64,000 nt of DNA from positions 1-64,000 of the forward strand of contig DYHH01000021.1 of NCBI GenBank assembly GCA_020724265.1, given 5' to 3'. Position numbers and translations under genes: made by a program. Below the pieces are notes generated by a model, which had not been told where the DNA came from, did no database searches, and worked only from the letters and a program-made list of their open reading frames with translations. The DNA is from Melioribacter roseus. GTDB lineage: Bacteria; Bacteroidota; Ignavibacteria; Ignavibacteriales; Melioribacteraceae. Positions 1 through 64,000 of this stretch are shown here, in pieces (within the stretch, counting starts at the first letter, position 1; each line of letters opens with the position of its first letter).

Positions 1-87
1 CCTAATTAGTAATTTAATACTTTTTTAGTGTGTCTACCAATTGGGGGAAGCTCAGTAACTCTACTTTTATTTAATAGATTTATATTA

Positions 88-474
88 TTATTTCCTGATT
101 GATTTTGAAACTTTGGAAGAGATTGAGCCCAAAATTTTCTTTAATTCTGTGGATTCTTGTACCAACTCATCAGATAGAGATTTATTACCTAACTCTAAAC
201 TATTTAGTACTCTAAGCCAGTAATTACTTTCTCTCATTTCTTTTAACGCAATTGAAACTTTACCATTAAAGTCGGCTCGAGTAGAACAACCTTGGGCTTC
301 TTCATAATTTGCACCTGATGAAGTACATGATTTTGTTAACTGGTATTTAATTACCTTCGTCTCTTCTGTTGTTTTAATAGTTCTAAGATATTTCAAGACA
401 TTTACAGCAAAGTTAAATAGTCGTTCTTCGAGGTCATTTTTCCGTATCGTTTTATTTCTTTTTTCCAATTTCAA
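88..474 (-). CDS. four-helix bundle protein (S23/IVS family)
   Basis: This 128-residue helical protein resembles the small four-helix-bundle family first described from intervening sequences in 23S rRNA genes of spirochetes. The central part (about residues 45-95) has the family pattern in which an SSGANYEEA segment is followed by KEMRESNYWL. No catalytic motif is visible and the family's molecular role is unknown. It lies downstream of rfbB at the edge of the sugar-nucleotide cluster, a setting in which such genes are often found in this phylum. The longest reading begins at a TTG (474) without a clear Shine-Dalgarno sequence, so the start is uncertain. Confidence 0.8.
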   Translation of the reverse strand: MKLEKRNKTIRKNDLEERLFNFAVNVLKYLRTIKTTEETKVIKYQLTKSCTSSGANYEEAQGCSTRADFNGKVSIALKEMRESNYWLRVLNSLELGNKSLSDELVQESTELKKILGSISSKVSKSIRK

Positions 475-520
475 ATTTTCAATTTGGGTTTTGAGTTTTC
501 CACTTTGAATTTTGGGCTTT

Positions 521-1573
521 TCACTTCAGTGTTCCTAAGCGTTCGAGTTTGTATTTGTTTTGCATTACTTCGGTACACCATTCAAGATTGTTAAGATACC
601 ACTCGACTGTCTTGCGGATGCCTTCGCTGAAATTGTGAGCGGGTTTGAAGCCGAGTTCGGTTTCAATTTTTGTAGGATCTATTGCATAGCGTTTATCATG
701 TCCGGGTCTATCCCTTACAAATTTAATTTGATCTTTATATGAGCCTGAGACTTTAGGTTTTAGTTCATCCAGAATATCACAGATAATGTTTACTATGTCG
801 ATATTTTTGATTTCATTTTTACCGCCGATGTTGTAAGTCTCCCCTATTTCACCTTCACGAAGCACGAGGTATAGAGCAGCAGCGTGGTCTTCGACGTAAA
901 GCCAATCACGTACATTATCACCTTTACCGTAAATCGGAATATCTTTTCCGTTGATTGCGTTTAGAATAGCAACAGGTATAAGTTTTTCGGGGAATTGATA
1001 TGGTCCGTAATTGTTCGAACAATTTGTAATCATTGCAGGCAAACCGAATGTATGCTGCCATGCTCTAACGAGATGATCGGATGCAGCTTTACTGGCTGAG
1101 TATGGTGATTTGGGATCATAAGGAGTTGTTTCGGTAAAGAATCCGGTTTCTCCGAGTGAACCGAAAACTTCATCGGTTGATACGTGCAAAAATCTGAACA
1201 AGTTTTTCTTTGATTCTTCCAAGCTTTTCCAATAGTTATATGAAATTTGGAGGAGGTTGTAAGTACCAACAATATTAGTTTGGATAAATTCACCCGGACC
1301 GTCGATTGAGCGGTCGACGTGCGATTCAGCTGCTAGATGCATTACTGCATCGGGTGAATGTTTGGTGAATAAATCTCTTACTTTGTCATAATCGCAAATG
1401 TCTACTTGTTCGAAGGAATAGCGGTCGTTGTTTTCGATATCCTTGAGCGAAACGAGATTTCCGGCGTAGGTTAGCTTATCGACATTGACAACATTGTGGT
1501 TAGTGTTGTCTATAAGATAGTGAATGAGGTTACTGCCGATGAAGCCGGCGCCGCCTGTTATTAGTATTTTCAT
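521..1573 (-). CDS. rfbB: dTDP-glucose 4,6-dehydratase
   Basis: A short-chain dehydrogenase/reductase enzyme that converts dTDP-glucose to dTDP-4-keto-6-deoxyglucose in the cytoplasm, the second step toward dTDP-rhamnose and related deoxyhexoses. The N-terminal Rossmann motif GGAGFIG is at residues 7-13. The active-site triplet T-D-E is at 133-135, and the Y-x3-K pair is at Y158/K162. At 350 residues it is the usual family length. It is last but one in a minus-strand sugar-nucleotide block and pairs with rfbC just upstream. rfbA and rfbD, needed for the complete rhamnose route, are not in the window and may lie outside it or be replaced by another branch. Confidence 0.95.
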
Positions 1574-1607
1574 AGTTAAGTAAGTTTTAAATGATTATAA
1601 ATTTTTA

Positions 1608-1730
1608 AAGCGGTAACACAGAGTTACACAAAGTACACCACGCCAAAGGCGGGCAAGCACAAAGTTTCACTAAGCAAAAATCATTGTGTGACTTTGGGCT
1701 TACTTTGTGAGACTTTGTGGTACAAAAGAT
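1608..1730. repeat. CACAAAGT inverted repeat, copy 1
   Basis: The rfbB-rfbC gap holds a long imperfect inverted repeat. The left arm is rich in CACAAAGT-type words (1611-1670) and the right arm in ACTTTGTG-type words (1685-1725), so the transcript could fold into a long hairpin. Around 1638-1658 the left arm is interrupted by a GC-rich insert (CACGCCAAAGGCGGGCAAGC) that is also present in copy 4. Related copies occupy the other gaps of this gene cluster. Confidence 0.8.
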
Positions 1731-1734
1731 TATA

Positions 1735-2283
1735 TTAATCAAATAACTCAGCATCTTTAAGGAACGGTAATTTTTTATCTTTATTTGATACTTTGATTTG
1801 TGAAGGAACTAAGGGCCATGAAATATTCAAAAACGTATCGTAGTATATAATTCCTCTATCATGTTCGGGTGAATAGTAATTGTCAACTTTATATTGAAAT
1901 ATTGCTTCATCACTTAAGACAATGTATGCGTGAGCGAAGCCTTGCGGGATGAACATTTGTAATTTATTTTCTTCGGATAGTTCGACTGAAACATATTGAC
2001 TAAATGTTGGTGATGATTTTCTAATGTCGACAGCTACATCAAGTACTTTACCTTTTACGACACGAACCAGTTTTGATTGAGCGAACGGAGGTAATTGGTA
2101 ATGGAGTCCCCGCATTATACCGAAGGATGATTTTGATTCGTTTTCTTGAATGAAATTGATGTCACCAATTTCTTTCTTAAAGATATCATCGCGGAATGAT
2201 TCGAAGAAATAACCGCGGTCGTCGGAATGAACGGTTGGAGAAATTAGCTTTACGTCGGGTATTTTTGTTTGTTCAATTTTCAT
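1735..2283 (-). CDS. rfbC: dTDP-4-dehydrorhamnose 3,5-epimerase
   Basis: A cupin-fold epimerase acting on dTDP-4-keto-6-deoxyglucose at C3 and C5, directly after RfbB. From the chosen ATG (2283) it is 182 residues, the usual length. The catalytic histidine lies in RGLHYQ (H61) and a second conserved histidine in GFAHAY (H118). The frame stays open 16 codons further upstream, but those codons are a translation of the CACAAAGT repeat and not conserved-looking protein, so the internal ATG is preferred. No strong Shine-Dalgarno sequence is visible. It is flanked by repeats on both sides. Confidence 0.93.
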   Translation of the reverse strand: MKIEQTKIPDVKLISPTVHSDDRGYFFESFRDDIFKKEIGDINFIQENESKSSFGIMRGLHYQLPPFAQSKLVRVVKGKVLDVAVDIRKSSPTFSQYVSVELSEENKLQMFIPQGFAHAYIVLSDEAIFQYKVDNYYSPEHDRGIIYYDTFLNISWPLVPSQIKVSNKDKKLPFLKDAELFD

Positions 2284-2349
2284 AAGAACGAGGGTCACAA
2301 AGTTTCTCAAAGTACACACGGAGTTGCACAATTTAGTTCAAATAGTTGC
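2284..2349. repeat. CACAAAGT repeat, copy 2 (partial)
   Basis: The short gap between the GxxExxY gene and rfbC carries only the left half of the repeat family (TCACAAAGTTTCTCAAAGTA and a following CACACGGAGTTGCAC). The matching right arm is missing or decayed. The repeat abuts the start of rfbC and contributes the false N-terminal extension of that reading frame. Confidence 0.65.
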
Positions 2350-2742
2350 TCAAAGTATTAATCGTTTGATTCCATTCTTAAGTGATTTTACATTAAAATT
2401 TAGTAATAGACCTAACTTGCATCCAGATAGTTTCATGTAAGTAAGCGTTTGTGCAACGTGTACATCATTTATAGCATCAACAGATTTTAGTTCGATTACA
2501 ACTTTATTCTCTACAAGTAAATCAATTCGATATCCGCAATCGAGTTTAATTTCCTCGTAAATCAGAGGTATTGGTTTTTCTTTCTGAACTTGTAAGTCGG
2601 CTTTAATAAGTTCGTAAAGCAGACATTCTTTGTACGTATTTTCCAGTAAGCCAGGACCCAGATTTGTGTGGACTTTGAATGCACAATCGAGAATTATTTT
2701 GCTGATTTGGTTTTCAGTCATTGGTTTAAGAACTTGGGTCAC
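2350..2742 (-). CDS. GxxExxY protein, putative PD-(D/E)xK fold
   Basis: A 130-residue protein of the GxxExxY family, named after the motif visible as GLLENTY at residues 31-37. Further on, R-I-D-L-L (D74) followed ten residues later by E-L-K (E84, K86) fits the core of PD-(D/E)xK nuclease-like folds. This fold assignment is an inference. The biological role of the family is not established. The gene sits inside the sugar-nucleotide block, between rfbC and the wbpD-like acetyltransferase, with CACAAAGT repeats on both sides, so it may be an insertion rather than a pathway member. The ATG at 2742 is followed by a second in-frame ATG (residue 8) that is also possible. Confidence 0.85.
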   Translation of the reverse strand: MTQVLKPMTENQISKIILDCAFKVHTNLGPGLLENTYKECLLYELIKADLQVQKEKPIPLIYEEIKLDCGYRIDLLVENKVVIELKSVDAINDVHVAQTLTYMKLSGCKLGLLLNFNVKSLKNGIKRLIL

Positions 2743-2876
2743 AAAGTTTCACTAAGTACACACAAAGTTACACAACGAAATTTAATTGGCTATATATGTA
2801 TTTACTCTGTGGTACTTTGTGTTTCCTTTGTGATACTTGGTGATACGAATACTCAAACAATTCGTAAAATTTACTT
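2743..2876. repeat. CACAAAGT inverted repeat, copy 3
   Basis: The whole gap is one copy of the repeat family. The left arm (2743-2780) carries TCACAAAGTTTCACTAAGTA and the right arm (2805-2860) carries words such as GGTACTTTGTG and CTTTGTGATACTTGG. The arms are imperfectly complementary. Unlike copies 1 and 4, this copy lacks the GC-rich CACGCC insert, which makes it useful for defining the uninterrupted unit. Confidence 0.8.
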
Positions 2877-3467
2877 TCATTCTATCTCAGTAACTTTATT
2901 GTTTTCCAGTTTGTAGGTTTTGTTGGATTTAGAACAATGGGCGATTCCGTTTTTATCAAACTCTAACCTTCTACCTGCTTCGGAAACCCAGCCGATAATT
3001 TTTGCGGGTATACCAACAACTAATGCATAATCGGGTACATCTTTAGTTACTACACTCCCCGCTCCAATCATACAATGTTTACCAAGCGTATTACCACATA
3101 CGATTGTCGCATTCGCACCGATTGATGCACCTTCTTTAACGAGTGTTTGCACATAATATTCAGCACCGACTTGGGGATATTTACAGCGCGGGTCTAAAAT
3201 ATTAGTGAAAACCATAGAAGGTCCGCAGAAGACATAATCTTCGAGTGTTACTCCTTCATAGACAGAAACATTGTTTTGGATTTTGCAATAATTGCCGATG
3301 GAGACATTGTTACCGACGTTTACATTTTGTCCGAGTACACATTTCTTACCGATAGTAGTGCCGGACTGTACGTGGCTGAAGTGCCATATTTTTGTGCCTT
3401 CGCCGATGGTGACGTTATCGTCGACGACGGCGTGTTTATCGATGTAGTAATTTTGGGGTCGATCCAT
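2877..3467 (-). CDS. wbpD: UDP-3-amino-GlcNAcA N-acetyltransferase, WbpD-like
   Basis: A left-handed beta-helix acyltransferase of 196 residues with many hexapeptide repeats (for example VTIGEG, TTIGKK, VSIGNY, ASIGAN, CMIGAG) between residues about 18 and 155. Such enzymes work as trimers with acetyl-CoA. By family and context it should acetylate the 3-amino group of UDP-2-acetamido-3-amino-glucuronate, the last of four steps to UDP-GlcNAc(3NAc)A. The other three steps (WbpA, WbpB, WbpE types) are encoded immediately upstream on the same strand, which strongly supports this substrate. Other 3-amino-sugar acetyltransferases share the fold, so the exact substrate is an inference. Confidence 0.87.
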   Translation of the reverse strand: MDRPQNYYIDKHAVVDDNVTIGEGTKIWHFSHVQSGTTIGKKCVLGQNVNVGNNVSIGNYCKIQNNVSVYEGVTLEDYVFCGPSMVFTNILDPRCKYPQVGAEYYVQTLVKEGASIGANATIVCGNTLGKHCMIGAGSVVTKDVPDYALVVGIPAKIIGWVSEAGRRLEFDKNGIAHCSKSNKTYKLENNKVTEIE

Positions 3468-3498
3468 TATTTTCTCAATCCATTAATTGAAAGTTTTT

Positions 3499-3625
3499 AG
3501 GTCACAAAGTTACACGAAGTACACCACGCCAAAGGCGGGCAAGCACAGAGTTTCACAAAGATAATAATTATGGTTTACATTGTGAGACTTTGAGATTACT
3601 TTGTGAAACGTTGTGATACAAAATC
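3499..3625. repeat. CACAAAGT inverted repeat, copy 4
   Basis: This is a nearly full inverted repeat in the gap between the wbpB-like and wbpD-like genes. The left arm begins at GTCACAAAGTTACACGAAGT. The GC-rich insert CACGCCAAAGGCGGGCAAGC interrupts it at about 3523-3544, at the same place as in copy 1. The right arm (3580-3620) has TTGTGAGACTTTGAG and CTTTGTGAAACGTTGTG. Confidence 0.8.
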
Positions 3626-3641
3626 TCAAACAATACGAAAA

Positions 3642-4619
3642 TTATTTAAGGTTCGGATGAAGTTTTTCTTTTTCAATCTTTGCCAGAACTTTGGCGTTTC
3701 TAATGCTGTGTACTAATTCGATTGACGGGCGGGCATGTTCTATACCGAAGCCATTACCGTCTAACACATTTTGATAAATCAAAGTGTGTAAATCAGTGAA
3801 GCCTTGAGTAAATTCTACTTCTTGATTATCAATTAATATAGAACGATAAGTTCTTTGATTCGCATCGATAGCTGATTTTGGTAAATCTTTTCCATCGATT
3901 GAGAGGAACCACTTTACATTTGCATTTGGGAGTTCAATGAATCCTCCCATTTTATCTTCTTGATTAATATAAACTTCAGAATGAACCGGTTTACCGAAGA
4001 ACCACATTAATAAATCGAAGAAGTGAATACCGATGTTAGTCGCAACCCCACCCGATTTTCTTACATCGCCTTTCCATGAAAAGTTATACCAATTTCCACG
4101 AGAAGTTATGTAAGTCAGGATAACTTCTTTTTTCTTACCACTCTTATCAGCATCAATTTTATTTTTTAATTCTATTAAAGCAGGATGAACACGCAGTTGC
4201 AGAACAGTATAAATTTTTTGTTTGAATTCATTTTGAAGATTTTCAAGAATATCGAGATTCCACGGATTAAGCACCAATGGTTTTTCGCAAATTACATCAG
4301 CACCTAAGCGTAATCCTAACCTGATATGTGCATCGTGCAGATGATTGGGAGAACAGATAGATAGATAATCCAATTTATCATTGGGTGATTCCCTACGTAA
4401 TTTTTCGAGGTGACGATCGAAGCGTTCGAATTCGGTGAAGAAGCTCGTTTCGGGAAAATATTGGTCGAGAATTCCAACTGAGTCGTGAGGATCTACAGCG
4501 GCAATAAGATTGTTACCAGTATCTTTAATTGCCTTAAGATGTCGTGGCGCTATGTAGCCGGCGATGCCGGTTAGTGCGAAATTTTTAGTCAATTTAGAAT
4601 TTATAATTTGGTTATGCAA
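3642..4619 (-). CDS. wbpB: UDP-GlcNAc-uronate 3-dehydrogenase, WbpB/WlbA-like
   Basis: A Gfo/Idh/MocA-family NAD-dependent oxidoreductase of 325 residues. The dinucleotide-binding segment is at the N-terminus (about residues 15-45). The family signature E-K-P is at residues 112-114, with K113 as the likely catalytic lysine, and the substrate-side motif around NIGIHFFD is near residue 196. In the P. aeruginosa/Bordetella pathway this enzyme oxidises C3 of UDP-GlcNAcA before transamination. Its place between wbpA- and wbpD-like genes supports that role. The start is the first ATG in frame; a few N-terminal residues may not be translated. Confidence 0.88.
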   Translation of the reverse strand: MHNQIINSKLTKNFALTGIAGYIAPRHLKAIKDTGNNLIAAVDPHDSVGILDQYFPETSFFTEFERFDRHLEKLRRESPNDKLDYLSICSPNHLHDAHIRLGLRLGADVICEKPLVLNPWNLDILENLQNEFKQKIYTVLQLRVHPALIELKNKIDADKSGKKKEVILTYITSRGNWYNFSWKGDVRKSGGVATNIGIHFFDLLMWFFGKPVHSEVYINQEDKMGGFIELPNANVKWFLSIDGKDLPKSAIDANQRTYRSILIDNQEVEFTQGFTDLHTLIYQNVLDGNGFGIEHARPSIELVHSIRNAKVLAKIEKEKLHPNLK

Positions 4620-4624
4620 AATTT

Positions 4625-4725
4625 TGGGTCACAAAGTCGCACTAAGTACACACAAAGTTGCGCAAAGATTTTTCCATTGTAAAACTTGGTGAATAACTTT
4701 GAGATACTTAGTTATACTAAATCTA
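4625..4725. repeat. CACAAAGT inverted repeat, copy 5
   Basis: The gap between the wbpA- and wbpB-like genes holds a diverged copy. The left arm (4627-4665) reads GTCACAAAGTCGCACTAAGT and onward; the right arm (4680-4715) has AAACTTGGTGAATAACTTTG and further decayed words. It lacks the CACGCC insert. Confidence 0.7.
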
Positions 4726-4754
4726 AATTAAGTTATAAAAATATAGTAAAAAGG

Positions 4755-6137
4755 TTAAGCATCGAAAAGTTTGTCGCTTTTGATGTCGTGTTTGGTAAAT
4801 GCGTTGCGAGTGTCAATAATTAATTTCGAATTTTGGGTTATGAATTCATAATCATAATCATCGTGGTCTGTGGATAATAATACTAAATCAAATCTACCGA
4901 GATTTTCTTTTGATAATTCGACTGAGTTCATATCAAAATTATATTTACGAGTCGCAGGAAGTTTAGGAACATAAGGATCGTTATAATCAACTTCGGCACC
5001 TTTGGAGCGAAGGATTTCGATTAATTTCAGTGAAGGTGATTCACGCATATCATCGATATTCTTTTTATATGCAGCACCCAGTATAAGAACTTTGGAACCT
5101 TTTAGTGATTTTCCATGATCGTTAAGTATTTCCATAGTTCGGGTAACAACATAGTAAGGTTGAAAGGTATTAATCTCCCCTGCCAATTCGATAAACTTTG
5201 TGTTGACTTCATATTCGCGAGCTTTCCAAGTGAGATAGAACGGATCGATCGGGATACAATGTCCACCCAAACCCGGTCCGGGATAAAACGGATGATAACC
5301 GAACGGTTTTGTAGATGCTGCATTGATAACTTCCCAAATATCTATATCCATTCGATGGAATACCATTTTAAGCTCGTTAACCAGAGCAATGTTAACCGAG
5401 CGATAAATATTCTCCAATAATTTTGTAGCCTCAGCGGCACGAGGTGAACTTACAGCAACGGTCTTGTCAAGTACCGCATCATATAATGCTTTAGAAACTT
5501 CGAGACAATTGGGAGTAACACCACCGATTACTTTAGGGATTGTTTTGGTTGTAAAGTTCGGATTGTTTGGGTCTTCGCGCTCGGGTGAGAATGCGAGGAA
5601 GAAATCTTGACCAACCACATAACCCCCCTCTGTGTCTCCCCCCTTGGTAAGGGGGGAGAGTTCTGATTCTTTCTGAACTTGTGGAGCGTTTTGGAATAGT
5701 GGGAGTAAAATTTCTTCGGTTGTTCCCGGATAAGTAGTTGATTCAAGAGTTACGATTTGTCCGGGTTTTAAATACTTTTGAATAGTTTCAGCAGTATCAA
5801 TAATATAAGACATATCAGGTTCACGGTGTTCATCGAGCGGAGTCGGGACACAAATAATAATTGCATCTGCTTCCGGTAATCGAGAGAAATCCGTTGTTGC
5901 ATCAAATCTTCCTGTATCGACAGCTTTTTTTATTCTGTTTCCGTTAATGTGTTTTATATAACTTATACCTTCTTTTAAGATAGGAATCTTTTTTACGTCG
6001 ATATCGAATCCAACAACATTGAATCCGCTTTCGATAAATTCGAGTCCAAGTGGTAAACCAACATAACCAAGACCGATTATGCCGACAACGGCTGATTTTT
6101 CATTAATTTTTTTGAGTAATAATTTTTTGTAATCCAT
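4755..6137 (-). CDS. wbpA: UDP-N-acetylglucosamine 6-dehydrogenase, WbpA-like
   Basis: An NAD-dependent nucleotide-sugar dehydrogenase that oxidises C6 of UDP-GlcNAc to the uronate, the entry step of the WbpA-B-E-D route. The Rossmann motif G-x-G-x-x-G is at residues 22-27 and the catalytic cysteine is in GGHCIPIDP (C294). All three dehydrogenase domains are present over 460 residues, about 20-25 more than usual. The surplus lies at residues about 149-174, where SPLTKGGDTEGG (161-172) interrupts the normally continuous step between EEILLPL and GQDFFLAFSPERED. At DNA level this insert is a GC-rich palindrome. The reading frame is kept, so the enzyme may still be functional. Confidence 0.93.
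   Translation of the reverse strand: MDYKKLLLKKINEKSAVVGIIGLGYVGLPLGLEFIESGFNVVGFDIDVKKIPILKEGISYIKHINGNRIKKAVDTGRFDATTDFSRLPEADAIIICVPTPLDEHREPDMSYIIDTAETIQKYLKPGQIVTLESTTYPGTTEEILLPLFQNAPQVQKESELSPLTKGGDTEGGYVVGQDFFLAFSPEREDPNNPNFTTKTIPKVIGGVTPNCLEVSKALYDAVLDKTVAVSSPRAAEATKLLENIYRSVNIALVNELKMVFHRMDIDIWEVINAASTKPFGYHPFYPGPGLGGHCIPIDPFYLTWKAREYEVNTKFIELAGEINTFQPYYVVTRTMEILNDHGKSLKGSKVLILGAAYKKNIDDMRESPSLKLIEILRSKGAEVDYNDPYVPKLPATRKYNFDMNSVELSKENLGRFDLVLLSTDHDDYDYEFITQNSKLIIDTRNAFTKHDIKSDKLFDA
5635..5659. repeat. GC-rich palindrome inserted within wbpA
   Basis: A perfect stem with 11-bp arms (TCTCCCCCCTT and AAGGGGGGAGA) and a 3-base loop lies inside the wbpA-like gene. A further AACCCCCC run at 5621-5628 probably belongs to the same element. 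Its base composition is unlike the surrounding AT-rich coding sequence. It resembles a class of C-run/G-run palindromes scattered in many bacterial genomes, which here translates in frame as part of an SPLTKGG peptide. Confidence 0.75.
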
Positions 6138-6449
6138 ATTTTCTCATTGAGTTATTTAGATTTAGGAAAGACCACAAAGTAACACAAAGGACACACTTAG
6201 CGGCATAAAGTATTTAATTATTAATTCGAAATTAGGAACTCGAAATAGCTTTTCAGATACAGCTTCGCCAAGTGAGTCCCATTATTGCAAAAGGACAAAC
6301 AACTTGGTTACAATTAATTTAATTATCTATAAAACTACAAGTATAAATTTAGCATAAAATGTCGCATTTTGCATTAAACATAATGCACACATTGATCTAA
6401 ATCATTAGAGATTTTTTCTTCTTGGAATATGTAAAAGAATTCCTCAGCC
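6138..6449. other. noncoding gap with partial CACAAAGT repeat (copy 6)
   Basis: This 312-bp gap separates the wbpE- and wbpA-like genes. At 6170-6205 it has a partial repeat arm (CCACAAAGTAACACAAAGGA). The remainder is AT-rich. No tRNA, clear terminator or additional coding region was seen. A weak open stretch overlapping the end of the wbpE-like gene is judged not real. Confidence 0.6.
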
Positions 6450-7613
6450 CTATGAAAGGAATTCTTCGATTGAATCAACGACATAATTAATTTGTTCACC
6501 CGAGAGTTCAGGGTAAATAGGAAGAGCAACCGAAGTATCGGCACAAAACTCAGAAACCGGGAAATCGTTTTTATTATGCCCAAGATAATTAAAACATTCC
6601 TGTAAATGGAAAGGAATAGGATAATAAATTTCCGTGCCGATTGATTTATCGGTTAAAAATGCTCTCAACTCATCGCGGTGTTTAACTCTAACAACATATT
6701 GATTATAAATGTGGAAATTTTGCAACGTATCAGATTCATAAACTGCTTTAGGTAAAAGTATTTTTTCGATATCGTTAAATTGTGTCATACCTTCCGCAGA
6801 AGCTAATCCTTTTTCAATAAAAAGTTTGGAATAAAGTTCAGCATTGTTTCGTCTTTTTTGGGACCATGAATTAAGGTGAGGAAGTTTGACACTAAGCACC
6901 GCAGCTTGAAGAGCATCAATTCTAAAATTACCACCAATCACTTTATGGTAGTATTTAGGATCACCTCCGTGAACTCTCATAATTTTTAATTTATAAGCTA
7001 ATTCATCATCATTAGTAGTAACTAATCCCCCATCTCCGAAGCAGCCAAGATTTTTACTCGGGAAGAAAGAGTAACATCCTATATGCCCGATAGTACCTAC
7101 GGATTTTCCGTTTTTATATTGAGTACTAATAGCCTGTGCCGCATCTTCAATAACATAAAGATTATGCTTTTGGGCAATTTCCATAATCGGATCCATATCC
7201 GCACTTTGTCCGTAAAGGTGAACCGGAATAATTGCCTTAGTTTTTTTGGTAATTCTTTTTTCAATATCGTTAGGATCAATATTAAAAGTTACGGGATCGC
7301 AGTCGGTTAGAACCGGTACAGCATTTAACCGAGCGACAACACCTGCAGTTGCAAAAAATGAATAGGTAGGAAGAATAACTTCATCACCCGGATTAATATC
7401 GATTGCCATTAGAGCAAGAAGTAACGCATCGGTACCGGATGAAACACCGTATGCATATTTAGAACCGAGAAAATTACAAAACTCTTTCTCCATTTTATCC
7501 ACTTCGGGACCGAGAATAAAATATTGAGATTCAGCGACTCTAAGAAGAGCTTCATCCAATTCCAACTTAAGTGAATTATACTGAGGTTTGAGATCGAGCA
7601 ACGGTACTTTCAT
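6450..7613 (-). CDS. wbpE: PLP-dependent sugar aminotransferase, WbpE-like
   Basis: A DegT/DnrJ/EryC1/StrS-family aminotransferase of 387 residues. The PLP-binding lysine is in SFFPSKNLG (K187), and the conserved aspartate that contacts the cofactor nitrogen is in EDAAQ (D157). In the UDP-GlcNAc(3NAc)A pathway it transfers an amino group from glutamate to the 3-keto sugar made by WbpB. It is the first gene of the minus-strand sugar block and has a GGAG ribosome-binding site ending eight bases before its ATG. Family members act on many keto sugars, so the substrate assignment rests on the neighbouring wbpA, wbpB and wbpD genes. Confidence 0.9.
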   Translation of the reverse strand: MKVPLLDLKPQYNSLKLELDEALLRVAESQYFILGPEVDKMEKEFCNFLGSKYAYGVSSGTDALLLALMAIDINPGDEVILPTYSFFATAGVVARLNAVPVLTDCDPVTFNIDPNDIEKRITKKTKAIIPVHLYGQSADMDPIMEIAQKHNLYVIEDAAQAISTQYKNGKSVGTIGHIGCYSFFPSKNLGCFGDGGLVTTNDDELAYKLKIMRVHGGDPKYYHKVIGGNFRIDALQAAVLSVKLPHLNSWSQKRRNNAELYSKLFIEKGLASAEGMTQFNDIEKILLPKAVYESDTLQNFHIYNQYVVRVKHRDELRAFLTDKSIGTEIYYPIPFHLQECFNYLGHNKNDFPVSEFCADTSVALPIYPELSGEQINYVVDSIEEFLS

Positions 7614-7664
7614 ATTTTCTCCGAATCAAATATATACTGCAAATTTATTATTATCAAAATTGAT

Positions 7665-8561
7665 TTAAGCATTTTTCTGCAATTTAAGTATAAAAGACTG
7701 GTTTTTTCTCGATTCAATTTCCGAAAACTTAGCAGTACTTTTAAATAAATCAAACAGCGATTCATTACTACTTTCAGAGGAAGTTTGCCCGGAAGATTTT
7801 TCCGTTTGTTCAATTACATTAGAGCTTGATTTAATTCCCATAGCTTTTTTTAACATCTCAACTTTCTCATCTCTTTTAGAAATTCCTTTCGGGTCATCAT
7901 CAAAATGGGGTTTAGAAAGAACTTCTTTCTTCACAGATTTTTCTTCCGAAACATTTTCCAATCTAGTTATTCCTTCGCTTTTAAAATCACGAGCAAGTTC
8001 GGCATTAAGTTTCTTTTCAATGATAATATCGTCATCATCAAAATGCTCATCTTCGTCGATATATGAATCATCGAAAGCAAAGATAGCATCGGCAAAAATT
8101 TTATCATTTTGATTTTGTGCTTCGTGAGCTTTAAGGTCGAAACCGAAAACTTCGTCATAATCGGCTTCCAAACCTTGCACCCTTGCAGAAGTAAGACCAA
8201 GTTGTTGAATTTTGAATCTAAAGAGTTCCGGGTCAAAGTCAAATCGCAGATGCCTAATATCCTTAATTGCAAACACAGGGTCAAAATAAATTAATTCAAG
8301 TTTCCCATTAATTTTAATAAAATAGCCATACTTGGTAGAGTAGCCGTCAAGTTCGGTTACATTTGTTAAGAGCCGGTACACAATTAAATTTTTAGGAATC
8401 GGGTCTTTGACAATTTCGCATACATCGAAATAGCTGATTTTATGCGGACGTTTGATTTTCTGTGACTTAAAAATTATTCTGAAATTGTTATTAAAATCAA
8501 AACGATTTTGAGAAAAAATCATCACGTCTTTTTTACGAATATCTAATGTTTCAAGAAGCAT
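7665..8561 (-). CDS. conserved-looking acidic protein of unknown function
   Basis: I do not recognise this 298-residue protein. The N-terminal half (about 1-150) looks like a folded alpha/beta domain with many aromatic residues. The middle (about 160-195) is very acidic (runs such as DEDEHFDDDD), and the C-terminal third is charged and serine-rich, probably disordered. No signal peptide or membrane segment is visible. It starts only 3 bp after the glycogen phosphorylase stop, so the two are probably co-transcribed, and it lies just upstream of the polysaccharide block. No function can be assigned from the sequence. Confidence 0.75.
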   Translation of the reverse strand: MLLETLDIRKKDVMIFSQNRFDFNNNFRIIFKSQKIKRPHKISYFDVCEIVKDPIPKNLIVYRLLTNVTELDGYSTKYGYFIKINGKLELIYFDPVFAIKDIRHLRFDFDPELFRFKIQQLGLTSARVQGLEADYDEVFGFDLKAHEAQNQNDKIFADAIFAFDDSYIDEDEHFDDDDIIIEKKLNAELARDFKSEGITRLENVSEEKSVKKEVLSKPHFDDDPKGISKRDEKVEMLKKAMGIKSSSNVIEQTEKSSGQTSSESSNESLFDLFKSTAKFSEIESRKNQSFILKLQKNA

Positions 8562-8564
8562 ATA

Positions 8565-11132
8565 TTAATTAGCCCATTTTATCAAACCCATTTCAAACGG
8601 ATTTATAAGTAATTTATGTTTCGGCAGAATTCTAAACGTATAACCGAATTGTCCGGTGTCCTTACAGGTAACTTCACCCTGGTAAGAATGAATATTTGTT
8701 TTAGATTTCGACAGATGATTCATAATAGTATAAGAATTATTTTGAGTATTGCCGTTAGCTACAAGTTTTCCGAAATAAATTTGAACTTCAACATCGTTTG
8801 GAGATAATTCACCGAGATCAATTTCCGCATTAACAATAAACTTATCGCCCACCTTAATTTCACTTGTTTCTTTATCGTGTTCAATTTTAGTGAATTTAAT
8901 TTTATCCCACTTTGCAATAAGATTAGACTTCCAAGCAGACAATTCTTTACCGGCTTTACAATCATCTTTAATCAATGCTGATCGTCGTTCATAAGAATTA
9001 ACATAAAATTTGCTGACATATTGAGCTACCATTCTATTGGTATTATATACAGGTCCTAATTTTTTCATTGATGATTTCATCATGTTAATCCAACCACGCG
9101 GCAGTTTATCATCTCCTCTTTCGTAAAAGACGGGCACAATTTCTTTTTCAAGTGTATCGTAAATCATTCGAGATTCCAATTCATCTTGGTAGTCAAGATC
9201 GTCATATTCTTCGCCGTTGCCGATTTTCCATCCGACATCGTGTGAGTAACCTTCATCCCACCAACCATCAAGAACACTAAAATTAAGACCGCCGTTAGCA
9301 ATAACTTTCATACCGGAAGTACCGCTAGCTTCAAGAGGTCGACGCGGGTTATTAAGCCAAACATCGCAACCTTCTACCATGTATCTTGCAACGTTCATAT
9401 CATAATTTTCGAGAAATACAATTCTTTTTCTAAGCAGATCATCTTTGGTAAGGTCAATAATAGCTTGAATCAATTCTTTCCCTTCTTCATCGCGGGGATG
9501 CGCTTTACCGGCAATTATAAATTGAACCGGTCTATTTGAATCGCAAATTATTCCAGCTAATCTTTCGATATCTTTAAAGATGAGAGTAGCTCTTTTGTAA
9601 GTAGCAAACCTTCTAGCAAAGCCAATAGTTAAAGCCGAAGCATTTAGCACCTCTGAAGCTGCTCTAATTTCGGAATCAGAACCACCTCTATCGATAATTT
9701 GTTTCTTCAATCTTTTTCTTGCAAAAGCAATCAATCTTTCTCTTCTTCTTTCGTGAGTACGCCAAATCTCCTCGTCGGGAATTTCATCAATTTGTTTCCA
9801 AACTTCGGCATCTGCGGGATCAGAAATAAATTTATTACCGAGATAACGATAGAACAATTCATTCATATCATAGGAAAGATGCGATAATGTATGGATACCG
9901 TTTGTAACGTAATCAATCGGTATTTCATCGAAGGGAATATCGGTAAAACCGGCAACCCACATTTTCTTGGAAACTAATCCATGTAATTTACTAACACCAT
10001 TAACAAAACCGGCAGTATTCATTGCAAGATGAGCCATGTTGAAGTTAGCCGGTTCTTTATGTTTGATGATTGTACCCAATCTGTAGAATTGTTTGTCGCT
10101 AATTCCGAGTTCTTTTCTATAATATTCGCCAAAATATTTTTCAACTAATTCACCGGAGAAAACGTCAATACCTGCGGGCACAGGCGTATGAGTAGTAAAT
10201 ACATTTGAGTAAAGATTAATATCTTTAGCTTGTTCGAAGGTGAGATTATATTTATTAATAAGTGTTCTTATTCTTTCCAAAGCAAGAAATGCAGAATGAC
10301 CTTCATTCATGTGGCAGACAAGGGGCCAAATATTCATTGCATGAAGCGCTCTAATACCCCCAACGCCAAGAATAATTTCCTGTTGTATTCTTGTTTCGAT
10401 ATTACCGCCGTACAATGAACGAGTAATATTTTTATCATCGTCATTATTTTCGGGGACATAAGTATCAAGCAGATAGAGCGGAACTCTACCAACTTGAATT
10501 TTCCAGACTTGCAAATAAACTTTTCTACCCGGGAATTGTAATTCGATTTTAAGCGGAGAGCCATCTTTGTCTACAACAAGCGTTAACGGTTGATTATAAA
10601 AATCGGTCATTTCATAACGTTCTTGCTGCCAGCCATCGCTTGAAAGATACTGTTGAAAATAACCTTCGCGATAACCTAAACCAACACCGACGAGAGGAAC
10701 ACCTAGATCGCTCGCAGATTTAAGATGATCACCGGATAAAACTCCTAAACCGCCGGAATAAATTTGCAGGCATTCGGTTAATCCATATTCAGCCGAGAAG
10801 TATGCAATGTAAGAATCTTTTTCTTTTTTATAATTCTTTTGGTACCAGGTATTTTCATTAAGATAAGCTTTAAGATCGGAATCAACTCTTGAAAGATGAG
10901 CCATAAATCCATCGTCATTAGCAACTTCAAGCAATCTTTCTTGACTAACTTTACCTAATAACATAACGGGATTATGGTTTAACGAATCCCATAATTCACG
11001 ATCGAGTCTTCTGAATAATTCAACTGCATCCTGGTTCCAAGTCCAATACAAATTATAAGCTATATCAATAAGTGCAGATAATTTTTTCGGTAATGAAGGT
11101 GCAACGTTAAATGTTCCAATAAATTTTACCAT
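8565..11132 (-). CDS. glgP: alpha-glucan (glycogen) phosphorylase
   Basis: A GT35-family phosphorylase that releases glucose 1-phosphate from glycogen or maltodextrin. It has the PLP-binding region with EASGTSGMK (lysine near residue 610) and the long N-terminal domain of the shorter bacterial/archaeal glucan-phosphorylase type (about 855 residues). The open frame extends 13 codons upstream, but the ATG at 11132 is preferred because an AGGAG ribosome-binding site lies 11 bases before it and the protein then begins MVKFIGTF. It probably heads a two-gene transcript with the unknown acidic protein downstream. It is divergent from plsY across a 240-bp gap. Confidence 0.93.
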   Translation of the reverse strand: MVKFIGTFNVAPSLPKKLSALIDIAYNLYWTWNQDAVELFRRLDRELWDSLNHNPVMLLGKVSQERLLEVANDDGFMAHLSRVDSDLKAYLNENTWYQKNYKKEKDSYIAYFSAEYGLTECLQIYSGGLGVLSGDHLKSASDLGVPLVGVGLGYREGYFQQYLSSDGWQQERYEMTDFYNQPLTLVVDKDGSPLKIELQFPGRKVYLQVWKIQVGRVPLYLLDTYVPENNDDDKNITRSLYGGNIETRIQQEIILGVGGIRALHAMNIWPLVCHMNEGHSAFLALERIRTLINKYNLTFEQAKDINLYSNVFTTHTPVPAGIDVFSGELVEKYFGEYYRKELGISDKQFYRLGTIIKHKEPANFNMAHLAMNTAGFVNGVSKLHGLVSKKMWVAGFTDIPFDEIPIDYVTNGIHTLSHLSYDMNELFYRYLGNKFISDPADAEVWKQIDEIPDEEIWRTHERRRERLIAFARKRLKKQIIDRGGSDSEIRAASEVLNASALTIGFARRFATYKRATLIFKDIERLAGIICDSNRPVQFIIAGKAHPRDEEGKELIQAIIDLTKDDLLRKRIVFLENYDMNVARYMVEGCDVWLNNPRRPLEASGTSGMKVIANGGLNFSVLDGWWDEGYSHDVGWKIGNGEEYDDLDYQDELESRMIYDTLEKEIVPVFYERGDDKLPRGWINMMKSSMKKLGPVYNTNRMVAQYVSKFYVNSYERRSALIKDDCKAGKELSAWKSNLIAKWDKIKFTKIEHDKETSEIKVGDKFIVNAEIDLGELSPNDVEVQIYFGKLVANGNTQNNSYTIMNHLSKSKTNIHSYQGEVTCKDTGQFGYTFRILPKHKLLINPFEMGLIKWAN

Positions 11133-11371
11133 CGAAATAATACTCCTAAAATTGACACTTGAAAAAATCACGTTTACTTAAATAAGAGGAAAAAAAATCA
11201 ATATCAATATTGCATTTTAATCTAAAATTTTTTGTGATTTTTAAGATTTAAAGATATGAATCATTTTTTGAAATATGAAGCCCAATATCTATAATTTAGT
11301 TATAAGGTTCAGTGAATTATTATATTGATCTATAAAATTGTAAATTTGCTTTTAAAATTTATAAGAGAGAA

Positions 11372-12016
11372 ATGAATTACATATTATCATTTATTATCGG
11401 TTACATATTAGGTTCAATTCCGACTGCATTTATTTTAGTGAAAAAGGTAAAAGGGATTGACATTACCAATGAAGGTTCGAAGAACGTAGGCGCATTAAAT
11501 TCATATGAAGTTTCCAATTCCAGACTGATTGGTGCGGTTGTATTAGTTATTGATTTCTTAAAAGGATTTTTACCGGTATATATTGTTCAATTATTATTCG
11601 GGAATGATTTTCTATTTTCAGTAACAGCAATAGCTGCGGCAGTATTTGCGCACTGTTATTCTCCCTGGATAAAATTCAAAGGCGGACGAGGATTAGCCAC
11701 GGCTCTCGGCGGGAGCGTTTTATTTGCTTATTCCATACCGGTTATTTGGATTTTCTTTTGGATAGTATCTTACCTTTTCAGAAGACATATTCATTTTTCC
11801 AATATGTCCTCTACAATATTGACCGGTGCCATTGCAATTGCAAACTCGGATATATTAAATAAATATACAAAAGAGAGCGCAGATGAGAACTGGATATTCG
11901 GGATTTCCGTTGCATTGGTAATGGCGATTATAATGAGTAAACATATCGAACCATTTAAGGAATGGTTTCATATTCAAAAAAGAAAGACAAGCAGGAATAA
12001 TTATGAAACAGATTAA
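11372..12016 (+). CDS. plsY: glycerol-3-phosphate acyltransferase PlsY-like
   Basis: An integral membrane acyltransferase of 214 residues with about five to six hydrophobic segments, expected to transfer an acyl group from acyl-phosphate to glycerol 3-phosphate in phospholipid synthesis. The second family motif is visible as KGGRGLATALGG. The first motif is unusual: GSKNVGALN instead of the common GSGNxGxTN form. Active-site change or paralogue status cannot be decided here. It begins after a GAGAG ribosome-binding site and overlaps the next gene by 14 bp, suggesting translational coupling with the HtrA-like protease and purB. Confidence 0.85.
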   Translation: MNYILSFIIGYILGSIPTAFILVKKVKGIDITNEGSKNVGALNSYEVSNSRLIGAVVLVIDFLKGFLPVYIVQLLFGNDFLFSVTAIAAAVFAHCYSPWIKFKGGRGLATALGGSVLFAYSIPVIWIFFWIVSYLFRRHIHFSNMSSTILTGAIAIANSDILNKYTKESADENWIFGISVALVMAIIMSKHIEPFKEWFHIQKRKTSRNNYETD

Positions 12017-13184
12017 AATAGCATTTCTTTCATCGGCAATAACTGTTCTAATTCTTTCCGTGGTTTTTGCTGTTTTTTATTACAACGAAGGTTTTGCCGA
12101 AAGCAATGAAAATATTTACAATCAAGCTGAACATGTTTCAACTCCAACCGAGCGAGCATCAATTACAGATTCGATTTATAAAGGCAGAGAAACGATCATA
12201 ACCGAAACTATAAAAAACGTCAACCCGGCAGTAATAGGTATAAATGTTGTTGAAATTAGAGAATACCGTTCGCCTTGGTATAATTTTTTTAGAGATGATC
12301 CTTATTTCCGTGATTATTTCAGGCGGCAGCAGAGAGTGCAGGGATTAGGAAGCGGTGTAATAATTTCTCCGGACGGATATATTATAACAAACGATCACGT
12401 TGCCGGCAATGCCGTTGAAGTAATTGTTACCATGACCGACGGTATGCAATATAAAGCTGAAGTTGTAGGAACCGACATGGTTTCGGATATATGTTTATTA
12501 AAAATTGATGCAAAAGATCTTCCTTATATTAAATTCGGAAGGTCCGACGATTTACTTATCGGTGAATGGGTAATAGCACTCGGTAATCCATTCGGTTTGT
12601 TCGATATAAACGATCAACCAACTGTAACAGTAGGTGTAATAAGTTCGACCGGAATGAATTTAGGACAAGTAAACAACAGGTATTATGTTAATATGATTCA
12701 AACCGATGCCGCAATTAACGGCGGAAACAGCGGCGGTCCGCTTGTAAATAGTTTAGGTGAACTAATAGGAATGAACACTTTAATTTTTACAGCAGACGGT
12801 TCGAGAGGTAATGTTGGAGTTGGATTTGCAATACCCATTGAAAAGATTGAAAAGATTGTAGCAGAACTAAAAAAGCACGGTAAGGTAGACAGGGAGTTTT
12901 GGACAGGCTTAAGAATACAGGCTGTTGATTCGGGTATTGCGAAGTACTATAATCTGCCTAACACAAGAGGTGTAATTGTAACACACGTTGCTCAGAATTC
13001 ACCAGCCGAAAAAGCTGATTTAAAGGTCGGTGATATAATTTTGAGAGTCGGTAAATATAAAATTAACGATGACAATACACTTATCGGAGTATTACAGGAA
13101 TTCAAAACCGGTGATTCATTAACTCTTACGATTCTAAGAGAAAACAAACAGTTATCGAAAACAATGAAATTGGAAAAGAAATGA
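12003..13184 (+). CDS. HtrA/Deg-family periplasmic serine protease
   Basis: A trypsin-like serine protease for envelope protein quality control. The N-terminus has one hydrophobic segment (about residues 8-27), serving as signal peptide or membrane anchor. The catalytic triad is complete: H132 in TNDHVAG, D162 in SDICLLKI and S243 in GGNSGGP. A single PDZ domain occupies about residues 300-393, so it resembles DegS/single-PDZ HtrA more than DegP, which has two. It overlaps plsY upstream and purB downstream (ATGA), indicating one operon. Confidence 0.93.
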   Translation: MKQIKIAFLSSAITVLILSVVFAVFYYNEGFAESNENIYNQAEHVSTPTERASITDSIYKGRETIITETIKNVNPAVIGINVVEIREYRSPWYNFFRDDPYFRDYFRRQQRVQGLGSGVIISPDGYIITNDHVAGNAVEVIVTMTDGMQYKAEVVGTDMVSDICLLKIDAKDLPYIKFGRSDDLLIGEWVIALGNPFGLFDINDQPTVTVGVISSTGMNLGQVNNRYYVNMIQTDAAINGGNSGGPLVNSLGELIGMNTLIFTADGSRGNVGVGFAIPIEKIEKIVAELKKHGKVDREFWTGLRIQAVDSGIAKYYNLPNTRGVIVTHVAQNSPAEKADLKVGDIILRVGKYKINDDNTLIGVLQEFKTGDSLTLTILRENKQLSKTMKLEKK

Positions 13185-14482
13185 TAGAAAGATATACACT
13201 CGCCGAAATGGGAAAGATATGGGAGGATGAGTTCAAATATTCTACCTGGTTGAAGATAGAAATACTTGCTTGTGAAGCCCGTGCGGAACTGAAAGAAATC
13301 CCTTCTTCGGATGTGGAAGTAATTAAGAAGAAAGCTAAGTTCGACGTAAAGAAAATATTAGAAATCGAAGAAACGACAAAGCATGATGTAATTGCTTTCT
13401 TGACAAACGTTGCGGAATATGTAGGACCGGAATCAAGGCATATACATTACGGAATGACTTCCTCGGATATTCTTGATACAACACTCTCCTACCAAATGAA
13501 AAGTGCGGGAGAGATTTTACTGAATCAATTAAATCAATTAAAAGATATACTAAAAAGAAGAGCCCTCGAGCACAAGAAAACAATATGTGTAGGTAGAAGT
13601 CACGGTATACACGCCGAACCGACTTCAATGGGATTAAAATTTGCTTTGTGGTATGAAGAGTGCAAAAGAAATATAGTACGATTAGAAAATGCAATTGAGA
13701 CAATAAGTGTCGGACAAATTTCGGGTGCTGTCGGAACATTTGAACATCTATCGCCTAAAGTTGAAGAGTATGTATGTGTAAAGATGGGATTAAAACCTGC
13801 CCCGGTATCAACACAAGTAATACAGAGAGACAGGCATGCCGAATTTATTACGACACTTTCGATAATTGCTGCAATGTTAGAGAAAATTGCGATTGAAATT
13901 CGTCATTTACAAAGAACCGAAGTATTGGAAGCCGAAGAATTTTTTTCAAAAGGTCAAAAAGGTTCATCTGCAATGCCGCACAAACGAAACCCAATAGTAT
14001 CGGAAAGAATAACCGGCTTAGCAAGATTGGTAAGAGCAAATGCTATGGCATCAATCGAAAATGTTGCACTTTGGCATGAGCGGGATATTTCTCATTCTTC
14101 GGTTGAAAGAGTAATTGTCCCGGATAGCTGCATTCTATTAAACTACATGCTTGATTTAATGATAAAGTTAATGGATAACTTAATAATATATCCGGAAAAC
14201 ATGATAAAGAATTTGAATATTACCAGAGGATTAGTATTCTCGCAGACAATTTTACTAATGCTGGTTAATAAAGGAATCACACGCGAAGATGCCTACAAGC
14301 TTGTTCAAACATGCGCGATGGATGTGTGGCAGGATGAAAAGAAAAATCTTAAGGATGAGTTGTTGGCAAATAAAAAAATAATGAACTTACTTTCCGTAAA
14401 AGAAATCGAAGAAGTATTTGATAATAAAAAAATGCTAAAGAATATTGATTTTATTTTTGAACGAAGTGTAGAAAAGGGTTGA
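13181..14482 (+). CDS. purB: adenylosuccinate lyase
   Basis: A fumarase/aspartase-superfamily enzyme that acts twice in purine synthesis, splitting SAICAR and adenylosuccinate with release of fumarate. The family signature GSSAMPHKRNP is at about residues 259-269 and contains the mobile catalytic serine region. The conserved histidine segment SHGIHAEPT is near residue 141. At 433 residues it is normal for the bacterial short type. Its ATG overlaps the stop of the HtrA-like gene by 4 bp. No terminator hairpin is evident before the groES promoter region downstream. Confidence 0.95.
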   Translation: MIERYTLAEMGKIWEDEFKYSTWLKIEILACEARAELKEIPSSDVEVIKKKAKFDVKKILEIEETTKHDVIAFLTNVAEYVGPESRHIHYGMTSSDILDTTLSYQMKSAGEILLNQLNQLKDILKRRALEHKKTICVGRSHGIHAEPTSMGLKFALWYEECKRNIVRLENAIETISVGQISGAVGTFEHLSPKVEEYVCVKMGLKPAPVSTQVIQRDRHAEFITTLSIIAAMLEKIAIEIRHLQRTEVLEAEEFFSKGQKGSSAMPHKRNPIVSERITGLARLVRANAMASIENVALWHERDISHSSVERVIVPDSCILLNYMLDLMIKLMDNLIIYPENMIKNLNITRGLVFSQTILLMLVNKGITREDAYKLVQTCAMDVWQDEKKNLKDELLANKKIMNLLSVKEIEEVFDNKKMLKNIDFIFERSVEKG

Positions 14483-14676
14483 GAAGCAAATCCTAAAATT
14501 GAATCTCTAAATCCTAAACAATATTTAAGCTCGAAACGGGAATTTTCAAAACTAATTTTAGTAATCAATACGGGTTTGGAGATTAAATCAAAGTATAAAA
14601 TCTGCATATAACCACACCAATTTTTCGCATCTTAGTGAATAAACAAAGCAAAAAAAATCCGTTTTTATAAGAAATA

Positions 14677-14705
14677 TTGACAATTTTGACATCATGTATT
14701 ATATT
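14677..14705 (+). promoter_or_regulatory. sigma-70-type promoter of groS-groL
   Basis: TTGACA at 14677-14682 and TATATT at 14700-14705 are separated by 17 bp, an almost ideal housekeeping promoter. The -10 box overlaps the left arm of the CIRCE operator, so a bound repressor would block transcription start. Confidence 0.85.
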
Positions 14706-14730
14706 AGCACTCTCAAAAATCGAGTGCTAA
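14704..14730 (+). promoter_or_regulatory. CIRCE operator (HrcA binding site)
   Basis: TTAGCACTC, nine spacer bases and GAGTGCTAA match the CIRCE consensus exactly. This predicts that HrcA represses groS-groL and that repression is lifted by heat shock. hrcA itself is not in the window. Confidence 0.97.
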
Positions 14731-14767
14731 CAACAATTAACAAATAATCAAAATGGAGGAAAAAACC

Positions 14768-15064
14768 ATGGCAGATTTCAAAATTAAACCTTTGGCTGAT
14801 AGAGTTATAGTACAACCAGCTAAAGCAGAAGAAAAAACCAAAGGGGGCATAATTCTTCCCGATACGGCGAAAGAAAAACCTATTGAAGGAACGATAGTTG
14901 CTGTTGGACCGGGCAGAGTTACAGAAGACGGCAAAGAAATAAAAATGAGCGTTAAACAAGGCGATAAAGTTTTGTATGGTAAATACTCCGGCACCGAAGT
15001 AAACATTGAAGGCGAAGAATATTTAATTATGCGCGAAAGTGATATATACGGAATCGTTAGTTAA
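14768..15064 (+). CDS. groS: co-chaperonin GroES
   Basis: The 98-residue Hsp10 that caps the GroEL chamber. It begins [13 protein letters not shown], carries the mobile-loop region ([14 protein letters not shown], about residues 18-31) and ends with the usual beta-strand region. An earlier in-frame ATG at 14753 overlaps the ribosome-binding site GGAGG (14755-14759), so the ATG at 14768 is the start. It is the first gene of the CIRCE-controlled operon, 63 bp upstream of groL. Confidence 0.97.
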
Positions 15065-16765
<1,701 letters not shown>

Positions 16766-16803
16766 TGCTAGATATAAGAAATAAGTATCAAGACACAAGA
16801 TAT

Positions 16804-16833
16804 AAAAAAGGCAGCCGAACGGCTGCCTTTTTT
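16804..16833. terminator. bidirectional rho-independent terminator
   Basis: A 7-bp GC-rich stem (GGCAGCC / GGCTGCC, loop GAAC) is flanked by A6 on the left and T6 on the right. It sits between the convergent groL and tyrosine-kinase genes and can end transcription from both directions. Confidence 0.93.
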
Positions 16834-16855
16834 AATGTACAATTTATTCTTAAGA

Positions 16856-19108
16856 TCATACTTTGAGTAATTTCTTTTTATCATCTTTACCGTTACCGGT
16901 ATTATAATAATAGTAATAGTATTTATAATAGGATCCGTACCCGGGTCTATATGCAAATTTATTGAGAACAGTACCAAGGAATTGTGACTTAGCCATTTTA
17001 AGAACATCGAGTGATTTGAAAAGAATGTCATATTCAGTAACACCAGCCGACACTACAAGCATAACGCCGTCAACAATTTGAGAAAGAATTTCCGAATCGG
17101 TAACTGCGATAATAGGCGGAGAATCAATAACAATAAGATCGAAATGAGATTCCAACTTAGTTAAAAATTCTTCCATTTTATGTGAACCGAGAATTTCCGC
17201 AGGGTTTGGAGGAATAGTACCACCTGTAATATAAAACAAGTTTGCCTGTTCGGTTTTTCTAATTAACTCATCAAATGTAGCTTGACCGAAGAAGTAATCA
17301 ATAAATCCCGGGTATCGTTCATCATTGAAAATTTTATGTACTCGAGGTTTTCGCAAGTCACAATCCAACAACAAAACTTTTTGATTAGCTTGAGCAAAAC
17401 TACCGGCAAGATTAACAGCAGTTGTGGTTTTACCTTCTCCGGCAGAAGATGAAGTAACTAAAAGTTTCTTTGGCATTGTCCCTTCCACACCAGAATACCG
17501 GATACGTGTTCGAAGAGCACGATAAGCTTCACTAGCTGTTGAATCGGATTTTTTATTTACAATAAATTCACTACCGGGTGTTCTATTTTTTTCGGCAACA
17601 AACATTTCCGGTATCCAAGCAAGCAGGCTTATATTCTTTTGTTGAAGTTCTTCGGGAGTTTTAACCGTATTATCAAAGTAGTTACGAATAAAAGCGAAAC
17701 CAAATCCAAAACCAACTCCCAGAACCAAACCAACGGCAATAATTAATATACGATTTGGTTTGGAAGGATTTCCTGGTACACGAGCATCATCAATAATCAA
17801 CACGTTACCCGGAGTAGATTGCTCATTAATTTGAGCTTCTTGATATTTTTCTTCAACGAGAAGATAAAGTTTTTCATTTGCTTCTTTAATTCTTTGCAAT
17901 CTTGCTAAGTCAAGGGTTCTTTTGGGCATTTCATTAAAGCGAACCTCATAACGTCTAACAAGTTCATCAAGTTCATTAAAAGAAGTAAGGAGTGATTGAT
18001 AACGGACCTCCTCCTCTAAAACTTTTGCAGTAAGCTGCTGAATTTGAGCAGGATTTGAAGCAAAGATTCCGGCTTTATAAACTTGAATTTGCTCATTAAG
18101 TTTTGCTTTCAGATCATCAATCTTTTTTTCATATTCATTAATAATAGCGGTATTTGCACCACCACTTCTATCGACAGTACTAAGAGCCAAATCTTTTTGA
18201 GACTGCAACTGCGCAATTTGTGTCTGAAGATTTTTTATATAAGGTTCTGCTGCAAAGCTTTCAAGATAATCTTTAATTCTTGGGTCTTGATTTTCAAGTT
18301 CTTCTTTGTACTGATCCAGAGTTTTTTTAGAGATAGTTAAATCAATTTTTGTGGCATTACGCTGCGATTCAAAAGTTGTAAGCTGATCAATTAAAGCCCG
18401 CGCTTGCTGAGTAAGATCAACAACTCCTCTTTCTTCTTGATATGTTTTAAGCTGTTCTTCCGCAAAAAGCAGTTCATCTAATTTACCTTTACGTTGATCT
18501 TCAAGAAATTCTTTTACGATTACTAATTGTTTTCTGTTATATTCCAAATTAAGCTCGACATAACTTTTAGCATATATATTTGCTATTAAAGCTGCTTCTT
18601 TTGGAGATGGAGATTCAACCGATATTTCGACAATATCAAGACCACGCTTTTGTTCAATAGAAACTACTGCAGATAAGGTTGCGGCTATTGCTGGAATTGA
18701 TTTTAATTCTTTTCTGATATTATCATCAAATATTGACTCAGTATTATAAATCAAGAAAAATTCATCTGGATTATCAGACAAACGATATGTTCCGATTAGA
18801 GAGTTTGCTACTCTTTCTCTTGTGCTATAACTTTTTAAAATTTCTATTTCATTTGCAATAAACCTATCACTACCAAAATCTTGAAACCCTGGAAGCAAAG
18901 GAGCTTCGAGAATATTTCCTGATGGTTTGTACAATTTCATTGATGTAGTACTTGTAAAAATATTTGTGGCAGTCAAAGCATAAAAAACCGCTATACCGAC
19001 TGCAGCGAAAGTTATAATAATTATAGGAAGAAGATTTTGACGAATCAGATTAATATAATCTTTTAGAGTTGTTTCGTTTTGTTCATTCATAAAATCTTGC
19101 GTTTTCAA
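16856..19108 (-). CDS. polysaccharide chain-length/tyrosine autokinase (Wzz + BY-kinase)
   Basis: A Wzc-type inner-membrane protein of 750 residues: a Wzz domain with two membrane segments (about 31-50 and 455-480), a long coiled-coil periplasmic part, and a C-terminal ATPase/tyrosine kinase. Walker A (SAGEGKTTT, near 551), Walker A' (LLDCDLRKP) and Walker B (IVIDSPP) are visible. The tail carries ten tyrosines, six of them consecutive (about 730-735), the presumed autophosphorylation cluster. It should control polymerisation and export of surface polysaccharide. The start is a TTG at 19108, chosen because AAGGAG ends five bases before it. An SLBB protein gene is 15 bp upstream. Confidence 0.93.
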   Translation of the reverse strand: MKTQDFMNEQNETTLKDYINLIRQNLLPIIIITFAAVGIAVFYALTATNIFTSTTSMKLYKPSGNILEAPLLPGFQDFGSDRFIANEIEILKSYSTRERVANSLIGTYRLSDNPDEFFLIYNTESIFDDNIRKELKSIPAIAATLSAVVSIEQKRGLDIVEISVESPSPKEAALIANIYAKSYVELNLEYNRKQLVIVKEFLEDQRKGKLDELLFAEEQLKTYQEERGVVDLTQQARALIDQLTTFESQRNATKIDLTISKKTLDQYKEELENQDPRIKDYLESFAAEPYIKNLQTQIAQLQSQKDLALSTVDRSGGANTAIINEYEKKIDDLKAKLNEQIQVYKAGIFASNPAQIQQLTAKVLEEEVRYQSLLTSFNELDELVRRYEVRFNEMPKRTLDLARLQRIKEANEKLYLLVEEKYQEAQINEQSTPGNVLIIDDARVPGNPSKPNRILIIAVGLVLGVGFGFGFAFIRNYFDNTVKTPEELQQKNISLLAWIPEMFVAEKNRTPGSEFIVNKKSDSTASEAYRALRTRIRYSGVEGTMPKKLLVTSSSAGEGKTTTAVNLAGSFAQANQKVLLLDCDLRKPRVHKIFNDERYPGFIDYFFGQATFDELIRKTEQANLFYITGGTIPPNPAEILGSHKMEEFLTKLESHFDLIVIDSPPIIAVTDSEILSQIVDGVMLVVSAGVTEYDILFKSLDVLKMAKSQFLGTVLNKFAYRPGYGSYYKYYYYYYNTGNGKDDKKKLLKV

Positions 19109-19123
19109 TTCAACTCCTTAGAA

Positions 19124-19642
19124 TTATTTTCTTAATATATTTAAAACTAATATAGAAAGCGAAATTAATGTTGATACCACAGATAAGGTTATACTGAACC
19201 AATCTTTGAAATACAATCTTGGTGCGCCTGGGACAAGTAGAATATCTCCACCTCTCAAATTCGGGACATTTTTCTTTACACGTTTTAATTTATTCTCCCA
19301 AAGTAGATCATTATAATCGATTTTCATCATAATTTGGGTTGAATCTTCCAACACTCTATAAAGTCTAATATCTTCAAGATTAGCATCATCAGATGGACCT
19401 CCCGCATATGAAAGTAAATCAGCTACAGTTGTATTAACCGGGACAATATATCTACCGGGATAACGCATAAAACCCCAAACAGCTACTCTCATATTTACTG
19501 AGGACGGATCTGAATAGTCGTATAAGCCTCCTTGCCTAAGATTTTTATCAAAAGGAGAAACACCAATTTCATAATCTTTTACTTGAGCAAATAATGAAAG
19601 TCCAAGAACAAAGAAAAAAAGAAAGAATAATTTTGATTTCAT
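19124..19642 (-). CDS. SLBB-domain protein, probable polysaccharide export component
   Basis: A 172-residue secreted protein: signal peptide (1-19, ending FAQ), an SLBB-like domain (about 50-135, with WGFMRYPGRYIVP and GGDILLVPG), and a C-terminal hydrophobic helix (about 148-168). SLBB domains occur in outer-membrane polysaccharide export proteins, but the N-terminal export domain of classic Wza proteins is absent. Placement directly before the Wzz/tyrosine kinase supports an export role. It could act as a small adaptor together with a full export protein encoded elsewhere. Confidence 0.82.
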   Translation of the reverse strand: MKSKLFFLFFFVLGLSLFAQVKDYEIGVSPFDKNLRQGGLYDYSDPSSVNMRVAVWGFMRYPGRYIVPVNTTVADLLSYAGGPSDDANLEDIRLYRVLEDSTQIMMKIDYNDLLWENKLKRVKKNVPNLRGGDILLVPGAPRLYFKDWFSITLSVVSTLISLSILVLNILRK

Positions 19643-19666
19643 AATTATTTCCGTTTAAAAAACTTA

Positions 19667-20536
19667 TTAAATTTTATTTATTTTGAGTGAAATACCCCTT
19701 GATGTAATAATACTACCGAGTATTCCATAAAAAACACCTAAGAAAAAGATAATTAAGGAACTAATATAAATATAATTAATGAAGTTAAAATTATAATAAA
19801 ATCTTTGAATAAATTCAGATAAAAAAATTATTAAAGTGATAGAAATTACGGATGCAATCACACCAAAAATAAATCCTGTAAAATAAATAGGTATTTTTAA
19901 GGTACTTAGTTTAGCCCCGACCAATTTCATCGTGTTGTATTTTTCAAACTTATTTTGGATTTGCAATTTATTTGTTGAATAAACCAGATAAATCGCAAGA
20001 AAAACAAAAACAAATGAAAGAACAAATATAATATACTTACTTGAACTGATGAAATTAATCAATGAAATTATTGTAGAGTAATCGTATATAACTTCATCTA
20101 CAATATTATTCTTCTCTATATCATTTACAAATTGTTCAATAATATTTTGATCCACACTTTGCGATTTAAACTTTACTCTATAAGATGCAGGAAGCGGATT
20201 TGCTTCAAGTATAGATTTAAAATCTTCACCGGTTTCTTTAATAAAATTTATTTCCGCTTTTTCTTTGGAAATAAACTCAACAATATGTAAACGTTTATCT
20301 TTTCGTAATTGACTGCCAAGTGTTTGAATATCATTTGATGGTGCATCCTTAACCAAAAAAATATCTAGTTCTACCCTTTCTTTAAGCTCATCATCAATCT
20401 TATTAGAAAGTAAAACCAACACAACAGACATATTCGTAGCAAGTATTGCTATCGATAAAGAAATAATTGTAATAAACGAAGCAAGTTTTGATCGCTTAAT
20501 TGATCGAAAAGTTTCTTTTAAATAAAAGATTATCAT
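19667..20536 (-). CDS. ftsX: cell division permease-like protein FtsX
   Basis: A 289-residue inner-membrane protein with the FtsX layout: one N-terminal membrane segment (about 21-43), an extracytoplasmic domain (about 45-165) and three further segments at about 168-190, 212-238 and 258-280. With the ATPase FtsE it regulates peptidoglycan hydrolases at the division site. ftsE is not adjacent, which is common in this phylum. It lies between two small lipoprotein genes and the SLBB gene on the same strand. Confidence 0.88.
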   Translation of the reverse strand: MIIFYLKETFRSIKRSKLASFITIISLSIAILATNMSVVLVLLSNKIDDELKERVELDIFLVKDAPSNDIQTLGSQLRKDKRLHIVEFISKEKAEINFIKETGEDFKSILEANPLPASYRVKFKSQSVDQNIIEQFVNDIEKNNIVDEVIYDYSTIISLINFISSSKYIIFVLSFVFVFLAIYLVYSTNKLQIQNKFEKYNTMKLVGAKLSTLKIPIYFTGFIFGVIASVISITLIIFLSEFIQRFYYNFNFINYIYISSLIIFFLGVFYGILGSIITSRGISLKINKI

Positions 20537-20542
20537 TTACCC

Positions 20543-21040
20543 TTAGAAATTAGATTCATCCAACCAGTTAACAATCCGCCATTTACTACCGCTATCTTTC
20601 ATAAGAGAAAGATTTATTTTTCCATCTACCGAAATAACGTCAGTCGGGTTGAAAGTAATAGTTAACCCAAAACTACGAATAATATTTGTTGAATCCGATG
20701 TTATAGAAACAATTTCATTCCAGATTAAATCGAGGCGTTGTGCATTTTGAAACAAGCCATAAGTTACTCTCATTTCATCCTCTCTTCCCCAAGAAATATC
20801 AAAGCCCAAATCATAATCCCGGTAAGTAAAAGTAAAATCCTTCGTCAACAAATTTCCATAAATAGTAGTATCCTTAAAACTATATGCGTACTGAAAATTT
20901 CTAAAAAGTCCGTCAATTGTTTTCTGATCGGTTATTAATCCTTCTTCACCGGAGATAGAGTCATCCAGTGCAGGTGCAAAAGGATTTACACAACCTGATA
21001 AGAAATATAAGACAAGCAATATAAAAATTACCGATTTAAT
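20543..21040 (-). CDS. small lipoprotein with NTF2-like C-terminal region
   Basis: A secreted lipoprotein of unknown function, about 165 residues. The lipobox is FLSGC, followed by a domain whose pattern (Y-SFKDT, F-YRDYDLG, WRIVNWLDE) looks like an NTF2-type fold. No ATG, GTG or TTG gives a complete signal peptide: the first TTG (21019) leaves only ten residues up to the lipobox cysteine and no positive charge. An ATT at 21040-21038 preceded by GAGG would give a textbook signal peptide (Met-Lys-Ser, then hydrophobic residues, then the lipobox). That ATT overlaps the stop of the upstream gene, suggesting coupling. The start is an inference. Confidence 0.75.
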   Translation of the reverse strand: MKSVIFILLVLYFLSGCVNPFAPALDDSISGEEGLITDQKTIDGLFRNFQYAYSFKDTTIYGNLLTKDFTFTYRDYDLGFDISWGREDEMRVTYGLFQNAQRLDLIWNEIVSITSDSTNIIRSFGLTITFNPTDVISVDGKINLSLMKDSGSKWRIVNWLDESNF

Positions 21041-21608
21041 AAAATCTACCTCTTAACTCACTCCAGCTTGGCAGGTTCCCAATTTGAATATCCCGCCATT
21101 TTGTAATAACCCATTGATTTCTAGAATCAAGTTTAATAGTAAACTCAACATTCCCTTGATATACTGACGGTAAATCAGGATTATTAGCCGGAACATTTAG
21201 TGCATATGAATAAAAATAAATAGCGCTATCTCCTTGCGGAGTAGAAAATTCATCGGTTAGCGATAATAAAATGGTTGATTGACCAACAGCTGAAAAAACA
21301 TTATTAATATAAATTCTTTCAGCCGATAAGTCCCAATTAGACAGTGTTTGAAATGTAGCTTCTGCTCCCGAAGCCGGAAAGTAATTAAATTCAGAATTAA
21401 GAAACGCAGAATCGACAAAAGAAGCCATATAATTTTCTGAAATTTTTTCAGATAGTGAATTTCGCAAGTTATCAAATAGTAATTTCGGTGTAGTGGGCGG
21501 GACATAATTAGAGCCCGTTTTCTTCGGTTCCTCCACATTACGTGTTGTGAAAAGATCACACGAGCTTAAAACAATCACTAATAATATGATAAATATTCTA
21601 TCCTTCAT
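21036..21608 (-). CDS. small lipoprotein, unknown function
   Basis: A lipoprotein of 190 residues from the ATG at 21608: signal peptide MKDRIFIILLVIVLSSC with the lipobox cysteine at residue 17, then a Pro/Thr-rich linker and a folded region ending in QWVITKWRDIQIG. This resembles the C-terminal part of the next gene product, so the two lipoproteins may be distant paralogues. It overlaps the end of the methyltransferase gene by 11 bp and the probable start of the next lipoprotein by a few bases. Function unknown. Its position between methyltransferase and ftsX gives no strong clue. Confidence 0.8.
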   Translation of the reverse strand: MKDRIFIILLVIVLSSCDLFTTRNVEEPKKTGSNYVPPTTPKLLFDNLRNSLSEKISENYMASFVDSAFLNSEFNYFPASGAEATFQTLSNWDLSAERIYINNVFSAVGQSTILLSLTDEFSTPQGDSAIYFYSYALNVPANNPDLPSVYQGNVEFTIKLDSRNQWVITKWRDIQIGNLPSWSELRGRFY

Positions 21609-22338
21609 TTTGCCCAATTATTATTATTCGGGAAGAATTTATCTCAGAAAAATTTTCTCCTTCATAACTACCGAAGACATCGATAATTTTATAACCTGTT
21701 TTAGAAAATAATTCAAACAATATTCCCGGCGAATACAATTTAACCGATTCTGTAAAACTATGTCTTTCATTTCCCTTTGAAATATTAATTTCTTTAATAA
21801 CCCTTTGATTCTCAATTTTTCTTTTTTCTTCTATTAAATAACCATCAATTTCTTTTTGCGAATACGGGATTAGATTATCAATTAGGCATTGTTTATTGAT
21901 ATAATCAAATACAAAATACCCTTTCTTTTTAAGGAAAGTTATGGAATTATTTATAAAACTGAAATTCTCTTCGTCGGTAACAAAATAGCCGAAGCTTGTA
22001 AATACATTTAAGATTAGGTTGAATTTCATTTTCAGCTTAACCGATCGAATATCCGATCTGAAATAAATATTCTCACCTGAGATTTTACCGGCATCAGTTT
22101 TTGCAATCTTTAAGAGAGGAAGACTCAAATCAAAACCGATGACTTTGTAACCTTTTTGAAGAAGTAAATTTGAATATCTGCCTGCACCGCATGCAGCATC
22201 TAAAATCAGAAAATCATTTTTAATTGAAATTGTTCTATGAATAAGATCAAGAAGCAGTAAAGCATCATTTTGATCACGATGTTTGTATACATTCAGATAT
22301 TGTTCTGAAGAGAACCAATCTTCAAACCATTCAGACAT
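21598..22338 (-). CDS. class I SAM-dependent methyltransferase
   Basis: A 246-residue protein with the Rossmann-type methyltransferase core. Motif I (LDAACGAGRYS) is at residues 46-56, followed by the acidic loop GFDLS (about 68-72) and a later motif LILNVFTSFGYF. The substrate cannot be told from the sequence. Its ATG overlaps the recR stop by one base (TGATG), so it is probably translated from the recR transcript. Confidence 0.87.
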   Translation of the reverse strand: MSEWFEDWFSSEQYLNVYKHRDQNDALLLLDLIHRTISIKNDFLILDAACGAGRYSNLLLQKGYKVIGFDLSLPLLKIAKTDAGKISGENIYFRSDIRSVKLKMKFNLILNVFTSFGYFVTDEENFSFINNSITFLKKKGYFVFDYINKQCLIDNLIPYSQKEIDGYLIEEKRKIENQRVIKEINISKGNERHSFTESVKLYSPGILFELFSKTGYKIIDVFGSYEGENFSEINSSRIIIIGQNEG

Positions 22339-22934
22339 CAGAGATCACTTCTACCAAGTACGGCACGCCCGATTGTAGCATCATCTGCAAATTCCAAATC
22401 GCCCCCGATCGGAATTCCACGTGCGATACGGGTTACTTTTATATTGAGCGGTTTAATTAATTTAGCTAAATAAAGAGAAGTTGTATCCCCTTCGGTGTCG
22501 GGATTCAAGGCTAAAATAATTTCCTTAACTTCAGTATTTTGTAATCTACCGATTAATTCTTGAATATGCAGGTCATCAACAGAAGATCCGCTTAAAGGGG
22601 ATAATACTCCTCCAAGAACATGATATAACCCTTTATACTCGTTTGTTCGTTCGATGGCGAATATATCACTTGCTTCTTCAACAACGCATATAACAGACTT
22701 ATCTCTTTTTGTACTTTGACAAATGTCACATGTATCATCAACAGCTAGATTAAAACAAACCGAGCAGAGTTTAATTTTTTCTTTTAAGTCGGAGATTGCT
22801 TTAATTAAATTAATCACATTCTCCGGATCTGTCTTCAGTAAGTGCAGAGCGAGTCTTTGAGCAGTTTTTTTACCTATTGACGGCAGTTTGCTCAATTCAT
22901 CAATTGCTATTTGGAGTGGTTCTGCGATTTGCAA
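22338..22934 (-). CDS. recR: recombination mediator RecR
   Basis: A 198-residue DNA repair protein that acts with RecO/RecF to load RecA. It shows the N-terminal helix-hairpin-helix region (PSIGKKTAQRLA, about 18-29), the C4 zinc finger (C57, C60, C69, C72) and a Toprim domain with the acidic ALNPDTEGD segment. The start is a TTG at 22934, one base after the ebfC stop. The ebfC-recR pairing is conserved in many bacteria. Confidence 0.96.
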   Translation of the reverse strand: MQIAEPLQIAIDELSKLPSIGKKTAQRLALHLLKTDPENVINLIKAISDLKEKIKLCSVCFNLAVDDTCDICQSTKRDKSVICVVEEASDIFAIERTNEYKGLYHVLGGVLSPLSGSSVDDLHIQELIGRLQNTEVKEIILALNPDTEGDTTSLYLAKLIKPLNIKVTRIARGIPIGGDLEFADDATIGRAVLGRSDL

Positions 22935-22935
22935 A

Positions 22936-23262
22936 TTACATACCCGGTATATTTAGTCCAGGAGGAATCAACCCGCGAGTAACGTTCTGCATTTCTTCTT
23001 CAGCCATTTTCCCGGCACTTTCGAGAGCTTTATTAACAGCAGCTACAACGAGGTCTTCCAGCATTTCCCGGTCGTCACTCTTTAAGATTTCATCATCTAT
23101 TTGAATAGAAACTAATTCTTTGCGTCCGTTGACCGTAGCTTTAACAACGCCACCACCGCTTTCTTCGGTAATTGTTTTATTTCCGAGATCACTTTGGACT
23201 TTCTCCATTTCGGCTTGCATTTTCTGTATTTGCTTCATCATTCCCTGCATTCCGCCTTTCAT
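22936..23262 (-). CDS. nucleoid-associated protein YbaB/EbfC
   Basis: A 108-residue YbaB/EbfC-family DNA-binding protein, a small dimer that coats or bridges DNA. It shows the N-terminal Met/Gln-rich helix (MQKMQAEMEKVQ region), the central beta strands (VVKATVNGRKELVSIQID) and the C-terminal Gly/Pro-Met tail (LIPPGLNIPGM). A GGAGG ribosome-binding site precedes the ATG. It is the first gene of the minus-strand run ebfC-recR-methyltransferase. Confidence 0.94.
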   Translation of the reverse strand: MKGGMQGMMKQIQKMQAEMEKVQSDLGNKTITEESGGGVVKATVNGRKELVSIQIDDEILKSDDREMLEDLVVAAVNKALESAGKMAEEEMQNVTRGLIPPGLNIPGM

Positions 23263-23396
23263 TTTTCCTCCGAATCTTAGTATGATTTTTATTCTAAATT
23301 ATAGAAGGTCAAAATTAATAAAAATATGAAACACAAAGAAATTGATGTGTAAAAATGTTATTTTCATTTTCATTGAAAAAAAGAGTTCGTTAGAAA

Positions 23397-24044
23397 ATGT
23401 TTTTAACTAAATACGGTTATGCAACACTCGGATGGGCAATATTTATTGTCTTTGCTTTAATTGCAATAGCAATAATTGTTAATAACGGGTATATAAGATA
23501 TCCTTTATTAATTCTTGCTGTTTTGTTGCTAGTTTTCACATTAAATTTTTTTCGGGATCCTGAAAGAACCCCACTAAAAACAGAAAATGTAATTATTTCT
23601 CCGGCAGACGGAAAAGTACTAATCATTAAAGATGTTTTCGAAAAAAGGTATTTAGATTCCGAAGCTCAGCAAGTTTCAATATTTATGTCGCCACTGAATG
23701 TCCATGTCAATCGCATTCCAATTTCGGGTAAAGTTGAATTTCTGCAATATATTGAAGGTGAATATCTTGTTGCTTATCACGATAAGGCAGATTCATTAAA
23801 CGAGCGAAGTGAAATAGGAATAAATTATGGTAACGGAAAATTATTATTTACTCAAGTTGCCGGTTTTGTAGCCAGAAGAATTGTTTATGATTTGAAACTT
23901 AATGACGAAGTTATAATCGGTGAACGCTTTGGAATGATTAAGTTCGGCAGTCGTGTCGATGTAATTGTTCCAAAGGATTGGAAAATAAAAGTAAAAGAGG
24001 GTGAGACGGTAAAAGCCGGTGAAACAATCTTATTTGAAAGATAA
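23397..24044 (+). CDS. psd: phosphatidylserine decarboxylase (short, Psd-II type)
   Basis: A membrane-associated pyruvoyl enzyme of 215 residues that makes phosphatidylethanolamine from phosphatidylserine. Two N-terminal membrane segments (about 10-55) are followed by the catalytic domain. The self-cleavage site is F-G-S at 183-185, so S185 should become the pyruvoyl group. The conserved histidine region (MSPLNVHVNRIP) is at about 97-108. The gene overlaps pssA by 26 bp, which encodes the enzyme before it in the pathway. Confidence 0.95.
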   Translation: MFLTKYGYATLGWAIFIVFALIAIAIIVNNGYIRYPLLILAVLLLVFTLNFFRDPERTPLKTENVIISPADGKVLIIKDVFEKRYLDSEAQQVSIFMSPLNVHVNRIPISGKVEFLQYIEGEYLVAYHDKADSLNERSEIGINYGNGKLLFTQVAGFVARRIVYDLKLNDEVIIGERFGMIKFGSRVDVIVPKDWKIKVKEGETVKAGETILFER

Positions 24045-24795
24045 AGTAAAAAAGAATTTTAAGCTCTCCAAAGCAGTTATTCCAAATTCATTTACTGCTT
24101 TAAATGCTTTATGCGGATATATTTCCATTGTTCAAAGTGTAAACGGTAATTATGAATCAGCGTTTTTCTTTATTGTATTTGCAGGTTTATTCGATTTATT
24201 CGACGGCATATTAGCACGGTTAGTTAAAACAAGCAGTGAATTCGGAGTTCAATTAGATTCTCTTTCAGATGTTATAAGTTTCGGTGTTGCCCCGGCATTT
24301 CTTATATATCATGCATCTTTACAGGAACTTGGTTGGATTGGAATTTTATTAAGCGGAATCTTTGTGGTTTTCGGTGCGTTTCGTTTAGCAAGGTTCAATG
24401 TACAGGTAAGTGATTATTCCGTTAAAACAGATTTCAAGGGATTGCCAATTCCTATTGCTGCTCTAACTCTTTCATCATTTGTATGGAATTTTCATAACGG
24501 AATTGTGATTACATCACCATTTAATATTTTTGTTATTCCGTTACTTGTTGTTCTATCACTTTTGATGGTTAGTACAGTGAAGTACAATGCACTTCCTAAA
24601 TTATCTCTTCAGTCATTAAAACAAAAACCGGTATTTATCGGTTTTGTAATTGTATCTTTAGTAGCATTAATTATGAGTAAAGGTGATTACTTGTTTTATA
24701 TATTTTTAGTATTGGTTTTATTTGGTATTTTTCGAGCCATATTTGAATTGTTTACTAAATCTCAAAACAATGATACAGCAGAAGAAATAAACTAA
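24019..24795 (+). CDS. pssA: CDP-diacylglycerol-serine O-phosphatidyltransferase
   Basis: A polytopic membrane enzyme of about 250 residues that makes phosphatidylserine from CDP-diacylglycerol and serine, supplying Psd. The CDP-alcohol phosphotransferase signature D-G-x2-A-R-x8-G-x3-D-x3-D is complete at residues 62-84. The annotated start is a GTG at 24019 inside psd; a TTG at 24034 is equally possible. The overlap indicates translational coupling. Confidence 0.94.
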   Translation: MKQSYLKDKVKKNFKLSKAVIPNSFTALNALCGYISIVQSVNGNYESAFFFIVFAGLFDLFDGILARLVKTSSEFGVQLDSLSDVISFGVAPAFLIYHASLQELGWIGILLSGIFVVFGAFRLARFNVQVSDYSVKTDFKGLPIPIAALTLSSFVWNFHNGIVITSPFNIFVIPLLVVLSLLMVSTVKYNALPKLSLQSLKQKPVFIGFVIVSLVALIMSKGDYLFYIFLVLVLFGIFRAIFELFTKSQNNDTAEEIN

Positions 24796-24804
24796 GGGTG
24801 AAAA

Positions 24805-25056
24805 TTGTTCAAAGCAACCGTAATAGTAAAAAGAAGACCTAAAATTTTAGACCCGCAAGGCAAGGCAGCCGAGCAAGGTGCCAAATTACTTGGTTTTAAT
24901 AATGTCTCCGGTACAAGGATCGGGAAGTATATAGAATTCCATATAGACACCAATGACGAAAAAGCTGCAGAAAAAGAAGTAAAAGAATACAGTGAAAAAC
25001 TTCTTTCAAATCCAATAATGGAAGATTTTGAATATCGTTTGGAAAAAGTTAAATGA
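24805..25056 (+). CDS. purS: FGAM synthetase subunit PurS
   Basis: An 83-residue subunit of the three-part phosphoribosylformylglycinamidine synthetase of purine synthesis. It bridges PurL and PurQ for ammonia channelling. The sequence begins MFKATVIVKRRPKILDPQG, as in PurS proteins. The start is a TTG at 24805 preceded by AGGGTG. It overlaps purQ by 4 bp. purL is not in the window. Confidence 0.94.
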   Translation: MFKATVIVKRRPKILDPQGKAAEQGAKLLGFNNVSGTRIGKYIEFHIDTNDEKAAEKEVKEYSEKLLSNPIMEDFEYRLEKVK

Positions 25057-25748
25057 AACCTACCTTCGGAATTGTAACATTTCCCGGATCAAATTGTGAT
25101 TATGATGCTTATTATGCTGTAAAAAAAGTCCTTGATTACGAGGCTCAATTTATTTGGCATAAAGAAAAATCATTCAACGGAGTTGATGCAATTATATTAC
25201 CGGGCGGATTTTCTTACGGTGATTATTTACGTACCGGAGCAATAGCGAAGTTTTCACCTATAATGGAGCACGTAGTTAATTTTGCCGAAAAAGGCGGAAT
25301 AATATTGGGAATTTGCAACGGTTTTCAAATTTTGCTAGAATCCGGCTTGCTCCCGGGTACTATGCAGGTTAATGAATCACTAAAATTTGTATGTAAAGAC
25401 ATTTACTTAAAAGTTGAGAATAGGGATACACCTTTCACCAATAAAATAGAGAACGATACGATTAAAATTCCTATAAAACATGGTGAAGGTAATTACTATG
25501 CCGATGTTAAAACAGTAACTGAATTAGAAAAGAACGGTCAAATTGTTTTTAGATATGCTTCAAAAAACGGAAAAGTAAGCAATCAATATAACCCTAACGG
25601 ATCAATTAGTAATATAGCCGGTATAATGAATACAAGAAAAAATGTTATGGGTTTAATGCCGCATCCGGAAAATGCATGCGATCCGGTATTGAGAAAGACA
25701 GATGGACAACTTATATTTAAGTCTATTGCACAAAGTTTATTTAATTAA
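25053..25748 (+). CDS. purQ: FGAM synthetase glutaminase subunit PurQ
   Basis: A 231-residue class I glutamine amidotransferase that supplies ammonia to PurL. The nucleophile is C88 in GICNGFQIL. The catalytic His/Glu pair is in MPHPEN near the C-terminus. It overlaps purS (ATGA), so the two subunits are made from one message. Confidence 0.96.
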
Positions 25749-25759
25749 TTGAGGTGAAT

Positions 25760-25963
25760 ATGTTTGGAAGCTTAGGCGCAACAGAAATATTGTTAATAGT
25801 ACTTGCAATTTTGATTTTATTCGGTGCAAAGAAAATACCCGAACTTGCTCAAGGTATCGGCAAGGGAATGAAAGAATTTAAGAAAGCCGTCCGTGATGTT
25901 GAAGATGATATAAAACATTCCGATGATGATAAGAAAAAAGAAGTAAAAGATAAAAATTCATAA
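25760..25963 (+). CDS. tatA: Sec-independent protein translocase TatA
   Basis: A 67-residue membrane protein of the twin-arginine export system. It has a short N-terminal transmembrane helix (about 5-21, [17 protein letters not shown]), then [10 protein letters not shown], an amphipathic helix and a charged tail. The frame could begin at a GTG six bases earlier, but that GTG lies within the GAGGTG ribosome-binding site, so the ATG at 25760 is used. No tatC is nearby. Confidence 0.93.
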
Positions 25964-25969
25964 TCATTA

Positions 25970-27370
25970 GTGCTCCCTTACAAAACTCACACGGAAAAAA
26001 TTCGGTTAATTCAAAAAGCTCAACTATCTCTGATCGAGAATGTTGAGTTTTTTTTAAGTCAAATCTCTGTTCATAAAGACATCAATGCATTTAACTTTTT
26101 ATTTGATGACGCAATTGATCGTGCAAACAAAATCGAACAAAAAATAAAAGAAGGTACTTCCGGCAAATTAGCCGGTATGGTAATTGCGGTTAAAGATTTA
26201 CTTTCGGTTAAAGATAAACCACTAACTTGTTCATCAAAAATATTAAGAGGGTTCGAAGCAATTTATACTGCAACCTCAATAGAAAAATTAATTGACGAAG
26301 ATGCAATACTAATAGGAAAGACAAACTGCGATGAATTTGGGATGGGCTCGACAAATGAAAATTCAGCATTTGGACCGGTATTAAATCCTCTTGATAAATT
26401 AAAAGTGCCCGGCGGCTCAAGCGGGGGTTCCGCAGCTGCAGTTGCGGCAAATTTTTGTGATGCCGCTATAGGTACGGATACCGGCGGTTCAATTAGACAG
26501 CCGGCTGCATTTACCGGAACTTTCGGAATAAAACCAACTTACGGAAGAGTTTCCCGCTATGGTTTAACTGCATATGCTTCTTCATTTGACTGCGTTGGAC
26601 CAATTGCAAAAAATGTTTTGGACTTAGCTTTGATTCTTAAAATAATTTCTGGTAAAGATGAACTTGATTCGACATCTTCCGAAAGTAATGAGATTCAATT
26701 TCCTTCTCAAAACAAAAAATATAAGATCGGTTTACCGAAAGAATATTTTAAGGAAGGATTAACCGAAGAAGTTAAAACAGGTATTGAAATTACAATTGAG
26801 AATTTGGAAAAAACCGGACATGAAATTATTGACATATCACTTCCCCATTCCGATTATACAATTGCAGCATATTATATTCTTGCGACGGCAGAAGCATCAT
26901 CAAACCTTGCACGATTTGACGGAGTCAGATACGGCTTAAGAAATGAAAAAATAAGAACATTTGATGAACTTTATAATTTAACAAAAACAGAGGGCTTCGG
27001 GAAAGAAGTTAAAAGACGGATAATGCTCGGCACTTATGTTCTATCTTCAGGTTATTATGATGCGTATTATTCGAAGGCACAAAAGGTACGCAGATTAATA
27101 AAGGAAGATTTTGACAATGCATTTCGAGAAGTAGATTTGATAATATCACCAACCGCTCCGTCAACAGCATATAAAATAGGTGATACTGTTAATGACCCGC
27201 TGCAAATGTATTTAGGAGATATATATACAGTCTCTGCAAATCTAACCGGAATTCCCGCAATTAGCGTACCCTATCAATCCGAAAATTCTCTTCCGATCGG
27301 TATTCAATTTATGGCTTCACATTTTAATGAAGAAATACTATTGGATATTGCTCAACAAATTACCGAGTAA
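25970..27370 (+). CDS. gatA: Asp-tRNA(Asn)/Glu-tRNA(Gln) amidotransferase subunit A
   Basis: An amidase-signature enzyme of 466 residues that releases ammonia from glutamine for amidation of mischarged tRNA. The Ser-cisSer-Lys triad is visible: K75 (VKDLLS), S150 within GGSSGGSAAA and S174 in TDTGGSIRQ. The start is a GTG at 25970, six bases after the tatA stop. gatB and gatC are not in the window. Length and motifs argue for GatA rather than a general amidase. Confidence 0.94.
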   Translation: MLPYKTHTEKIRLIQKAQLSLIENVEFFLSQISVHKDINAFNFLFDDAIDRANKIEQKIKEGTSGKLAGMVIAVKDLLSVKDKPLTCSSKILRGFEAIYTATSIEKLIDEDAILIGKTNCDEFGMGSTNENSAFGPVLNPLDKLKVPGGSSGGSAAAVAANFCDAAIGTDTGGSIRQPAAFTGTFGIKPTYGRVSRYGLTAYASSFDCVGPIAKNVLDLALILKIISGKDELDSTSSESNEIQFPSQNKKYKIGLPKEYFKEGLTEEVKTGIEITIENLEKTGHEIIDISLPHSDYTIAAYYILATAEASSNLARFDGVRYGLRNEKIRTFDELYNLTKTEGFGKEVKRRIMLGTYVLSSGYYDAYYSKAQKVRRLIKEDFDNAFREVDLIISPTAPSTAYKIGDTVNDPLQMYLGDIYTVSANLTGIPAISVPYQSENSLPIGIQFMASHFNEEILLDIAQQITE

Positions 27371-27442
27371 AATTTCTCTTTTTTTTATAACTTGGTCAGT
27401 TAAAAAAATCAATTATTGAAAAAATAATTTACGGGATAAGAC

Positions 27443-28369
27443 ATGAGTATTCTCTTAAACAAGAAAACAAAAGTTGTTGTACAAGGTATTACAGGCAGCG
27501 AAGGTTCCTTTCATACCGGGCAAATGGTTGAATACGGAACAAACGTAGTTGCCGGTGTAACACCGGGTAAAGGGGGCACAAAATTTCAGGGTATTCCTAT
27601 TTTTAATACAGTTGCAGAAGCAGTTGAAAAAAAGAAAGCTGATGCGTCTGTTATATTTGTACCACCGGGATTTGCAGCTGATGCAATTTTAGAAGCAGCT
27701 AATGCGGGAGTAAAACTTATTGTATGTATTACGGAAGGCATTCCAGCTAAAGATATGGTGAAGGTGTACAATGCTATTAAAAATATGGATGTAAGATTAG
27801 TCGGACCTAACTGTCCCGGAGTTATATCACCGGGTAAAGCAAAGATCGGAATTATGCCTGGATTCATTCATCGCAAAGGGAAAGTCGGTGTAGTATCGAG
27901 AAGCGGAACGTTAACTTATGAAGCTGTAAAACAATTAAGTGACTTGAAAATCGGGCAGTCAACATGTGTCGGTATAGGCGGTGATCCTGTTATCGGTTCA
28001 CAGTTTATCGATATCATAAAATTATTTAATGACGACAAAGATACAGAAGGAATTGTAATGATAGGTGAAATAGGCGGAAGTGCCGAAGAAGAAGCTGCCG
28101 CTTATGTTAAAAAACATGTTAATAAACCTGTGGTAGGGTTCATTGCAGGAAGAACCGCACCTCCCGGTAGAAGAATGGGACACGCAGGCGCAATTATCTC
28201 AGGCGGTAAGGGTACTGCTGACGAGAAAATGAAAGCAATGAAAAAAGCCGGAATTTATGTTGCTAATAGTCCTGCTGAAATCGGATCAACAATGAAAAAA
28301 GCTCTTGAAGACTTTTATGGTAGTAAAAAAAGCAAAACAAAATCAAAAAAGAAAAGTAAGAAAAAATAA
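27443..28369 (+). CDS. sucD: succinyl-CoA ligase, alpha subunit
   Basis: The 308-residue subunit of the TCA-cycle enzyme that makes ATP or GTP from succinyl-CoA. The N-terminal CoA-binding domain has [14 protein letters not shown] (about 15-28), and the phosphorylated histidine lies in [10 protein letters not shown] (near residue 247). The last about 18 residues are an unusual Lys/Ser-rich extension ([16 protein letters not shown]) not needed for the fold. sucC is not adjacent. Confidence 0.95.
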
Positions 28370-28386
28370 ATATCAAGTTAACGAGT

Positions 28387-28422
28387 AACCTTCGAGGACA
28401 CAAAACAGTGACCTCGAAGGTT
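28387..28422 (+). terminator. 11-bp stem hairpin between sucD and ndk
   Basis: AACCTTCGAGG and CCTCGAAGGTT form a perfect stem around a 14-base loop. No T run follows, so this may be a weak terminator or an attenuator/mRNA-stability structure between sucD and ndk. Confidence 0.6.
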
Positions 28423-28456
28423 GCTTGAAGATTACAATAATCAAAGGAGTTTAATA

Positions 28457-28888
28457 GTGAGTAACAGAACATTAGCAATACTAAAACCGGATTGTGTTGA
28501 GAAAAATTTAATCGGTAAAGTAATTACACATATACAGGAAGCCGGTTTCAAAGTGATTGGAATGAAGATGGTAAGATTAACAAAAGATTCCGCCGGCGGT
28601 TTTTACGAAATTCATAAAGAAAGACCATTCTATAATGATTTATTGACGTATATGACAAGCGGTCCATGTGTTCCGATAGCTTTGGAAAAAGAAAACGCCG
28701 TGGAAGATTTCAGAAAATTAATCGGTGCAACTGACCCGTCAAAAGCACAGGACGGTACAATTAGAAAAATGTATGCCGATAACATTGAAAGAAACATTGT
28801 ACATGGTTCCGATTCCGACGAAAATGCTGCAAAAGAAATTTCTCATTTCTTTACAAGAAAAGAATTATTAGAAATAAACGGTTTTTAA
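28457..28888 (+). CDS. ndk: nucleoside diphosphate kinase
   Basis: A 143-residue enzyme that equalises nucleoside triphosphate pools by phospho-histidine transfer. The active-site histidine is H116 in NIVHGSDS. The start is a GTG at 28457 with AAGGAG at 28444-28449. The open frame extends further upstream but includes part of the preceding hairpin, so the earlier start is rejected. Confidence 0.96.
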
Positions 28889-28912
28889 TTCCGTAAATCC
28901 TAAACTTAAAAA

Positions 28913-30133
28913 ATGACAAAGAAATTGTTAATCTATGCGGCTGTAATTTCAGCCGCATTTTTATTTGTTTACGCTCAAGAAAGCCAGATAAAACTTGGAA
29001 ATGAGATTCTTCTTGAAGAAAAAATCGAGTTGATAAAGAACAAAAGAATTGGTGTTGTTACAAACACTGCAGCAATCCTTTCCGATGGAACTCCTTTTAT
29101 TAATGCGCTTCTTGATACTAAAGAAATGAAAATAGCAGCAATATTTGCTTTAGAACATGGGTTCGAACTTCGCAGCGCTGCCGGTGTTTTAATTGATAAT
29201 TCCGAAGTTGACCAAATAAAAATTCATTCACTTTACGGTTCTACAAAGAAACCTACTCACTCAATGCTTAACGATGTGGATATAATCTTATTTGATATAC
29301 AAGATATCGGAGCAAGGTTTTATACTTATATATCATCATTAAAATATATTTTAGAATCAGCAGGACAGCAAGGAGTGAAAGTAATTGTATTGGATAGACC
29401 AAATCCTCTCGGAGGAATATATGTTGACGGCCCGGTATTGGAAAATGAATTCAAATCTTTTATCGGTATAGATAACTTACCGGTTGTCCACGGAATGACA
29501 ATCGGTGAGTTGGCTCTTTTTTTTAATGATAGAATTGAATACAGAGCCGAATTGGAAATTATTAAAATGCAAAATTGGAATCGAGAATATTTCTGGGATG
29601 ATTTAAATCTACCTTGGGAAAATCCGTCACCGAACATAATGAATTTCGAAACCGTTTTACTTTATCCGGCAACATGTTTTTTTGAAGGAACAAATCTATC
29701 CGAAGGGAGAGGGACATATCTCCCATTTAATGTATTTGGTGCACCGTTTATTGATACAAGTTCGCTGAAAAACGAAATCGAAAAGCAATTAGGTGAAATA
29801 TTTGCGGTGCGTGCAATTGAATTTATCCCGATATCTATTACAGATAAAGCCCCAAATCCAAAATACTTAAATCAAAGCTGCAAAGGTGTTCAAATTATTT
29901 TAAATAATAGAGACAATTACAAACCGGTTGAAACTGCTGTATACTTACTGGACATTGTTCGCAAATTAAATCCGGGTAAGTTCAAGATTAACAAGCATTT
30001 CGATTTACTATGGGGTACGGATAAAGTTAAAAAAAGCATTCTTTCCGGCAAATCACCGGAAAAGATTATTGAGTCTTGGCAGGAAGAATTAAGTATATTT
30101 AAGGAGTTGAGAAAAAATTATTTAATTTATTAA
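28913..30133 (+). CDS. NamZ-like exo-beta-N-acetylmuramidase (DUF1343, GH171)
   Basis: A secreted protein of 406 residues with a signal peptide (1-22, ending VYA). The DUF1343 pattern is clear: RIGVVTNTAAIL (about 45-56), LEHGFELRS (about 82-90), LFDIQDIGARFYTY (about 125-138), VLDRPNPLGG (about 161-170) and VHGMTIGELA. Characterised relatives release MurNAc from the non-reducing end of peptidoglycan fragments, so it probably acts in cell-wall recycling in the periplasm. Start 24 bp after ndk. Confidence 0.9.
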   Translation: MTKKLLIYAAVISAAFLFVYAQESQIKLGNEILLEEKIELIKNKRIGVVTNTAAILSDGTPFINALLDTKEMKIAAIFALEHGFELRSAAGVLIDNSEVDQIKIHSLYGSTKKPTHSMLNDVDIILFDIQDIGARFYTYISSLKYILESAGQQGVKVIVLDRPNPLGGIYVDGPVLENEFKSFIGIDNLPVVHGMTIGELALFFNDRIEYRAELEIIKMQNWNREYFWDDLNLPWENPSPNIMNFETVLLYPATCFFEGTNLSEGRGTYLPFNVFGAPFIDTSSLKNEIEKQLGEIFAVRAIEFIPISITDKAPNPKYLNQSCKGVQIILNNRDNYKPVETAVYLLDIVRKLNPGKFKINKHFDLLWGTDKVKKSILSGKSPEKIIESWQEELSIFKELRKNYLIY

Positions 30134-30142
30134 GGATCAGAT

Positions 30143-31195
30143 ATGAAAAAAATCATAATAACTATTGTAACATTACTATTTATTATTGGATGTGGAAGTG
30201 AAGGCGAAAAAACGGAATCCGCAAAAAAAGGTGATGGAACAATAACCGAAGAAACACCAACTAATTTTGTTGCAGCGGAAGTCAGCAAGGATGAAGCATT
30301 CGATTTAAGTTATCTGTTCCCAACAGGTAAAAAAATAAAATATAAACTTACATCGGTGGTAACATCTAATCAAAAGATTACAGCTGATTCGACAATTGAA
30401 AACGATGTTTCTCAAACAACCGAGTATATTTTTAATTTGGATGCAGAACAGTTGGATGAAGAAGTATCCATGATTGAACTAAATATTGAGTCGATTAAGA
30501 TGAATGCCAATTACAATGGTGAAATAATTAAGTATGATTCAAGAGAAATGAACGATGAAGAAACCAACCGCAGATTTGCCGAGTATTCATCTCTTCCGAA
30601 CAATCAATTCTGGGCTACACTAAATAAAGAAGGCAGGATAATTGATATCGGTAAGACCGAAGGCATAATAAACAGGTATCTGGAAATTCAACAGGCACAG
30701 TCAATAACCGATGATGAAAAGAACCAAATTAATTTGCAACTCAAGGAACAGGTATTACAACCGATTTCTCAAAATTTATTCAAATATTTACCAGGCAGAA
30801 AAACAAAATTAGATTCAACTTGGACTTTAACTTACGGTACCGAAATGGGTCTATATAAATTAACTAATATTGCATCCAGCAGAATTTCCGATATTCTTAA
30901 AGAAAACGATAACCTGATAGCAAAAATTAATACCGATTTAAGCGTAACCTATGAAGGCGACGGTTTTATCAAACAAGGCGATGTATCTTACCAGTTTGAG
31001 AGGCCGAAGATATCCGGCAATGCAATCAGTTATTTTAATTTGGATGAAAGAATAATTGTGAAATCAGAACTAACAACAACAACCGAGATGAATGTGTTTG
31101 TAACCGCAGATAATCCAAATACCGGCAAGGAAACTGCAACAAGAAAAGATATTTCGGTAAATAAAAATTATTTGGAATTGATTAGTGTTGAATAA
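30143..31195 (+). CDS. lipoprotein of unknown function
   Basis: A 350-residue lipoprotein: the signal peptide ends in LLFIIGC (C17), followed by a charged linker (about 18-50). The remainder is rich in beta strands, with repeated T/S-alternating patterns. No enzymatic motif is visible. It resembles uncharacterised periplasmic lipoproteins of DUF6263 type, but this match is only an impression. A GGAT ribosome-binding site precedes the ATG, 9 bp after the muramidase gene, so the two may be co-transcribed. A hairpin terminator follows. Confidence 0.78.
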   Translation: MKKIIITIVTLLFIIGCGSEGEKTESAKKGDGTITEETPTNFVAAEVSKDEAFDLSYLFPTGKKIKYKLTSVVTSNQKITADSTIENDVSQTTEYIFNLDAEQLDEEVSMIELNIESIKMNANYNGEIIKYDSREMNDEETNRRFAEYSSLPNNQFWATLNKEGRIIDIGKTEGIINRYLEIQQAQSITDDEKNQINLQLKEQVLQPISQNLFKYLPGRKTKLDSTWTLTYGTEMGLYKLTNIASSRISDILKENDNLIAKINTDLSVTYEGDGFIKQGDVSYQFERPKISGNAISYFNLDERIIVKSELTTTTEMNVFVTADNPNTGKETATRKDISVNKNYLELISVE

Positions 31196-31213
31196 AAAAT
31201 AATAATTAAAAAG

Positions 31214-31240
31214 TCGGCTGAAAATTTTATTCAGCCGATT
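31214..31240. terminator. bidirectional hairpin terminator
   Basis: TCGGCTGAA and TTCAGCCGA form a 9-bp stem around AATTTTA, with AT-rich flanks. It lies between the convergent lipoprotein and NfeD genes. Confidence 0.82.
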
Positions 31241-31254
31241 TAGATTTTAATAAA

Positions 31255-32571
31255 TTACTTTACTTCTCTAACAACAATTTTCGAACCGGATTCTTTAATT
31301 ACTTCTATCTTCGTTCCTCTTATCAAATAATCTCCTTCTGTAACAACGTCAATTCTTTTATTATCAATTAATGCAGTACCCGATGGACGTAAATCGGTTA
31401 TAGCTTCACCGGTTTTACCAACCAATTCCAAAACTTCAGGTTCGGTAGTATAACCGGAACGAATTAAAATGTTATCCTTCAAAATCAACCTGTTGAAAAA
31501 TGACGTTTTGGGAAGAACTTTCGAGAGAAAGAATGCTGCTACAAATGTTGCAACAAATGCAGAAGCAAGCTGAATCAAAGCACGGGAAACCATACTCCAA
31601 GTTACAATCTGAAAATCAGATAGAAGTCCAAGGAATAAACTTGTAATAACGGCGGCAATACCTAAGAAACCAAAAATCCCGAATCCCGGGACAAGGAATA
31701 TTTCAACAAGAATTAAAATTATACCTACTGCAAAAATTACTATTTCTAACAGCGATACAAGTTCTAAAATTAATCCCGAACCAAAAAATAAAGTTAGAGC
31801 AACTAAAGCTGCTGTACCTGGCAATCCCCAACCTGGAGTTTTTATTTCGGTAAACATGCCCAACATTGCAACCATAATTAGAATTGATGAAACAATCGGA
31901 TGAGAAAGAAATCTTACTACATCTTCACCCCAATTAGTGTCTTCCATAATAATTTCGGCATCCTTAAGATTATATGCTTCAAGAACTTCATCCAATGTTG
32001 CCAGAAGTGTATCCGCCATACCATATTGAAGAGCTTCTTTGGAAGTTAGTGTAAGAAGTTGAGTAGAGTCAACAAGTCCGGGAATAACAACACGTTCATC
32101 AACCATAGCTTCGGCAATATCGGTTCGTCTTCCGGTTCGCTCTGCTGTAGCCCTCATTTCGGAACGCATATATGATTGAGCTTTCTCAGCTTGTTTAGTC
32201 CCGGTTTGATCTACAACTGTTGTTGCTCCCATAGCACCGCCGGGAACCATAACAATATTCTCGCATGAAAGAGCTATTAAGGAACCCGCTGATATTGCAC
32301 GTTTATCAATGAATGCAATAGTTTTAACCTGGCTGTTTATAATCGCATCTTTAATTTGTGTTGCGGCATCAACTCTTCCACCGAAAGTATTGATTCTAAA
32401 AATAATTGCTTCGGCACCGGTAGAATTTGCAGTTGCAACAATTCTTTTAACATAAGGTGCCAATCCTAAATCAATATCTCCTTCTATATCGCCGTAGTAA
32501 ACTTTTTTTGTTTGACCTAAAACCGAAACAGTAAAGAGAAGGATAAGAAATAATATATAAGACCTTCTCAT
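31255..32571 (-). CDS. NfeD-family membrane-bound serine protease (long form)
   Basis: A 438-residue protein: signal peptide (1-19), a ClpP/crotonase-like protease domain (about 24-210) with the ISAGS motif (93-97) and a candidate catalytic lysine near residue 130, four to five membrane helices (about 225-345) and a C-terminal OB-fold NfeD domain (about 370-438). Long NfeD proteins usually work with stomatin/flotillin-type partners in membrane quality control. No stomatin gene is visible nearby. The ribosome-binding site TGAGGT precedes the ATG. Confidence 0.92.
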   Translation of the reverse strand: MRRSYILFLILLFTVSVLGQTKKVYYGDIEGDIDLGLAPYVKRIVATANSTGAEAIIFRINTFGGRVDAATQIKDAIINSQVKTIAFIDKRAISAGSLIALSCENIVMVPGGAMGATTVVDQTGTKQAEKAQSYMRSEMRATAERTGRRTDIAEAMVDERVVIPGLVDSTQLLTLTSKEALQYGMADTLLATLDEVLEAYNLKDAEIIMEDTNWGEDVVRFLSHPIVSSILIMVAMLGMFTEIKTPGWGLPGTAALVALTLFFGSGLILELVSLLEIVIFAVGIILILVEIFLVPGFGIFGFLGIAAVITSLFLGLLSDFQIVTWSMVSRALIQLASAFVATFVAAFFLSKVLPKTSFFNRLILKDNILIRSGYTTEPEVLELVGKTGEAITDLRPSGTALIDNKRIDVVTEGDYLIRGTKIEVIKESGSKIVVREVK

Positions 32572-32582
32572 ATGAACCTCAC

Positions 32583-33473
32583 TTACTTATTAATAAAACT
32601 GTAGTTTAATAATTTATATACAAGTTTTGCGGTTACAAAACTTGAGCTCTCGTGATACTTTGACGGCGCAAGTTCAACAACATCAAAACCAACAATGTTT
32701 TTCTTTTCGCCAATCATTCGGAACAGATTCATCGTTTCATCCCATAACAATCCGCCGGGTTCCGGTGTTCCCGTTGCGGTAATTACGGATGGATCCAAAC
32801 CGTCAACATCAAAAGTTACGTAAACATTTTCTTTTAAGTCATCCAAAACCCTTTGCTGCCAATCTTCACCATGTTTACCGGTTCTAATATCGCGCATGTA
32901 ATAAGTTTTAATTCCGTTTTCTTTTATAAACTTGGATTCTTCGATACATTGTGCTCGAATACCGACTTGTACTATATCTTTTGTAAATTCCGCAACTCTT
33001 GCCATCACTGATGCATGAGAATACTTTGAACCTTCGTATTCATCTCTGAAATCTGAATGAGCATCAATCTGAAGAATTGATAAATTTTCATAAGCTTCAA
33101 AATGGGCTTTTGCCGGTGCCGATGAAAGCGAATGTTCACCACCCAAAGTAACAACAAATTTATTATCCGCTATTAATTCTTTTACTTGTTTATAAATTTT
33201 GTTGATTCCCTTCTTTGTCGACATATCTTTGAATTTTAATTCCGTTAGAGTAGCAATTCCTTTTTCAAAGACTAACTCTCTATCGAATTCTTCATCATAG
33301 AATTCAACATAATGAGAAGCTTTTAGAATTTCTTTCGGACCATTGGCAGTCCCCTTTCCGTAGCTAACAGTCTTCTCAAATGGTGCTGAAAGAATAACAA
33401 TCTTGGAACTATTGTAAGAAGAATATTCATCTTCGATAGCTAAGAAGTTCTTTTTGATTCCGAGTGTTTTCAT
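32583..33473 (-). CDS. speB: agmatinase / arginase-family ureohydrolase
   Basis: A manganese-dependent ureohydrolase of 296 residues, probably converting agmatine to putrescine and urea. All metal-binding motifs are present: GGEHS (about 114-118), DAHSDFRD (about 137-144) and FDVDGLDP (about 214-221). The ribosome-binding site AAGGGAG precedes the ATG at 33473. It lies 11 bp upstream of the NfeD gene. Guanidinobutyrase or formiminoglutamase activity is possible within this family. Confidence 0.88.
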   Translation of the reverse strand: MKTLGIKKNFLAIEDEYSSYNSSKIVILSAPFEKTVSYGKGTANGPKEILKASHYVEFYDEEFDRELVFEKGIATLTELKFKDMSTKKGINKIYKQVKELIADNKFVVTLGGEHSLSSAPAKAHFEAYENLSILQIDAHSDFRDEYEGSKYSHASVMARVAEFTKDIVQVGIRAQCIEESKFIKENGIKTYYMRDIRTGKHGEDWQQRVLDDLKENVYVTFDVDGLDPSVITATGTPEPGGLLWDETMNLFRMIGEKKNIVGFDVVELAPSKYHESSSFVTAKLVYKLLNYSFINK

Positions 33474-33524
33474 GGGCTCCCTTAAAATTATTTAATCTTT
33501 CCAAATTAACTTTGACAATCTAAA

Positions 33525-33650
33525 AACCGTTGAAACGGTTCTTCATGCAGATTTATATTTCGGTAGCCCACGACTTAAGTCGTGGGTTAATCAAAAAACT
33601 TGACAACATCTACCGTTTTAACGGTTTCCTGACTAAACGGTTTTTGTCGA
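33525..33650. repeat. REP-like cluster of palindromes
   Basis: Three palindromes follow in a row: AACCGT-TGAA-ACGGTT at 33525-33540, the 20-bp perfect palindrome CCCACGACTTAAGTCGTGGG at 33567-33586, and ACCGT-TTTA-ACGGT at 33612-33625, followed by another TAAACGGTTTTTGTC. The outer parts (TTGACAA... and ...TTGTCGA) are roughly inverted copies, so the element as a whole is symmetric. It lies between speB and yajC and looks like a REP/BIME-type mobile repeat. Confidence 0.78.
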
Positions 33651-33663
33651 GTGATTTAAAATA

Positions 33664-33693
33664 AAAAAAGAGACTCAAACAAGCCTCTTTTTT
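33664..33693 (-). terminator. terminator downstream of yajC
   Basis: AAAAAAGAG and CTCTTTTTT form a stem around a 12-base loop. On the minus strand it ends in a T run and lies 22 bp after the yajC stop. Confidence 0.8.
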
Positions 33694-33714
33694 CTTCACA
33701 ATAAAATATGAATT

Positions 33715-34026
33715 TTACTCTTTAACTTGTTGAGCAATGCTGCCGATTGCCGAACGTTCCATTTTGATTTTCACATTATTTCCCACATCAATAAGAACTG
33801 TTTTTTCATCGAGTCCGGCTACAGTACCGTGAATTCCTCCACTTGTAATAATCTTATCCCCTTTCTTAACTTCTGATAACATTCTATCTCTTTCTTTAGC
33901 ACGTTTCTGCTGGGGACGTATAATCATAAAATAAAAAATTGCAAAAATAGCACCGAACATAATTAGCGTACTAACCATACTACCGCCGCCTTCCCCTTGA
34001 GGAGCCATAGCAAAAATCCACTCCAT
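33715..34026 (-). CDS. yajC: preprotein translocase accessory subunit YajC
   Basis: A 103-residue membrane protein associated with SecDF. One N-terminal transmembrane helix (about 19-37, ending FYFMIIRPQQKR) is followed by a small cytoplasmic domain (GDKIITSGGIHGTVAGLDE). A textbook AAGGAGG ribosome-binding site precedes the ATG. It directly follows tgt, the common tgt-yajC arrangement. secD and secF are not downstream here. Confidence 0.95.
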   Translation of the reverse strand: MEWIFAMAPQGEGGGSMVSTLIMFGAIFAIFYFMIIRPQQKRAKERDRMLSEVKKGDKIITSGGIHGTVAGLDEKTVLIDVGNNVKIKMERSAIGSIAQQVKE

Positions 34027-35199
<1,173 letters not shown>

Positions 35200-35321
35200 T
35201 TAGTGAGGTGTGAAATTGGAGAATAGAATTTTATGAGCATTATAATAGGTTAAAAAAAAGTTTCTCCTAGTAATATATTTACCATATCGAACAAAGAAGA
35301 TTTTTCAGAAAATAAAATAAT

Positions 35322-36764
35322 CTACACTTCTACTTTTTTCCACTTACCTTTTGTGAACAACCATAGTGTAAATAAACCGACGGAAGTTTCGGCAATAAAA
35401 ATTGCCCAAAATATTCCTGTGTGTTCCAGACCAAGTGTTTTTGACATGAAGTATGCGAGCGGAATTTCAAGTACCCAGAAAAAGAAAAAATTGATTTTAG
35501 TCGGTGTAACTGTATCGCCAGCACCGTTAAAAGCTTGAATTGCCACCATCCACCAACCGTAAACGAAATATGAATAAGAAATTATTTTCATCCACTCACC
35601 GCCGATGGAAATAACTTTTGAATCATCTGTGAAGATCGATACCAACTCTTCACTATAAAAGAAGAATATAAAAGAGACTGCAATTAAAAACAGCATATTC
35701 CAAAAACCGGTTATCCAAACAGAGCGTTCCGCACGGTACGGCATTTTAGCACCGAGATTTTGTCCGACAAGAGTTGCCGCGGCATTGGACATTCCCCATG
35801 CGGGCATCATTGTGAACATCATTATTCGCAAGGCAATTGTAGTACCGGCTACGGCTTCACTTCCATAGTCGGCTATAATTCTTATAATAAATACCCAAGA
35901 GACCATCGCGATGATCATCTGTCCTACACCACCCAAAGAAGTACGAACAATTTTCTTAATCACAGGCCAATTAATTCTGATGTACGCGCTTAGCACTCTT
36001 ATATGCTTACCCCCTCTTAACAAAAGATAAACTTGAGTTAGAACACCAATCCCTCTACCAATAATAGTAGCGATTGCAGCACCTTCGAGACCATAAGCGG
36101 GAATCGGCCCTAATCCAAATATTAAAATGGGATCAAGAATAATATTAAATCCATTTGCAATCCAAAGAACTCGCATAGCAATTGCTGCATCACCGGCACC
36201 GCGGAATATAGCGTTGATAACAAACAAGAGCATGACTACAACATTACCACCGAGCATCCATTGAGCATATTTATAACCATGCTCAAGTACCCATTGATCG
36301 GCGCCCATAAGAGCAAGTAATTCTTTTGAGAAAAATATACCTGCTAAAGCAAAAGGCAATGAAATCAATACACCAATAAAAATTGATTGAACCGCCGTGA
36401 TGCCGGCTTTTTCTTTTTCTTTTTCACCAATACGTCTCGCCACAATAGCCGTTACAGCCATTGCTAAACCCATTGCAATGGAATAGATAAGAAATAGATA
36501 GGTTTCGGTAAGTCCTACAGTAGCAACTGCCGATGCCCCTAGCCTGCCGACAAAATAAATATCGACAACCGCAAAAGTTGATTCCATTATTAACTCAAGA
36601 ATCATCGGAACAGAAAGCAGAAAGATTGCTTTGCCTATTGGAATTTGTGTGTAGTCTGCTTCGCTCCCGCGGACTGCATCTTTTAGTTGCTGCCAAACGG
36701 AATAAGTAAATGGCTGATTTGTTAATTCGCCGGTTTGTTGATTATAATCAGTATCTTCTTTCAA
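35322..36764 (-). CDS. MATE-family efflux transporter
   Basis: A 480-residue polytopic protein with about 12 membrane helices in two homologous halves. Typical of MATE (NorM/DinF) transporters, which export cationic drugs or metabolites using Na+ or H+. The first helix has the family region LSVPMILELIMES (about 49-61), and the halves share the VGQNLGA-type segment (about 337-343 in the second). The start is a TTG at 36764. The substrate cannot be inferred. Confidence 0.92.
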   Translation of the reverse strand: MKEDTDYNQQTGELTNQPFTYSVWQQLKDAVRGSEADYTQIPIGKAIFLLSVPMILELIMESTFAVVDIYFVGRLGASAVATVGLTETYLFLIYSIAMGLAMAVTAIVARRIGEKEKEKAGITAVQSIFIGVLISLPFALAGIFFSKELLALMGADQWVLEHGYKYAQWMLGGNVVVMLLFVINAIFRGAGDAAIAMRVLWIANGFNIILDPILIFGLGPIPAYGLEGAAIATIIGRGIGVLTQVYLLLRGGKHIRVLSAYIRINWPVIKKIVRTSLGGVGQMIIAMVSWVFIIRIIADYGSEAVAGTTIALRIMMFTMMPAWGMSNAAATLVGQNLGAKMPYRAERSVWITGFWNMLFLIAVSFIFFFYSEELVSIFTDDSKVISIGGEWMKIISYSYFVYGWWMVAIQAFNGAGDTVTPTKINFFFFWVLEIPLAYFMSKTLGLEHTGIFWAIFIAETSVGLFTLWLFTKGKWKKVEV

Positions 36765-36803
36765 TATTTTTCCACTTAAAAGAAATGAAATTGTAAATTA
36801 AGA

Positions 36804-37259
36804 TTATTTTTCCGCAAGTTCTTTTAGCTTATTTAAAGCGTTCGGCCACATATCCTTGAACATTTCACTGAATTCATCAGGAATGTTGCCAATTAGTTCA
36901 ACAATTAATTCAGTCACATTATTCATTTCCTTCATTGAATAATTTTCCATAGCTCCGACCCAATCTTTAACAGCATCGCTGGTTGTATCTTCTACTCCAT
37001 TATTAACAAATCCGATATGCTCGATTGATACATATTCATATTCTCTGATTTCTTTAATCCGGCTTACCATTCCGGACATATTACCTTCCGGGTCGGGGCC
37101 CAGGAAATGCATTTTACTTCCTTCGCTCCATTCACCAACGAAGTGCGAACCTTTTGCAAACGGTTCTGTCCATATTCTATATGATTCATCATCGAGCATT
37201 GAGTGCCATACTTGTTCTTTAGGTGCGTTTATGACTATTGAAAAATTTAATTTGTTCAT
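36804..37259 (-). CDS. SRPBCC (START-like) domain protein
   Basis: A 151-residue cytoplasmic protein of the AHSA1/SRPBCC ligand-binding fold. It begins with the typical strand KLNFSIVINAPKEQVWHSML and ends with a long C-terminal helix. No catalytic residues are recognisable. It belongs to a group of five small same-strand genes (two SRPBCC, two PhnB/VOC, one DHFR-fold) that are often found together in this phylum and whose role is unclear. Confidence 0.88.
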   Translation of the reverse strand: MNKLNFSIVINAPKEQVWHSMLDDESYRIWTEPFAKGSHFVGEWSEGSKMHFLGPDPEGNMSGMVSRIKEIREYEYVSIEHIGFVNNGVEDTTSDAVKDWVGAMENYSMKEMNNVTELIVELIGNIPDEFSEMFKDMWPNALNKLKELAEK

Positions 37260-37312
37260 TTAGTCCTCTCTTATTTTTAATAAAATGTTTGCAGATGTAT
37301 TTCTCAAAGATT

Positions 37313-37729
37313 TCAGTTTGCTTCCACATACTTTTTGAAGTTATTTAGAATTGCCTGCCAACCTTCTCTTTGCATCTCAACGGGATTTTCATTTTCAGCA
37401 TCGAAGGTTGTTGTTACTTTTATTTTTCCGTCAACAATTTCAAAAAGAGTTTCTACTTTTCTTCCGTCAAGTAATGTAAAAATAATTTTTTCGTGCTCAA
37501 TCACTTCATCATAAACAGCTTCAAAATTAAAGCCGAAGCTACCATCTTTTGCTTCCATTCTGCTATTGAGTTTGCCGCCTACTCTCAAATCGTTTTCTGC
37601 TTTTGGGCAGCACCAATCATCAGAAGCAAAGTTCCATTTAGTAATATGTTCGGGAGAAGTATAGTAATTCCAAACTTTATTAACATTTGCCGAAACTAAT
37701 ACTTCAATTTTTATTTTTGTGCTATTCAT
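37313..37729 (-). CDS. SRPBCC domain protein, AHSA1 type
   Basis: A 138-residue START-like protein with the family opening KIEVLVSANVNKVWNYYTSPEHITKW and the region FEAVYDEVIEHEKIIFTLLDGR. It ends with GWQAILNNFKKYVE, the usual C-terminal helix. It is 53 bp from the other SRPBCC gene, so the two are likely transcribed together. Function unknown. Confidence 0.89.
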   Translation of the reverse strand: MNSTKIKIEVLVSANVNKVWNYYTSPEHITKWNFASDDWCCPKAENDLRVGGKLNSRMEAKDGSFGFNFEAVYDEVIEHEKIIFTLLDGRKVETLFEIVDGKIKVTTTFDAENENPVEMQREGWQAILNNFKKYVEAN

Positions 37730-37752
37730 AATAATCCTTTCTATTACAATGA

Positions 37753-38832
37753 TTAGTTGTTGCTCGCTTCCTTTAATTCATCAATGATAATTTTTTTCAT
37801 TTGGAGCATTGTATTTGTTGCTTTTTGAGCAATTTCCGGATCTGGATTGGAAAGTAATTCCGGTAAATTTTCCGGGATTATTTGCCAAGAAACTCCATAC
37901 TTATCTTTTAACCATCCGCATTGCTCTGCTTCGGGTACTGCAGTCAAATGATTCCAATAATTATCTATTTCTTCTTGATCAGAACAATTTACAATTAACG
38001 AAATAGCTTCATTGAATGTAAAATTATGAGCTGTTCCGCCATCCATCGCGACAAACCATTGATCGTGAATTTTGAAATCGGTATACATTGTTAATCCTTC
38101 CATATCAGGCTGAATATCCGCCGAATATTTTGCCATTTGTCCTCTTTCAGAATCATCAAACAAAGTCATATAAAAATCGGTAGCTTCTTCTGCTATACCG
38201 TTTACATCACCGACAAATAAAAAGGATGGAATAATAAACGGTCTATCATCTCCTTCGGAATTTGACAAAATTAATTGCCAGGAAACACCAAACTTATCCT
38301 GCACCCAACCATATTTTTCACTGAACGGATATTTTTCTAACGGCATAAGTACAATTCCACCGTCAGATAATTTAGCCCAAGTTGAATCAAGATTTTCTGA
38401 AGCTTTTTCATCCTTCGACGGATCGAAGTTTAAAAAGAATGAAATTGACGGATTAATCTGGAAAAGAGGACCTCCGTTAAGAGCAAGAAATTGAAAACCC
38501 TCTATTTCAAATTCCATTGTTAAAACACTTCCAGCCGGTCGTCCGGAAATCTTAGCGGCTTCTTCTCCATAACGTGCTGTTCTTCCGGTTTTTGAGTTCT
38601 CAAAAATTGATACATAAAAATTCACTGCATCCTCAGCAGTATCATCGAACCATAAACAAGGTATAATTTTTTGTTTATTCATAGTTTCTGTTCCTTCAGT
38701 TGTATAAAAGTCATTATTTAGTTGGATAGTTTCCGATTTCAAATGGGTTTGCGTTGCGAGCAAGAAAATAATTATGAACAAGAAAGAATGGTTTCTTTTA
38801 AATCTGTATCTGATTTGTTTTTCATTATACAT
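37753..38832 (-). CDS. tandem PhnB-like VOC protein with signal-peptide-like N-terminus
   Basis: A 359-residue protein with two PhnB-like (3-demethylubiquinone methyltransferase-type VOC) domains, at about 52-195 and 200-335. Each ends with a GWxxDKFGVSWQ-type motif (GWVQDKFGVSWQ and GWLKDKYGVSWQ). The first 50 residues are unusual: basic residues followed by FLFIIIFLLATQTHLKS, like a signal peptide. An internal ATG at 38682, also preceded by an AAGGA sequence, would give the normal cytoplasmic form. Both starts have plausible ribosome-binding sites. Confidence 0.85.
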   Translation of the reverse strand: MYNEKQIRYRFKRNHSFLFIIIFLLATQTHLKSETIQLNNDFYTTEGTETMNKQKIIPCLWFDDTAEDAVNFYVSIFENSKTGRTARYGEEAAKISGRPAGSVLTMEFEIEGFQFLALNGGPLFQINPSISFFLNFDPSKDEKASENLDSTWAKLSDGGIVLMPLEKYPFSEKYGWVQDKFGVSWQLILSNSEGDDRPFIIPSFLFVGDVNGIAEEATDFYMTLFDDSERGQMAKYSADIQPDMEGLTMYTDFKIHDQWFVAMDGGTAHNFTFNEAISLIVNCSDQEEIDNYWNHLTAVPEAEQCGWLKDKYGVSWQIIPENLPELLSNPDPEIAQKATNTMLQMKKIIIDELKEASNN

Positions 38833-38850
38833 AATGTTTTCCTTCGTTTA

Positions 38851-39501
38851 TTAATTTCTTTTTTCAATTATCAAGTGAGTTGCATTTTCCGATCTTGTGT
38901 GTTCGGTGCAAACATAACCAAGAGAACGAATATCAATACTTACAAAAAGATTTTCACCAGAACCCAACAATGTTGGTGAGACCACCAAATGTATTTCGTC
39001 GATTAACTTTTCTTTAAGATATTGACGAATCACATTTACTCCTCCGCCGAGTCTTACATCTTTTCCTTTTGCCGCATCGAATGCGCGTTCAAGTGCTGTG
39101 TGAATTCCATCAGTAACAAAATAAAAAGTTGTTCCGCCTTCCATTTCAATCGGTTTTCGTGCATGATTTGTTAAAACAAAAACCGGTACATGATACGGAG
39201 GATTATCACCCCACCAGCCTTTCCAGCTTTCGTCTTTCCATTCACCCCGGATTGGAGCGAACATATTACGACCTAAAATCCACGCACCGAGATTTTCGAA
39301 TCCCCTTATTGCAAAGTCATTATCGATTCCGGTGGTGCCTTCATTTTTACCAAGTACATTTTTTTGAAAAGTTTGTGTGGGGAAAAACCACTTGTGTAAT
39401 TCTTCACCGCCAACACCGAGAGGATTTTCCAGGCTTTGATTTGGACCGGCACCATAGCCATCAACTGATATTGCGAAACTTGCAACTCTTAATTTTGGCA
39501 T
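38851..39501 (-). CDS. dihydrofolate reductase-fold protein (RibD C-terminal type)
   Basis: A 216-residue protein with the DHFR/RibD-C fold: an N-terminal strand (KLRVASFAISVDGYGAG), the nucleotide-binding region GGGVNVIRQYLKE (about 152-164) and LVVSPTLLGSGENLF near the C-terminus. Such proteins are probably NADPH-dependent reductases of unknown substrate, not true drug-target DHFRs. It lies between the two PhnB-like genes on the same strand. Confidence 0.87.
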   Translation of the reverse strand: MPKLRVASFAISVDGYGAGPNQSLENPLGVGGEELHKWFFPTQTFQKNVLGKNEGTTGIDNDFAIRGFENLGAWILGRNMFAPIRGEWKDESWKGWWGDNPPYHVPVFVLTNHARKPIEMEGGTTFYFVTDGIHTALERAFDAAKGKDVRLGGGVNVIRQYLKEKLIDEIHLVVSPTLLGSGENLFVSIDIRSLGYVCTEHTRSENATHLIIEKRN

Positions 39502-39534
39502 AAGACCTCTTTAAATATTCTATAAACTGAACAA

Positions 39535-39972
39535 TTAATTTTCAGATTTTTGGGGAGAATAAATAACCATCCACTGAACATTAAATTTATCTTTAAACGA
39601 GCCAAAATAATCTCCCCAGAACTGATCAGCCATCGGCATTTCGATAGTGCCGCCTTCCGAAAGTCCGGCAAATAATTTATCGGCTTCTTCTCTGCTCTCT
39701 GCGTCAATAGCTATATAAAAATTATTTCCAAAATTTACTTTTTGTCCCATTGATTCAAGAGCATCGGTTGCCATCAAATAGTTTTGGTTACCCATCGGAA
39801 GACCAATATGCATTACTTTCTGCTTTTCTTCTTCGCTCAATTTATCTCCCATTTCGGTATCCTTGAATCTGAAGATTCCGCCTTGGAAATCACCGCCAAA
39901 AACATTTTTATAGAAATTGAAAGCTTCTTCTGTATTACCTTGAAAACTAAGATACGGGTTAATTGATTTCAT
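39535..39972 (-). CDS. single-domain PhnB-like VOC protein
   Basis: A 145-residue VOC-fold protein beginning MKSINPYLSFQGNTEEAFNFYKNVFGG and ending YFGSFKDKFNVQWMVIY, the usual start and end motifs of PhnB-like proteins. A strong AAGGAG site precedes the ATG. It is the first gene of the minus-strand group and is divergent from the GlxA-type regulator, which may control it. Confidence 0.9.
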   Translation of the reverse strand: MKSINPYLSFQGNTEEAFNFYKNVFGGDFQGGIFRFKDTEMGDKLSEEEKQKVMHIGLPMGNQNYLMATDALESMGQKVNFGNNFYIAIDAESREEADKLFAGLSEGGTIEMPMADQFWGDYFGSFKDKFNVQWMVIYSPQKSEN

Positions 39973-40140
39973 AATTTATTCTCCTTTTTTTGAGTTGAAT
40001 TAAGTTCCTCAACAAAATCATCATCAGCACAAATTTAAGTTTTTGAATTTATATCTATGAGGGGTAATTACGGCAATCTTAGGGTTGATTCCGACATTTT
40101 GTCTTTTTATCTTTTGACATAAACAATTGGGGGAAAAATC

Positions 40141-41124
40141 ATGAAACATATCTCAATCATTATACCGCTTGGTCATACGAGTTTAGTAAATATTGAAGGA
40201 ACACACCAAATCTTTTCGAACGTGAATGAAATTTTAAAAGAAGTTGGAAAAAGTCCAATGTTTGATGTTCGCCTTGTGGGCTTAACAAGAAAAACCGAGC
40301 AGTCAACAGGATTGTTTGTCGTTAAGCCGGATTTATTAATCCATGAAGTTAATAAAACGGATATAATAATCATACCAGCGATACACGGAGATCAATATAC
40401 AGCTGCTAAAAATAATAAGGATTTCATGCCTTGGCTTATCAATCAATATAACGAAGGTGCTGAGATTGCGAGTTTCTGTTTGGGCTCATTTTTCTTAGCT
40501 GCTACCGGGCTGTTAAACGGGAAACAAGCTACAACTCATTGGAGGTTTGCTAATGAATTTAGGTTAATGTTTCCTCAAATTAATTTACTTGATGATAAAA
40601 TTATGACCGAGGAAAACGGTATATACACAAGCGGAGGTGCTTATTCATACTTAAATTTAATTTTATACCTGGTTGAAAAACATGCCGGTAGAGATATAGC
40701 GATATTAACTGCGAAGTCATTTATGATTGATCTGAATAAATACAGTCAATCTCCTTTCATTATGTTCAGAGGACAAAAAGAACATGATGATGAGCCGGTT
40801 AGAAAAGCTCAGGAATTCATTGAAAATAATTTTCAAGAAAAAATTACTGTCGGACAACTTGCTTCAATGTTTGCTTTAAGCAGGCGAAATTTTGAACGTA
40901 GATTTAAGAAAGCTACGTCAAATACAATCAGTGAGTATATACAACGTGTAAAAGTTGAAGCGGCTAAAATGAATTTAGAATCGTCAAGTGAAAATATAAG
41001 CGAGATAATGTATAAAGTTGGTTATAATGATAACAAAGCATTCCGGAGCACGTTCAAAAAAATTACCGGTTTAACTCCGGTAGAATACAGAAATAAATAT
41101 AACCAGTTTGTGGTTGCTCCATAA
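40141..41124 (+). CDS. GlxA-family transcriptional regulator (DJ-1/PfpI + AraC HTH)
   Basis: A 327-residue regulator: an N-terminal DJ-1/PfpI-like amidotransferase-fold domain (about 1-190, with EIASFCLGSFFLAATGLL containing a nucleophile-elbow cysteine near 116) and a C-terminal AraC double helix-turn-helix (about 220-325, ending FKKITGLTPVEYRNKY). It is transcribed divergently from the PhnB/DHFR/SRPBCC genes, so it is a candidate regulator of that group. A GGGGGA site precedes the ATG. Confidence 0.91.
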   Translation: MKHISIIIPLGHTSLVNIEGTHQIFSNVNEILKEVGKSPMFDVRLVGLTRKTEQSTGLFVVKPDLLIHEVNKTDIIIIPAIHGDQYTAAKNNKDFMPWLINQYNEGAEIASFCLGSFFLAATGLLNGKQATTHWRFANEFRLMFPQINLLDDKIMTEENGIYTSGGAYSYLNLILYLVEKHAGRDIAILTAKSFMIDLNKYSQSPFIMFRGQKEHDDEPVRKAQEFIENNFQEKITVGQLASMFALSRRNFERRFKKATSNTISEYIQRVKVEAAKMNLESSSENISEIMYKVGYNDNKAFRSTFKKITGLTPVEYRNKYNQFVVAP

Positions 41125-41139
41125 CTATTGTTTAATTAT

Positions 41140-41559
41140 TTATACAAGAAAACGCGATTTGACGTTTCCATCCGGGATCATGCAAGAATCTCTCTTTCCA
41201 AACCATTTGTATCGACTATTGGCAATGAAATCATATAAAAAATCTCGAAATTTGAGTGGTAGGATTTTTATGATAATTAACATTCTCCAATACCATTTAA
41301 GTTGTTTTATTATTTCAATTACGGCATCTGATTTAATGTAATATTTATTTTCTGAGATGAGAATTATTGAATCAATTTTTTGGGGGATATTCATTTTGGC
41401 AGTTAATACTTCCCCAAAATTTGATTGCAAAGGAGCAAACAGAAAAATTGATTTAATGTCTCTACGAATGATAAAATTTACACTATTATTGCAGAGATTA
41501 CACACTCCATCAAATAGAATTATCTTCTTATTTTCTAAATCAATTTGTCTTGCTCCCAT
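41140..41559 (-). CDS. DCC-family thiol-disulfide oxidoreductase-like protein (DUF393)
   Basis: A 139-residue protein with the D-G-x-C-x-x-C motif that names the family, at D17-C23 (FDGVCNLC), followed by NFIIRRD and FAPLQS segments. It is predicted to have a thioredoxin-like fold. The biological partner is unknown. It starts 10 bp after the TetR gene stop and is probably co-transcribed with it. Convergent with the GlxA-type regulator. Confidence 0.9.
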   Translation of the reverse strand: MGARQIDLENKKIILFDGVCNLCNNSVNFIIRRDIKSIFLFAPLQSNFGEVLTAKMNIPQKIDSIILISENKYYIKSDAVIEIIKQLKWYWRMLIIIKILPLKFRDFLYDFIANSRYKWFGKRDSCMIPDGNVKSRFLV

Positions 41560-41569
41560 TATAATTTCT

Positions 41570-42163
41570 TTACTCCTTGTGTAAAATATAATCGAGCTGC
41601 GAGTTTAATTCAGCTGAGAATTGTTTGTAGGACTCCGGTCTTCTTCTATTCAGGTAAAGAAGCAAAATTCCGGGAATAATAAATCTGATTTCACTTTTCA
41701 TTCTTTCGGCTTCGTCCATTTTTTTTATATTATTCTTTATACAATAAACCCACTCTTCCATCGTGAGCCTATCGAGAAAATTATAAATCAAATCCAATGT
41801 AGGCTGCTTTTTAGAAATATCATTCGGTTTTTCAAGATAGAATAACTCGAATATTCCGGGATGCTGAACAAAGAAATTGGCATAAGCAATAATTGTATCC
41901 TTAATTTTACTTATTCCCCTTTCCGATTTGTTAGTTCTTGCTTCAACAAATTCTTCGCATTCTTCTTGAAAATCATTGATACACTCGAAAATTAGTTCTT
42001 TCACATCACCGAAATAATTATACAAAGTAGCATATGAATACCCTGCACGTTCGGCAATATTCCGCACACTAACGACTTTTAATCCTTCACCCCGCAATAT
42101 TTCTTTTGTTGCTTGAATGAAATAGTTTCTCATTCTTTCTTCTTGGACAGTATTTTTGACCAT
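41570..42163 (-). CDS. TetR/AcrR-family transcriptional regulator
   Basis: A 197-residue repressor with the N-terminal helix-turn-helix (about 12-60, including VRNIAERAGYSYATLYNYFGD) and a helical ligand-binding domain. The ligand is unknown. It is followed by a DCC-family gene, and its own upstream region holds a palindromic operator candidate, suggesting autoregulation. Confidence 0.92.
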   Translation of the reverse strand: MVKNTVQEERMRNYFIQATKEILRGEGLKVVSVRNIAERAGYSYATLYNYFGDVKELIFECINDFQEECEEFVEARTNKSERGISKIKDTIIAYANFFVQHPGIFELFYLEKPNDISKKQPTLDLIYNFLDRLTMEEWVYCIKNNIKKMDEAERMKSEIRFIIPGILLLYLNRRRPESYKQFSAELNSQLDYILHKE

Positions 42164-42181
42164 ATTAACACCCTACAATAT

Positions 42182-42198
42182 TATTAACAGTGTTAATA
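42182..42198. promoter_or_regulatory. palindromic operator candidate for the TetR gene
   Basis: TATTAACA-G-TGTTAATA is a perfect 17-bp odd-centred palindrome located 18 bp upstream of the TetR start codon. A further ATTAACA half-site lies at 42167-42173. Position and symmetry fit an autoregulatory site. Confidence 0.65.
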
Positions 42199-42268
42199 TA
42201 ATAAACATCGTTAAATTTACAAAGGATATTTTCTAAGAAATTCCGTTTATCTTGAAAGAAAAGAATAA

Positions 42269-44206
42269 TTACTCACTTTTTGGATTACCGCCAAACCAGT
42301 TACCGAAAATTTTGAAGGAAGGCGATTTATAATTTTTCGGGAGATAATCTTCCGGTATTGTAGTTTGATTACCATCTCTAACTGCAGAATAATGAGGTGA
42401 CATAATTTCAACACCGGCTTGATTAAATTTATCTTGGATTGCAGAATGTAACTGCGAATAAGTAACCGCCATACGGTTACTATCATTGGTGTATACGTTC
42501 AGTTCATAGGAGACATAAAAATCATCAAGACTCGTCTGAAGCACGAATGGTTTAGGTTCTTTTAATATTGACTCGTTTTCATCACATGCCGATAAAAGAA
42601 GTTCATGAACTTTTTGCCAGGGCACATCATAACCTATTGTAACGGTTGTATGAAGAATTAATCCAATTTGTGATGCGGAAGAACTAAAATTAATAATATG
42701 GCTGCTAAGTACCATTGCGTTGGGAATTGTTATATCAACATTTTTAATTGTCCTTACCCGTGTTACTAAAAGATTTTTTTCAACAACATCTCCAGTGGTT
42801 TCTGCAATTTTTACCCTATCCCCTATTTTGAAAGGACGCATATATGTTAATACAATTCCCGATACCATATTAGCAATTGCGGAGGAAGAGCCGAGAGAAA
42901 ACAAAATTCCCAAGAAAACCGATATACCTTGGAAAAACGGTGAATCTGAACCGGGCAAATACGGGAAAATAATGATAGCAGCAAGTACAAGTATTAAGAA
43001 GCGCACAATTTTGAAAGTCGGCATTGCCCATTCTTTATAGAACCCGGGGAGTTCGAGAGTACCTTTATCAATTTCATTAAAAAATACTCTTACAAGCTTT
43101 ATTATATAGTAAAAGACAAATGAGAGAACAATAATAAAAAATAAGTTAGGTAAGAACTTCAAAAATGAAGTAAGGGCAATTGTTAACGGATCAAGAATAT
43201 AACTTAATAAAGTATCAGCCCAGGTTTCGGTAAATTCAAATAAACTAAAAACAATTGTTACGTATGTATAGAAAAGAATTCCAAATAGAACAAAGCGTGC
43301 AACCTTTGTTAAAAATGAAAGAATCTCCAAACTTCTATCGGCAGAAAGAAGTTCGAACGAACGAATTTTTACCGATTTTATCTTAGTGTCTTTCCAACTG
43401 ATAAAAAGCTTGTTTAAATAACCAACAAGTGTATTAATCCCTTTAATAAGCGTATATGCTAAAACGGTATAAAAAACAAAGAGTAATATTCCTTTAATAA
43501 TCGGCTGGATATTGAGATTACTTATAAAAGGCCAAAGATCAATAAGCTCATAGAAATAGATATAAATCAATACAAGAGTAAGTGCAAACTTTAATCCGGT
43601 CCATATAATTTTAAGGGTCTTGATTAAATATTCATGCTTAATAAATTTTTTCTTCTTATACTGAATTCGTTCCGTTAATTTTTCATCAAGAGTTTCAATC
43701 CTTTTTGTAATACGCGGGAAAAGAAAACTCAACAACCATAATCCTAAAACAAGAAGTAAAGTAAAAACCAATGTCAAAATACTGCTCTTAAGTAACCATG
43801 CTTTTTTATGATCTGTTCTTTCAGATTGCAATTTAGATAGAATTATTTGAGAGTACTTTGCAGCTAATGAGTCAACTGTTAATGTAGAATCGGTTACATC
43901 ATATGGATAAATTCCCATTACAATTTGATTGCCAACTGCAAGTATATAATGATTATCTTGTTTAATAATATTTATAGAATCGAGATAGACACTATCATCT
44001 TGTACAATGGATTTAAGAATAGAATTAATCTCATCTGCTCTTTTCTGTGCACTAAAGACACCAATACCTTTTTCTATATAAAACAAAGTATCGGAATTAA
44101 TAATAATTGGAGAGGCTTTGGATATTTGAGCCTTTTCTTTAGCACTAAATGAAACCTGCAATACTAAAATTGCAACAGAAATGAACACAAAAAAGAATTT
44201 ATGCAT
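42269..44206 (-). CDS. mechanosensitive ion channel, MscS family (multi-helix)
   Basis: A 645-residue membrane protein with a signal peptide (1-22), a periplasmic N-terminal region (about 23-125), six or more membrane helices (about 140-430), then the MscS pore and beta domain (about 430-530, with GSSSAIANMVSGIVLTYMRPFKIGDRV) and a cytoplasmic C-terminal region. Larger MscS-like channels of this layout protect against osmotic shock. The start is the ATG at 44206. It appears monocistronic. Confidence 0.91.
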   Translation of the reverse strand: MHKFFFVFISVAILVLQVSFSAKEKAQISKASPIIINSDTLFYIEKGIGVFSAQKRADEINSILKSIVQDDSVYLDSINIIKQDNHYILAVGNQIVMGIYPYDVTDSTLTVDSLAAKYSQIILSKLQSERTDHKKAWLLKSSILTLVFTLLLVLGLWLLSFLFPRITKRIETLDEKLTERIQYKKKKFIKHEYLIKTLKIIWTGLKFALTLVLIYIYFYELIDLWPFISNLNIQPIIKGILLFVFYTVLAYTLIKGINTLVGYLNKLFISWKDTKIKSVKIRSFELLSADRSLEILSFLTKVARFVLFGILFYTYVTIVFSLFEFTETWADTLLSYILDPLTIALTSFLKFLPNLFFIIVLSFVFYYIIKLVRVFFNEIDKGTLELPGFYKEWAMPTFKIVRFLILVLAAIIIFPYLPGSDSPFFQGISVFLGILFSLGSSSAIANMVSGIVLTYMRPFKIGDRVKIAETTGDVVEKNLLVTRVRTIKNVDITIPNAMVLSSHIINFSSSASQIGLILHTTVTIGYDVPWQKVHELLLSACDENESILKEPKPFVLQTSLDDFYVSYELNVYTNDSNRMAVTYSQLHSAIQDKFNQAGVEIMSPHYSAVRDGNQTTIPEDYLPKNYKSPSFKIFGNWFGGNPKSE

Positions 44207-44416
44207 ATAAGCACCGAAATTGTGTTATGAAAATTATACAAAAGTTATATTATTTCTAACAAAAATGATTTTCGATAAGTTCGTTTGAGAGGAATGAAGA
44301 ATGAGCATTTGGGTATAATAGCGCCCTTTTCTGAAATAATATAAATACCAATACATAGTATAAGTGATTCGTATTATTTACAAATTAGTATTATACCGCC
44401 GGAGCTCAATGCCGTT

Positions 44417-45394
44417 TTATTCAAAATATGTGACTTTAATCTGCACCTTTATTGTTTTTTCAATTTCTTCTGTGCCATCTTCGTTAGTATAGAACTTGCC
44501 GTTTAAATCAATAATAAAATTATCAACCGGGTTAAAGAGAAAATCTTCAAACTTTTGTGGAGACTGAATAATCAACGGAATAACCATTTTATCTTCAGTC
44601 TGCAATTCTTTATCACAATCGCAATGAGCTAAACCTAAATATGAATCTTCCGCAACTTTTCTTGAAACGGGTTCAAATTCATCTTCGCTTATTCTCTGCT
44701 TGCCGACTGCAGTTGCAATAGTTTTATATTTTATTCCGCTGTGTAGTCTAATATTGTCCGACATATATAACTTAACACAATACTGGGTATGTGCATCAAT
44801 ACTTTGAATTCCGGTTGCTTGCTTTGCATAAGGATTAACAGTAAAATTCCAATCATAACCGTTAGATTCTCCGTTAACAGTTATATCAGAATAAAGCTGA
44901 TACTTGCCAAAAATACTGTTATAAATTTTAGTATTGATTTCAGTTCTCACTCTTTGCGGTTCATCGTTATGATCTCTGGAAGTTTTTCCCCAGAAGACCG
45001 GATAATCAATTCCAGTCGTGAGAATATTTGCCCGGAAGTCATGATTTCTTAACTTATTTATGCTACCCTGGCTGCTCTTCATCGTCATGTATGAAAAATA
45101 TTTTTCTTCTATTATTGTTTCTTCTTCAGGGTTGCCGAAATTTGGAAATGCTTTACGAGTAATAACTGTTGCTTCCATTCTCCCAAAGTAAGTGTATTCC
45201 TTTTGGACAACTTTGTTATTACCAATACTGAGCCCCAAACCAGAAGATATATTTCCTATCTTCTGATTTTGAATAGCATTTATATAGTCATGATTGATAC
45301 ACAAAATTTGATCAAAGAAAAAAGTAAGTACGATAAATAGAGTTGTAAGCAGATTTAATATTACATTTTTGTGACAATTACTGAATTGTTCCAT
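44417..45394 (-). CDS. secreted protein of unknown function
   Basis: I do not recognise this 325-residue protein. The N-terminus has a hydrophobic export segment (about 11-31). The mature part alternates polar and hydrophobic residues (FGRMEATVITRKAFPNFG, YQLYSDITVNGESNGYDW), suggesting beta-sheet folds, and contains a CDCDKE cluster near residue 255. It is part of a run of four minus-strand genes for exported proteins ending with an OmpA-domain protein. Confidence 0.72.
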   Translation of the reverse strand: MEQFSNCHKNVILNLLTTLFIVLTFFFDQILCINHDYINAIQNQKIGNISSGLGLSIGNNKVVQKEYTYFGRMEATVITRKAFPNFGNPEEETIIEEKYFSYMTMKSSQGSINKLRNHDFRANILTTGIDYPVFWGKTSRDHNDEPQRVRTEINTKIYNSIFGKYQLYSDITVNGESNGYDWNFTVNPYAKQATGIQSIDAHTQYCVKLYMSDNIRLHSGIKYKTIATAVGKQRISEDEFEPVSRKVAEDSYLGLAHCDCDKELQTEDKMVIPLIIQSPQKFEDFLFNPVDNFIIDLNGKFYTNEDGTEEIEKTIKVQIKVTYFE

Positions 45395-45428
45395 TTAATT
45401 ATTCCAAAATAATTTTGTCAATTATAAA

Positions 45429-46193
45429 TTAATATACCTGACCCGGATAGTAAAAATAATTATCGTCTGCTTTAAGTCTGACTAGCCATTCCATTCTTTC
45501 CGATGCGTATAACAAGTGATCAATACATTGTTCTACAATGCTAAGTCCGGAAGTTGGGGTAGCAGATTTGTCTCCGAGTAATTCATATTGATCTTTTTCT
45601 CTCTGTTCGGTAACCGGAAGCTTTTTCTTAATCATATAATCATTTACTTCGTCAATTATAGATCTCAGTTTTGCTTTATTACCGATGAAATATTCTGTGC
45701 CTAATTTATCTGCTAATTTTTTAAACTCTGCAGAAAGGACATCGCAGTTTGTTTCGCCAAGTCCTGCTTCACAAGGAAATTTCGCACGAAGTTTGTTTAT
45801 TTCATCATGGATTTTTTCGTCAAACTCATTTTTCATTACTGCTAAACGTTGATCGAGAGCTATTTCTTCGGGGAATTCAACATCTGTGTAGTTTTGTGAG
45901 AGTTGGCTCCTTCTCACTATTTCTTGCGGTGACATTTTCGACATATTTTTCTGATACTCTTGAGCCAATTTCATTGCCTCGGCCTGTGTCAAATTTTCGT
46001 ACCTTGCCATTGTATTGGGTGTCTTATCTTGTAGTTCAACCTTAAGTATTTGTAAAGAGATTTTAAATGATTCAACTGAGCTTTCATTAATATCTTTAGG
46101 CCATGCAGGAATTCTATTATTATAGCTATGCCAGCTTTGGGAATAAGTAGTAATTAGAAACAAAAATGCAAAACTTATAATTATCTTTTTCAT
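45429..46193 (-). CDS. secreted helical protein of unknown function
   Basis: A 254-residue protein with a cleavable signal peptide (1-19, ending TYSQS) and a mostly helical, charged mature part (about 40-200). Two cysteines about 11 residues apart (FPCEAGLGETNCDVL) may form a disulfide in the periplasm. No family is recognised. It starts 35 bp upstream of the previous secreted-protein gene and may share its transcript. Confidence 0.75.
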   Translation of the reverse strand: MKKIIISFAFLFLITTYSQSWHSYNNRIPAWPKDINESSVESFKISLQILKVELQDKTPNTMARYENLTQAEAMKLAQEYQKNMSKMSPQEIVRRSQLSQNYTDVEFPEEIALDQRLAVMKNEFDEKIHDEINKLRAKFPCEAGLGETNCDVLSAEFKKLADKLGTEYFIGNKAKLRSIIDEVNDYMIKKKLPVTEQREKDQYELLGDKSATPTSGLSIVEQCIDHLLYASERMEWLVRLKADDNYFYYPGQVY

Positions 46194-46301
46194 TTTATCT
46201 CCTCAAAAGCAATTTTATTATTGAATTCTTTAAACGAATAAAAATAATTTTGGATTTCGCATAATCATCAAACAATGAAAATGAAATATTGAACATGTTC
46301 A

Positions 46302-46997
46302 TCAAATTTGTTTTGCCGTATAACCATCCGGAACTTTGAATAATTCGGAATCAATCGATACGTTTTCTTTAAAGTCCACAGCAATAGTTTCCATTATTCC
46401 GACTGAAAGATCAGCTTTGGTATAAAGTAATATTCCGTTGCTGCCCGCAAAAGTAGTTGTTCCCATTTTAGTTGTTGTAATGTAAGCATCACAATCTTTC
46501 CCGAGTATATTCATATTCGGTAATTTTTCGAATTGATATTTTTGTTTTCTTTCATCATTGTTTCTAAACGGATCGGGATCAAATTTCATTTCGGTGCCAA
46601 ATTTACCGGGACCCATTATATAAGCAACTTTTTCTTCAGAATATTCATGTGTAATCTTATACATAAATTCGCCGTCAGTAAACTTAATTTCTTCAACAGA
46701 ACCGTCAGTTTTGTAAGTCTCGCTTCTTTCTTTTATCCCATAATCATCAAAATAAACGATAATTTTTTGATCACCTAAAACACCGGTTCTTTTAAATGTT
46801 ATTATGCCCGATTTTATCGGGTACTTTTTAGCAACTGTATATTTTTCAGTTTCTTGTTGTATTTCACCTGATGTCATTCCGGTTGTTTCTTTTAATTTTT
46901 CATCAACTATAGATTGTTCATTTTTATTGTTTGAATCCCCGCAGCCGAAAAACATGATCAACAATAAAACACATAATAATTTTATTAATGATTTCAT
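46302..46997 (-). CDS. lipoprotein of unknown function
   Basis: A 231-residue lipoprotein with a lipobox at residues 16-19 (FFGC) and a charged linker. The beta-rich remainder (IIVYFDDYGIKERSETY, GIMETIAVDFKENV) resembles outer-membrane-associated DUF4412-like proteins, but this is only a resemblance. It directly follows the OmpA-domain gene (14 bp), so the pair is probably one operon. Confidence 0.78.
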   Translation of the reverse strand: MKSLIKLLCVLLLIMFFGCGDSNNKNEQSIVDEKLKETTGMTSGEIQQETEKYTVAKKYPIKSGIITFKRTGVLGDQKIIVYFDDYGIKERSETYKTDGSVEEIKFTDGEFMYKITHEYSEEKVAYIMGPGKFGTEMKFDPDPFRNNDERKQKYQFEKLPNMNILGKDCDAYITTTKMGTTTFAGSNGILLYTKADLSVGIMETIAVDFKENVSIDSELFKVPDGYTAKQI

Positions 46998-47010
46998 TTT
47001 ATCCTCTGTT

Positions 47011-48258
47011 TTATAATTTTATAAATTCCACTCTTCGATTATTAGCTTTACCTTCCGGAGTTGAGTTAGAAGATACCGGCTGACTTTCACCCATTCCGTC
47101 AGTTTCCATTCTTGATGCGTCAATACCAAATTGTTTTGAGAGCGCATTCTTAACTGCGGCAGCACGTTTTTTAGATAAGGTTAAGTTCATATCATCAGCG
47201 CCATCGCTATCCGTGTGCCCCACAATTTTTATTCGAACAGAGCTATTTTCTTTGAGAACATCTGCTATCTCTTTTAGGATTCCAAATGATTCGGGTTTGA
47301 TTACATCCGAACCGGAATCAAAGGTTATACCTCTTGTAACTAATTTACCTTCTGTTATTAATCTACTTCTTGTATCGGGTGCTCCGACAGCAACGCGGAA
47401 ATTGCCCAGAATTAAAGCATCCATGCATCCGATACGCATATAATTCAGATCATATTTTCTTGGAATAGCTCGTGGTATATCTATTACTTTGGCATCGTTC
47501 ACATAAACTCTTAACCTTTGATTTTGTCCCCATATTGAATATCTAATTACTTCACCAGGATTAATTTCTTTACCGAAGCTTTGACCAATTTGCCCTCTAT
47601 CATCTTTTTCTTCAACGTTGCTGTAATTACCAATAACAATCTCTTCATATATAAATCTAATACTCATTCCAGCATCTCCGGGTACATAGCCGTTCTCAAG
47701 GTAATCAGAATTATTTTGATAAATTTCCAGAAGCCAATCAACATTACCGGTATAAATTGCATCAAATTCAATAGTGAAATTTTCGGGGAAAGAAACTTTT
47801 AACTCCGGTGAGTAGTATGCAAATTCTGACATTAGTTTCAGCCATTTACCCGGTGCATTATTGACTGTAACTACTTCTGCAGAGGAAGTTGTGTTCCACT
47901 GAAGCGGGAAATCACCAATCGGTACATCACTAAAATCATCAAAGAAAATAACTTCTTCACCGGGTATAAAATAAAATTTGGAATAGGTTTTAAGATCTTG
48001 TTGTTTTACAACCGCAGAAGTTTTCATTTCATTTGATTCACCTTCAGTACTCATTTCATCATATTCCATATCTTCATCCGATCCGGATAATGCATCTTCA
48101 GTTCCATCTAATGTTTTATCAATTCCTTCATCGATCTTTTGCTCAATTCGATCTTTTGTTTTGTCTTTAACTTTTTCTTTAAGTGATTGCAGAAATTGAC
48201 CATTAATTTGCGAGGCTAATAAAGATAGTGTAAGTATTATTATTATCCTTCTTAGCAT
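47011..48258 (-). CDS. OmpA-family outer membrane protein
   Basis: A 415-residue exported protein: signal peptide (1-20), a charged amphipathic segment (about 25-60), a central domain that looks like a concanavalin-type beta sandwich (about 105-290, beginning FFDDFSDVPIGDFP), and a C-terminal OmpA peptidoglycan-binding domain (about 320-415, with VGHTDSDGADDMNLTLSKKR). It should link the outer membrane to the cell wall. First gene of the secreted-protein run. Confidence 0.9.
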   Translation of the reverse strand: MLRRIIIILTLSLLASQINGQFLQSLKEKVKDKTKDRIEQKIDEGIDKTLDGTEDALSGSDEDMEYDEMSTEGESNEMKTSAVVKQQDLKTYSKFYFIPGEEVIFFDDFSDVPIGDFPLQWNTTSSAEVVTVNNAPGKWLKLMSEFAYYSPELKVSFPENFTIEFDAIYTGNVDWLLEIYQNNSDYLENGYVPGDAGMSIRFIYEEIVIGNYSNVEEKDDRGQIGQSFGKEINPGEVIRYSIWGQNQRLRVYVNDAKVIDIPRAIPRKYDLNYMRIGCMDALILGNFRVAVGAPDTRSRLITEGKLVTRGITFDSGSDVIKPESFGILKEIADVLKENSSVRIKIVGHTDSDGADDMNLTLSKKRAAAVKNALSKQFGIDASRMETDGMGESQPVSSNSTPEGKANNRRVEFIKL

Positions 48259-48340
48259 GATATCACCTTATTTTTATTGAAGAAAATACATTTTACTGTT
48301 TTTTAACTATGCATGAATTTATTGAATTGACCAGCAAGTT

Positions 48341-48415
48341 AATTGTAAAAAATGGTCATGCGTGTCTTATGTTTTAAGACAATTCATCTTTTATTTCTGT
48401 CCATTTTTTACAATT
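48341..48415. repeat. 15-bp inverted repeat with inner hairpin
   Basis: AATTGTAAAAAATGG (48341-48355) and its exact reverse complement (48401-48415) are separated by 45 bases. Within the spacer GTCTTA and TAAGAC (48364-48380) form a second small stem. It lies between the divergent OmpA gene and a small secreted-protein gene. It could be a protein-binding site, an RNA structure or a short mobile repeat. Confidence 0.65.
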
Positions 48416-48476
48416 GAATTTGGTGCGAAAGAAATATTTTTATTGAGTGATATCCATAACTATTCAGGATAATAAA

Positions 48477-48995
48477 ATGAAAAAAATATTCTTAACTGCA
48501 CTATTAACTTTATGTTTTACGGTAACTTTAATCTCACAAAAAAGCTATGATTATTTAGTTAAATATTTACCAAAGATTGACAAAGTTGGAGAGTTTGTTA
48601 AAGATGAAGTATTAATTGACGATCCATGCGATGCATGTCTTCCTACCGTAACAGTTTTATACCAGAAAAAAGGTTTAGGTGATATAAATGAAGACATGAC
48701 TGACCTTGGTAGAACAATAAGTATTTCAATTACCGATGCAAAGGATAATATCGAATATATAAATGCGATGTTGGATTATAGTGGAAGTTCTCAAAGCTTC
48801 ATGGTCTTTAAAGATAAATATGAGGGATGGAAAGAGATAGTCGAAAACGATTACGGAGTTCAACAATGCACTTATACTTATGCTGTTGAAAATAGATTCT
48901 TAATACAAATAAACGGTGGTTATGGCAATGTATTAAAGGAAATGGATGTTTTAGTAGACGATATTGATCATGTTGGATTAAAAAATCAAAAATAG
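48477..48995 (+). CDS. small secreted protein of unknown function
   Basis: A 172-residue protein with a signal peptide (MKKIFLTALLTLCFTVTLIS). Two cysteines form a DPCDACLP motif near residue 47. The start at 48477 is preferred over an upstream in-frame ATG because it is preceded by AGGA and begins a standard signal peptide. The mature part looks alpha/beta. It is alone on the plus strand between the OmpA gene and an AraC regulator. Function unknown. Confidence 0.75.
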   Translation: MKKIFLTALLTLCFTVTLISQKSYDYLVKYLPKIDKVGEFVKDEVLIDDPCDACLPTVTVLYQKKGLGDINEDMTDLGRTISISITDAKDNIEYINAMLDYSGSSQSFMVFKDKYEGWKEIVENDYGVQQCTYTYAVENRFLIQINGGYGNVLKEMDVLVDDIDHVGLKNQK

Positions 48996-49001
48996 ACTGC
49001 A

Positions 49002-49841
49002 TTAATATTCTAGCTGTTCCAATATATTTTGTTTACCTGAAAATGTCTCGACGTTATCAAGATTTCTACTGAAAAATTTTTTAGGAGTTTCGCCGATAAT
49101 TTTTTTAAAATCTTTTATGAAATGGGATTGATCAAAAAATTTGCATTCATATACAATATCGTTAAAATTCAAATTGGGATTCTTTCTGTAAAGATCCCAA
49201 ACATAATTAACGCGAACAATACGTAGTAATTCCTTAGCACTTATTCCCACACGCTGATGGAATAATCTTCTGAATGATCTATGATTCATTTTTACATCAT
49301 TCAAAATTTCGGATATTCTCCGGTTAATATTACCGGAGATAATTTTGTTATAAACATCATCAACTTCATCCGTGAAATACACATTTTGCAAATAATTTTG
49401 TGAAATAAAATCTTCAAAAATATTTATTTTCTCTATATCAGAAATTGAGAATCTCATTTGCCGGTATATATCATCCAGCAACACAGAATCAAATGATTGG
49501 AAGAATTGATTTGGAAGTAAATCCATACGAATCTTAAATACAGAAGAAAAAACTGAAGTTCGGCATATTATGATAAGTGATTCAAGTATATCATTGGTTT
49601 CAAATACCAAATTATTAATACATGGAACAGTGAAAAAAATATTCGGCAATTCATATTTGTGAAATCCATTTATAATATACTTTTCGTTATCAGTAAAATG
49701 AATAACGATTGCTGTATATCCATCGGGAATATACTTATCCATCAATTGTTTTTCTCCGTCATTAAAACTAATACTTATGTAACGGACAACAAGTGGAGAA
49801 CATCTTTCCGATGGTTTGTAATGCTGCGATAAAGGCATCAA
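49002..49841 (-). CDS. AraC-family transcriptional regulator
   Basis: A 279-residue regulator with an unrecognised N-terminal sensing domain (about 1-150) and a C-terminal AraC double helix-turn-helix (about 165-262), including VKMNHRSFRRLFHQRVGIS and FDQSHFIKDFKKIIGETPKKF. Ligand and targets unknown. It converges with the small secreted-protein gene and is divergent from recQ. Confidence 0.9.
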   Translation of the reverse strand: MMPLSQHYKPSERCSPLVVRYISISFNDGEKQLMDKYIPDGYTAIVIHFTDNEKYIINGFHKYELPNIFFTVPCINNLVFETNDILESLIIICRTSVFSSVFKIRMDLLPNQFFQSFDSVLLDDIYRQMRFSISDIEKINIFEDFISQNYLQNVYFTDEVDDVYNKIISGNINRRISEILNDVKMNHRSFRRLFHQRVGISAKELLRIVRVNYVWDLYRKNPNLNFNDIVYECKFFDQSHFIKDFKKIIGETPKKFFSRNLDNVETFSGKQNILEQLEY

Positions 49842-49995
49842 AAAATTCTATATTGTCTAAAATAATTTCCGAATAGTAAAGACAAAAACCAGAATGAAAA
49901 ATTAACCAAAAAATCAGAGATTACTAATCTGTTTTGATTATAATTATTTGTTAAACCATCTTTATTTTTAATAAAATTCAATCGATTAAATCCGA

Positions 49996-52164
49996 ATGTT
50001 AGATAAAGCAAATGGGATATTACATACAGTTTTCGGTTATAAGACTTTTCGTCCGCTTCAAGAAGAAATAATAAAAACAATATTATCAAAAAAAGATTCG
50101 CTTGTAATAATGCCTACCGGCGGAGGTAAATCACTCTGTTACCAGATTCCGGCATTAATATTTAACGGGATAACTATCGTAGTCTCCCCTTTAATTTCAT
50201 TGATGAAAGATCAAGTTGAGCAATTAAAAGAATTAGGTGCTGATGCAATTTTCTTAAACAGTTCGTTATCTCAAGAAGAATATGGAAAGAATGTAGAATT
50301 GTTAATAAACAATAATGTAAAACTTCTTTACGTTGCACCCGAAACTTTATTTCTTGAAAAGACTATTCAACTTTTATCATCACTTAAAATTGACTGCATT
50401 ACAGTTGATGAAGCACATTGTATTTCGGAATGGGGACATGATTTTCGTCCCGAGTACAGAAAGATTATCGAAATTAGAAAACTTTTCCCGGATGCTGTTT
50501 GCGTTGCAGTTACCGCAACCGCAACACCAAGAGTTCAAAAGGATATTCGTGATTCGCTTGAACTAAGAGGTAATAATAATTTCATCGCAAGCTTCAACAG
50601 AGAAAATTTATATTTGGAAATAGCTCCTAAAGTAAACGGAGTTGAACAAACAATAAGATTTCTCCGAAAGTATCCAAATCAATCCGGAATAATTTATTGT
50701 TTTTCACGTAAGCAGGTTGATTCACTTTATGTTGATTTGTACAATGCGGGTTATTCAGTAAGACCTTATCATGCAGGATTATCAGACGAGGAACGAAAAG
50801 AAAATCAAGAATTATTTATTAAGGATGATATTCAAATAATAGTTGCAACAATTGCATTCGGAATGGGCATTAACAAATCTAATGTAAGATTTGTAATTCA
50901 TTTCGATCTGCCTAAAAATATCGAATCATACTATCAAGAAATCGGAAGATCAGGTAGAGACGGTTTGCGTGCGCATTGTTTGTTATTATTCAGTTATTCC
51001 GATATTCAAAAGATTAGATACTTCATAAATCAAAAAGAAGAACATGAAAAGAAAATTGCCGAACGTCATTTAAGAGCATTATTAAATTATGCAGAGACCG
51101 GTATTTGCAGAAGATTTCCGTTGTTATCTTACTTTGGCGAAAAATTTAATCATCAAAAATGCGGTATGTGCGATAACTGCAATTCAATTGACAAAGATTT
51201 GGTAGATGTTACAATTCCAGCACAGAAATTTTTATCATGTGTAAAAAGAACTAATGAGATATTTGGTACTGTTCATATTGTCGATATTTTAAAAGGATCA
51301 AAAGCCGAAAAGATAATAGAAAAAGGTCATGACAAACTAAGTACATACGGAATTGGAACAGAATACTCTAAAAAACAATGGTTGTTTTTATCACATCAAT
51401 TTATACAACAGGGTTTGCTCGTTCAAGATAACGAGTTCGGGAGTTTGAAATTAACCGAGAAATCATACCAGGTATTAAAAGGAAACCTAACAGTTACAGC
51501 AAAAATAAAAGAAGATTTTGAAGAAAGGATTAAAAAGGAAATAAAAGAATCTTACGACGAAGCATTATTTGAGATACTTAGAAAGAAAAGAAAATCAATC
51601 GCGGATAAATTACGCCTTCCTCCATATGTAATTTTCTCGGATAAATCCTTATCCGAAATGTCATCATATCTCCCGGTTAACAAAAAAGAAATGTTGAGAA
51701 TTCACGGGCTCGGTGAGATTAAATTTGAGAAATACGGACATATATTTCTTAAAGAAATTATTGATTACTGTAAAGAGAATAAATTAAAATCAATCAACGA
51801 AGATTACAACCATTCACCTAAGATCAAAATAGTTAAGAAAACTAAATCATATCAAACAACAGGAGAAAAATTTATTTCCGGTACAACGATAGATGAACTT
51901 ACACAAGAAACAAAATATAAGAAAAGCACTATCTTGAAACATTTGTATGACTATACAATTGAAAATGGTTTACCGAATCCGGAAAGATTGTTAAACGAAT
52001 CTCATCTTTCCGAAAATGAAAGATATAAAGTATTAAGACTGTTTGATGAATTAGGAGCAGAGACACTATCGCCAATCTTCAATTCACTTAAACAAAAAGT
52101 CGATTATAATGAACTTCATTTACTAAGGATATTTTATATTGCTTCAAAAATGCGAAGAGAATAG
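49996..52164 (+). CDS. recQ: ATP-dependent DNA helicase RecQ
   Basis: A 722-residue superfamily 2 helicase for recombination and replication-fork repair. Walker A is TGGGKS (41-46), the DEAH box is at 138-141, and the aromatic loop follows (ISEWGHDFRP). The RQC zinc cysteines are at about 370-397. An HRDC domain lies at about 525-600, and the C-terminal extension (about 620-722) has a helix-turn-helix-like segment (TTIDELTQETKYKKSTILKHL) found in several RecQ proteins of this phylum. Confidence 0.96.
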   Translation: MLDKANGILHTVFGYKTFRPLQEEIIKTILSKKDSLVIMPTGGGKSLCYQIPALIFNGITIVVSPLISLMKDQVEQLKELGADAIFLNSSLSQEEYGKNVELLINNNVKLLYVAPETLFLEKTIQLLSSLKIDCITVDEAHCISEWGHDFRPEYRKIIEIRKLFPDAVCVAVTATATPRVQKDIRDSLELRGNNNFIASFNRENLYLEIAPKVNGVEQTIRFLRKYPNQSGIIYCFSRKQVDSLYVDLYNAGYSVRPYHAGLSDEERKENQELFIKDDIQIIVATIAFGMGINKSNVRFVIHFDLPKNIESYYQEIGRSGRDGLRAHCLLLFSYSDIQKIRYFINQKEEHEKKIAERHLRALLNYAETGICRRFPLLSYFGEKFNHQKCGMCDNCNSIDKDLVDVTIPAQKFLSCVKRTNEIFGTVHIVDILKGSKAEKIIEKGHDKLSTYGIGTEYSKKQWLFLSHQFIQQGLLVQDNEFGSLKLTEKSYQVLKGNLTVTAKIKEDFEERIKKEIKESYDEALFEILRKKRKSIADKLRLPPYVIFSDKSLSEMSSYLPVNKKEMLRIHGLGEIKFEKYGHIFLKEIIDYCKENKLKSINEDYNHSPKIKIVKKTKSYQTTGEKFISGTTIDELTQETKYKKSTILKHLYDYTIENGLPNPERLLNESHLSENERYKVLRLFDELGAETLSPIFNSLKQKVDYNELHLLRIFYIASKMRRE

Positions 52165-52211
52165 AATTTTTTATACTTATTTTAATATCATACTTTGATC
52201 ATAAAATTTGC

Positions 52212-52802
52212 ATGAAAGAAATAACAGCCGAAATAAAAAAGTCGTTGCATACTTTTGTAAATAGATTTATCAAAACAGATGATGAATTGTTTAACACAAT
52301 TCTCGGAAACTTCGAATATTACAATACAGCAAGAAAAGAACTGCTACTAGAAGCAGGTAAAGTTGCAGATAAAGTTTTCTTCTTACCGGAAGGTTTTGTA
52401 AGATTTTTTCATATTAAGGAAAATGGAATCGAAGTTACAAGTGATTTTTATTTTGCACCGGGATTTATCACTTCATTTACAAGTTTGATAGAACAAAAGC
52501 CATCAATAGTAAATATTCAGGCAATGGTAAAGATGGATATATTGTTTATTAAGTATAAAAATCTAATTGCTCTATATGATCAAGAGCACAAAATCGAAAG
52601 ATTGGGAAGACTTCTTGCAGAACAAGTATTCATCTCTTCAGAAAAACATCTTTTTAGTTTTCTTAATGACTTACCTCAAGAAAGGTATGAATGGTTAATC
52701 AGAGAATACCCGGAATACATTAAAAATATACCACTTCACTATCTTGCTTCATACCTCGGCATTACCCCGGAATCACTCAGCCGCATTAGAAATCGTACTT
52801 AA
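52212..52802 (+). CDS. Crp/Fnr-family transcriptional regulator
   Basis: A 196-residue regulator with a cyclic-nucleotide-binding-like N-terminal domain (about 25-120) and a C-terminal winged helix (about 170-196, IPLHYLASYLGITPESLSRIRN). No cysteine cluster typical of FNR is present. Such short Crp-like proteins in this phylum usually act on a neighbouring gene. The nitroreductase-like gene 92 bp downstream is the best candidate target. Confidence 0.91.
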   Translation: MKEITAEIKKSLHTFVNRFIKTDDELFNTILGNFEYYNTARKELLLEAGKVADKVFFLPEGFVRFFHIKENGIEVTSDFYFAPGFITSFTSLIEQKPSIVNIQAMVKMDILFIKYKNLIALYDQEHKIERLGRLLAEQVFISSEKHLFSFLNDLPQERYEWLIREYPEYIKNIPLHYLASYLGITPESLSRIRNRT

Positions 52803-52823
52803 GTTTAATTTCTTAACTTAAGT
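52797..52823 (+). promoter_or_regulatory. inverted repeat over the Crp/Fnr gene stop
   Basis: ACTTAAGTT and AACTTAAGT form a perfect 9-bp inverted repeat around nine bases, overlapping the stop codon of the Crp/Fnr gene. A smaller palindrome AGGAT-TTT-ATCCT follows at 52826-52838. Either could be a terminator stem or the operator for the downstream nitroreductase-like gene. Confidence 0.5.
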
Positions 52824-52893
52824 CAAGGATTTTATCCTCGAACAGATATTAGTTTTGAATAGTCAATAATTACTTTACAACATCGAGGATGAA

Positions 52894-53967
52894 ATGAAAG
52901 CTACAAATATTTTACTACTCTTTTCCTTGGCTACAATATTTACAAGCTGTGCATCAATCACAAGAGATTATTTCAAGGAAACACTTCACAACCCTTTGGA
53001 GAAAATAATTTATTACGCTTCATTAGCAGGAAACTCTCATAATACGCAACCATGGATCGTTGAGATTGAAAACGAAACTACCGTACATATTTTAGCAGAT
53101 TTTTCCAGAAAACTTCAAATTGTTGATCCTGATGGCAGAGGGTTGTTTATTTCTTTAGGAGCTTTTATAGAGAATTTTGAAATAGCTGCCGGTAGTTTTG
53201 GTTATAAGGCGAATGTGGAAATTACCGCACAACATAAGAATGATAACATAGCTGCAACAATAAAATTAAGTAAATCATTAGAAACCGGTTATGATCTCAA
53301 TATAATTGAAGATCGCAGAACATTACGCACGCCTTTTCGTAATGACGAGATTATCAATGAACATTTAGAAAAACTTATCGATTCAAACAAAGAAAATGTA
53401 TTTTATTTTAGTTCTGCTTCAAATGAAGGCAAGTATATCGCGGAAAATACTCTCGCCGCTTATACTCAACAAGCAAAAGATGATCAGGCAAAACAAGAGC
53501 TTTCAAATTGGATAAGATTTTCGAATACTGATGTTAAGAAATATCGCGATGGGCTTACAACAGCCGGTATGGGCATTAAAGGTATTGGAGGATTCATTGT
53601 TAGAAATTTCTATAAGCCGGAAGACTCATTAAAAGATTCATTTGTCAATACCGGGATTGAAAAGACAAAAGAGCAAACAGAAAACTGTAGTGGATGGATT
53701 GTTATCTTTCAGAATGAAGAAACACCGCAAAAGTGGATTGAAACCGGAAGAATTTACCAAAAAATAAATTTGAAATGCAGAGAGTTAAATTTAGGTTTAC
53801 ACCCGATGAATCAATTAATTGAAGAAGAGAATTTCGAAAAATTTGCTAATGAATATTTGTCATTACCGGGACAAATACAATTTATTGCACGTATCGGATA
53901 TGTTGATTCTTATCCAGTCGCTAACAGTGTTAGAAGACCGGTTGAAAATATATTAATATATAATTAA
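52894..53967 (+). CDS. Acg-type FMN-binding nitroreductase-like lipoprotein
   Basis: A 357-residue protein of the nitroreductase superfamily, closest in style to mycobacterial Acg proteins. The FMN-binding motif region AGNSHNTQPW is near residues 45-54 and a second half has GLHPMNQLIEE (about 305-315). Unusually, the N-terminus has a signal sequence with lipobox-like FTSC (C19), implying export and lipid anchoring; alternatively the N-terminus is a membrane anchor. GAGGAT precedes the ATG. Confidence 0.85.
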   Translation: MKATNILLLFSLATIFTSCASITRDYFKETLHNPLEKIIYYASLAGNSHNTQPWIVEIENETTVHILADFSRKLQIVDPDGRGLFISLGAFIENFEIAAGSFGYKANVEITAQHKNDNIAATIKLSKSLETGYDLNIIEDRRTLRTPFRNDEIINEHLEKLIDSNKENVFYFSSASNEGKYIAENTLAAYTQQAKDDQAKQELSNWIRFSNTDVKKYRDGLTTAGMGIKGIGGFIVRNFYKPEDSLKDSFVNTGIEKTKEQTENCSGWIVIFQNEETPQKWIETGRIYQKINLKCRELNLGLHPMNQLIEEENFEKFANEYLSLPGQIQFIARIGYVDSYPVANSVRRPVENILIYN

Positions 53968-54032
53968 GTAAAGTGATTCACTGTTTATTGACATTTATAA
54001 ATGTGAAAAGAAATCGTTCCGGTTAGTTAATA

Positions 54033-54064
54033 AAACTTACCCCGAAAATTTTCGGGGTAAGTTT
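54033..54064. terminator. 32-bp perfect palindrome, bidirectional terminator
   Basis: A perfect 32-bp palindrome with arms AAACTTACCCCGAAAA and its complement lies between the convergent nitroreductase-like and M16 protease genes. The GC core and T-rich end fit a terminator working in both directions. Confidence 0.85.
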
Positions 54065-54080
54065 AGGAAACAACTAAAAA

Positions 54081-56864
54081 TTATTCAGTTGATTTAGGTG
54101 ATTCAGTTTTCGATGGAGTTTTTATTTCTTTGTCAATAATATTTCCGTCAACGTCAATTTCATGCACATCATATCCAAACTCTTTGAGTTTTTCTTCATA
54201 CTGAATCCTATCACCTACTACAACCCAAATCAAATTATCCGCATTAAGAGTTTGTGACGCTGCACTTCGAACATCTTCCAAATTAAGATTTTTTACTCGA
54301 CTGCTATAAGTATTAAAATAATCCAAGGGAAGATCATAACGAACAATATCTGCGAGAGAGTTACCAACTGAATTATTAGTTTCCCAACTACCAGGCAAAC
54401 CTAAAGTATTATTCAGTTTGATTTTATTTAGTTCATCTTCAGTTGCGGGATTTGTACTTGTAAACTCGGAAATTTCTCTTAATACTTCTGCAAAAGATTC
54501 TTTTGTTTTATCGGATTGCACCATAGCAAAAACCACGAATGGACGCTGTCCTCGAGCACCTATTATAATACTTTGAGAACCGTAGGACCAATGCTTGTCC
54601 TCCCGAAGATTCATGTTAATTCTTGAAGTAAAGGTTCCGCCAATAATATCATTCATCGTTTCTATTTCAAGATTATTATCTACTCCTCTTCCCGGAATCA
54701 ATTGTGCAGCAAAAATAACTGACTGCGGTGCACCCGGTTTATCCATCATATAAACCACAGGCTTTTCTTTATTCTTAACTTCACCAATATTTTTTTTAGG
54801 AACAATCCCCTCTTCCCAATCATCAAAATATTTTTCTAACTTAGGCAATAATTCATTCATAGAAATATCACCGGTTACAACAATGGTTGCATTGTTTGGT
54901 TTGAACCATGTCTGATGAAATTTCACAAGATCTTCGCGTTGAATTTTCATAACTGTTTCTTCATAACCGGAACCGCTAAATGGTAATCCGTAAGCATGAT
55001 CTTTTCCGTAAATTAATTCCGGGAATGTTCTTAAACCCATTTGAATCGGATTTGATTTCTCACGCTGAATTTGAGCAATTTTTTCTTTCTTTAATCTGTC
55101 TAATTCCGAATCAGGAAATGAGGGATTAAGAATAACATCTGCATATAATTCAAGTGAAAGATCAAGTTTTTCTTTTAATGATGACATGTTAACAAAGGAC
55201 ATATCAAGATTAGAGTTGGTACCAAGATTAGTACCAAGATTATCCAACATATCACTAATTTCAAGAGATTTCAATTTAGCAGTACCCTCATCCAGCATAG
55301 CCATCGCTAAACCGGCAGTTCCGGGAATTGCAAATTGATCAGATGCATAACCGGCATTGACAAGTAAACTTACATTTACCAAAGGAACCGATGATCTTTG
55401 TGCAAGCATTACTTTTAATCCGTTAGACAAAACTGCTGTTTGAGTTTCCGGGAAAGATACATCAGGCGGAGTTCCGGTTTCGGGAAGTTTTGATCTATCG
55501 GCACCTACAGCAAGTTCTTGATAATTAGGGAACGGATGAACTTCCAAAATATATACACCGTCACCCAACCATTTTACAGAAGCATCTAGAATATCCTTTT
55601 CGGTTGAGTGAACAATATAACCTAAGTATTTTTTAAAGTGCTCAGGATTTCCACCGAAAACTTCAGACTGAGCAAGAATATCGGATTTACCACCAAATCC
55701 ACCAATTCTTTCAATACCGCGTACAAAATTAGCTACATGTTTAGTTTTTACTCTTTGTAATTCTTCTTGAGTTGGACCTTCTTTTAAAAACTTAGCTAAT
55801 ACTTCATCAATAGCTTTTTCAACTAGGACAAGATCACCGTTCGGTTTTACGGTCGCACGGATATGAAATTGACTTCCAATTTCACCCGGTGAATAAAAAG
55901 CGGCTACATCAGTAGCAATCTGATCTTCGTACACCAACCTTTTGTAAAGCCGAGAAGATTTACCCAATGCCAAAACATCACTCGCTAAATCAAGGTAAGC
56001 TAATTCTTCATTACCCCATTCCGGAATATTCCAAACTTTATAAACCCTTGCTTGAGGAACCCTATCCTGAACAATTTGTCTTTTTGATCCTTGCATTTTT
56101 GCTACCCAAGTATCATACTTTGCGATAGGCGGACCGGCTGGAATATCACCGAAATATTTTTCCACTTTTTCTTTTGCTACTTCCGGTGTTATATCTCCTG
56201 CAACAACTAACACTGCATTAGCGGCGCCATAATATGTTTTGAACCATTCATGTACATCTTCCAAAGTAGCTGCATCTAAATCCTCCATAGAGCCAATAAC
56301 CGACCATGAGTATGGATGACCTACCGGATATGTTCCCTTGGTAATTAATTCCCAAGCAACAGCGTACGGCTGATTATCACCTTGACGTTTTTCATTTTGA
56401 ACAACACCACGTTGTTCATCAAGTTTTTCTTGTGTAACAGCCCCGAGTAAATGTCCCATTCTATCAGATTCCATCCATAGTGCCAAATCAACAGCAGAGG
56501 TAGGAACATTTTGGAAGTAGTTTGTCCTATCATTACTTGTTGTACCGTTTAAGTCAGTGGCACCGACTCTTTCCATAACCTGGAAATAATCGTCATCAAA
56601 GTTTTCGCTTCCGTTGAACATAAGATGTTCAAACAGGTGAGCAAAACCGGTTTTACCTACTTTTTCATTTTTTGAACCGACATGATACCAAACATTTACA
56701 GCTACAATTGGCGCTTTATGGTCTTCATGTACAATCAATGTAAGTCCATTATCAAGCACAAATTTTGTGTAAGGAATATCTATTTCAGAAATGTTTTGTG
56801 CTTTTATGATTGTTGTAAAAAGTAGGATAGTTATTACAAAGAGAAAAAATGAATTTCGTTTCAT
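54081..56864 (-). CDS. M16-family zinc metalloprotease (two-domain, exported)
   Basis: A 927-residue exported protein with a signal peptide (1-22) and two M16 (pitrilysin/insulinase-type) halves. The N-terminal half carries the inverted zinc motif HLFEH (H76, E79, H80) with the third ligand in the downstream glutamate-rich NEKRQG region. The C-terminal half (about 475-880) is the inactive partner domain. Such proteins degrade peptides in the periplasm. AAGGA precedes the ATG. No second M16 gene is adjacent. Confidence 0.93.
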   Translation of the reverse strand: MKRNSFFLFVITILLFTTIIKAQNISEIDIPYTKFVLDNGLTLIVHEDHKAPIVAVNVWYHVGSKNEKVGKTGFAHLFEHLMFNGSENFDDDYFQVMERVGATDLNGTTSNDRTNYFQNVPTSAVDLALWMESDRMGHLLGAVTQEKLDEQRGVVQNEKRQGDNQPYAVAWELITKGTYPVGHPYSWSVIGSMEDLDAATLEDVHEWFKTYYGAANAVLVVAGDITPEVAKEKVEKYFGDIPAGPPIAKYDTWVAKMQGSKRQIVQDRVPQARVYKVWNIPEWGNEELAYLDLASDVLALGKSSRLYKRLVYEDQIATDVAAFYSPGEIGSQFHIRATVKPNGDLVLVEKAIDEVLAKFLKEGPTQEELQRVKTKHVANFVRGIERIGGFGGKSDILAQSEVFGGNPEHFKKYLGYIVHSTEKDILDASVKWLGDGVYILEVHPFPNYQELAVGADRSKLPETGTPPDVSFPETQTAVLSNGLKVMLAQRSSVPLVNVSLLVNAGYASDQFAIPGTAGLAMAMLDEGTAKLKSLEISDMLDNLGTNLGTNSNLDMSFVNMSSLKEKLDLSLELYADVILNPSFPDSELDRLKKEKIAQIQREKSNPIQMGLRTFPELIYGKDHAYGLPFSGSGYEETVMKIQREDLVKFHQTWFKPNNATIVVTGDISMNELLPKLEKYFDDWEEGIVPKKNIGEVKNKEKPVVYMMDKPGAPQSVIFAAQLIPGRGVDNNLEIETMNDIIGGTFTSRINMNLREDKHWSYGSQSIIIGARGQRPFVVFAMVQSDKTKESFAEVLREISEFTSTNPATEDELNKIKLNNTLGLPGSWETNNSVGNSLADIVRYDLPLDYFNTYSSRVKNLNLEDVRSAASQTLNADNLIWVVVGDRIQYEEKLKEFGYDVHEIDVDGNIIDKEIKTPSKTESPKSTE

Positions 56865-57022
56865 TTTTGTTCCTTTTTTAATGAGAGATGTGGTTTATTT
56901 GAGTATTAGACGTAGTTGACACAAAAAAGATATATGATTTAGAATGCTTTTTTGGTTAAAATTAAAAATATTATTAATCTTCATTCCCCAATGTTAAAAA
57001 CGATATTTGTAATTCCTTTTAC

Positions 57023-57904
57023 TTATGTCTGCGCAGTAACCGGAAACTTTATGCTACTATTTTCGAATTCAATCTTACTTAAAATGAACGGATATGATTC
57101 TTCATCGATAATCTTGTTGTAAGAATAATCTATTTGATCCGGTGGAAAATGATAAATAATTTTTTTGAGTGAACCCGATTGAATAATTTTCGGTAGAACT
57201 TCTACTATATCAAACGGTTGCGAATAAATAACATCATAAATCTGAAGAGTATTTTCTTCTTCCTTTTTTATAAAAATAATCTTCTCATCTTCTAATAAAT
57301 AGATATCATTTCTAAAAGTATTCAAGATATGCCACCAGGTTATATGGTAATAATTCTCACAACCAAATATTTTTGTAATAGGTAATCTTATCCGCAGCAT
57401 TTTATCAACTAAAGCAAAATCATCTTCATTCACTAAATCTAATTTGCGTAATTCATTTTTTGGTTTGGGAAGGTTGGATTCTTGTAAAAATAATTTCTCG
57501 GTAATTCTATTAAATCCAAACTTCGGATAGAAATCGAGTACGGATTCATTTGCAAAAAGAAAAAACAAATCGACATCGTCATGATACTTTTCAATAACAT
57601 AATTCATTAATCTTCGAGCTAAGCCTTTATTTTTATATTCATCTAAAGTAGCAACCGCCCCTATTTGAACAGCTTTGTATTTGCTCCCGTCAATATAAAC
57701 ATTCATCAATGCAGCAGATACATTTGAGATTATTCTATTGTTATCAATTAATGAAAACGGTATGTAGTCTTTAGTCCAAAATCCTTTTTGATGCCATTCG
57801 GTAAAACTTATTCTTGGGAATACTTTTTCGATAAAAAGATGAAACTGATTTACAAGGTGATTATCGTTTTGATAGTTTTCAATTAATTTCAAATCTTCAT
57901 TCAT
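57023..57904 (-). CDS. GNAT-family N-acetyltransferase
   Basis: A 293-residue acetyltransferase. The acetyl-CoA-binding motif lies in VATLDEYKNKGLARRLMNYV (about 83-102), followed by FLFANESVLDFYPKFGFN, a typical motif B. The extra C-terminal half (about 150-293) resembles the longer Eis-like layout. The substrate is unknown. It lies between the M16 protease and a putative zincin on the same strand. Confidence 0.88.
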   Translation of the reverse strand: MNEDLKLIENYQNDNHLVNQFHLFIEKVFPRISFTEWHQKGFWTKDYIPFSLIDNNRIISNVSAALMNVYIDGSKYKAVQIGAVATLDEYKNKGLARRLMNYVIEKYHDDVDLFFLFANESVLDFYPKFGFNRITEKLFLQESNLPKPKNELRKLDLVNEDDFALVDKMLRIRLPITKIFGCENYYHITWWHILNTFRNDIYLLEDEKIIFIKKEEENTLQIYDVIYSQPFDIVEVLPKIIQSGSLKKIIYHFPPDQIDYSYNKIIDEESYPFILSKIEFENSSIKFPVTAQT

Positions 57905-57946
57905 TTTTCTTCTCTATACAATAAGCAACAGGACAATTTATTTTAT

Positions 57947-59254
57947 CTATTTACTCAAAATATAATTTTTATCACTTTCGCCCGGCTTTAACAACCAACC
58001 ATCTTTTAATTCAAGAACCCAATCATCGGTTTCTATTCTCTTCAAATCAACTGCCTGGTTAAAATCATCGGGTAAAGAAATGATCACTTTTCTAAAATCA
58101 CTTGAAACCAATGCTCCGTTTGTTACATCAAGAATTCCCCAGTTATCTGTAATTCTTATATTCGGATAAACTGTTCCAACGTTTTCAATTGATACTAAGT
58201 TAGAAGGATTAAACTGCATACTCATGTTCTGCAGTGGTAAAACCAAAACCGGTTTACCGAGAAATTTTTCTTTGAGGTATTCAAGTTTTTCAATTTGCTT
58301 CTGTGCTCTATTTTCTTCAAATATCAGAATATCGGAATCTTTGTAATCATTAAGAATTAATTGAGCCTCATCATGAACATCATCAGTAATAATTATCTCA
58401 AATGCACTCCGAATTATTTCGGTAATTCGAGAAGTTTCATTAATGTTAGTTCGCCAATAAATTCCGGATTTATCAAGAAGGAAAGAATAAAGCGGTCCCG
58501 ATATGTATGCAAAAGAACGTACAAAGGAAGGCATCATTTCAGCATGTTTAATTTTATCCGACAAAATATTGTTAACAACAGATTCCGGTGCACCGCTTAA
58601 TTTAATACCTGTATATTCCGCCAAACCTTCGTTCAACAACATTCTTGATTCGAGAGAATCAGCTTCAGGGAAAAGTTTCATTCTGTATTTGTTTAATATA
58701 ATTGCACTTCTAATGTGTTTCACTCTTTCATCGTTTCCGGAATTAAGAGCAGAGAATAGTTCTTCCCATTCTAATCTTAACAGAATTCTACCTTCTTTTT
58801 TGTCCAAATGATCACAAGTATAATTGTAAAGTGGAATATTAATATCGTTTTGGATTCTATGAAAAAGTTCGTGCATTATTAATGAATTACGAATAAACTG
58901 ATCTTCGGGAAGCGGCATCATTACCATAGTCCATTTCTTACCTTTCCAGTCGAATGCAGTATTAGCAATATTTAATTCATCCGGCAATATGCCAACAAAA
59001 ACACCATTGATTTCTTCAAGGAAATTTTCATTATCAGGTTCATTTGCTATTATTAATCTTGTTTCGGGATAAGCCAACATCATCGGACCGTATAATTTAA
59101 CTCCCCATAATTCCCCGTTATCAGCATTGGATAATGATTTTGCTTCCTTAAAATATTTTGCTGCTTCCGAAATTTCTTTTAAGTTATTTTGTGCACATAT
59201 ATTTGAAATAATCATTAAAAAGAAAAGAACAAAGATCATTTCTCTTCCGGACAT
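57947..59254 (-). CDS. putative secreted zinc metallopeptidase (gluzincin-like)
   Basis: I know no named family for this 435-residue protein, but the key elements of a zincin are visible: H128-E129-x2-H132 in MHELFHRIQND and, 77 residues later, E209-G-x-A-E213-Y in NEGLAEYTG, the usual third-ligand context of gluzincins. A signal peptide (1-21, ending ICAQ) predicts export. The C-terminal part (about 330-435) looks like a beta-rich domain. A GGAGG ribosome-binding site supports the ATG at 59254. Confidence 0.8.
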   Translation of the reverse strand: MSGREMIFVLFFLMIISNICAQNNLKEISEAAKYFKEAKSLSNADNGELWGVKLYGPMMLAYPETRLIIANEPDNENFLEEINGVFVGILPDELNIANTAFDWKGKKWTMVMMPLPEDQFIRNSLIMHELFHRIQNDINIPLYNYTCDHLDKKEGRILLRLEWEELFSALNSGNDERVKHIRSAIILNKYRMKLFPEADSLESRMLLNEGLAEYTGIKLSGAPESVVNNILSDKIKHAEMMPSFVRSFAYISGPLYSFLLDKSGIYWRTNINETSRITEIIRSAFEIIITDDVHDEAQLILNDYKDSDILIFEENRAQKQIEKLEYLKEKFLGKPVLVLPLQNMSMQFNPSNLVSIENVGTVYPNIRITDNWGILDVTNGALVSSDFRKVIISLPDDFNQAVDLKRIETDDWVLELKDGWLLKPGESDKNYILSK

Positions 59255-59658
59255 TAACTACCTCCATCAAATTAATGTCTAAAGATAATTCATTCGCATT
59301 ATAAACTAATGATAATTCGATTAGCTACTTGAAATTATTTTTTGTTGGTTTGTCAAACTTATGTGTAGAAAGTATCATCGCTGAATTCATAGAATAATTA
59401 TTAAACATAATTTTTATTTAAACTACTTTGAACAAGATTGCAAACACTGGTCGACCAACTCTAAAATTTGTAAAAAGCTCGTTAGAAAACGTCAGACTCT
59501 ATCGAAGTCTAACAACCAACCGCGAAATTACAATCCGCAAGAGCTCACAAAATCGGTGTTGAAAAAATTAACTTATTAGATGGACCAGTTTCGATTTTGG
59601 GACGAATTCGTAATTTACTTATGTGGTTCATTTGCAATCACTTTATATACCGCATTGT
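59255..59658. other. 404-bp noncoding gap with small inverted repeats
   Basis: No gene is seen. AGACT and AGTCT (about 59490-59508) form a small stem within a GTTAGA...GTCTAAC segment. Read on the minus strand this gives GTTAGAC, which matches the right-core consensus GTTRRRY of integron attC sites. This match is short and may be chance. It marks the left boundary of the accessory stretch. Confidence 0.45.
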
Positions 59659-59961
59659 TTAACTAACTTTTTGCAGTCTCTTTACTTCTCTTTTTAGTCT
59701 ACCCTTCAGTTTATCTTTTTCGATTTCTAAATTATATCTCATTTGTAGGTTCAACCAAAATTTTTCTGATAAACCAAAATACTCGGATAATCTTAATGCA
59801 GTATCAGCCGTTATTGCTCTTTTGCCTAAAACAATTTCATTTATTCTTCTTGCGGGGACATTAATATCTTGTGCTAATCGATATTGACTTATATCCATTG
59901 GTTTTAGAAATTCTTCAAATAGTATTTCTCCCGGATGAATCGGTTCTATTTTTTTTTTCAT
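59659..59961 (-). CDS. higA: HigA-family antitoxin
   Basis: A 100-residue antitoxin beginning IEPIHPGEILFEEFLKPMDIS, with the XRE-type helix-turn-helix (about 25-60, LAQDINVPARRINEIVLGKR) and the characteristic SEKFWLNLQMRYNLE segment. It should bind and neutralise a HigB mRNA interferase and repress its own operon. A HigB-like reading frame ends 6 bp upstream, the usual toxin-first order. AAGGA precedes the ATG. Confidence 0.93.
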   Translation of the reverse strand: MKKKIEPIHPGEILFEEFLKPMDISQYRLAQDINVPARRINEIVLGKRAITADTALRLSEYFGLSEKFWLNLQMRYNLEIEKDKLKGRLKREVKRLQKVS

Positions 59962-59967
59962 AATAAT

Positions 59968-60258
59968 TTATCCTTTATGATAATCTATAATTTCAACTTC
60001 ATAAGCATTATTTGCTTTCCAACTAAAAATTATTCTCCATTGGTCATTTATTCTAATACTGTACTTCCCAGCTAAATCTCCAGATAATTTTTCAAGTCTA
60101 TTTCCAGGTGGGATTCTTAAATCATCAAGTTTTTCTTCAGCATCAACGATTAATAATTTTCTGTAAGCTACTTTTTGAATTGCTGAAGGAAGATGCCTAG
60201 CAGATTTTCTATTAAATATATCCTCTGATGTTATAACTTTTTTACTTTACTTAACCAC
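59968..60258 (-). pseudogene. higB: HigB-like toxin without a usable start codon
   Basis: This about 91-codon frame encodes a clear HigB/RelE-type toxin body: LPSAIQKVAYRKL, then DLRIPPGNRLEKLSGD and YSIRINDQWRIIFSW, ending DYHKG before the TAA at 59968. Its N-terminal part begins right after an in-frame TAA (60247-60249). The only nearby initiator is a GTG at 60256-60258, three codons before that stop, with an AAGG sequence just upstream. Thus the toxin probably carries a nonsense mutation at codon 4, or uses a non-standard start further in. The antitoxin downstream is intact. Confidence 0.65.
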
Positions 60259-60324
60259 CTTTGTAACCAACGGATTTTCATTAACTAATCATATAGTAAA
60301 CAAAGATATCTTTGAAAATAAATA

Positions 60325-60810
60325 TCATCGTTCATGTTTAGTTTGTGACCAGTGAGAGCTTATTAACTTCCAATCCCCATCAATCAGTTTGTATACTTCA
60401 GTTGTATTCCAATATTCTTTGCTGCCATCCTGCATAAATCCAACAAAGTTAAATGTAAGAATACCAATATCCCCGTGCAATTGAACCTGCGGATCAAGCA
60501 ATTCATAATCGGGAAAGCTGAATGTCCCGTTAAAAGAAGCAATCCATTCTTGAAACTCATTTTTACCTGTACAACGTTTTTCTAATCCGGGATCAAAATA
60601 GGTTATTTCTTCGGCTGCAATTTCAATGAACCCGAATGTATCGCCGGTTATCCAACGGTCAAGAAATGCCTTTTCTTTTGCAATTATTATTTCTTGTGGT
60701 GTCATTTGTGTTGAATCTCCTATAGAATAGAAACTAAAATTATTTTCTGCCGGTGCTACCGATAAAAATCCAGCTGCTAAAATTACTGAAACTAACTTTC
60801 TAATAAACAT
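60325..60810 (-). CDS. exported NTF2-like (DUF4440/SnoaL-type) protein
   Basis: A 161-residue protein with a signal peptide (1-21) and an NTF2-like cone fold. The region DRWITGDTFGFIEIAAEEITYFDPG is followed by the C-terminal strand pair YWNTTEVYKLIDGDWKLISSHWS. Most such proteins bind small ligands or act as steroid/polyketide isomerases; no catalytic residues are decisive here. It lies on the same strand as the flanking toxin-antitoxin genes. Confidence 0.87.
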   Translation of the reverse strand: MFIRKLVSVILAAGFLSVAPAENNFSFYSIGDSTQMTPQEIIIAKEKAFLDRWITGDTFGFIEIAAEEITYFDPGLEKRCTGKNEFQEWIASFNGTFSFPDYELLDPQVQLHGDIGILTFNFVGFMQDGSKEYWNTTEVYKLIDGDWKLISSHWSQTKHER

Positions 60811-61329
60811 AACTTCCTCACCGTTTTAAATAGAGGTGTATAGACTCTCCTTTTTTTTAATTTTATATCATTCCTTTTTCTTTTCAAGGCGGTATAAGGG
60901 TGTTACAAATTATCCCGCCATAAGCGTGATTGATTTGCTAGATATTTCAACAAGTAAAAAGCAGATTAGAATTCCTGACCAACAATAATTTGGAGATATC
61001 AAATCACCGGTATTGATCTAAACAATATTCCAAAATAGCTTGTCACCTATGGCATAACCATTTGGTAATCGAACCGGAATCTCTGCAAGAGCTTGCTGAG
61101 AATACTTTCTTGATCAGGTTGTCATTACCAAGTCATCACAGTGTTAAAGAACCTTTTACAAATTTATTTGTCAGGAATATTTATACCCACTTGCTTGCCC
61201 TCCGAAGTTGCTCATTTAACGAAGGAGGGCCTGTCCTCTGAAGTTGCATTTTAACAAAGTAGGAACTACTTATCTGCCCGCCATGCTTTTGGTGGATTAA
61301 AGAAGATATGTTGCCTTTATTTTTACTCG
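60811..61329. other. 519-bp noncoding gap with repeat copy
   Basis: No intact gene is seen. The left two-thirds is ordinary AT-rich sequence with one short open stretch on the minus strand (about 61030-61110, encoding an ALAEIPVRLPNG-like peptide) that has no start and no recognised family; it may be a gene remnant. The right part is the first copy of the direct repeat that also lies beyond the PIN toxin gene. A degenerate CCCGCC...GGTGG palindrome is at about 61276-61294. Confidence 0.5.
61130..61270. repeat. direct repeat flanking the PIN/Phd module, copy A
   Basis: An 83-bp stretch (61154-61236) is identical to 62238-62320, and similarity continues on both sides from AAGTCATCAC (61130) to about 61270. 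Inside are two tandem units of about 35 bp, each a stem with arms like CCTCCGAAGTTG and TAACGAAGGAGG. The second unit is more degenerate. Confidence 0.88.
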
Positions 61330-61548
61330 TTATCTACTTCTTACTTCTTTGAGTATATCGATAATTTCTTCTTTCTCTAATTTTATATTCACTCCTTTTA
61401 CATCAAGCGGTGATTTCTTCTTTACGACTGACTTTAACTCAAAGACCGAACCATCTTTTCGTATTATTAATACTTTTCCTTCTATTTTCGCTTGGTCTAA
61501 TAATGTTGCTAGTCTTTGACGTGCCTCGCTATAAGTATATGTATTCAT
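61330..61548 (-). CDS. Phd/YefM-like antitoxin of the PIN module
   Basis: A 72-residue antitoxin from the ATG at 61548. The N-terminal part (TYSEARQRLATLLDQAKIEGKVL) matches Phd/YefM-type DNA-binding domains and the charged C-terminal tail should wrap the toxin. The longer reading with four more residues is disfavoured because GAGGT lies directly before the chosen ATG. It follows the PIN toxin gene by one base, so the toxin is encoded first, the reverse of the usual vapBC order. Confidence 0.85.
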   Translation of the reverse strand: MNTYTYSEARQRLATLLDQAKIEGKVLIIRKDGSVFELKSVVKKKSPLDVKGVNIKLEKEEIIDILKEVRSR

Positions 61549-61549
61549 T

Positions 61550-61942
61550 TTATACCTCAATTACATTTAAATTCATTTGTTTGGCAACCGTATTTAAGCC
61601 ATTATCTAATGTTAATAATGGTGAACTATAATTTCTTGCACATTCAAGAAAATATGCATCATAAGCATAAATTTTATACTGATGAGCAATTTCTATGGAT
61701 TTTTTGATGTCAACATCAACTAATCTAATAGGAATCATTTTATAATATTCTATAAACTCTTTAGCAGCTTTCAAATCAATTTTCTTTCTTTTAAACATTG
61801 CTGAGATTGCATTTCCTATTTCCCAATAAAGTGATGAAGTTGAAATCAAATCTTCACCTTCTGTAATTTTTATTAGTTTTGATTTACTCTTTTCATTTGT
61901 AATGACTGAAATGATAACAGAAGTATCAACAATCAGACTCAT
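61550..61942 (-). CDS. PIN-domain toxin (VapC-like ribonuclease)
   Basis: A 130-residue PIN-domain ribonuclease. The acidic metal-binding residues are visible: D6 in IVDTSV, E41 in YWEIGNA, D95 in AYDAYFLE and D113 in LTLDNGLN. It should cleave RNA and be neutralised by the Phd-like protein encoded immediately downstream. AGAGG precedes the ATG. The module is bracketed by the two copies of a direct repeat. Confidence 0.92.
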   Translation of the reverse strand: MSLIVDTSVIISVITNEKSKSKLIKITEGEDLISTSSLYWEIGNAISAMFKRKKIDLKAAKEFIEYYKMIPIRLVDVDIKKSIEIAHQYKIYAYDAYFLECARNYSSPLLTLDNGLNTVAKQMNLNVIEV

Positions 61943-61961
61943 TAAATTTCCTCTTAAACGG

Positions 61962-61975
61962 TGTACAATTGTACA
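61962..61975. promoter_or_regulatory. 14-bp palindrome, operator candidate of the PIN/Phd module
   Basis: TGTACAATTGTACA is a perfect palindrome 20 bp upstream of the PIN toxin start codon. Toxin-antitoxin operons are usually autorepressed through such sites, so it is the likely operator. Confidence 0.65.
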
Positions 61976-62213
61976 AGAAACTACTCAAAAATTCTATTAC
62001 AAACAAGATTTTTTTTGCTGTATTATTTACAACATAACGAAGTTGTATATAGAAAAGAAAGTCAAAATTACGACGGGCGGGCAAGAAAAAAAGTATAACC
62101 CCAACCATACCGGGTCATATTATCCGGATACTAATAAAAAAGCTAAGGGTAAATTGTGCTCTTACCATGAATAAAATATTATTTTTCAAAAGTATAAACA
62201 CATTTTCATAACG

Positions 62214-62360
62214 AAGTCATCACTTTGTGAAAGAACTTTTTACAAATTTATTTGTCAGGAATATTTATACCCACTTGCTTGCCCTCCGAAGTTGCTCATT
62301 TAACGAAGGAGGGCCTGTCCGCCAGAGTTTCATCTTAACGAAGTAGGAATTTTTTACTTA
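62214..62360. repeat. direct repeat flanking the PIN/Phd module, copy B
   Basis: The same element as at 61130-61270, in the same orientation. It includes the 83-bp identical core (62238-62320) with one CCTCCGAAGTTG...CGAAGGAGG stem, followed by a diverged second unit (CCGCCAGAGTTTCATCTTAA...GAAGTAGG). Confidence 0.88.
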
Positions 62361-62381
62361 CCGGTCCGCAGAAAATGTTTG

Positions 62382-62927
62382 TTATTCAACTGACTTTATC
62401 CGGTATCGCTTCCGGACAGAACCATTGACTGAAGTAAACACTTCAATCAGTTCCAATGGCTGCTCCTTTCCTCCGTTGTCAAATAGTGGAATACCACTTC
62501 CAAGAAGTATCGGAATGACAGTAATGGTCAGTTCATTGATCAAACTCGCTTCAAGGAATCTTTGAATCGTTATTCCACCGTCTATATACAGATGTTTCTT
62601 TCCTTCTTTCGCAAGCTTTGCGACAATATCATGAGGTGTACCGGATTCAAATCTAACTTTGCCGGTTAATTTTTCCGGAACCGTTAAATCTTTTGTTGTC
62701 AATACGATGACTTCAGTGCCCTCATAGTACCATTTGTTGAATGTCAATACTTTCTCAAATGAATGACGTCCCATGACAATTGCATCAACAGTCGAAATGA
62801 ATTCATCATAAACCAGACCAATCTTTCCGGCATCCTCGTAATCGGATCTCAGAAGCCACGCAATGTCTCCGTCCGATTTAGCGATAAAACCATCAGTACT
62901 GGCAGCAATGTAAACCGAGCATTTCAT
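62382..62927 (-). CDS. dihydrofolate reductase-fold protein (RibD C-terminal type)
   Basis: A 181-residue protein: the N-terminal strand CSVYIAASTDGFIAK with GDIAWLL, then AIVMGRHSFEKVL (about 50-62), the nucleotide-binding loop YIDGGITIQRFLE (about 114-126) and VIPILLGSGIPLF (about 137-149). It is of YwjB/RibD-C type, not a classic trimethoprim-target DHFR. It looks slightly richer in GC than its AT-rich neighbours, a hint of transfer that needs measurement. It is unrelated in position to the DHFR-fold gene at 38851. Confidence 0.88.
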   Translation of the reverse strand: MKCSVYIAASTDGFIAKSDGDIAWLLRSDYEDAGKIGLVYDEFISTVDAIVMGRHSFEKVLTFNKWYYEGTEVIVLTTKDLTVPEKLTGKVRFESGTPHDIVAKLAKEGKKHLYIDGGITIQRFLEASLINELTITVIPILLGSGIPLFDNGGKEQPLELIEVFTSVNGSVRKRYRIKSVE

Positions 62928-63182
62928 ATGTGTTTGATATATTTAGTTGAATAACGGTGTGGTTTTTAAGCTACCGTCTATAACAGCTATGCAGCTATGA
63001 AATCAATTGCCAATAATTTAGCAGCCATTGCGTAAATTCAACCGTACGCGCCGGCTGCAACAATTTAGTTTAGTATGTTACTGCCGAACAGCAACCTTTT
63101 ATTTTTCACAAAACTAAAGAACACTGCAAATGCCGCTTTGAAAACGGCGTCCGCTTAATTGGCAGGTTATATTTGCATTCAA

Positions 63183-63539
63183 TTACATTAAATCAAAGAC
63201 TGATTTCAATGCTTGATCTATTTCAATAATTTTGTTTTCTGATAATTGACCACGTATTTTAACTAATCTATATTGAAAATCTATTGGTCTTGTTTGAAGG
63301 CAATCAGCGATGGATTTCTTGGTGAGTCCATTTTCTTTTGAGGGTTCTAAAAAAACGTTAGTAAGAATTTGAGCTTTTTTCTCGTTCCAACCAGTTATTG
63401 GAACTACTTGAATTACCGGGACCCTTTGATTGAATACATCATTGGTTACAACAACACAGGGTCTTATATTTCCAGTTTCAGAACCTTTTGCTGGATTTAA
63501 ATCTATAGCAATAACCATCCCTCTTTTAATTGATTTCAT
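63183..63539 (-). CDS. MazF/PemK-family mRNA interferase toxin
   Basis: A 118-residue MazF-fold toxin with RGMVIAIDLNPAKGSETGNIRPCVVVTND (about 6-34), the usual start of the family, and a later TRPIDFQYRLVKIRGQLSE segment. It should cut mRNA at short sequences. Its start overlaps the antitoxin stop by 4 bp. Confidence 0.93.
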   Translation of the reverse strand: MKSIKRGMVIAIDLNPAKGSETGNIRPCVVVTNDVFNQRVPVIQVVPITGWNEKKAQILTNVFLEPSKENGLTKKSIADCLQTRPIDFQYRLVKIRGQLSENKIIEIDQALKSVFDLM

Positions 63540-63769
63540 TTAGGCCAATCCTCAATTGCCGAGTTTGTCAAATCTCTTAATTCTGAATCCTCTTTATAAA
63601 TCTCGGCATAGAGTTTAGCTGACTTTGCCAACTTTTGTTTTTCTACAGATTTAATAAAATCATCAATAGCTGAACGAACCAATGAACTTTTATCTTTGAA
63701 GCCGAGTTCTTGATATTTGTTCAATATTTTTATGTGGTGCTCATCAAAACTTATTTTAGCTTGTTGCAT
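63536..63769 (-). CDS. ribbon-helix-helix antitoxin (MazE-like)
   Basis: A 77-residue protein with an N-terminal ribbon-helix-helix-like region (KISFDEHHIKILNKYQELGFKDKSSLVRSAI) and an acidic C-terminal tail (EDSELRDLTNSAIEDWP) suited to bind the MazF-type toxin encoded next. AGAGG lies just before its ATG. Together they form a complete type II toxin-antitoxin operon. Confidence 0.87.
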   Translation of the reverse strand: MQQAKISFDEHHIKILNKYQELGFKDKSSLVRSAIDDFIKSVEKQKLAKSAKLYAEIYKEDSELRDLTNSAIEDWPK

Positions 63770-63931
63770 CTTAACCTCTGATAGCCCTTTTATTAGTCCT
63801 TATTTACAGCCCCAATAAAAGAACCTTAATTTAAACATTCAACTCATTCTATATCAAATATAACGATGTTGCAAATAACCGGCGCCCAGAAGCAAGAAAC
63901 CCAATTTAAAATGCAATGCCAAAAACCCTTA

Positions 63932-63961
63932 GCCAAGTTTAAATTGTCCGATAAACTTGGC
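63932..63961. repeat. 10-bp stem inverted repeat near the window end
   Basis: GCCAAGTTTA and TAAACTTGGC form a perfect stem around a 10-base loop in the noncoding region upstream of the MazE-like gene. Nearby GTAAC/GTTAT words flank it at about 63990 and 63870. It might be a folded recombination site or a terminator of an unseen gene to the right. Confidence 0.55.
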
Positions 63962-64000
63962 GGTATTTTGTTTATTAAAAACTGTTACGCCAAACAGGAA

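Follow-up and report, generated by a model that had tools for sequence, protein, structure and literature searches.

An AUU start codon predicted for a lipoprotein gene of Melioribacter roseus shares a base with the stop codon of the preceding gene and recurs across the order

Background

In the contig DYHH01000021.1 of Melioribacter roseus (assembly GCA_020724265.1), two paralogous lipoprotein genes without a Pfam family, here called A and B, lie directly upstream of an ftsX-like gene (19667-21608). The first 64,000 nucleotides of this contig, called the window below, constitute the whole stretch of DNA that was analysed. The locus raises a simple question: at which codon does translation of lipoprotein B begin? 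An earlier note on this DNA proposed that B starts at ATT (21040-21038), as no ATG, GTG or TTG would provide it with a full signal peptide.

Start codons of this kind are rarely encountered. Escherichia coli pcnB begins with AUU outside infC, and this start limits its expression. To our knowledge, pcnB is neither a lipoprotein gene nor fused to a stop codon, and we know of no stop-fused infC. Documented near-cognate starts are few in the portion of the literature available to us: infC, pcnB, cvfC1, ccpN, citZ and sigR.

Results

Architecture of the junction

Read on the minus strand, the junction runs TAA (21055-53) GAG GTA GAT TTT ATT (21040-38) AAA TCG ... TCA GGT TGT (20992-90), and B translated from ATT reads (M)KSVIFILLVLYFLSGC-VNPFAP. 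Features of the junction are listed in Table 1, where the ATG start of lipoprotein A is our choice, the longest open reading frame opening at TTG 21617. The GAGG reported by the earlier note is indeed present at 21052-21049, with a spacing of 8 nt. Its statement about canonical codons holds as well: only TTG 21019 precedes the lipobox cysteine, giving MLVLYFLSGC, nine codons without any charge.

Table 1. Features of the lipoprotein A/lipoprotein B junction and its surroundings in the window
Feature	Position	Strand	Remark
Lipoprotein A, 190 aa from ATG 21608	21036..21608	-	distant paralogue of B
In-frame TAA, upstream closure of frame B	21053..21055	-	
Shine-Dalgarno AAGAGG within the final lipoprotein A codons (..ELRGRFY*), 8 nt 5' of ATT	21049..21054	-	synonymous bias in relatives
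ATT, predicted AUU start codon of lipoprotein B	21038..21040	-	sole start with full signal peptide; same register in 87/123 order junctions
TAA stop of lipoprotein A, one T common with ATT (ATTAA)	21036..21038	-	
TTG, sole canonical alternative start of B	21017..21019	-	9 codons to Cys
Lipoprotein B, 165 aa counted from ATT	20543..21040	-	lipobox Cys codon 20992-20990
ftsX-like permease gene, next after B	19667..20536	-	

Start and stop codons at the A/B junction have bases in common, with a Shine-Dalgarno (SD) sequence upstream. In this respect the junction resembles ATGA and TGATG gene pairs, in which the SD likewise lies in the upstream gene and termination-reinitiation is plausible (PMC6728339). 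The earlier note described the overlap with the upstream TAA correctly, and its comparison with ATGA applies only in part. In ATGA, bases 2-3 of the start are bases 1-2 of the stop, whereas in ATTAA base 3 of the start is base 1 of the stop, and consequently no NTG start is possible in the ATTAA register. The ATTAA overlap thus holds no canonical start codon, in contrast to the ATGA and TGATG classes; the strings "AUU" and "TTGA" are absent from the main text of the survey of overlapping pairs (PMC6728339). A TGATG overlap of the recR stop with a methyltransferase start is found in the same gene run at 22336-22340.

Conservation among relatives

Lipoprotein B was matched in 54/58 relatives, in 124/133 order genomes (completeness of at least 85%) and in 143/149 class genomes, the window's own genome being counted in each. 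Named records among these matches include Melioribacteraceae, Ignavibacteriaceae and Ignavibacteria (NCBI places Melioribacteraceae within Ignavibacteriales). The third same-genus relative, G003, which is 80% complete, gave no match. Junctions were read in 122 of the 124 order genomes (G063 and G091 left out) and in G008, G022 and G032, which fall below the completeness bar; after loci L030 and L131, with unrecognisable upstream gene, had been dropped from these 125, 123 order junctions remained. A canonical start was counted when ATG, GTG or TTG occurred 13-45 codons ahead of the lipobox Cys.

ATT with its third base on the stop of A is present at 87 of the 123 junctions (80 TAA, 7 TAG), and 67 of these 87 contain no ATG, GTG or TTG at 13-45 codons from Cys, 33 having none in the open frame at all. 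Of the remaining 36 junctions, a canonical codon falls within range at 29 and is missing at seven (L022, L034, L118, L147, L180, L184 and L185); ATT, ATC or ATA occurs near the latter, which in A+T-rich DNA means little by itself. For counting on the tree, the order loci were tallied as 67 ATT-only, 19 ATT with a canonical codon, 30 canonical and 7 near-cognate, L004 (ATT junction only 12 codons from Cys) being scored as canonical.

Some of the seven exceptional junctions deserve separate description. Frame A of L147 is broken early in the assembly, and its junction still reads GGGAGGACGTATTAAA. L034, L118 and L184 show possible ATA or ATC starts of B, in an overlap without ATT; of these three, L184 has a junction visibly rich in G+C. 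At L022, A ends with Tyr-TAA 129 nt ahead of the Cys of B, so the genes do not overlap, the sole canonical codons of B are a GTG 7 codons and an ATG 5 codons away from Cys, and ATT ATT AAG is placed after GGGAGA. Provided that the draft sequence of this locus is correct, a near-cognate start may persist without being locked in a stop codon; the alternative is an assembly fault.

ATG, which the earlier note had expected in relatives if ATT were recent, is not what replaces ATT there: ATT itself is conserved, and where another start stands in its place within the order, TTG as part of a TTGA overlap is the most frequent (12 loci). The same comparison disposes of the suspicion, prompted by the rarity of this codon as a start and by the draft state of the genome, that ATT is a sequencing or assembly error for ATG. 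An identical ATT in 87/123 assemblies, including same-genus loci L002 and L003 and 84 further order loci, excludes it, and ATG at this place would moreover abolish the stop of A; we regard such an error as practically negligible. The ATT start of B looks like an old and stable feature of the clade.

Signal peptides and control genes

Translation from ATT was evaluated at the 70 ATT-only loci (67 from the order and three from class family f13). All 70 carry K or R within residues 2-6, and their Cys is residue 15-21 (median 17), preceded by an acidic residue in three of them. With its basic n-region, hydrophobic core and lipobox Cys, B is a predicted bacterial lipoprotein (signal peptidase II).

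Two other readings would do without an ATT start. According to the first, B begins at the internal TTG 21019, or at similar short canonical codons in relatives, with a very short signal or as a non-lipoprotein. TTG is a normal start codon which defines the open reading frame under the standard rule, and a canonical codon is found ahead of Cys in 36/70 ATT-only loci. These 36 codons are, however, at most 12 codons away from Cys, the other 34 loci have none, and the lipobox Cys is invariant across 24 aligned rows, so that we consider this reading very improbable. The second reading assumes ribosomal frameshifting at the end of A, producing an A-B fusion in which B needs no start codon. It agrees with the position of B in the next frame, with the overlap of both genes and with the lack of a canonical start in ATT-only loci. 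Nevertheless, the junction still encodes a complete lipoprotein signal with lipobox for B, and in some relatives the genes lie apart or ATG or TTG is used; the frameshift appears to us even a little less credible than the internal start.

Control genes obey the same rule with canonical starts. Lipoprotein A has one in 106/106 resolved loci (its start was unresolved in 17/123 loci, in seven of them for want of an upstream stop in the stretch), as do 20 of 21 lipobox open reading frames in 400 kb of the same-genus genome G002. The 21st apparently carries a false lipobox, resembling a nucleotide-binding motif. A crude scan of the same 400 kb for other near-cognate starts returned two candidates among 320 gene-like open reading frames; one of them has a usable TTG and neither is convincing.

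Synonymous codons and Shine-Dalgarno sequences

Because NAT TAA always spells ATTAA, the conservation of ATT is partly owed to A ending in Tyr/Asn-TAA, which is conserved in its own right. Choice between the synonymous codons for the last residue is informative in this respect: NAC ends A at 4/91 Tyr/Asn-ending loci in the ATT register, whereas 24.1 would be expected on the basis of the same genes with kinship ignored. At three of these four loci (L159, L174 and L183), B has a canonical start 15-23 codons from Cys, and in the fourth, L011, the nearest in-range canonical codon is 32 codons upstream of Cys.

A similar preference concerns the SD itself. Gly-Arg occurs in the tail of A at 48 ATT-only loci, where Gly is encoded by GGG in 34/48 and Arg by AGG in 32/48, compared with 11% and 14% elsewhere in A (kinship ignored). 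At order loci with a canonical start, the corresponding figures are 1/13 and 3/13, the difference from ATT-only loci giving Fisher p of 5e-5 and 0.01, respectively, again with kinship ignored. Judged by these sequences, the synonymous codons of A are skewed towards SD, indicating selection for it. SD runs are of similar length at ATT-only junctions and at order junctions with canonical starts (5.69 vs 5.40), which means that SD marks a ribosome start hereabouts and not ATT specifically; a tree-paired comparison of ATT with SD strength yielded just two usable pairs on supported branches.

Bacteroidetes generally lack SD use, according to PMC10783764. By a crude count, SD accompanies the first canonical codon in 88/320 gene-like open reading frames of G002. 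These bacteria do not employ SD as a matter of course. The 3' end of 16S was read in G002 alone, as CCTCCTTTCT: neither G000, where 16S is partial, nor 5/6 genomes searched showed the tail pattern, and 16S is absent from 6/8 genomes searched.

Stop codon, register and origin of the overlap

The kind of start codon in B is closely associated with the kind of stop codon in A. All 12 order loci where A ends with NAT-TGA are in register 1, with TTG in the overlap, and 87/90 order loci where A ends with NAT-TAA or NAT-TAG are in register 2, with ATT. The order contains 16 TGA loci altogether, of which the other four end in different codons. ATTGA with its TTG start and ATTAA with its ATT start differ by one G, and both proteins are unchanged by the difference.

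When mature B sequences were placed in a quick tree, which has several long branches, all 70 ATT-only loci fall into a single clade of 127 rows (SH-aLRT 95) composed of the order rows and four f13 loci. Of the 66 rows outside this clade, 63 are canonical and three have ATT together with a canonical codon under the same rule. Class rows comprise 70 loci, read from among the 123 matching class genomes that lie beyond the order; for these loci the start rule is a generous one, and A was unrecognised in 9/70. ATG, TTG or GTG stands in an xTGA overlap at 27/70 class loci, in 23 of them 14-44 codons from Cys. Probably, ATTAA arose from a TTGA overlap by loss of one G, the direction of this indel being inferred from the outgroups.

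The two lipoproteins and their neighbour

Lipoproteins A and B are distant paralogues (hhalign probability 97.2, E 2.9e-11). A search against Pfam and NCBIfam placed neither above the cut-off of any family, and a profile search of PDB sequences gave weak matches only (best E 0.029). Structural models had pLDDT of 91.6 for A and 85 for B. The best Foldseek match of the B model is a putative ketosteroid isomerase (E 1.9e-7, TM 0.57 by query length, 0.71 by target length). The top 50 matches contain several NTF2-like entries, and B is thus predicted to adopt an NTF2-like fold. An ftsX match was obtained by tblastn at 104/109 loci, some of which represent the same genome twice; the five loci without a match include short stretches. 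From gene position alone, one might guess at a role of the lipoproteins beside the divisome.

Discussion

Comparison of the 123 order junctions, the SD codon bias and the signal-peptide geometry favour ATT 21040-21038 as the start of B, in agreement with the earlier note. From the conserved ATT, the missing alternatives, the selection for SD and the association of register with stop codon, all read in the sequences, we infer initiation at AUU, its coupling to the upstream gene, its IF3 sensitivity and the direction of the indel. In our opinion it is quite probable that the AUU start is genuine, directed by SD and probably coupled to termination of A, its weakness being either by design or a product of mutational trapping.

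The following course of events can be envisaged. Initiator tRNA would begin B at AUU on ribosomes positioned by SD in the last codons of A (typically K-G-R as AAA GGG AGG), probably including ribosomes freshly released at the stop of A. As AUU would be a weak start discriminated by IF3, the output of B would be restrained and tied to A. A TTGA overlap would have lost one G, turning NAT TGA with start TTG into NAT TAA with start ATT. Thereafter ATT would persist, since a point mutation to NTG would destroy the stop of A; a weak start perhaps also suits B and would be retained for this reason. Canonical starts of B in 30/123 order relatives mean that the weak start is not required by every one of them.

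It may also be argued that B does start at ATT, but by a frozen accident, which is locked by the stop of A and devoid of regulatory meaning, with the strong SD repairing the rate of B. This reading overlaps with the explanation given above and denies only its regulatory part. It is in accord with the register, which rules out NTG, with TTG in the overlap of all 12 NAT-TGA relatives and with the strong SD under selection. Against it, loss of the stop would add at most five codons to A in 20/67 order ATT-only loci, so the lock is soft, canonical starts do exist in the 30 relatives mentioned, and L022 (one draft locus) has neither an overlap nor a canonical start. We find the case for such an accident nearly balanced, with a slight inclination against it.

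Extending the explanation of a genuine, SD-directed start, ATTAA could be regarded as a distinct class of coupled junctions, in which a near-cognate start is forced by the register. Born from TTGA, it would owe its order-wide retention to IF3-discriminated initiation, which would set the B:A ratio of the two paralogous lipoproteins beside ftsX and thereby link envelope output to the initiation machinery. This extension is tentative and, taken as a whole, we deem it rather unlikely.

The closest parallels are found in a few known systems. Near-cognate starts of infC (AUU, AUC or AUA) are kept across large distances, as is the start of B (PMC5472188, PMC1805508, PMC13009471). The infC product is itself the factor discriminating against AUU and so autoregulates, unlike the predicted surface lipoprotein B, which would have no such loop. 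Staphylococcus aureus cvfC1 (AUU) and ccpN (AUA) combine, like B, a conserved near-cognate start with an extended SD (PMC13009471). In poor medium, reporters with these near-cognate starts reach about 10% of what AUG gives, and the starts are conserved among staphylococci (cvfC1) and to B. subtilis (ccpN) (PMC13009471). In contrast to B, whose start is predicted from sequence, initiation of both was demonstrated by ribosome profiling; cvfC1 heads its operon, and the accessible part of that report mentions no stop overlap for either gene (PMC13009471). Streptomyces sigR has, like B, a non-canonical start outside infC and is repressed by IF3 via GTC, but it differs in that codon, in encoding a sigma factor and in belonging to another phylum (PMC5472188).

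Conserved near-cognate starts are thus known (infC, cvfC1, ccpN), and what is new is a stop-fused, order-wide case in a lipoprotein gene. Two marks of a conserved near-cognate start are present here, namely the lack of a usable canonical start (67/87) and the same codon in relatives (87/123). No report on this locus or on the ATTAA class was found in the titles and abstract openings covered by a literature search short of a full review. The B junctions offer natural replicates in which AUU and UUG are one base apart, order-wide and locked in a stop codon, so that retention of a near-cognate start by selection or by mutational trapping, as well as tolerance of AUU by terminating ribosomes, become testable. 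They also suggest that gene finders restricted to ATG, GTG and TTG would misplace or miss such starts across the clade.

The initiation machinery of these bacteria can be judged from their own infC. The gene was matched in 55/58 relatives and, among 30 loci read, starts with ATC or ATT in 28 and with TTG in two; L203 is ambiguous, a TTG being present also two codons upstream. Since infC keeps near-cognate starts, these bacteria probably do discriminate against such codons, and sensitivity of B to IF3 is to be expected. In G000, infC is located elsewhere and the product of B is not IF3, which sets B apart from autoregulation of the infC type. In these infC starts (L190-L219), ATC is commoner than ATT, and most of them follow GAGAGG or AAGAGG. 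In genus g41 (G044 and G051), both infC and lipoprotein B start with TTG.
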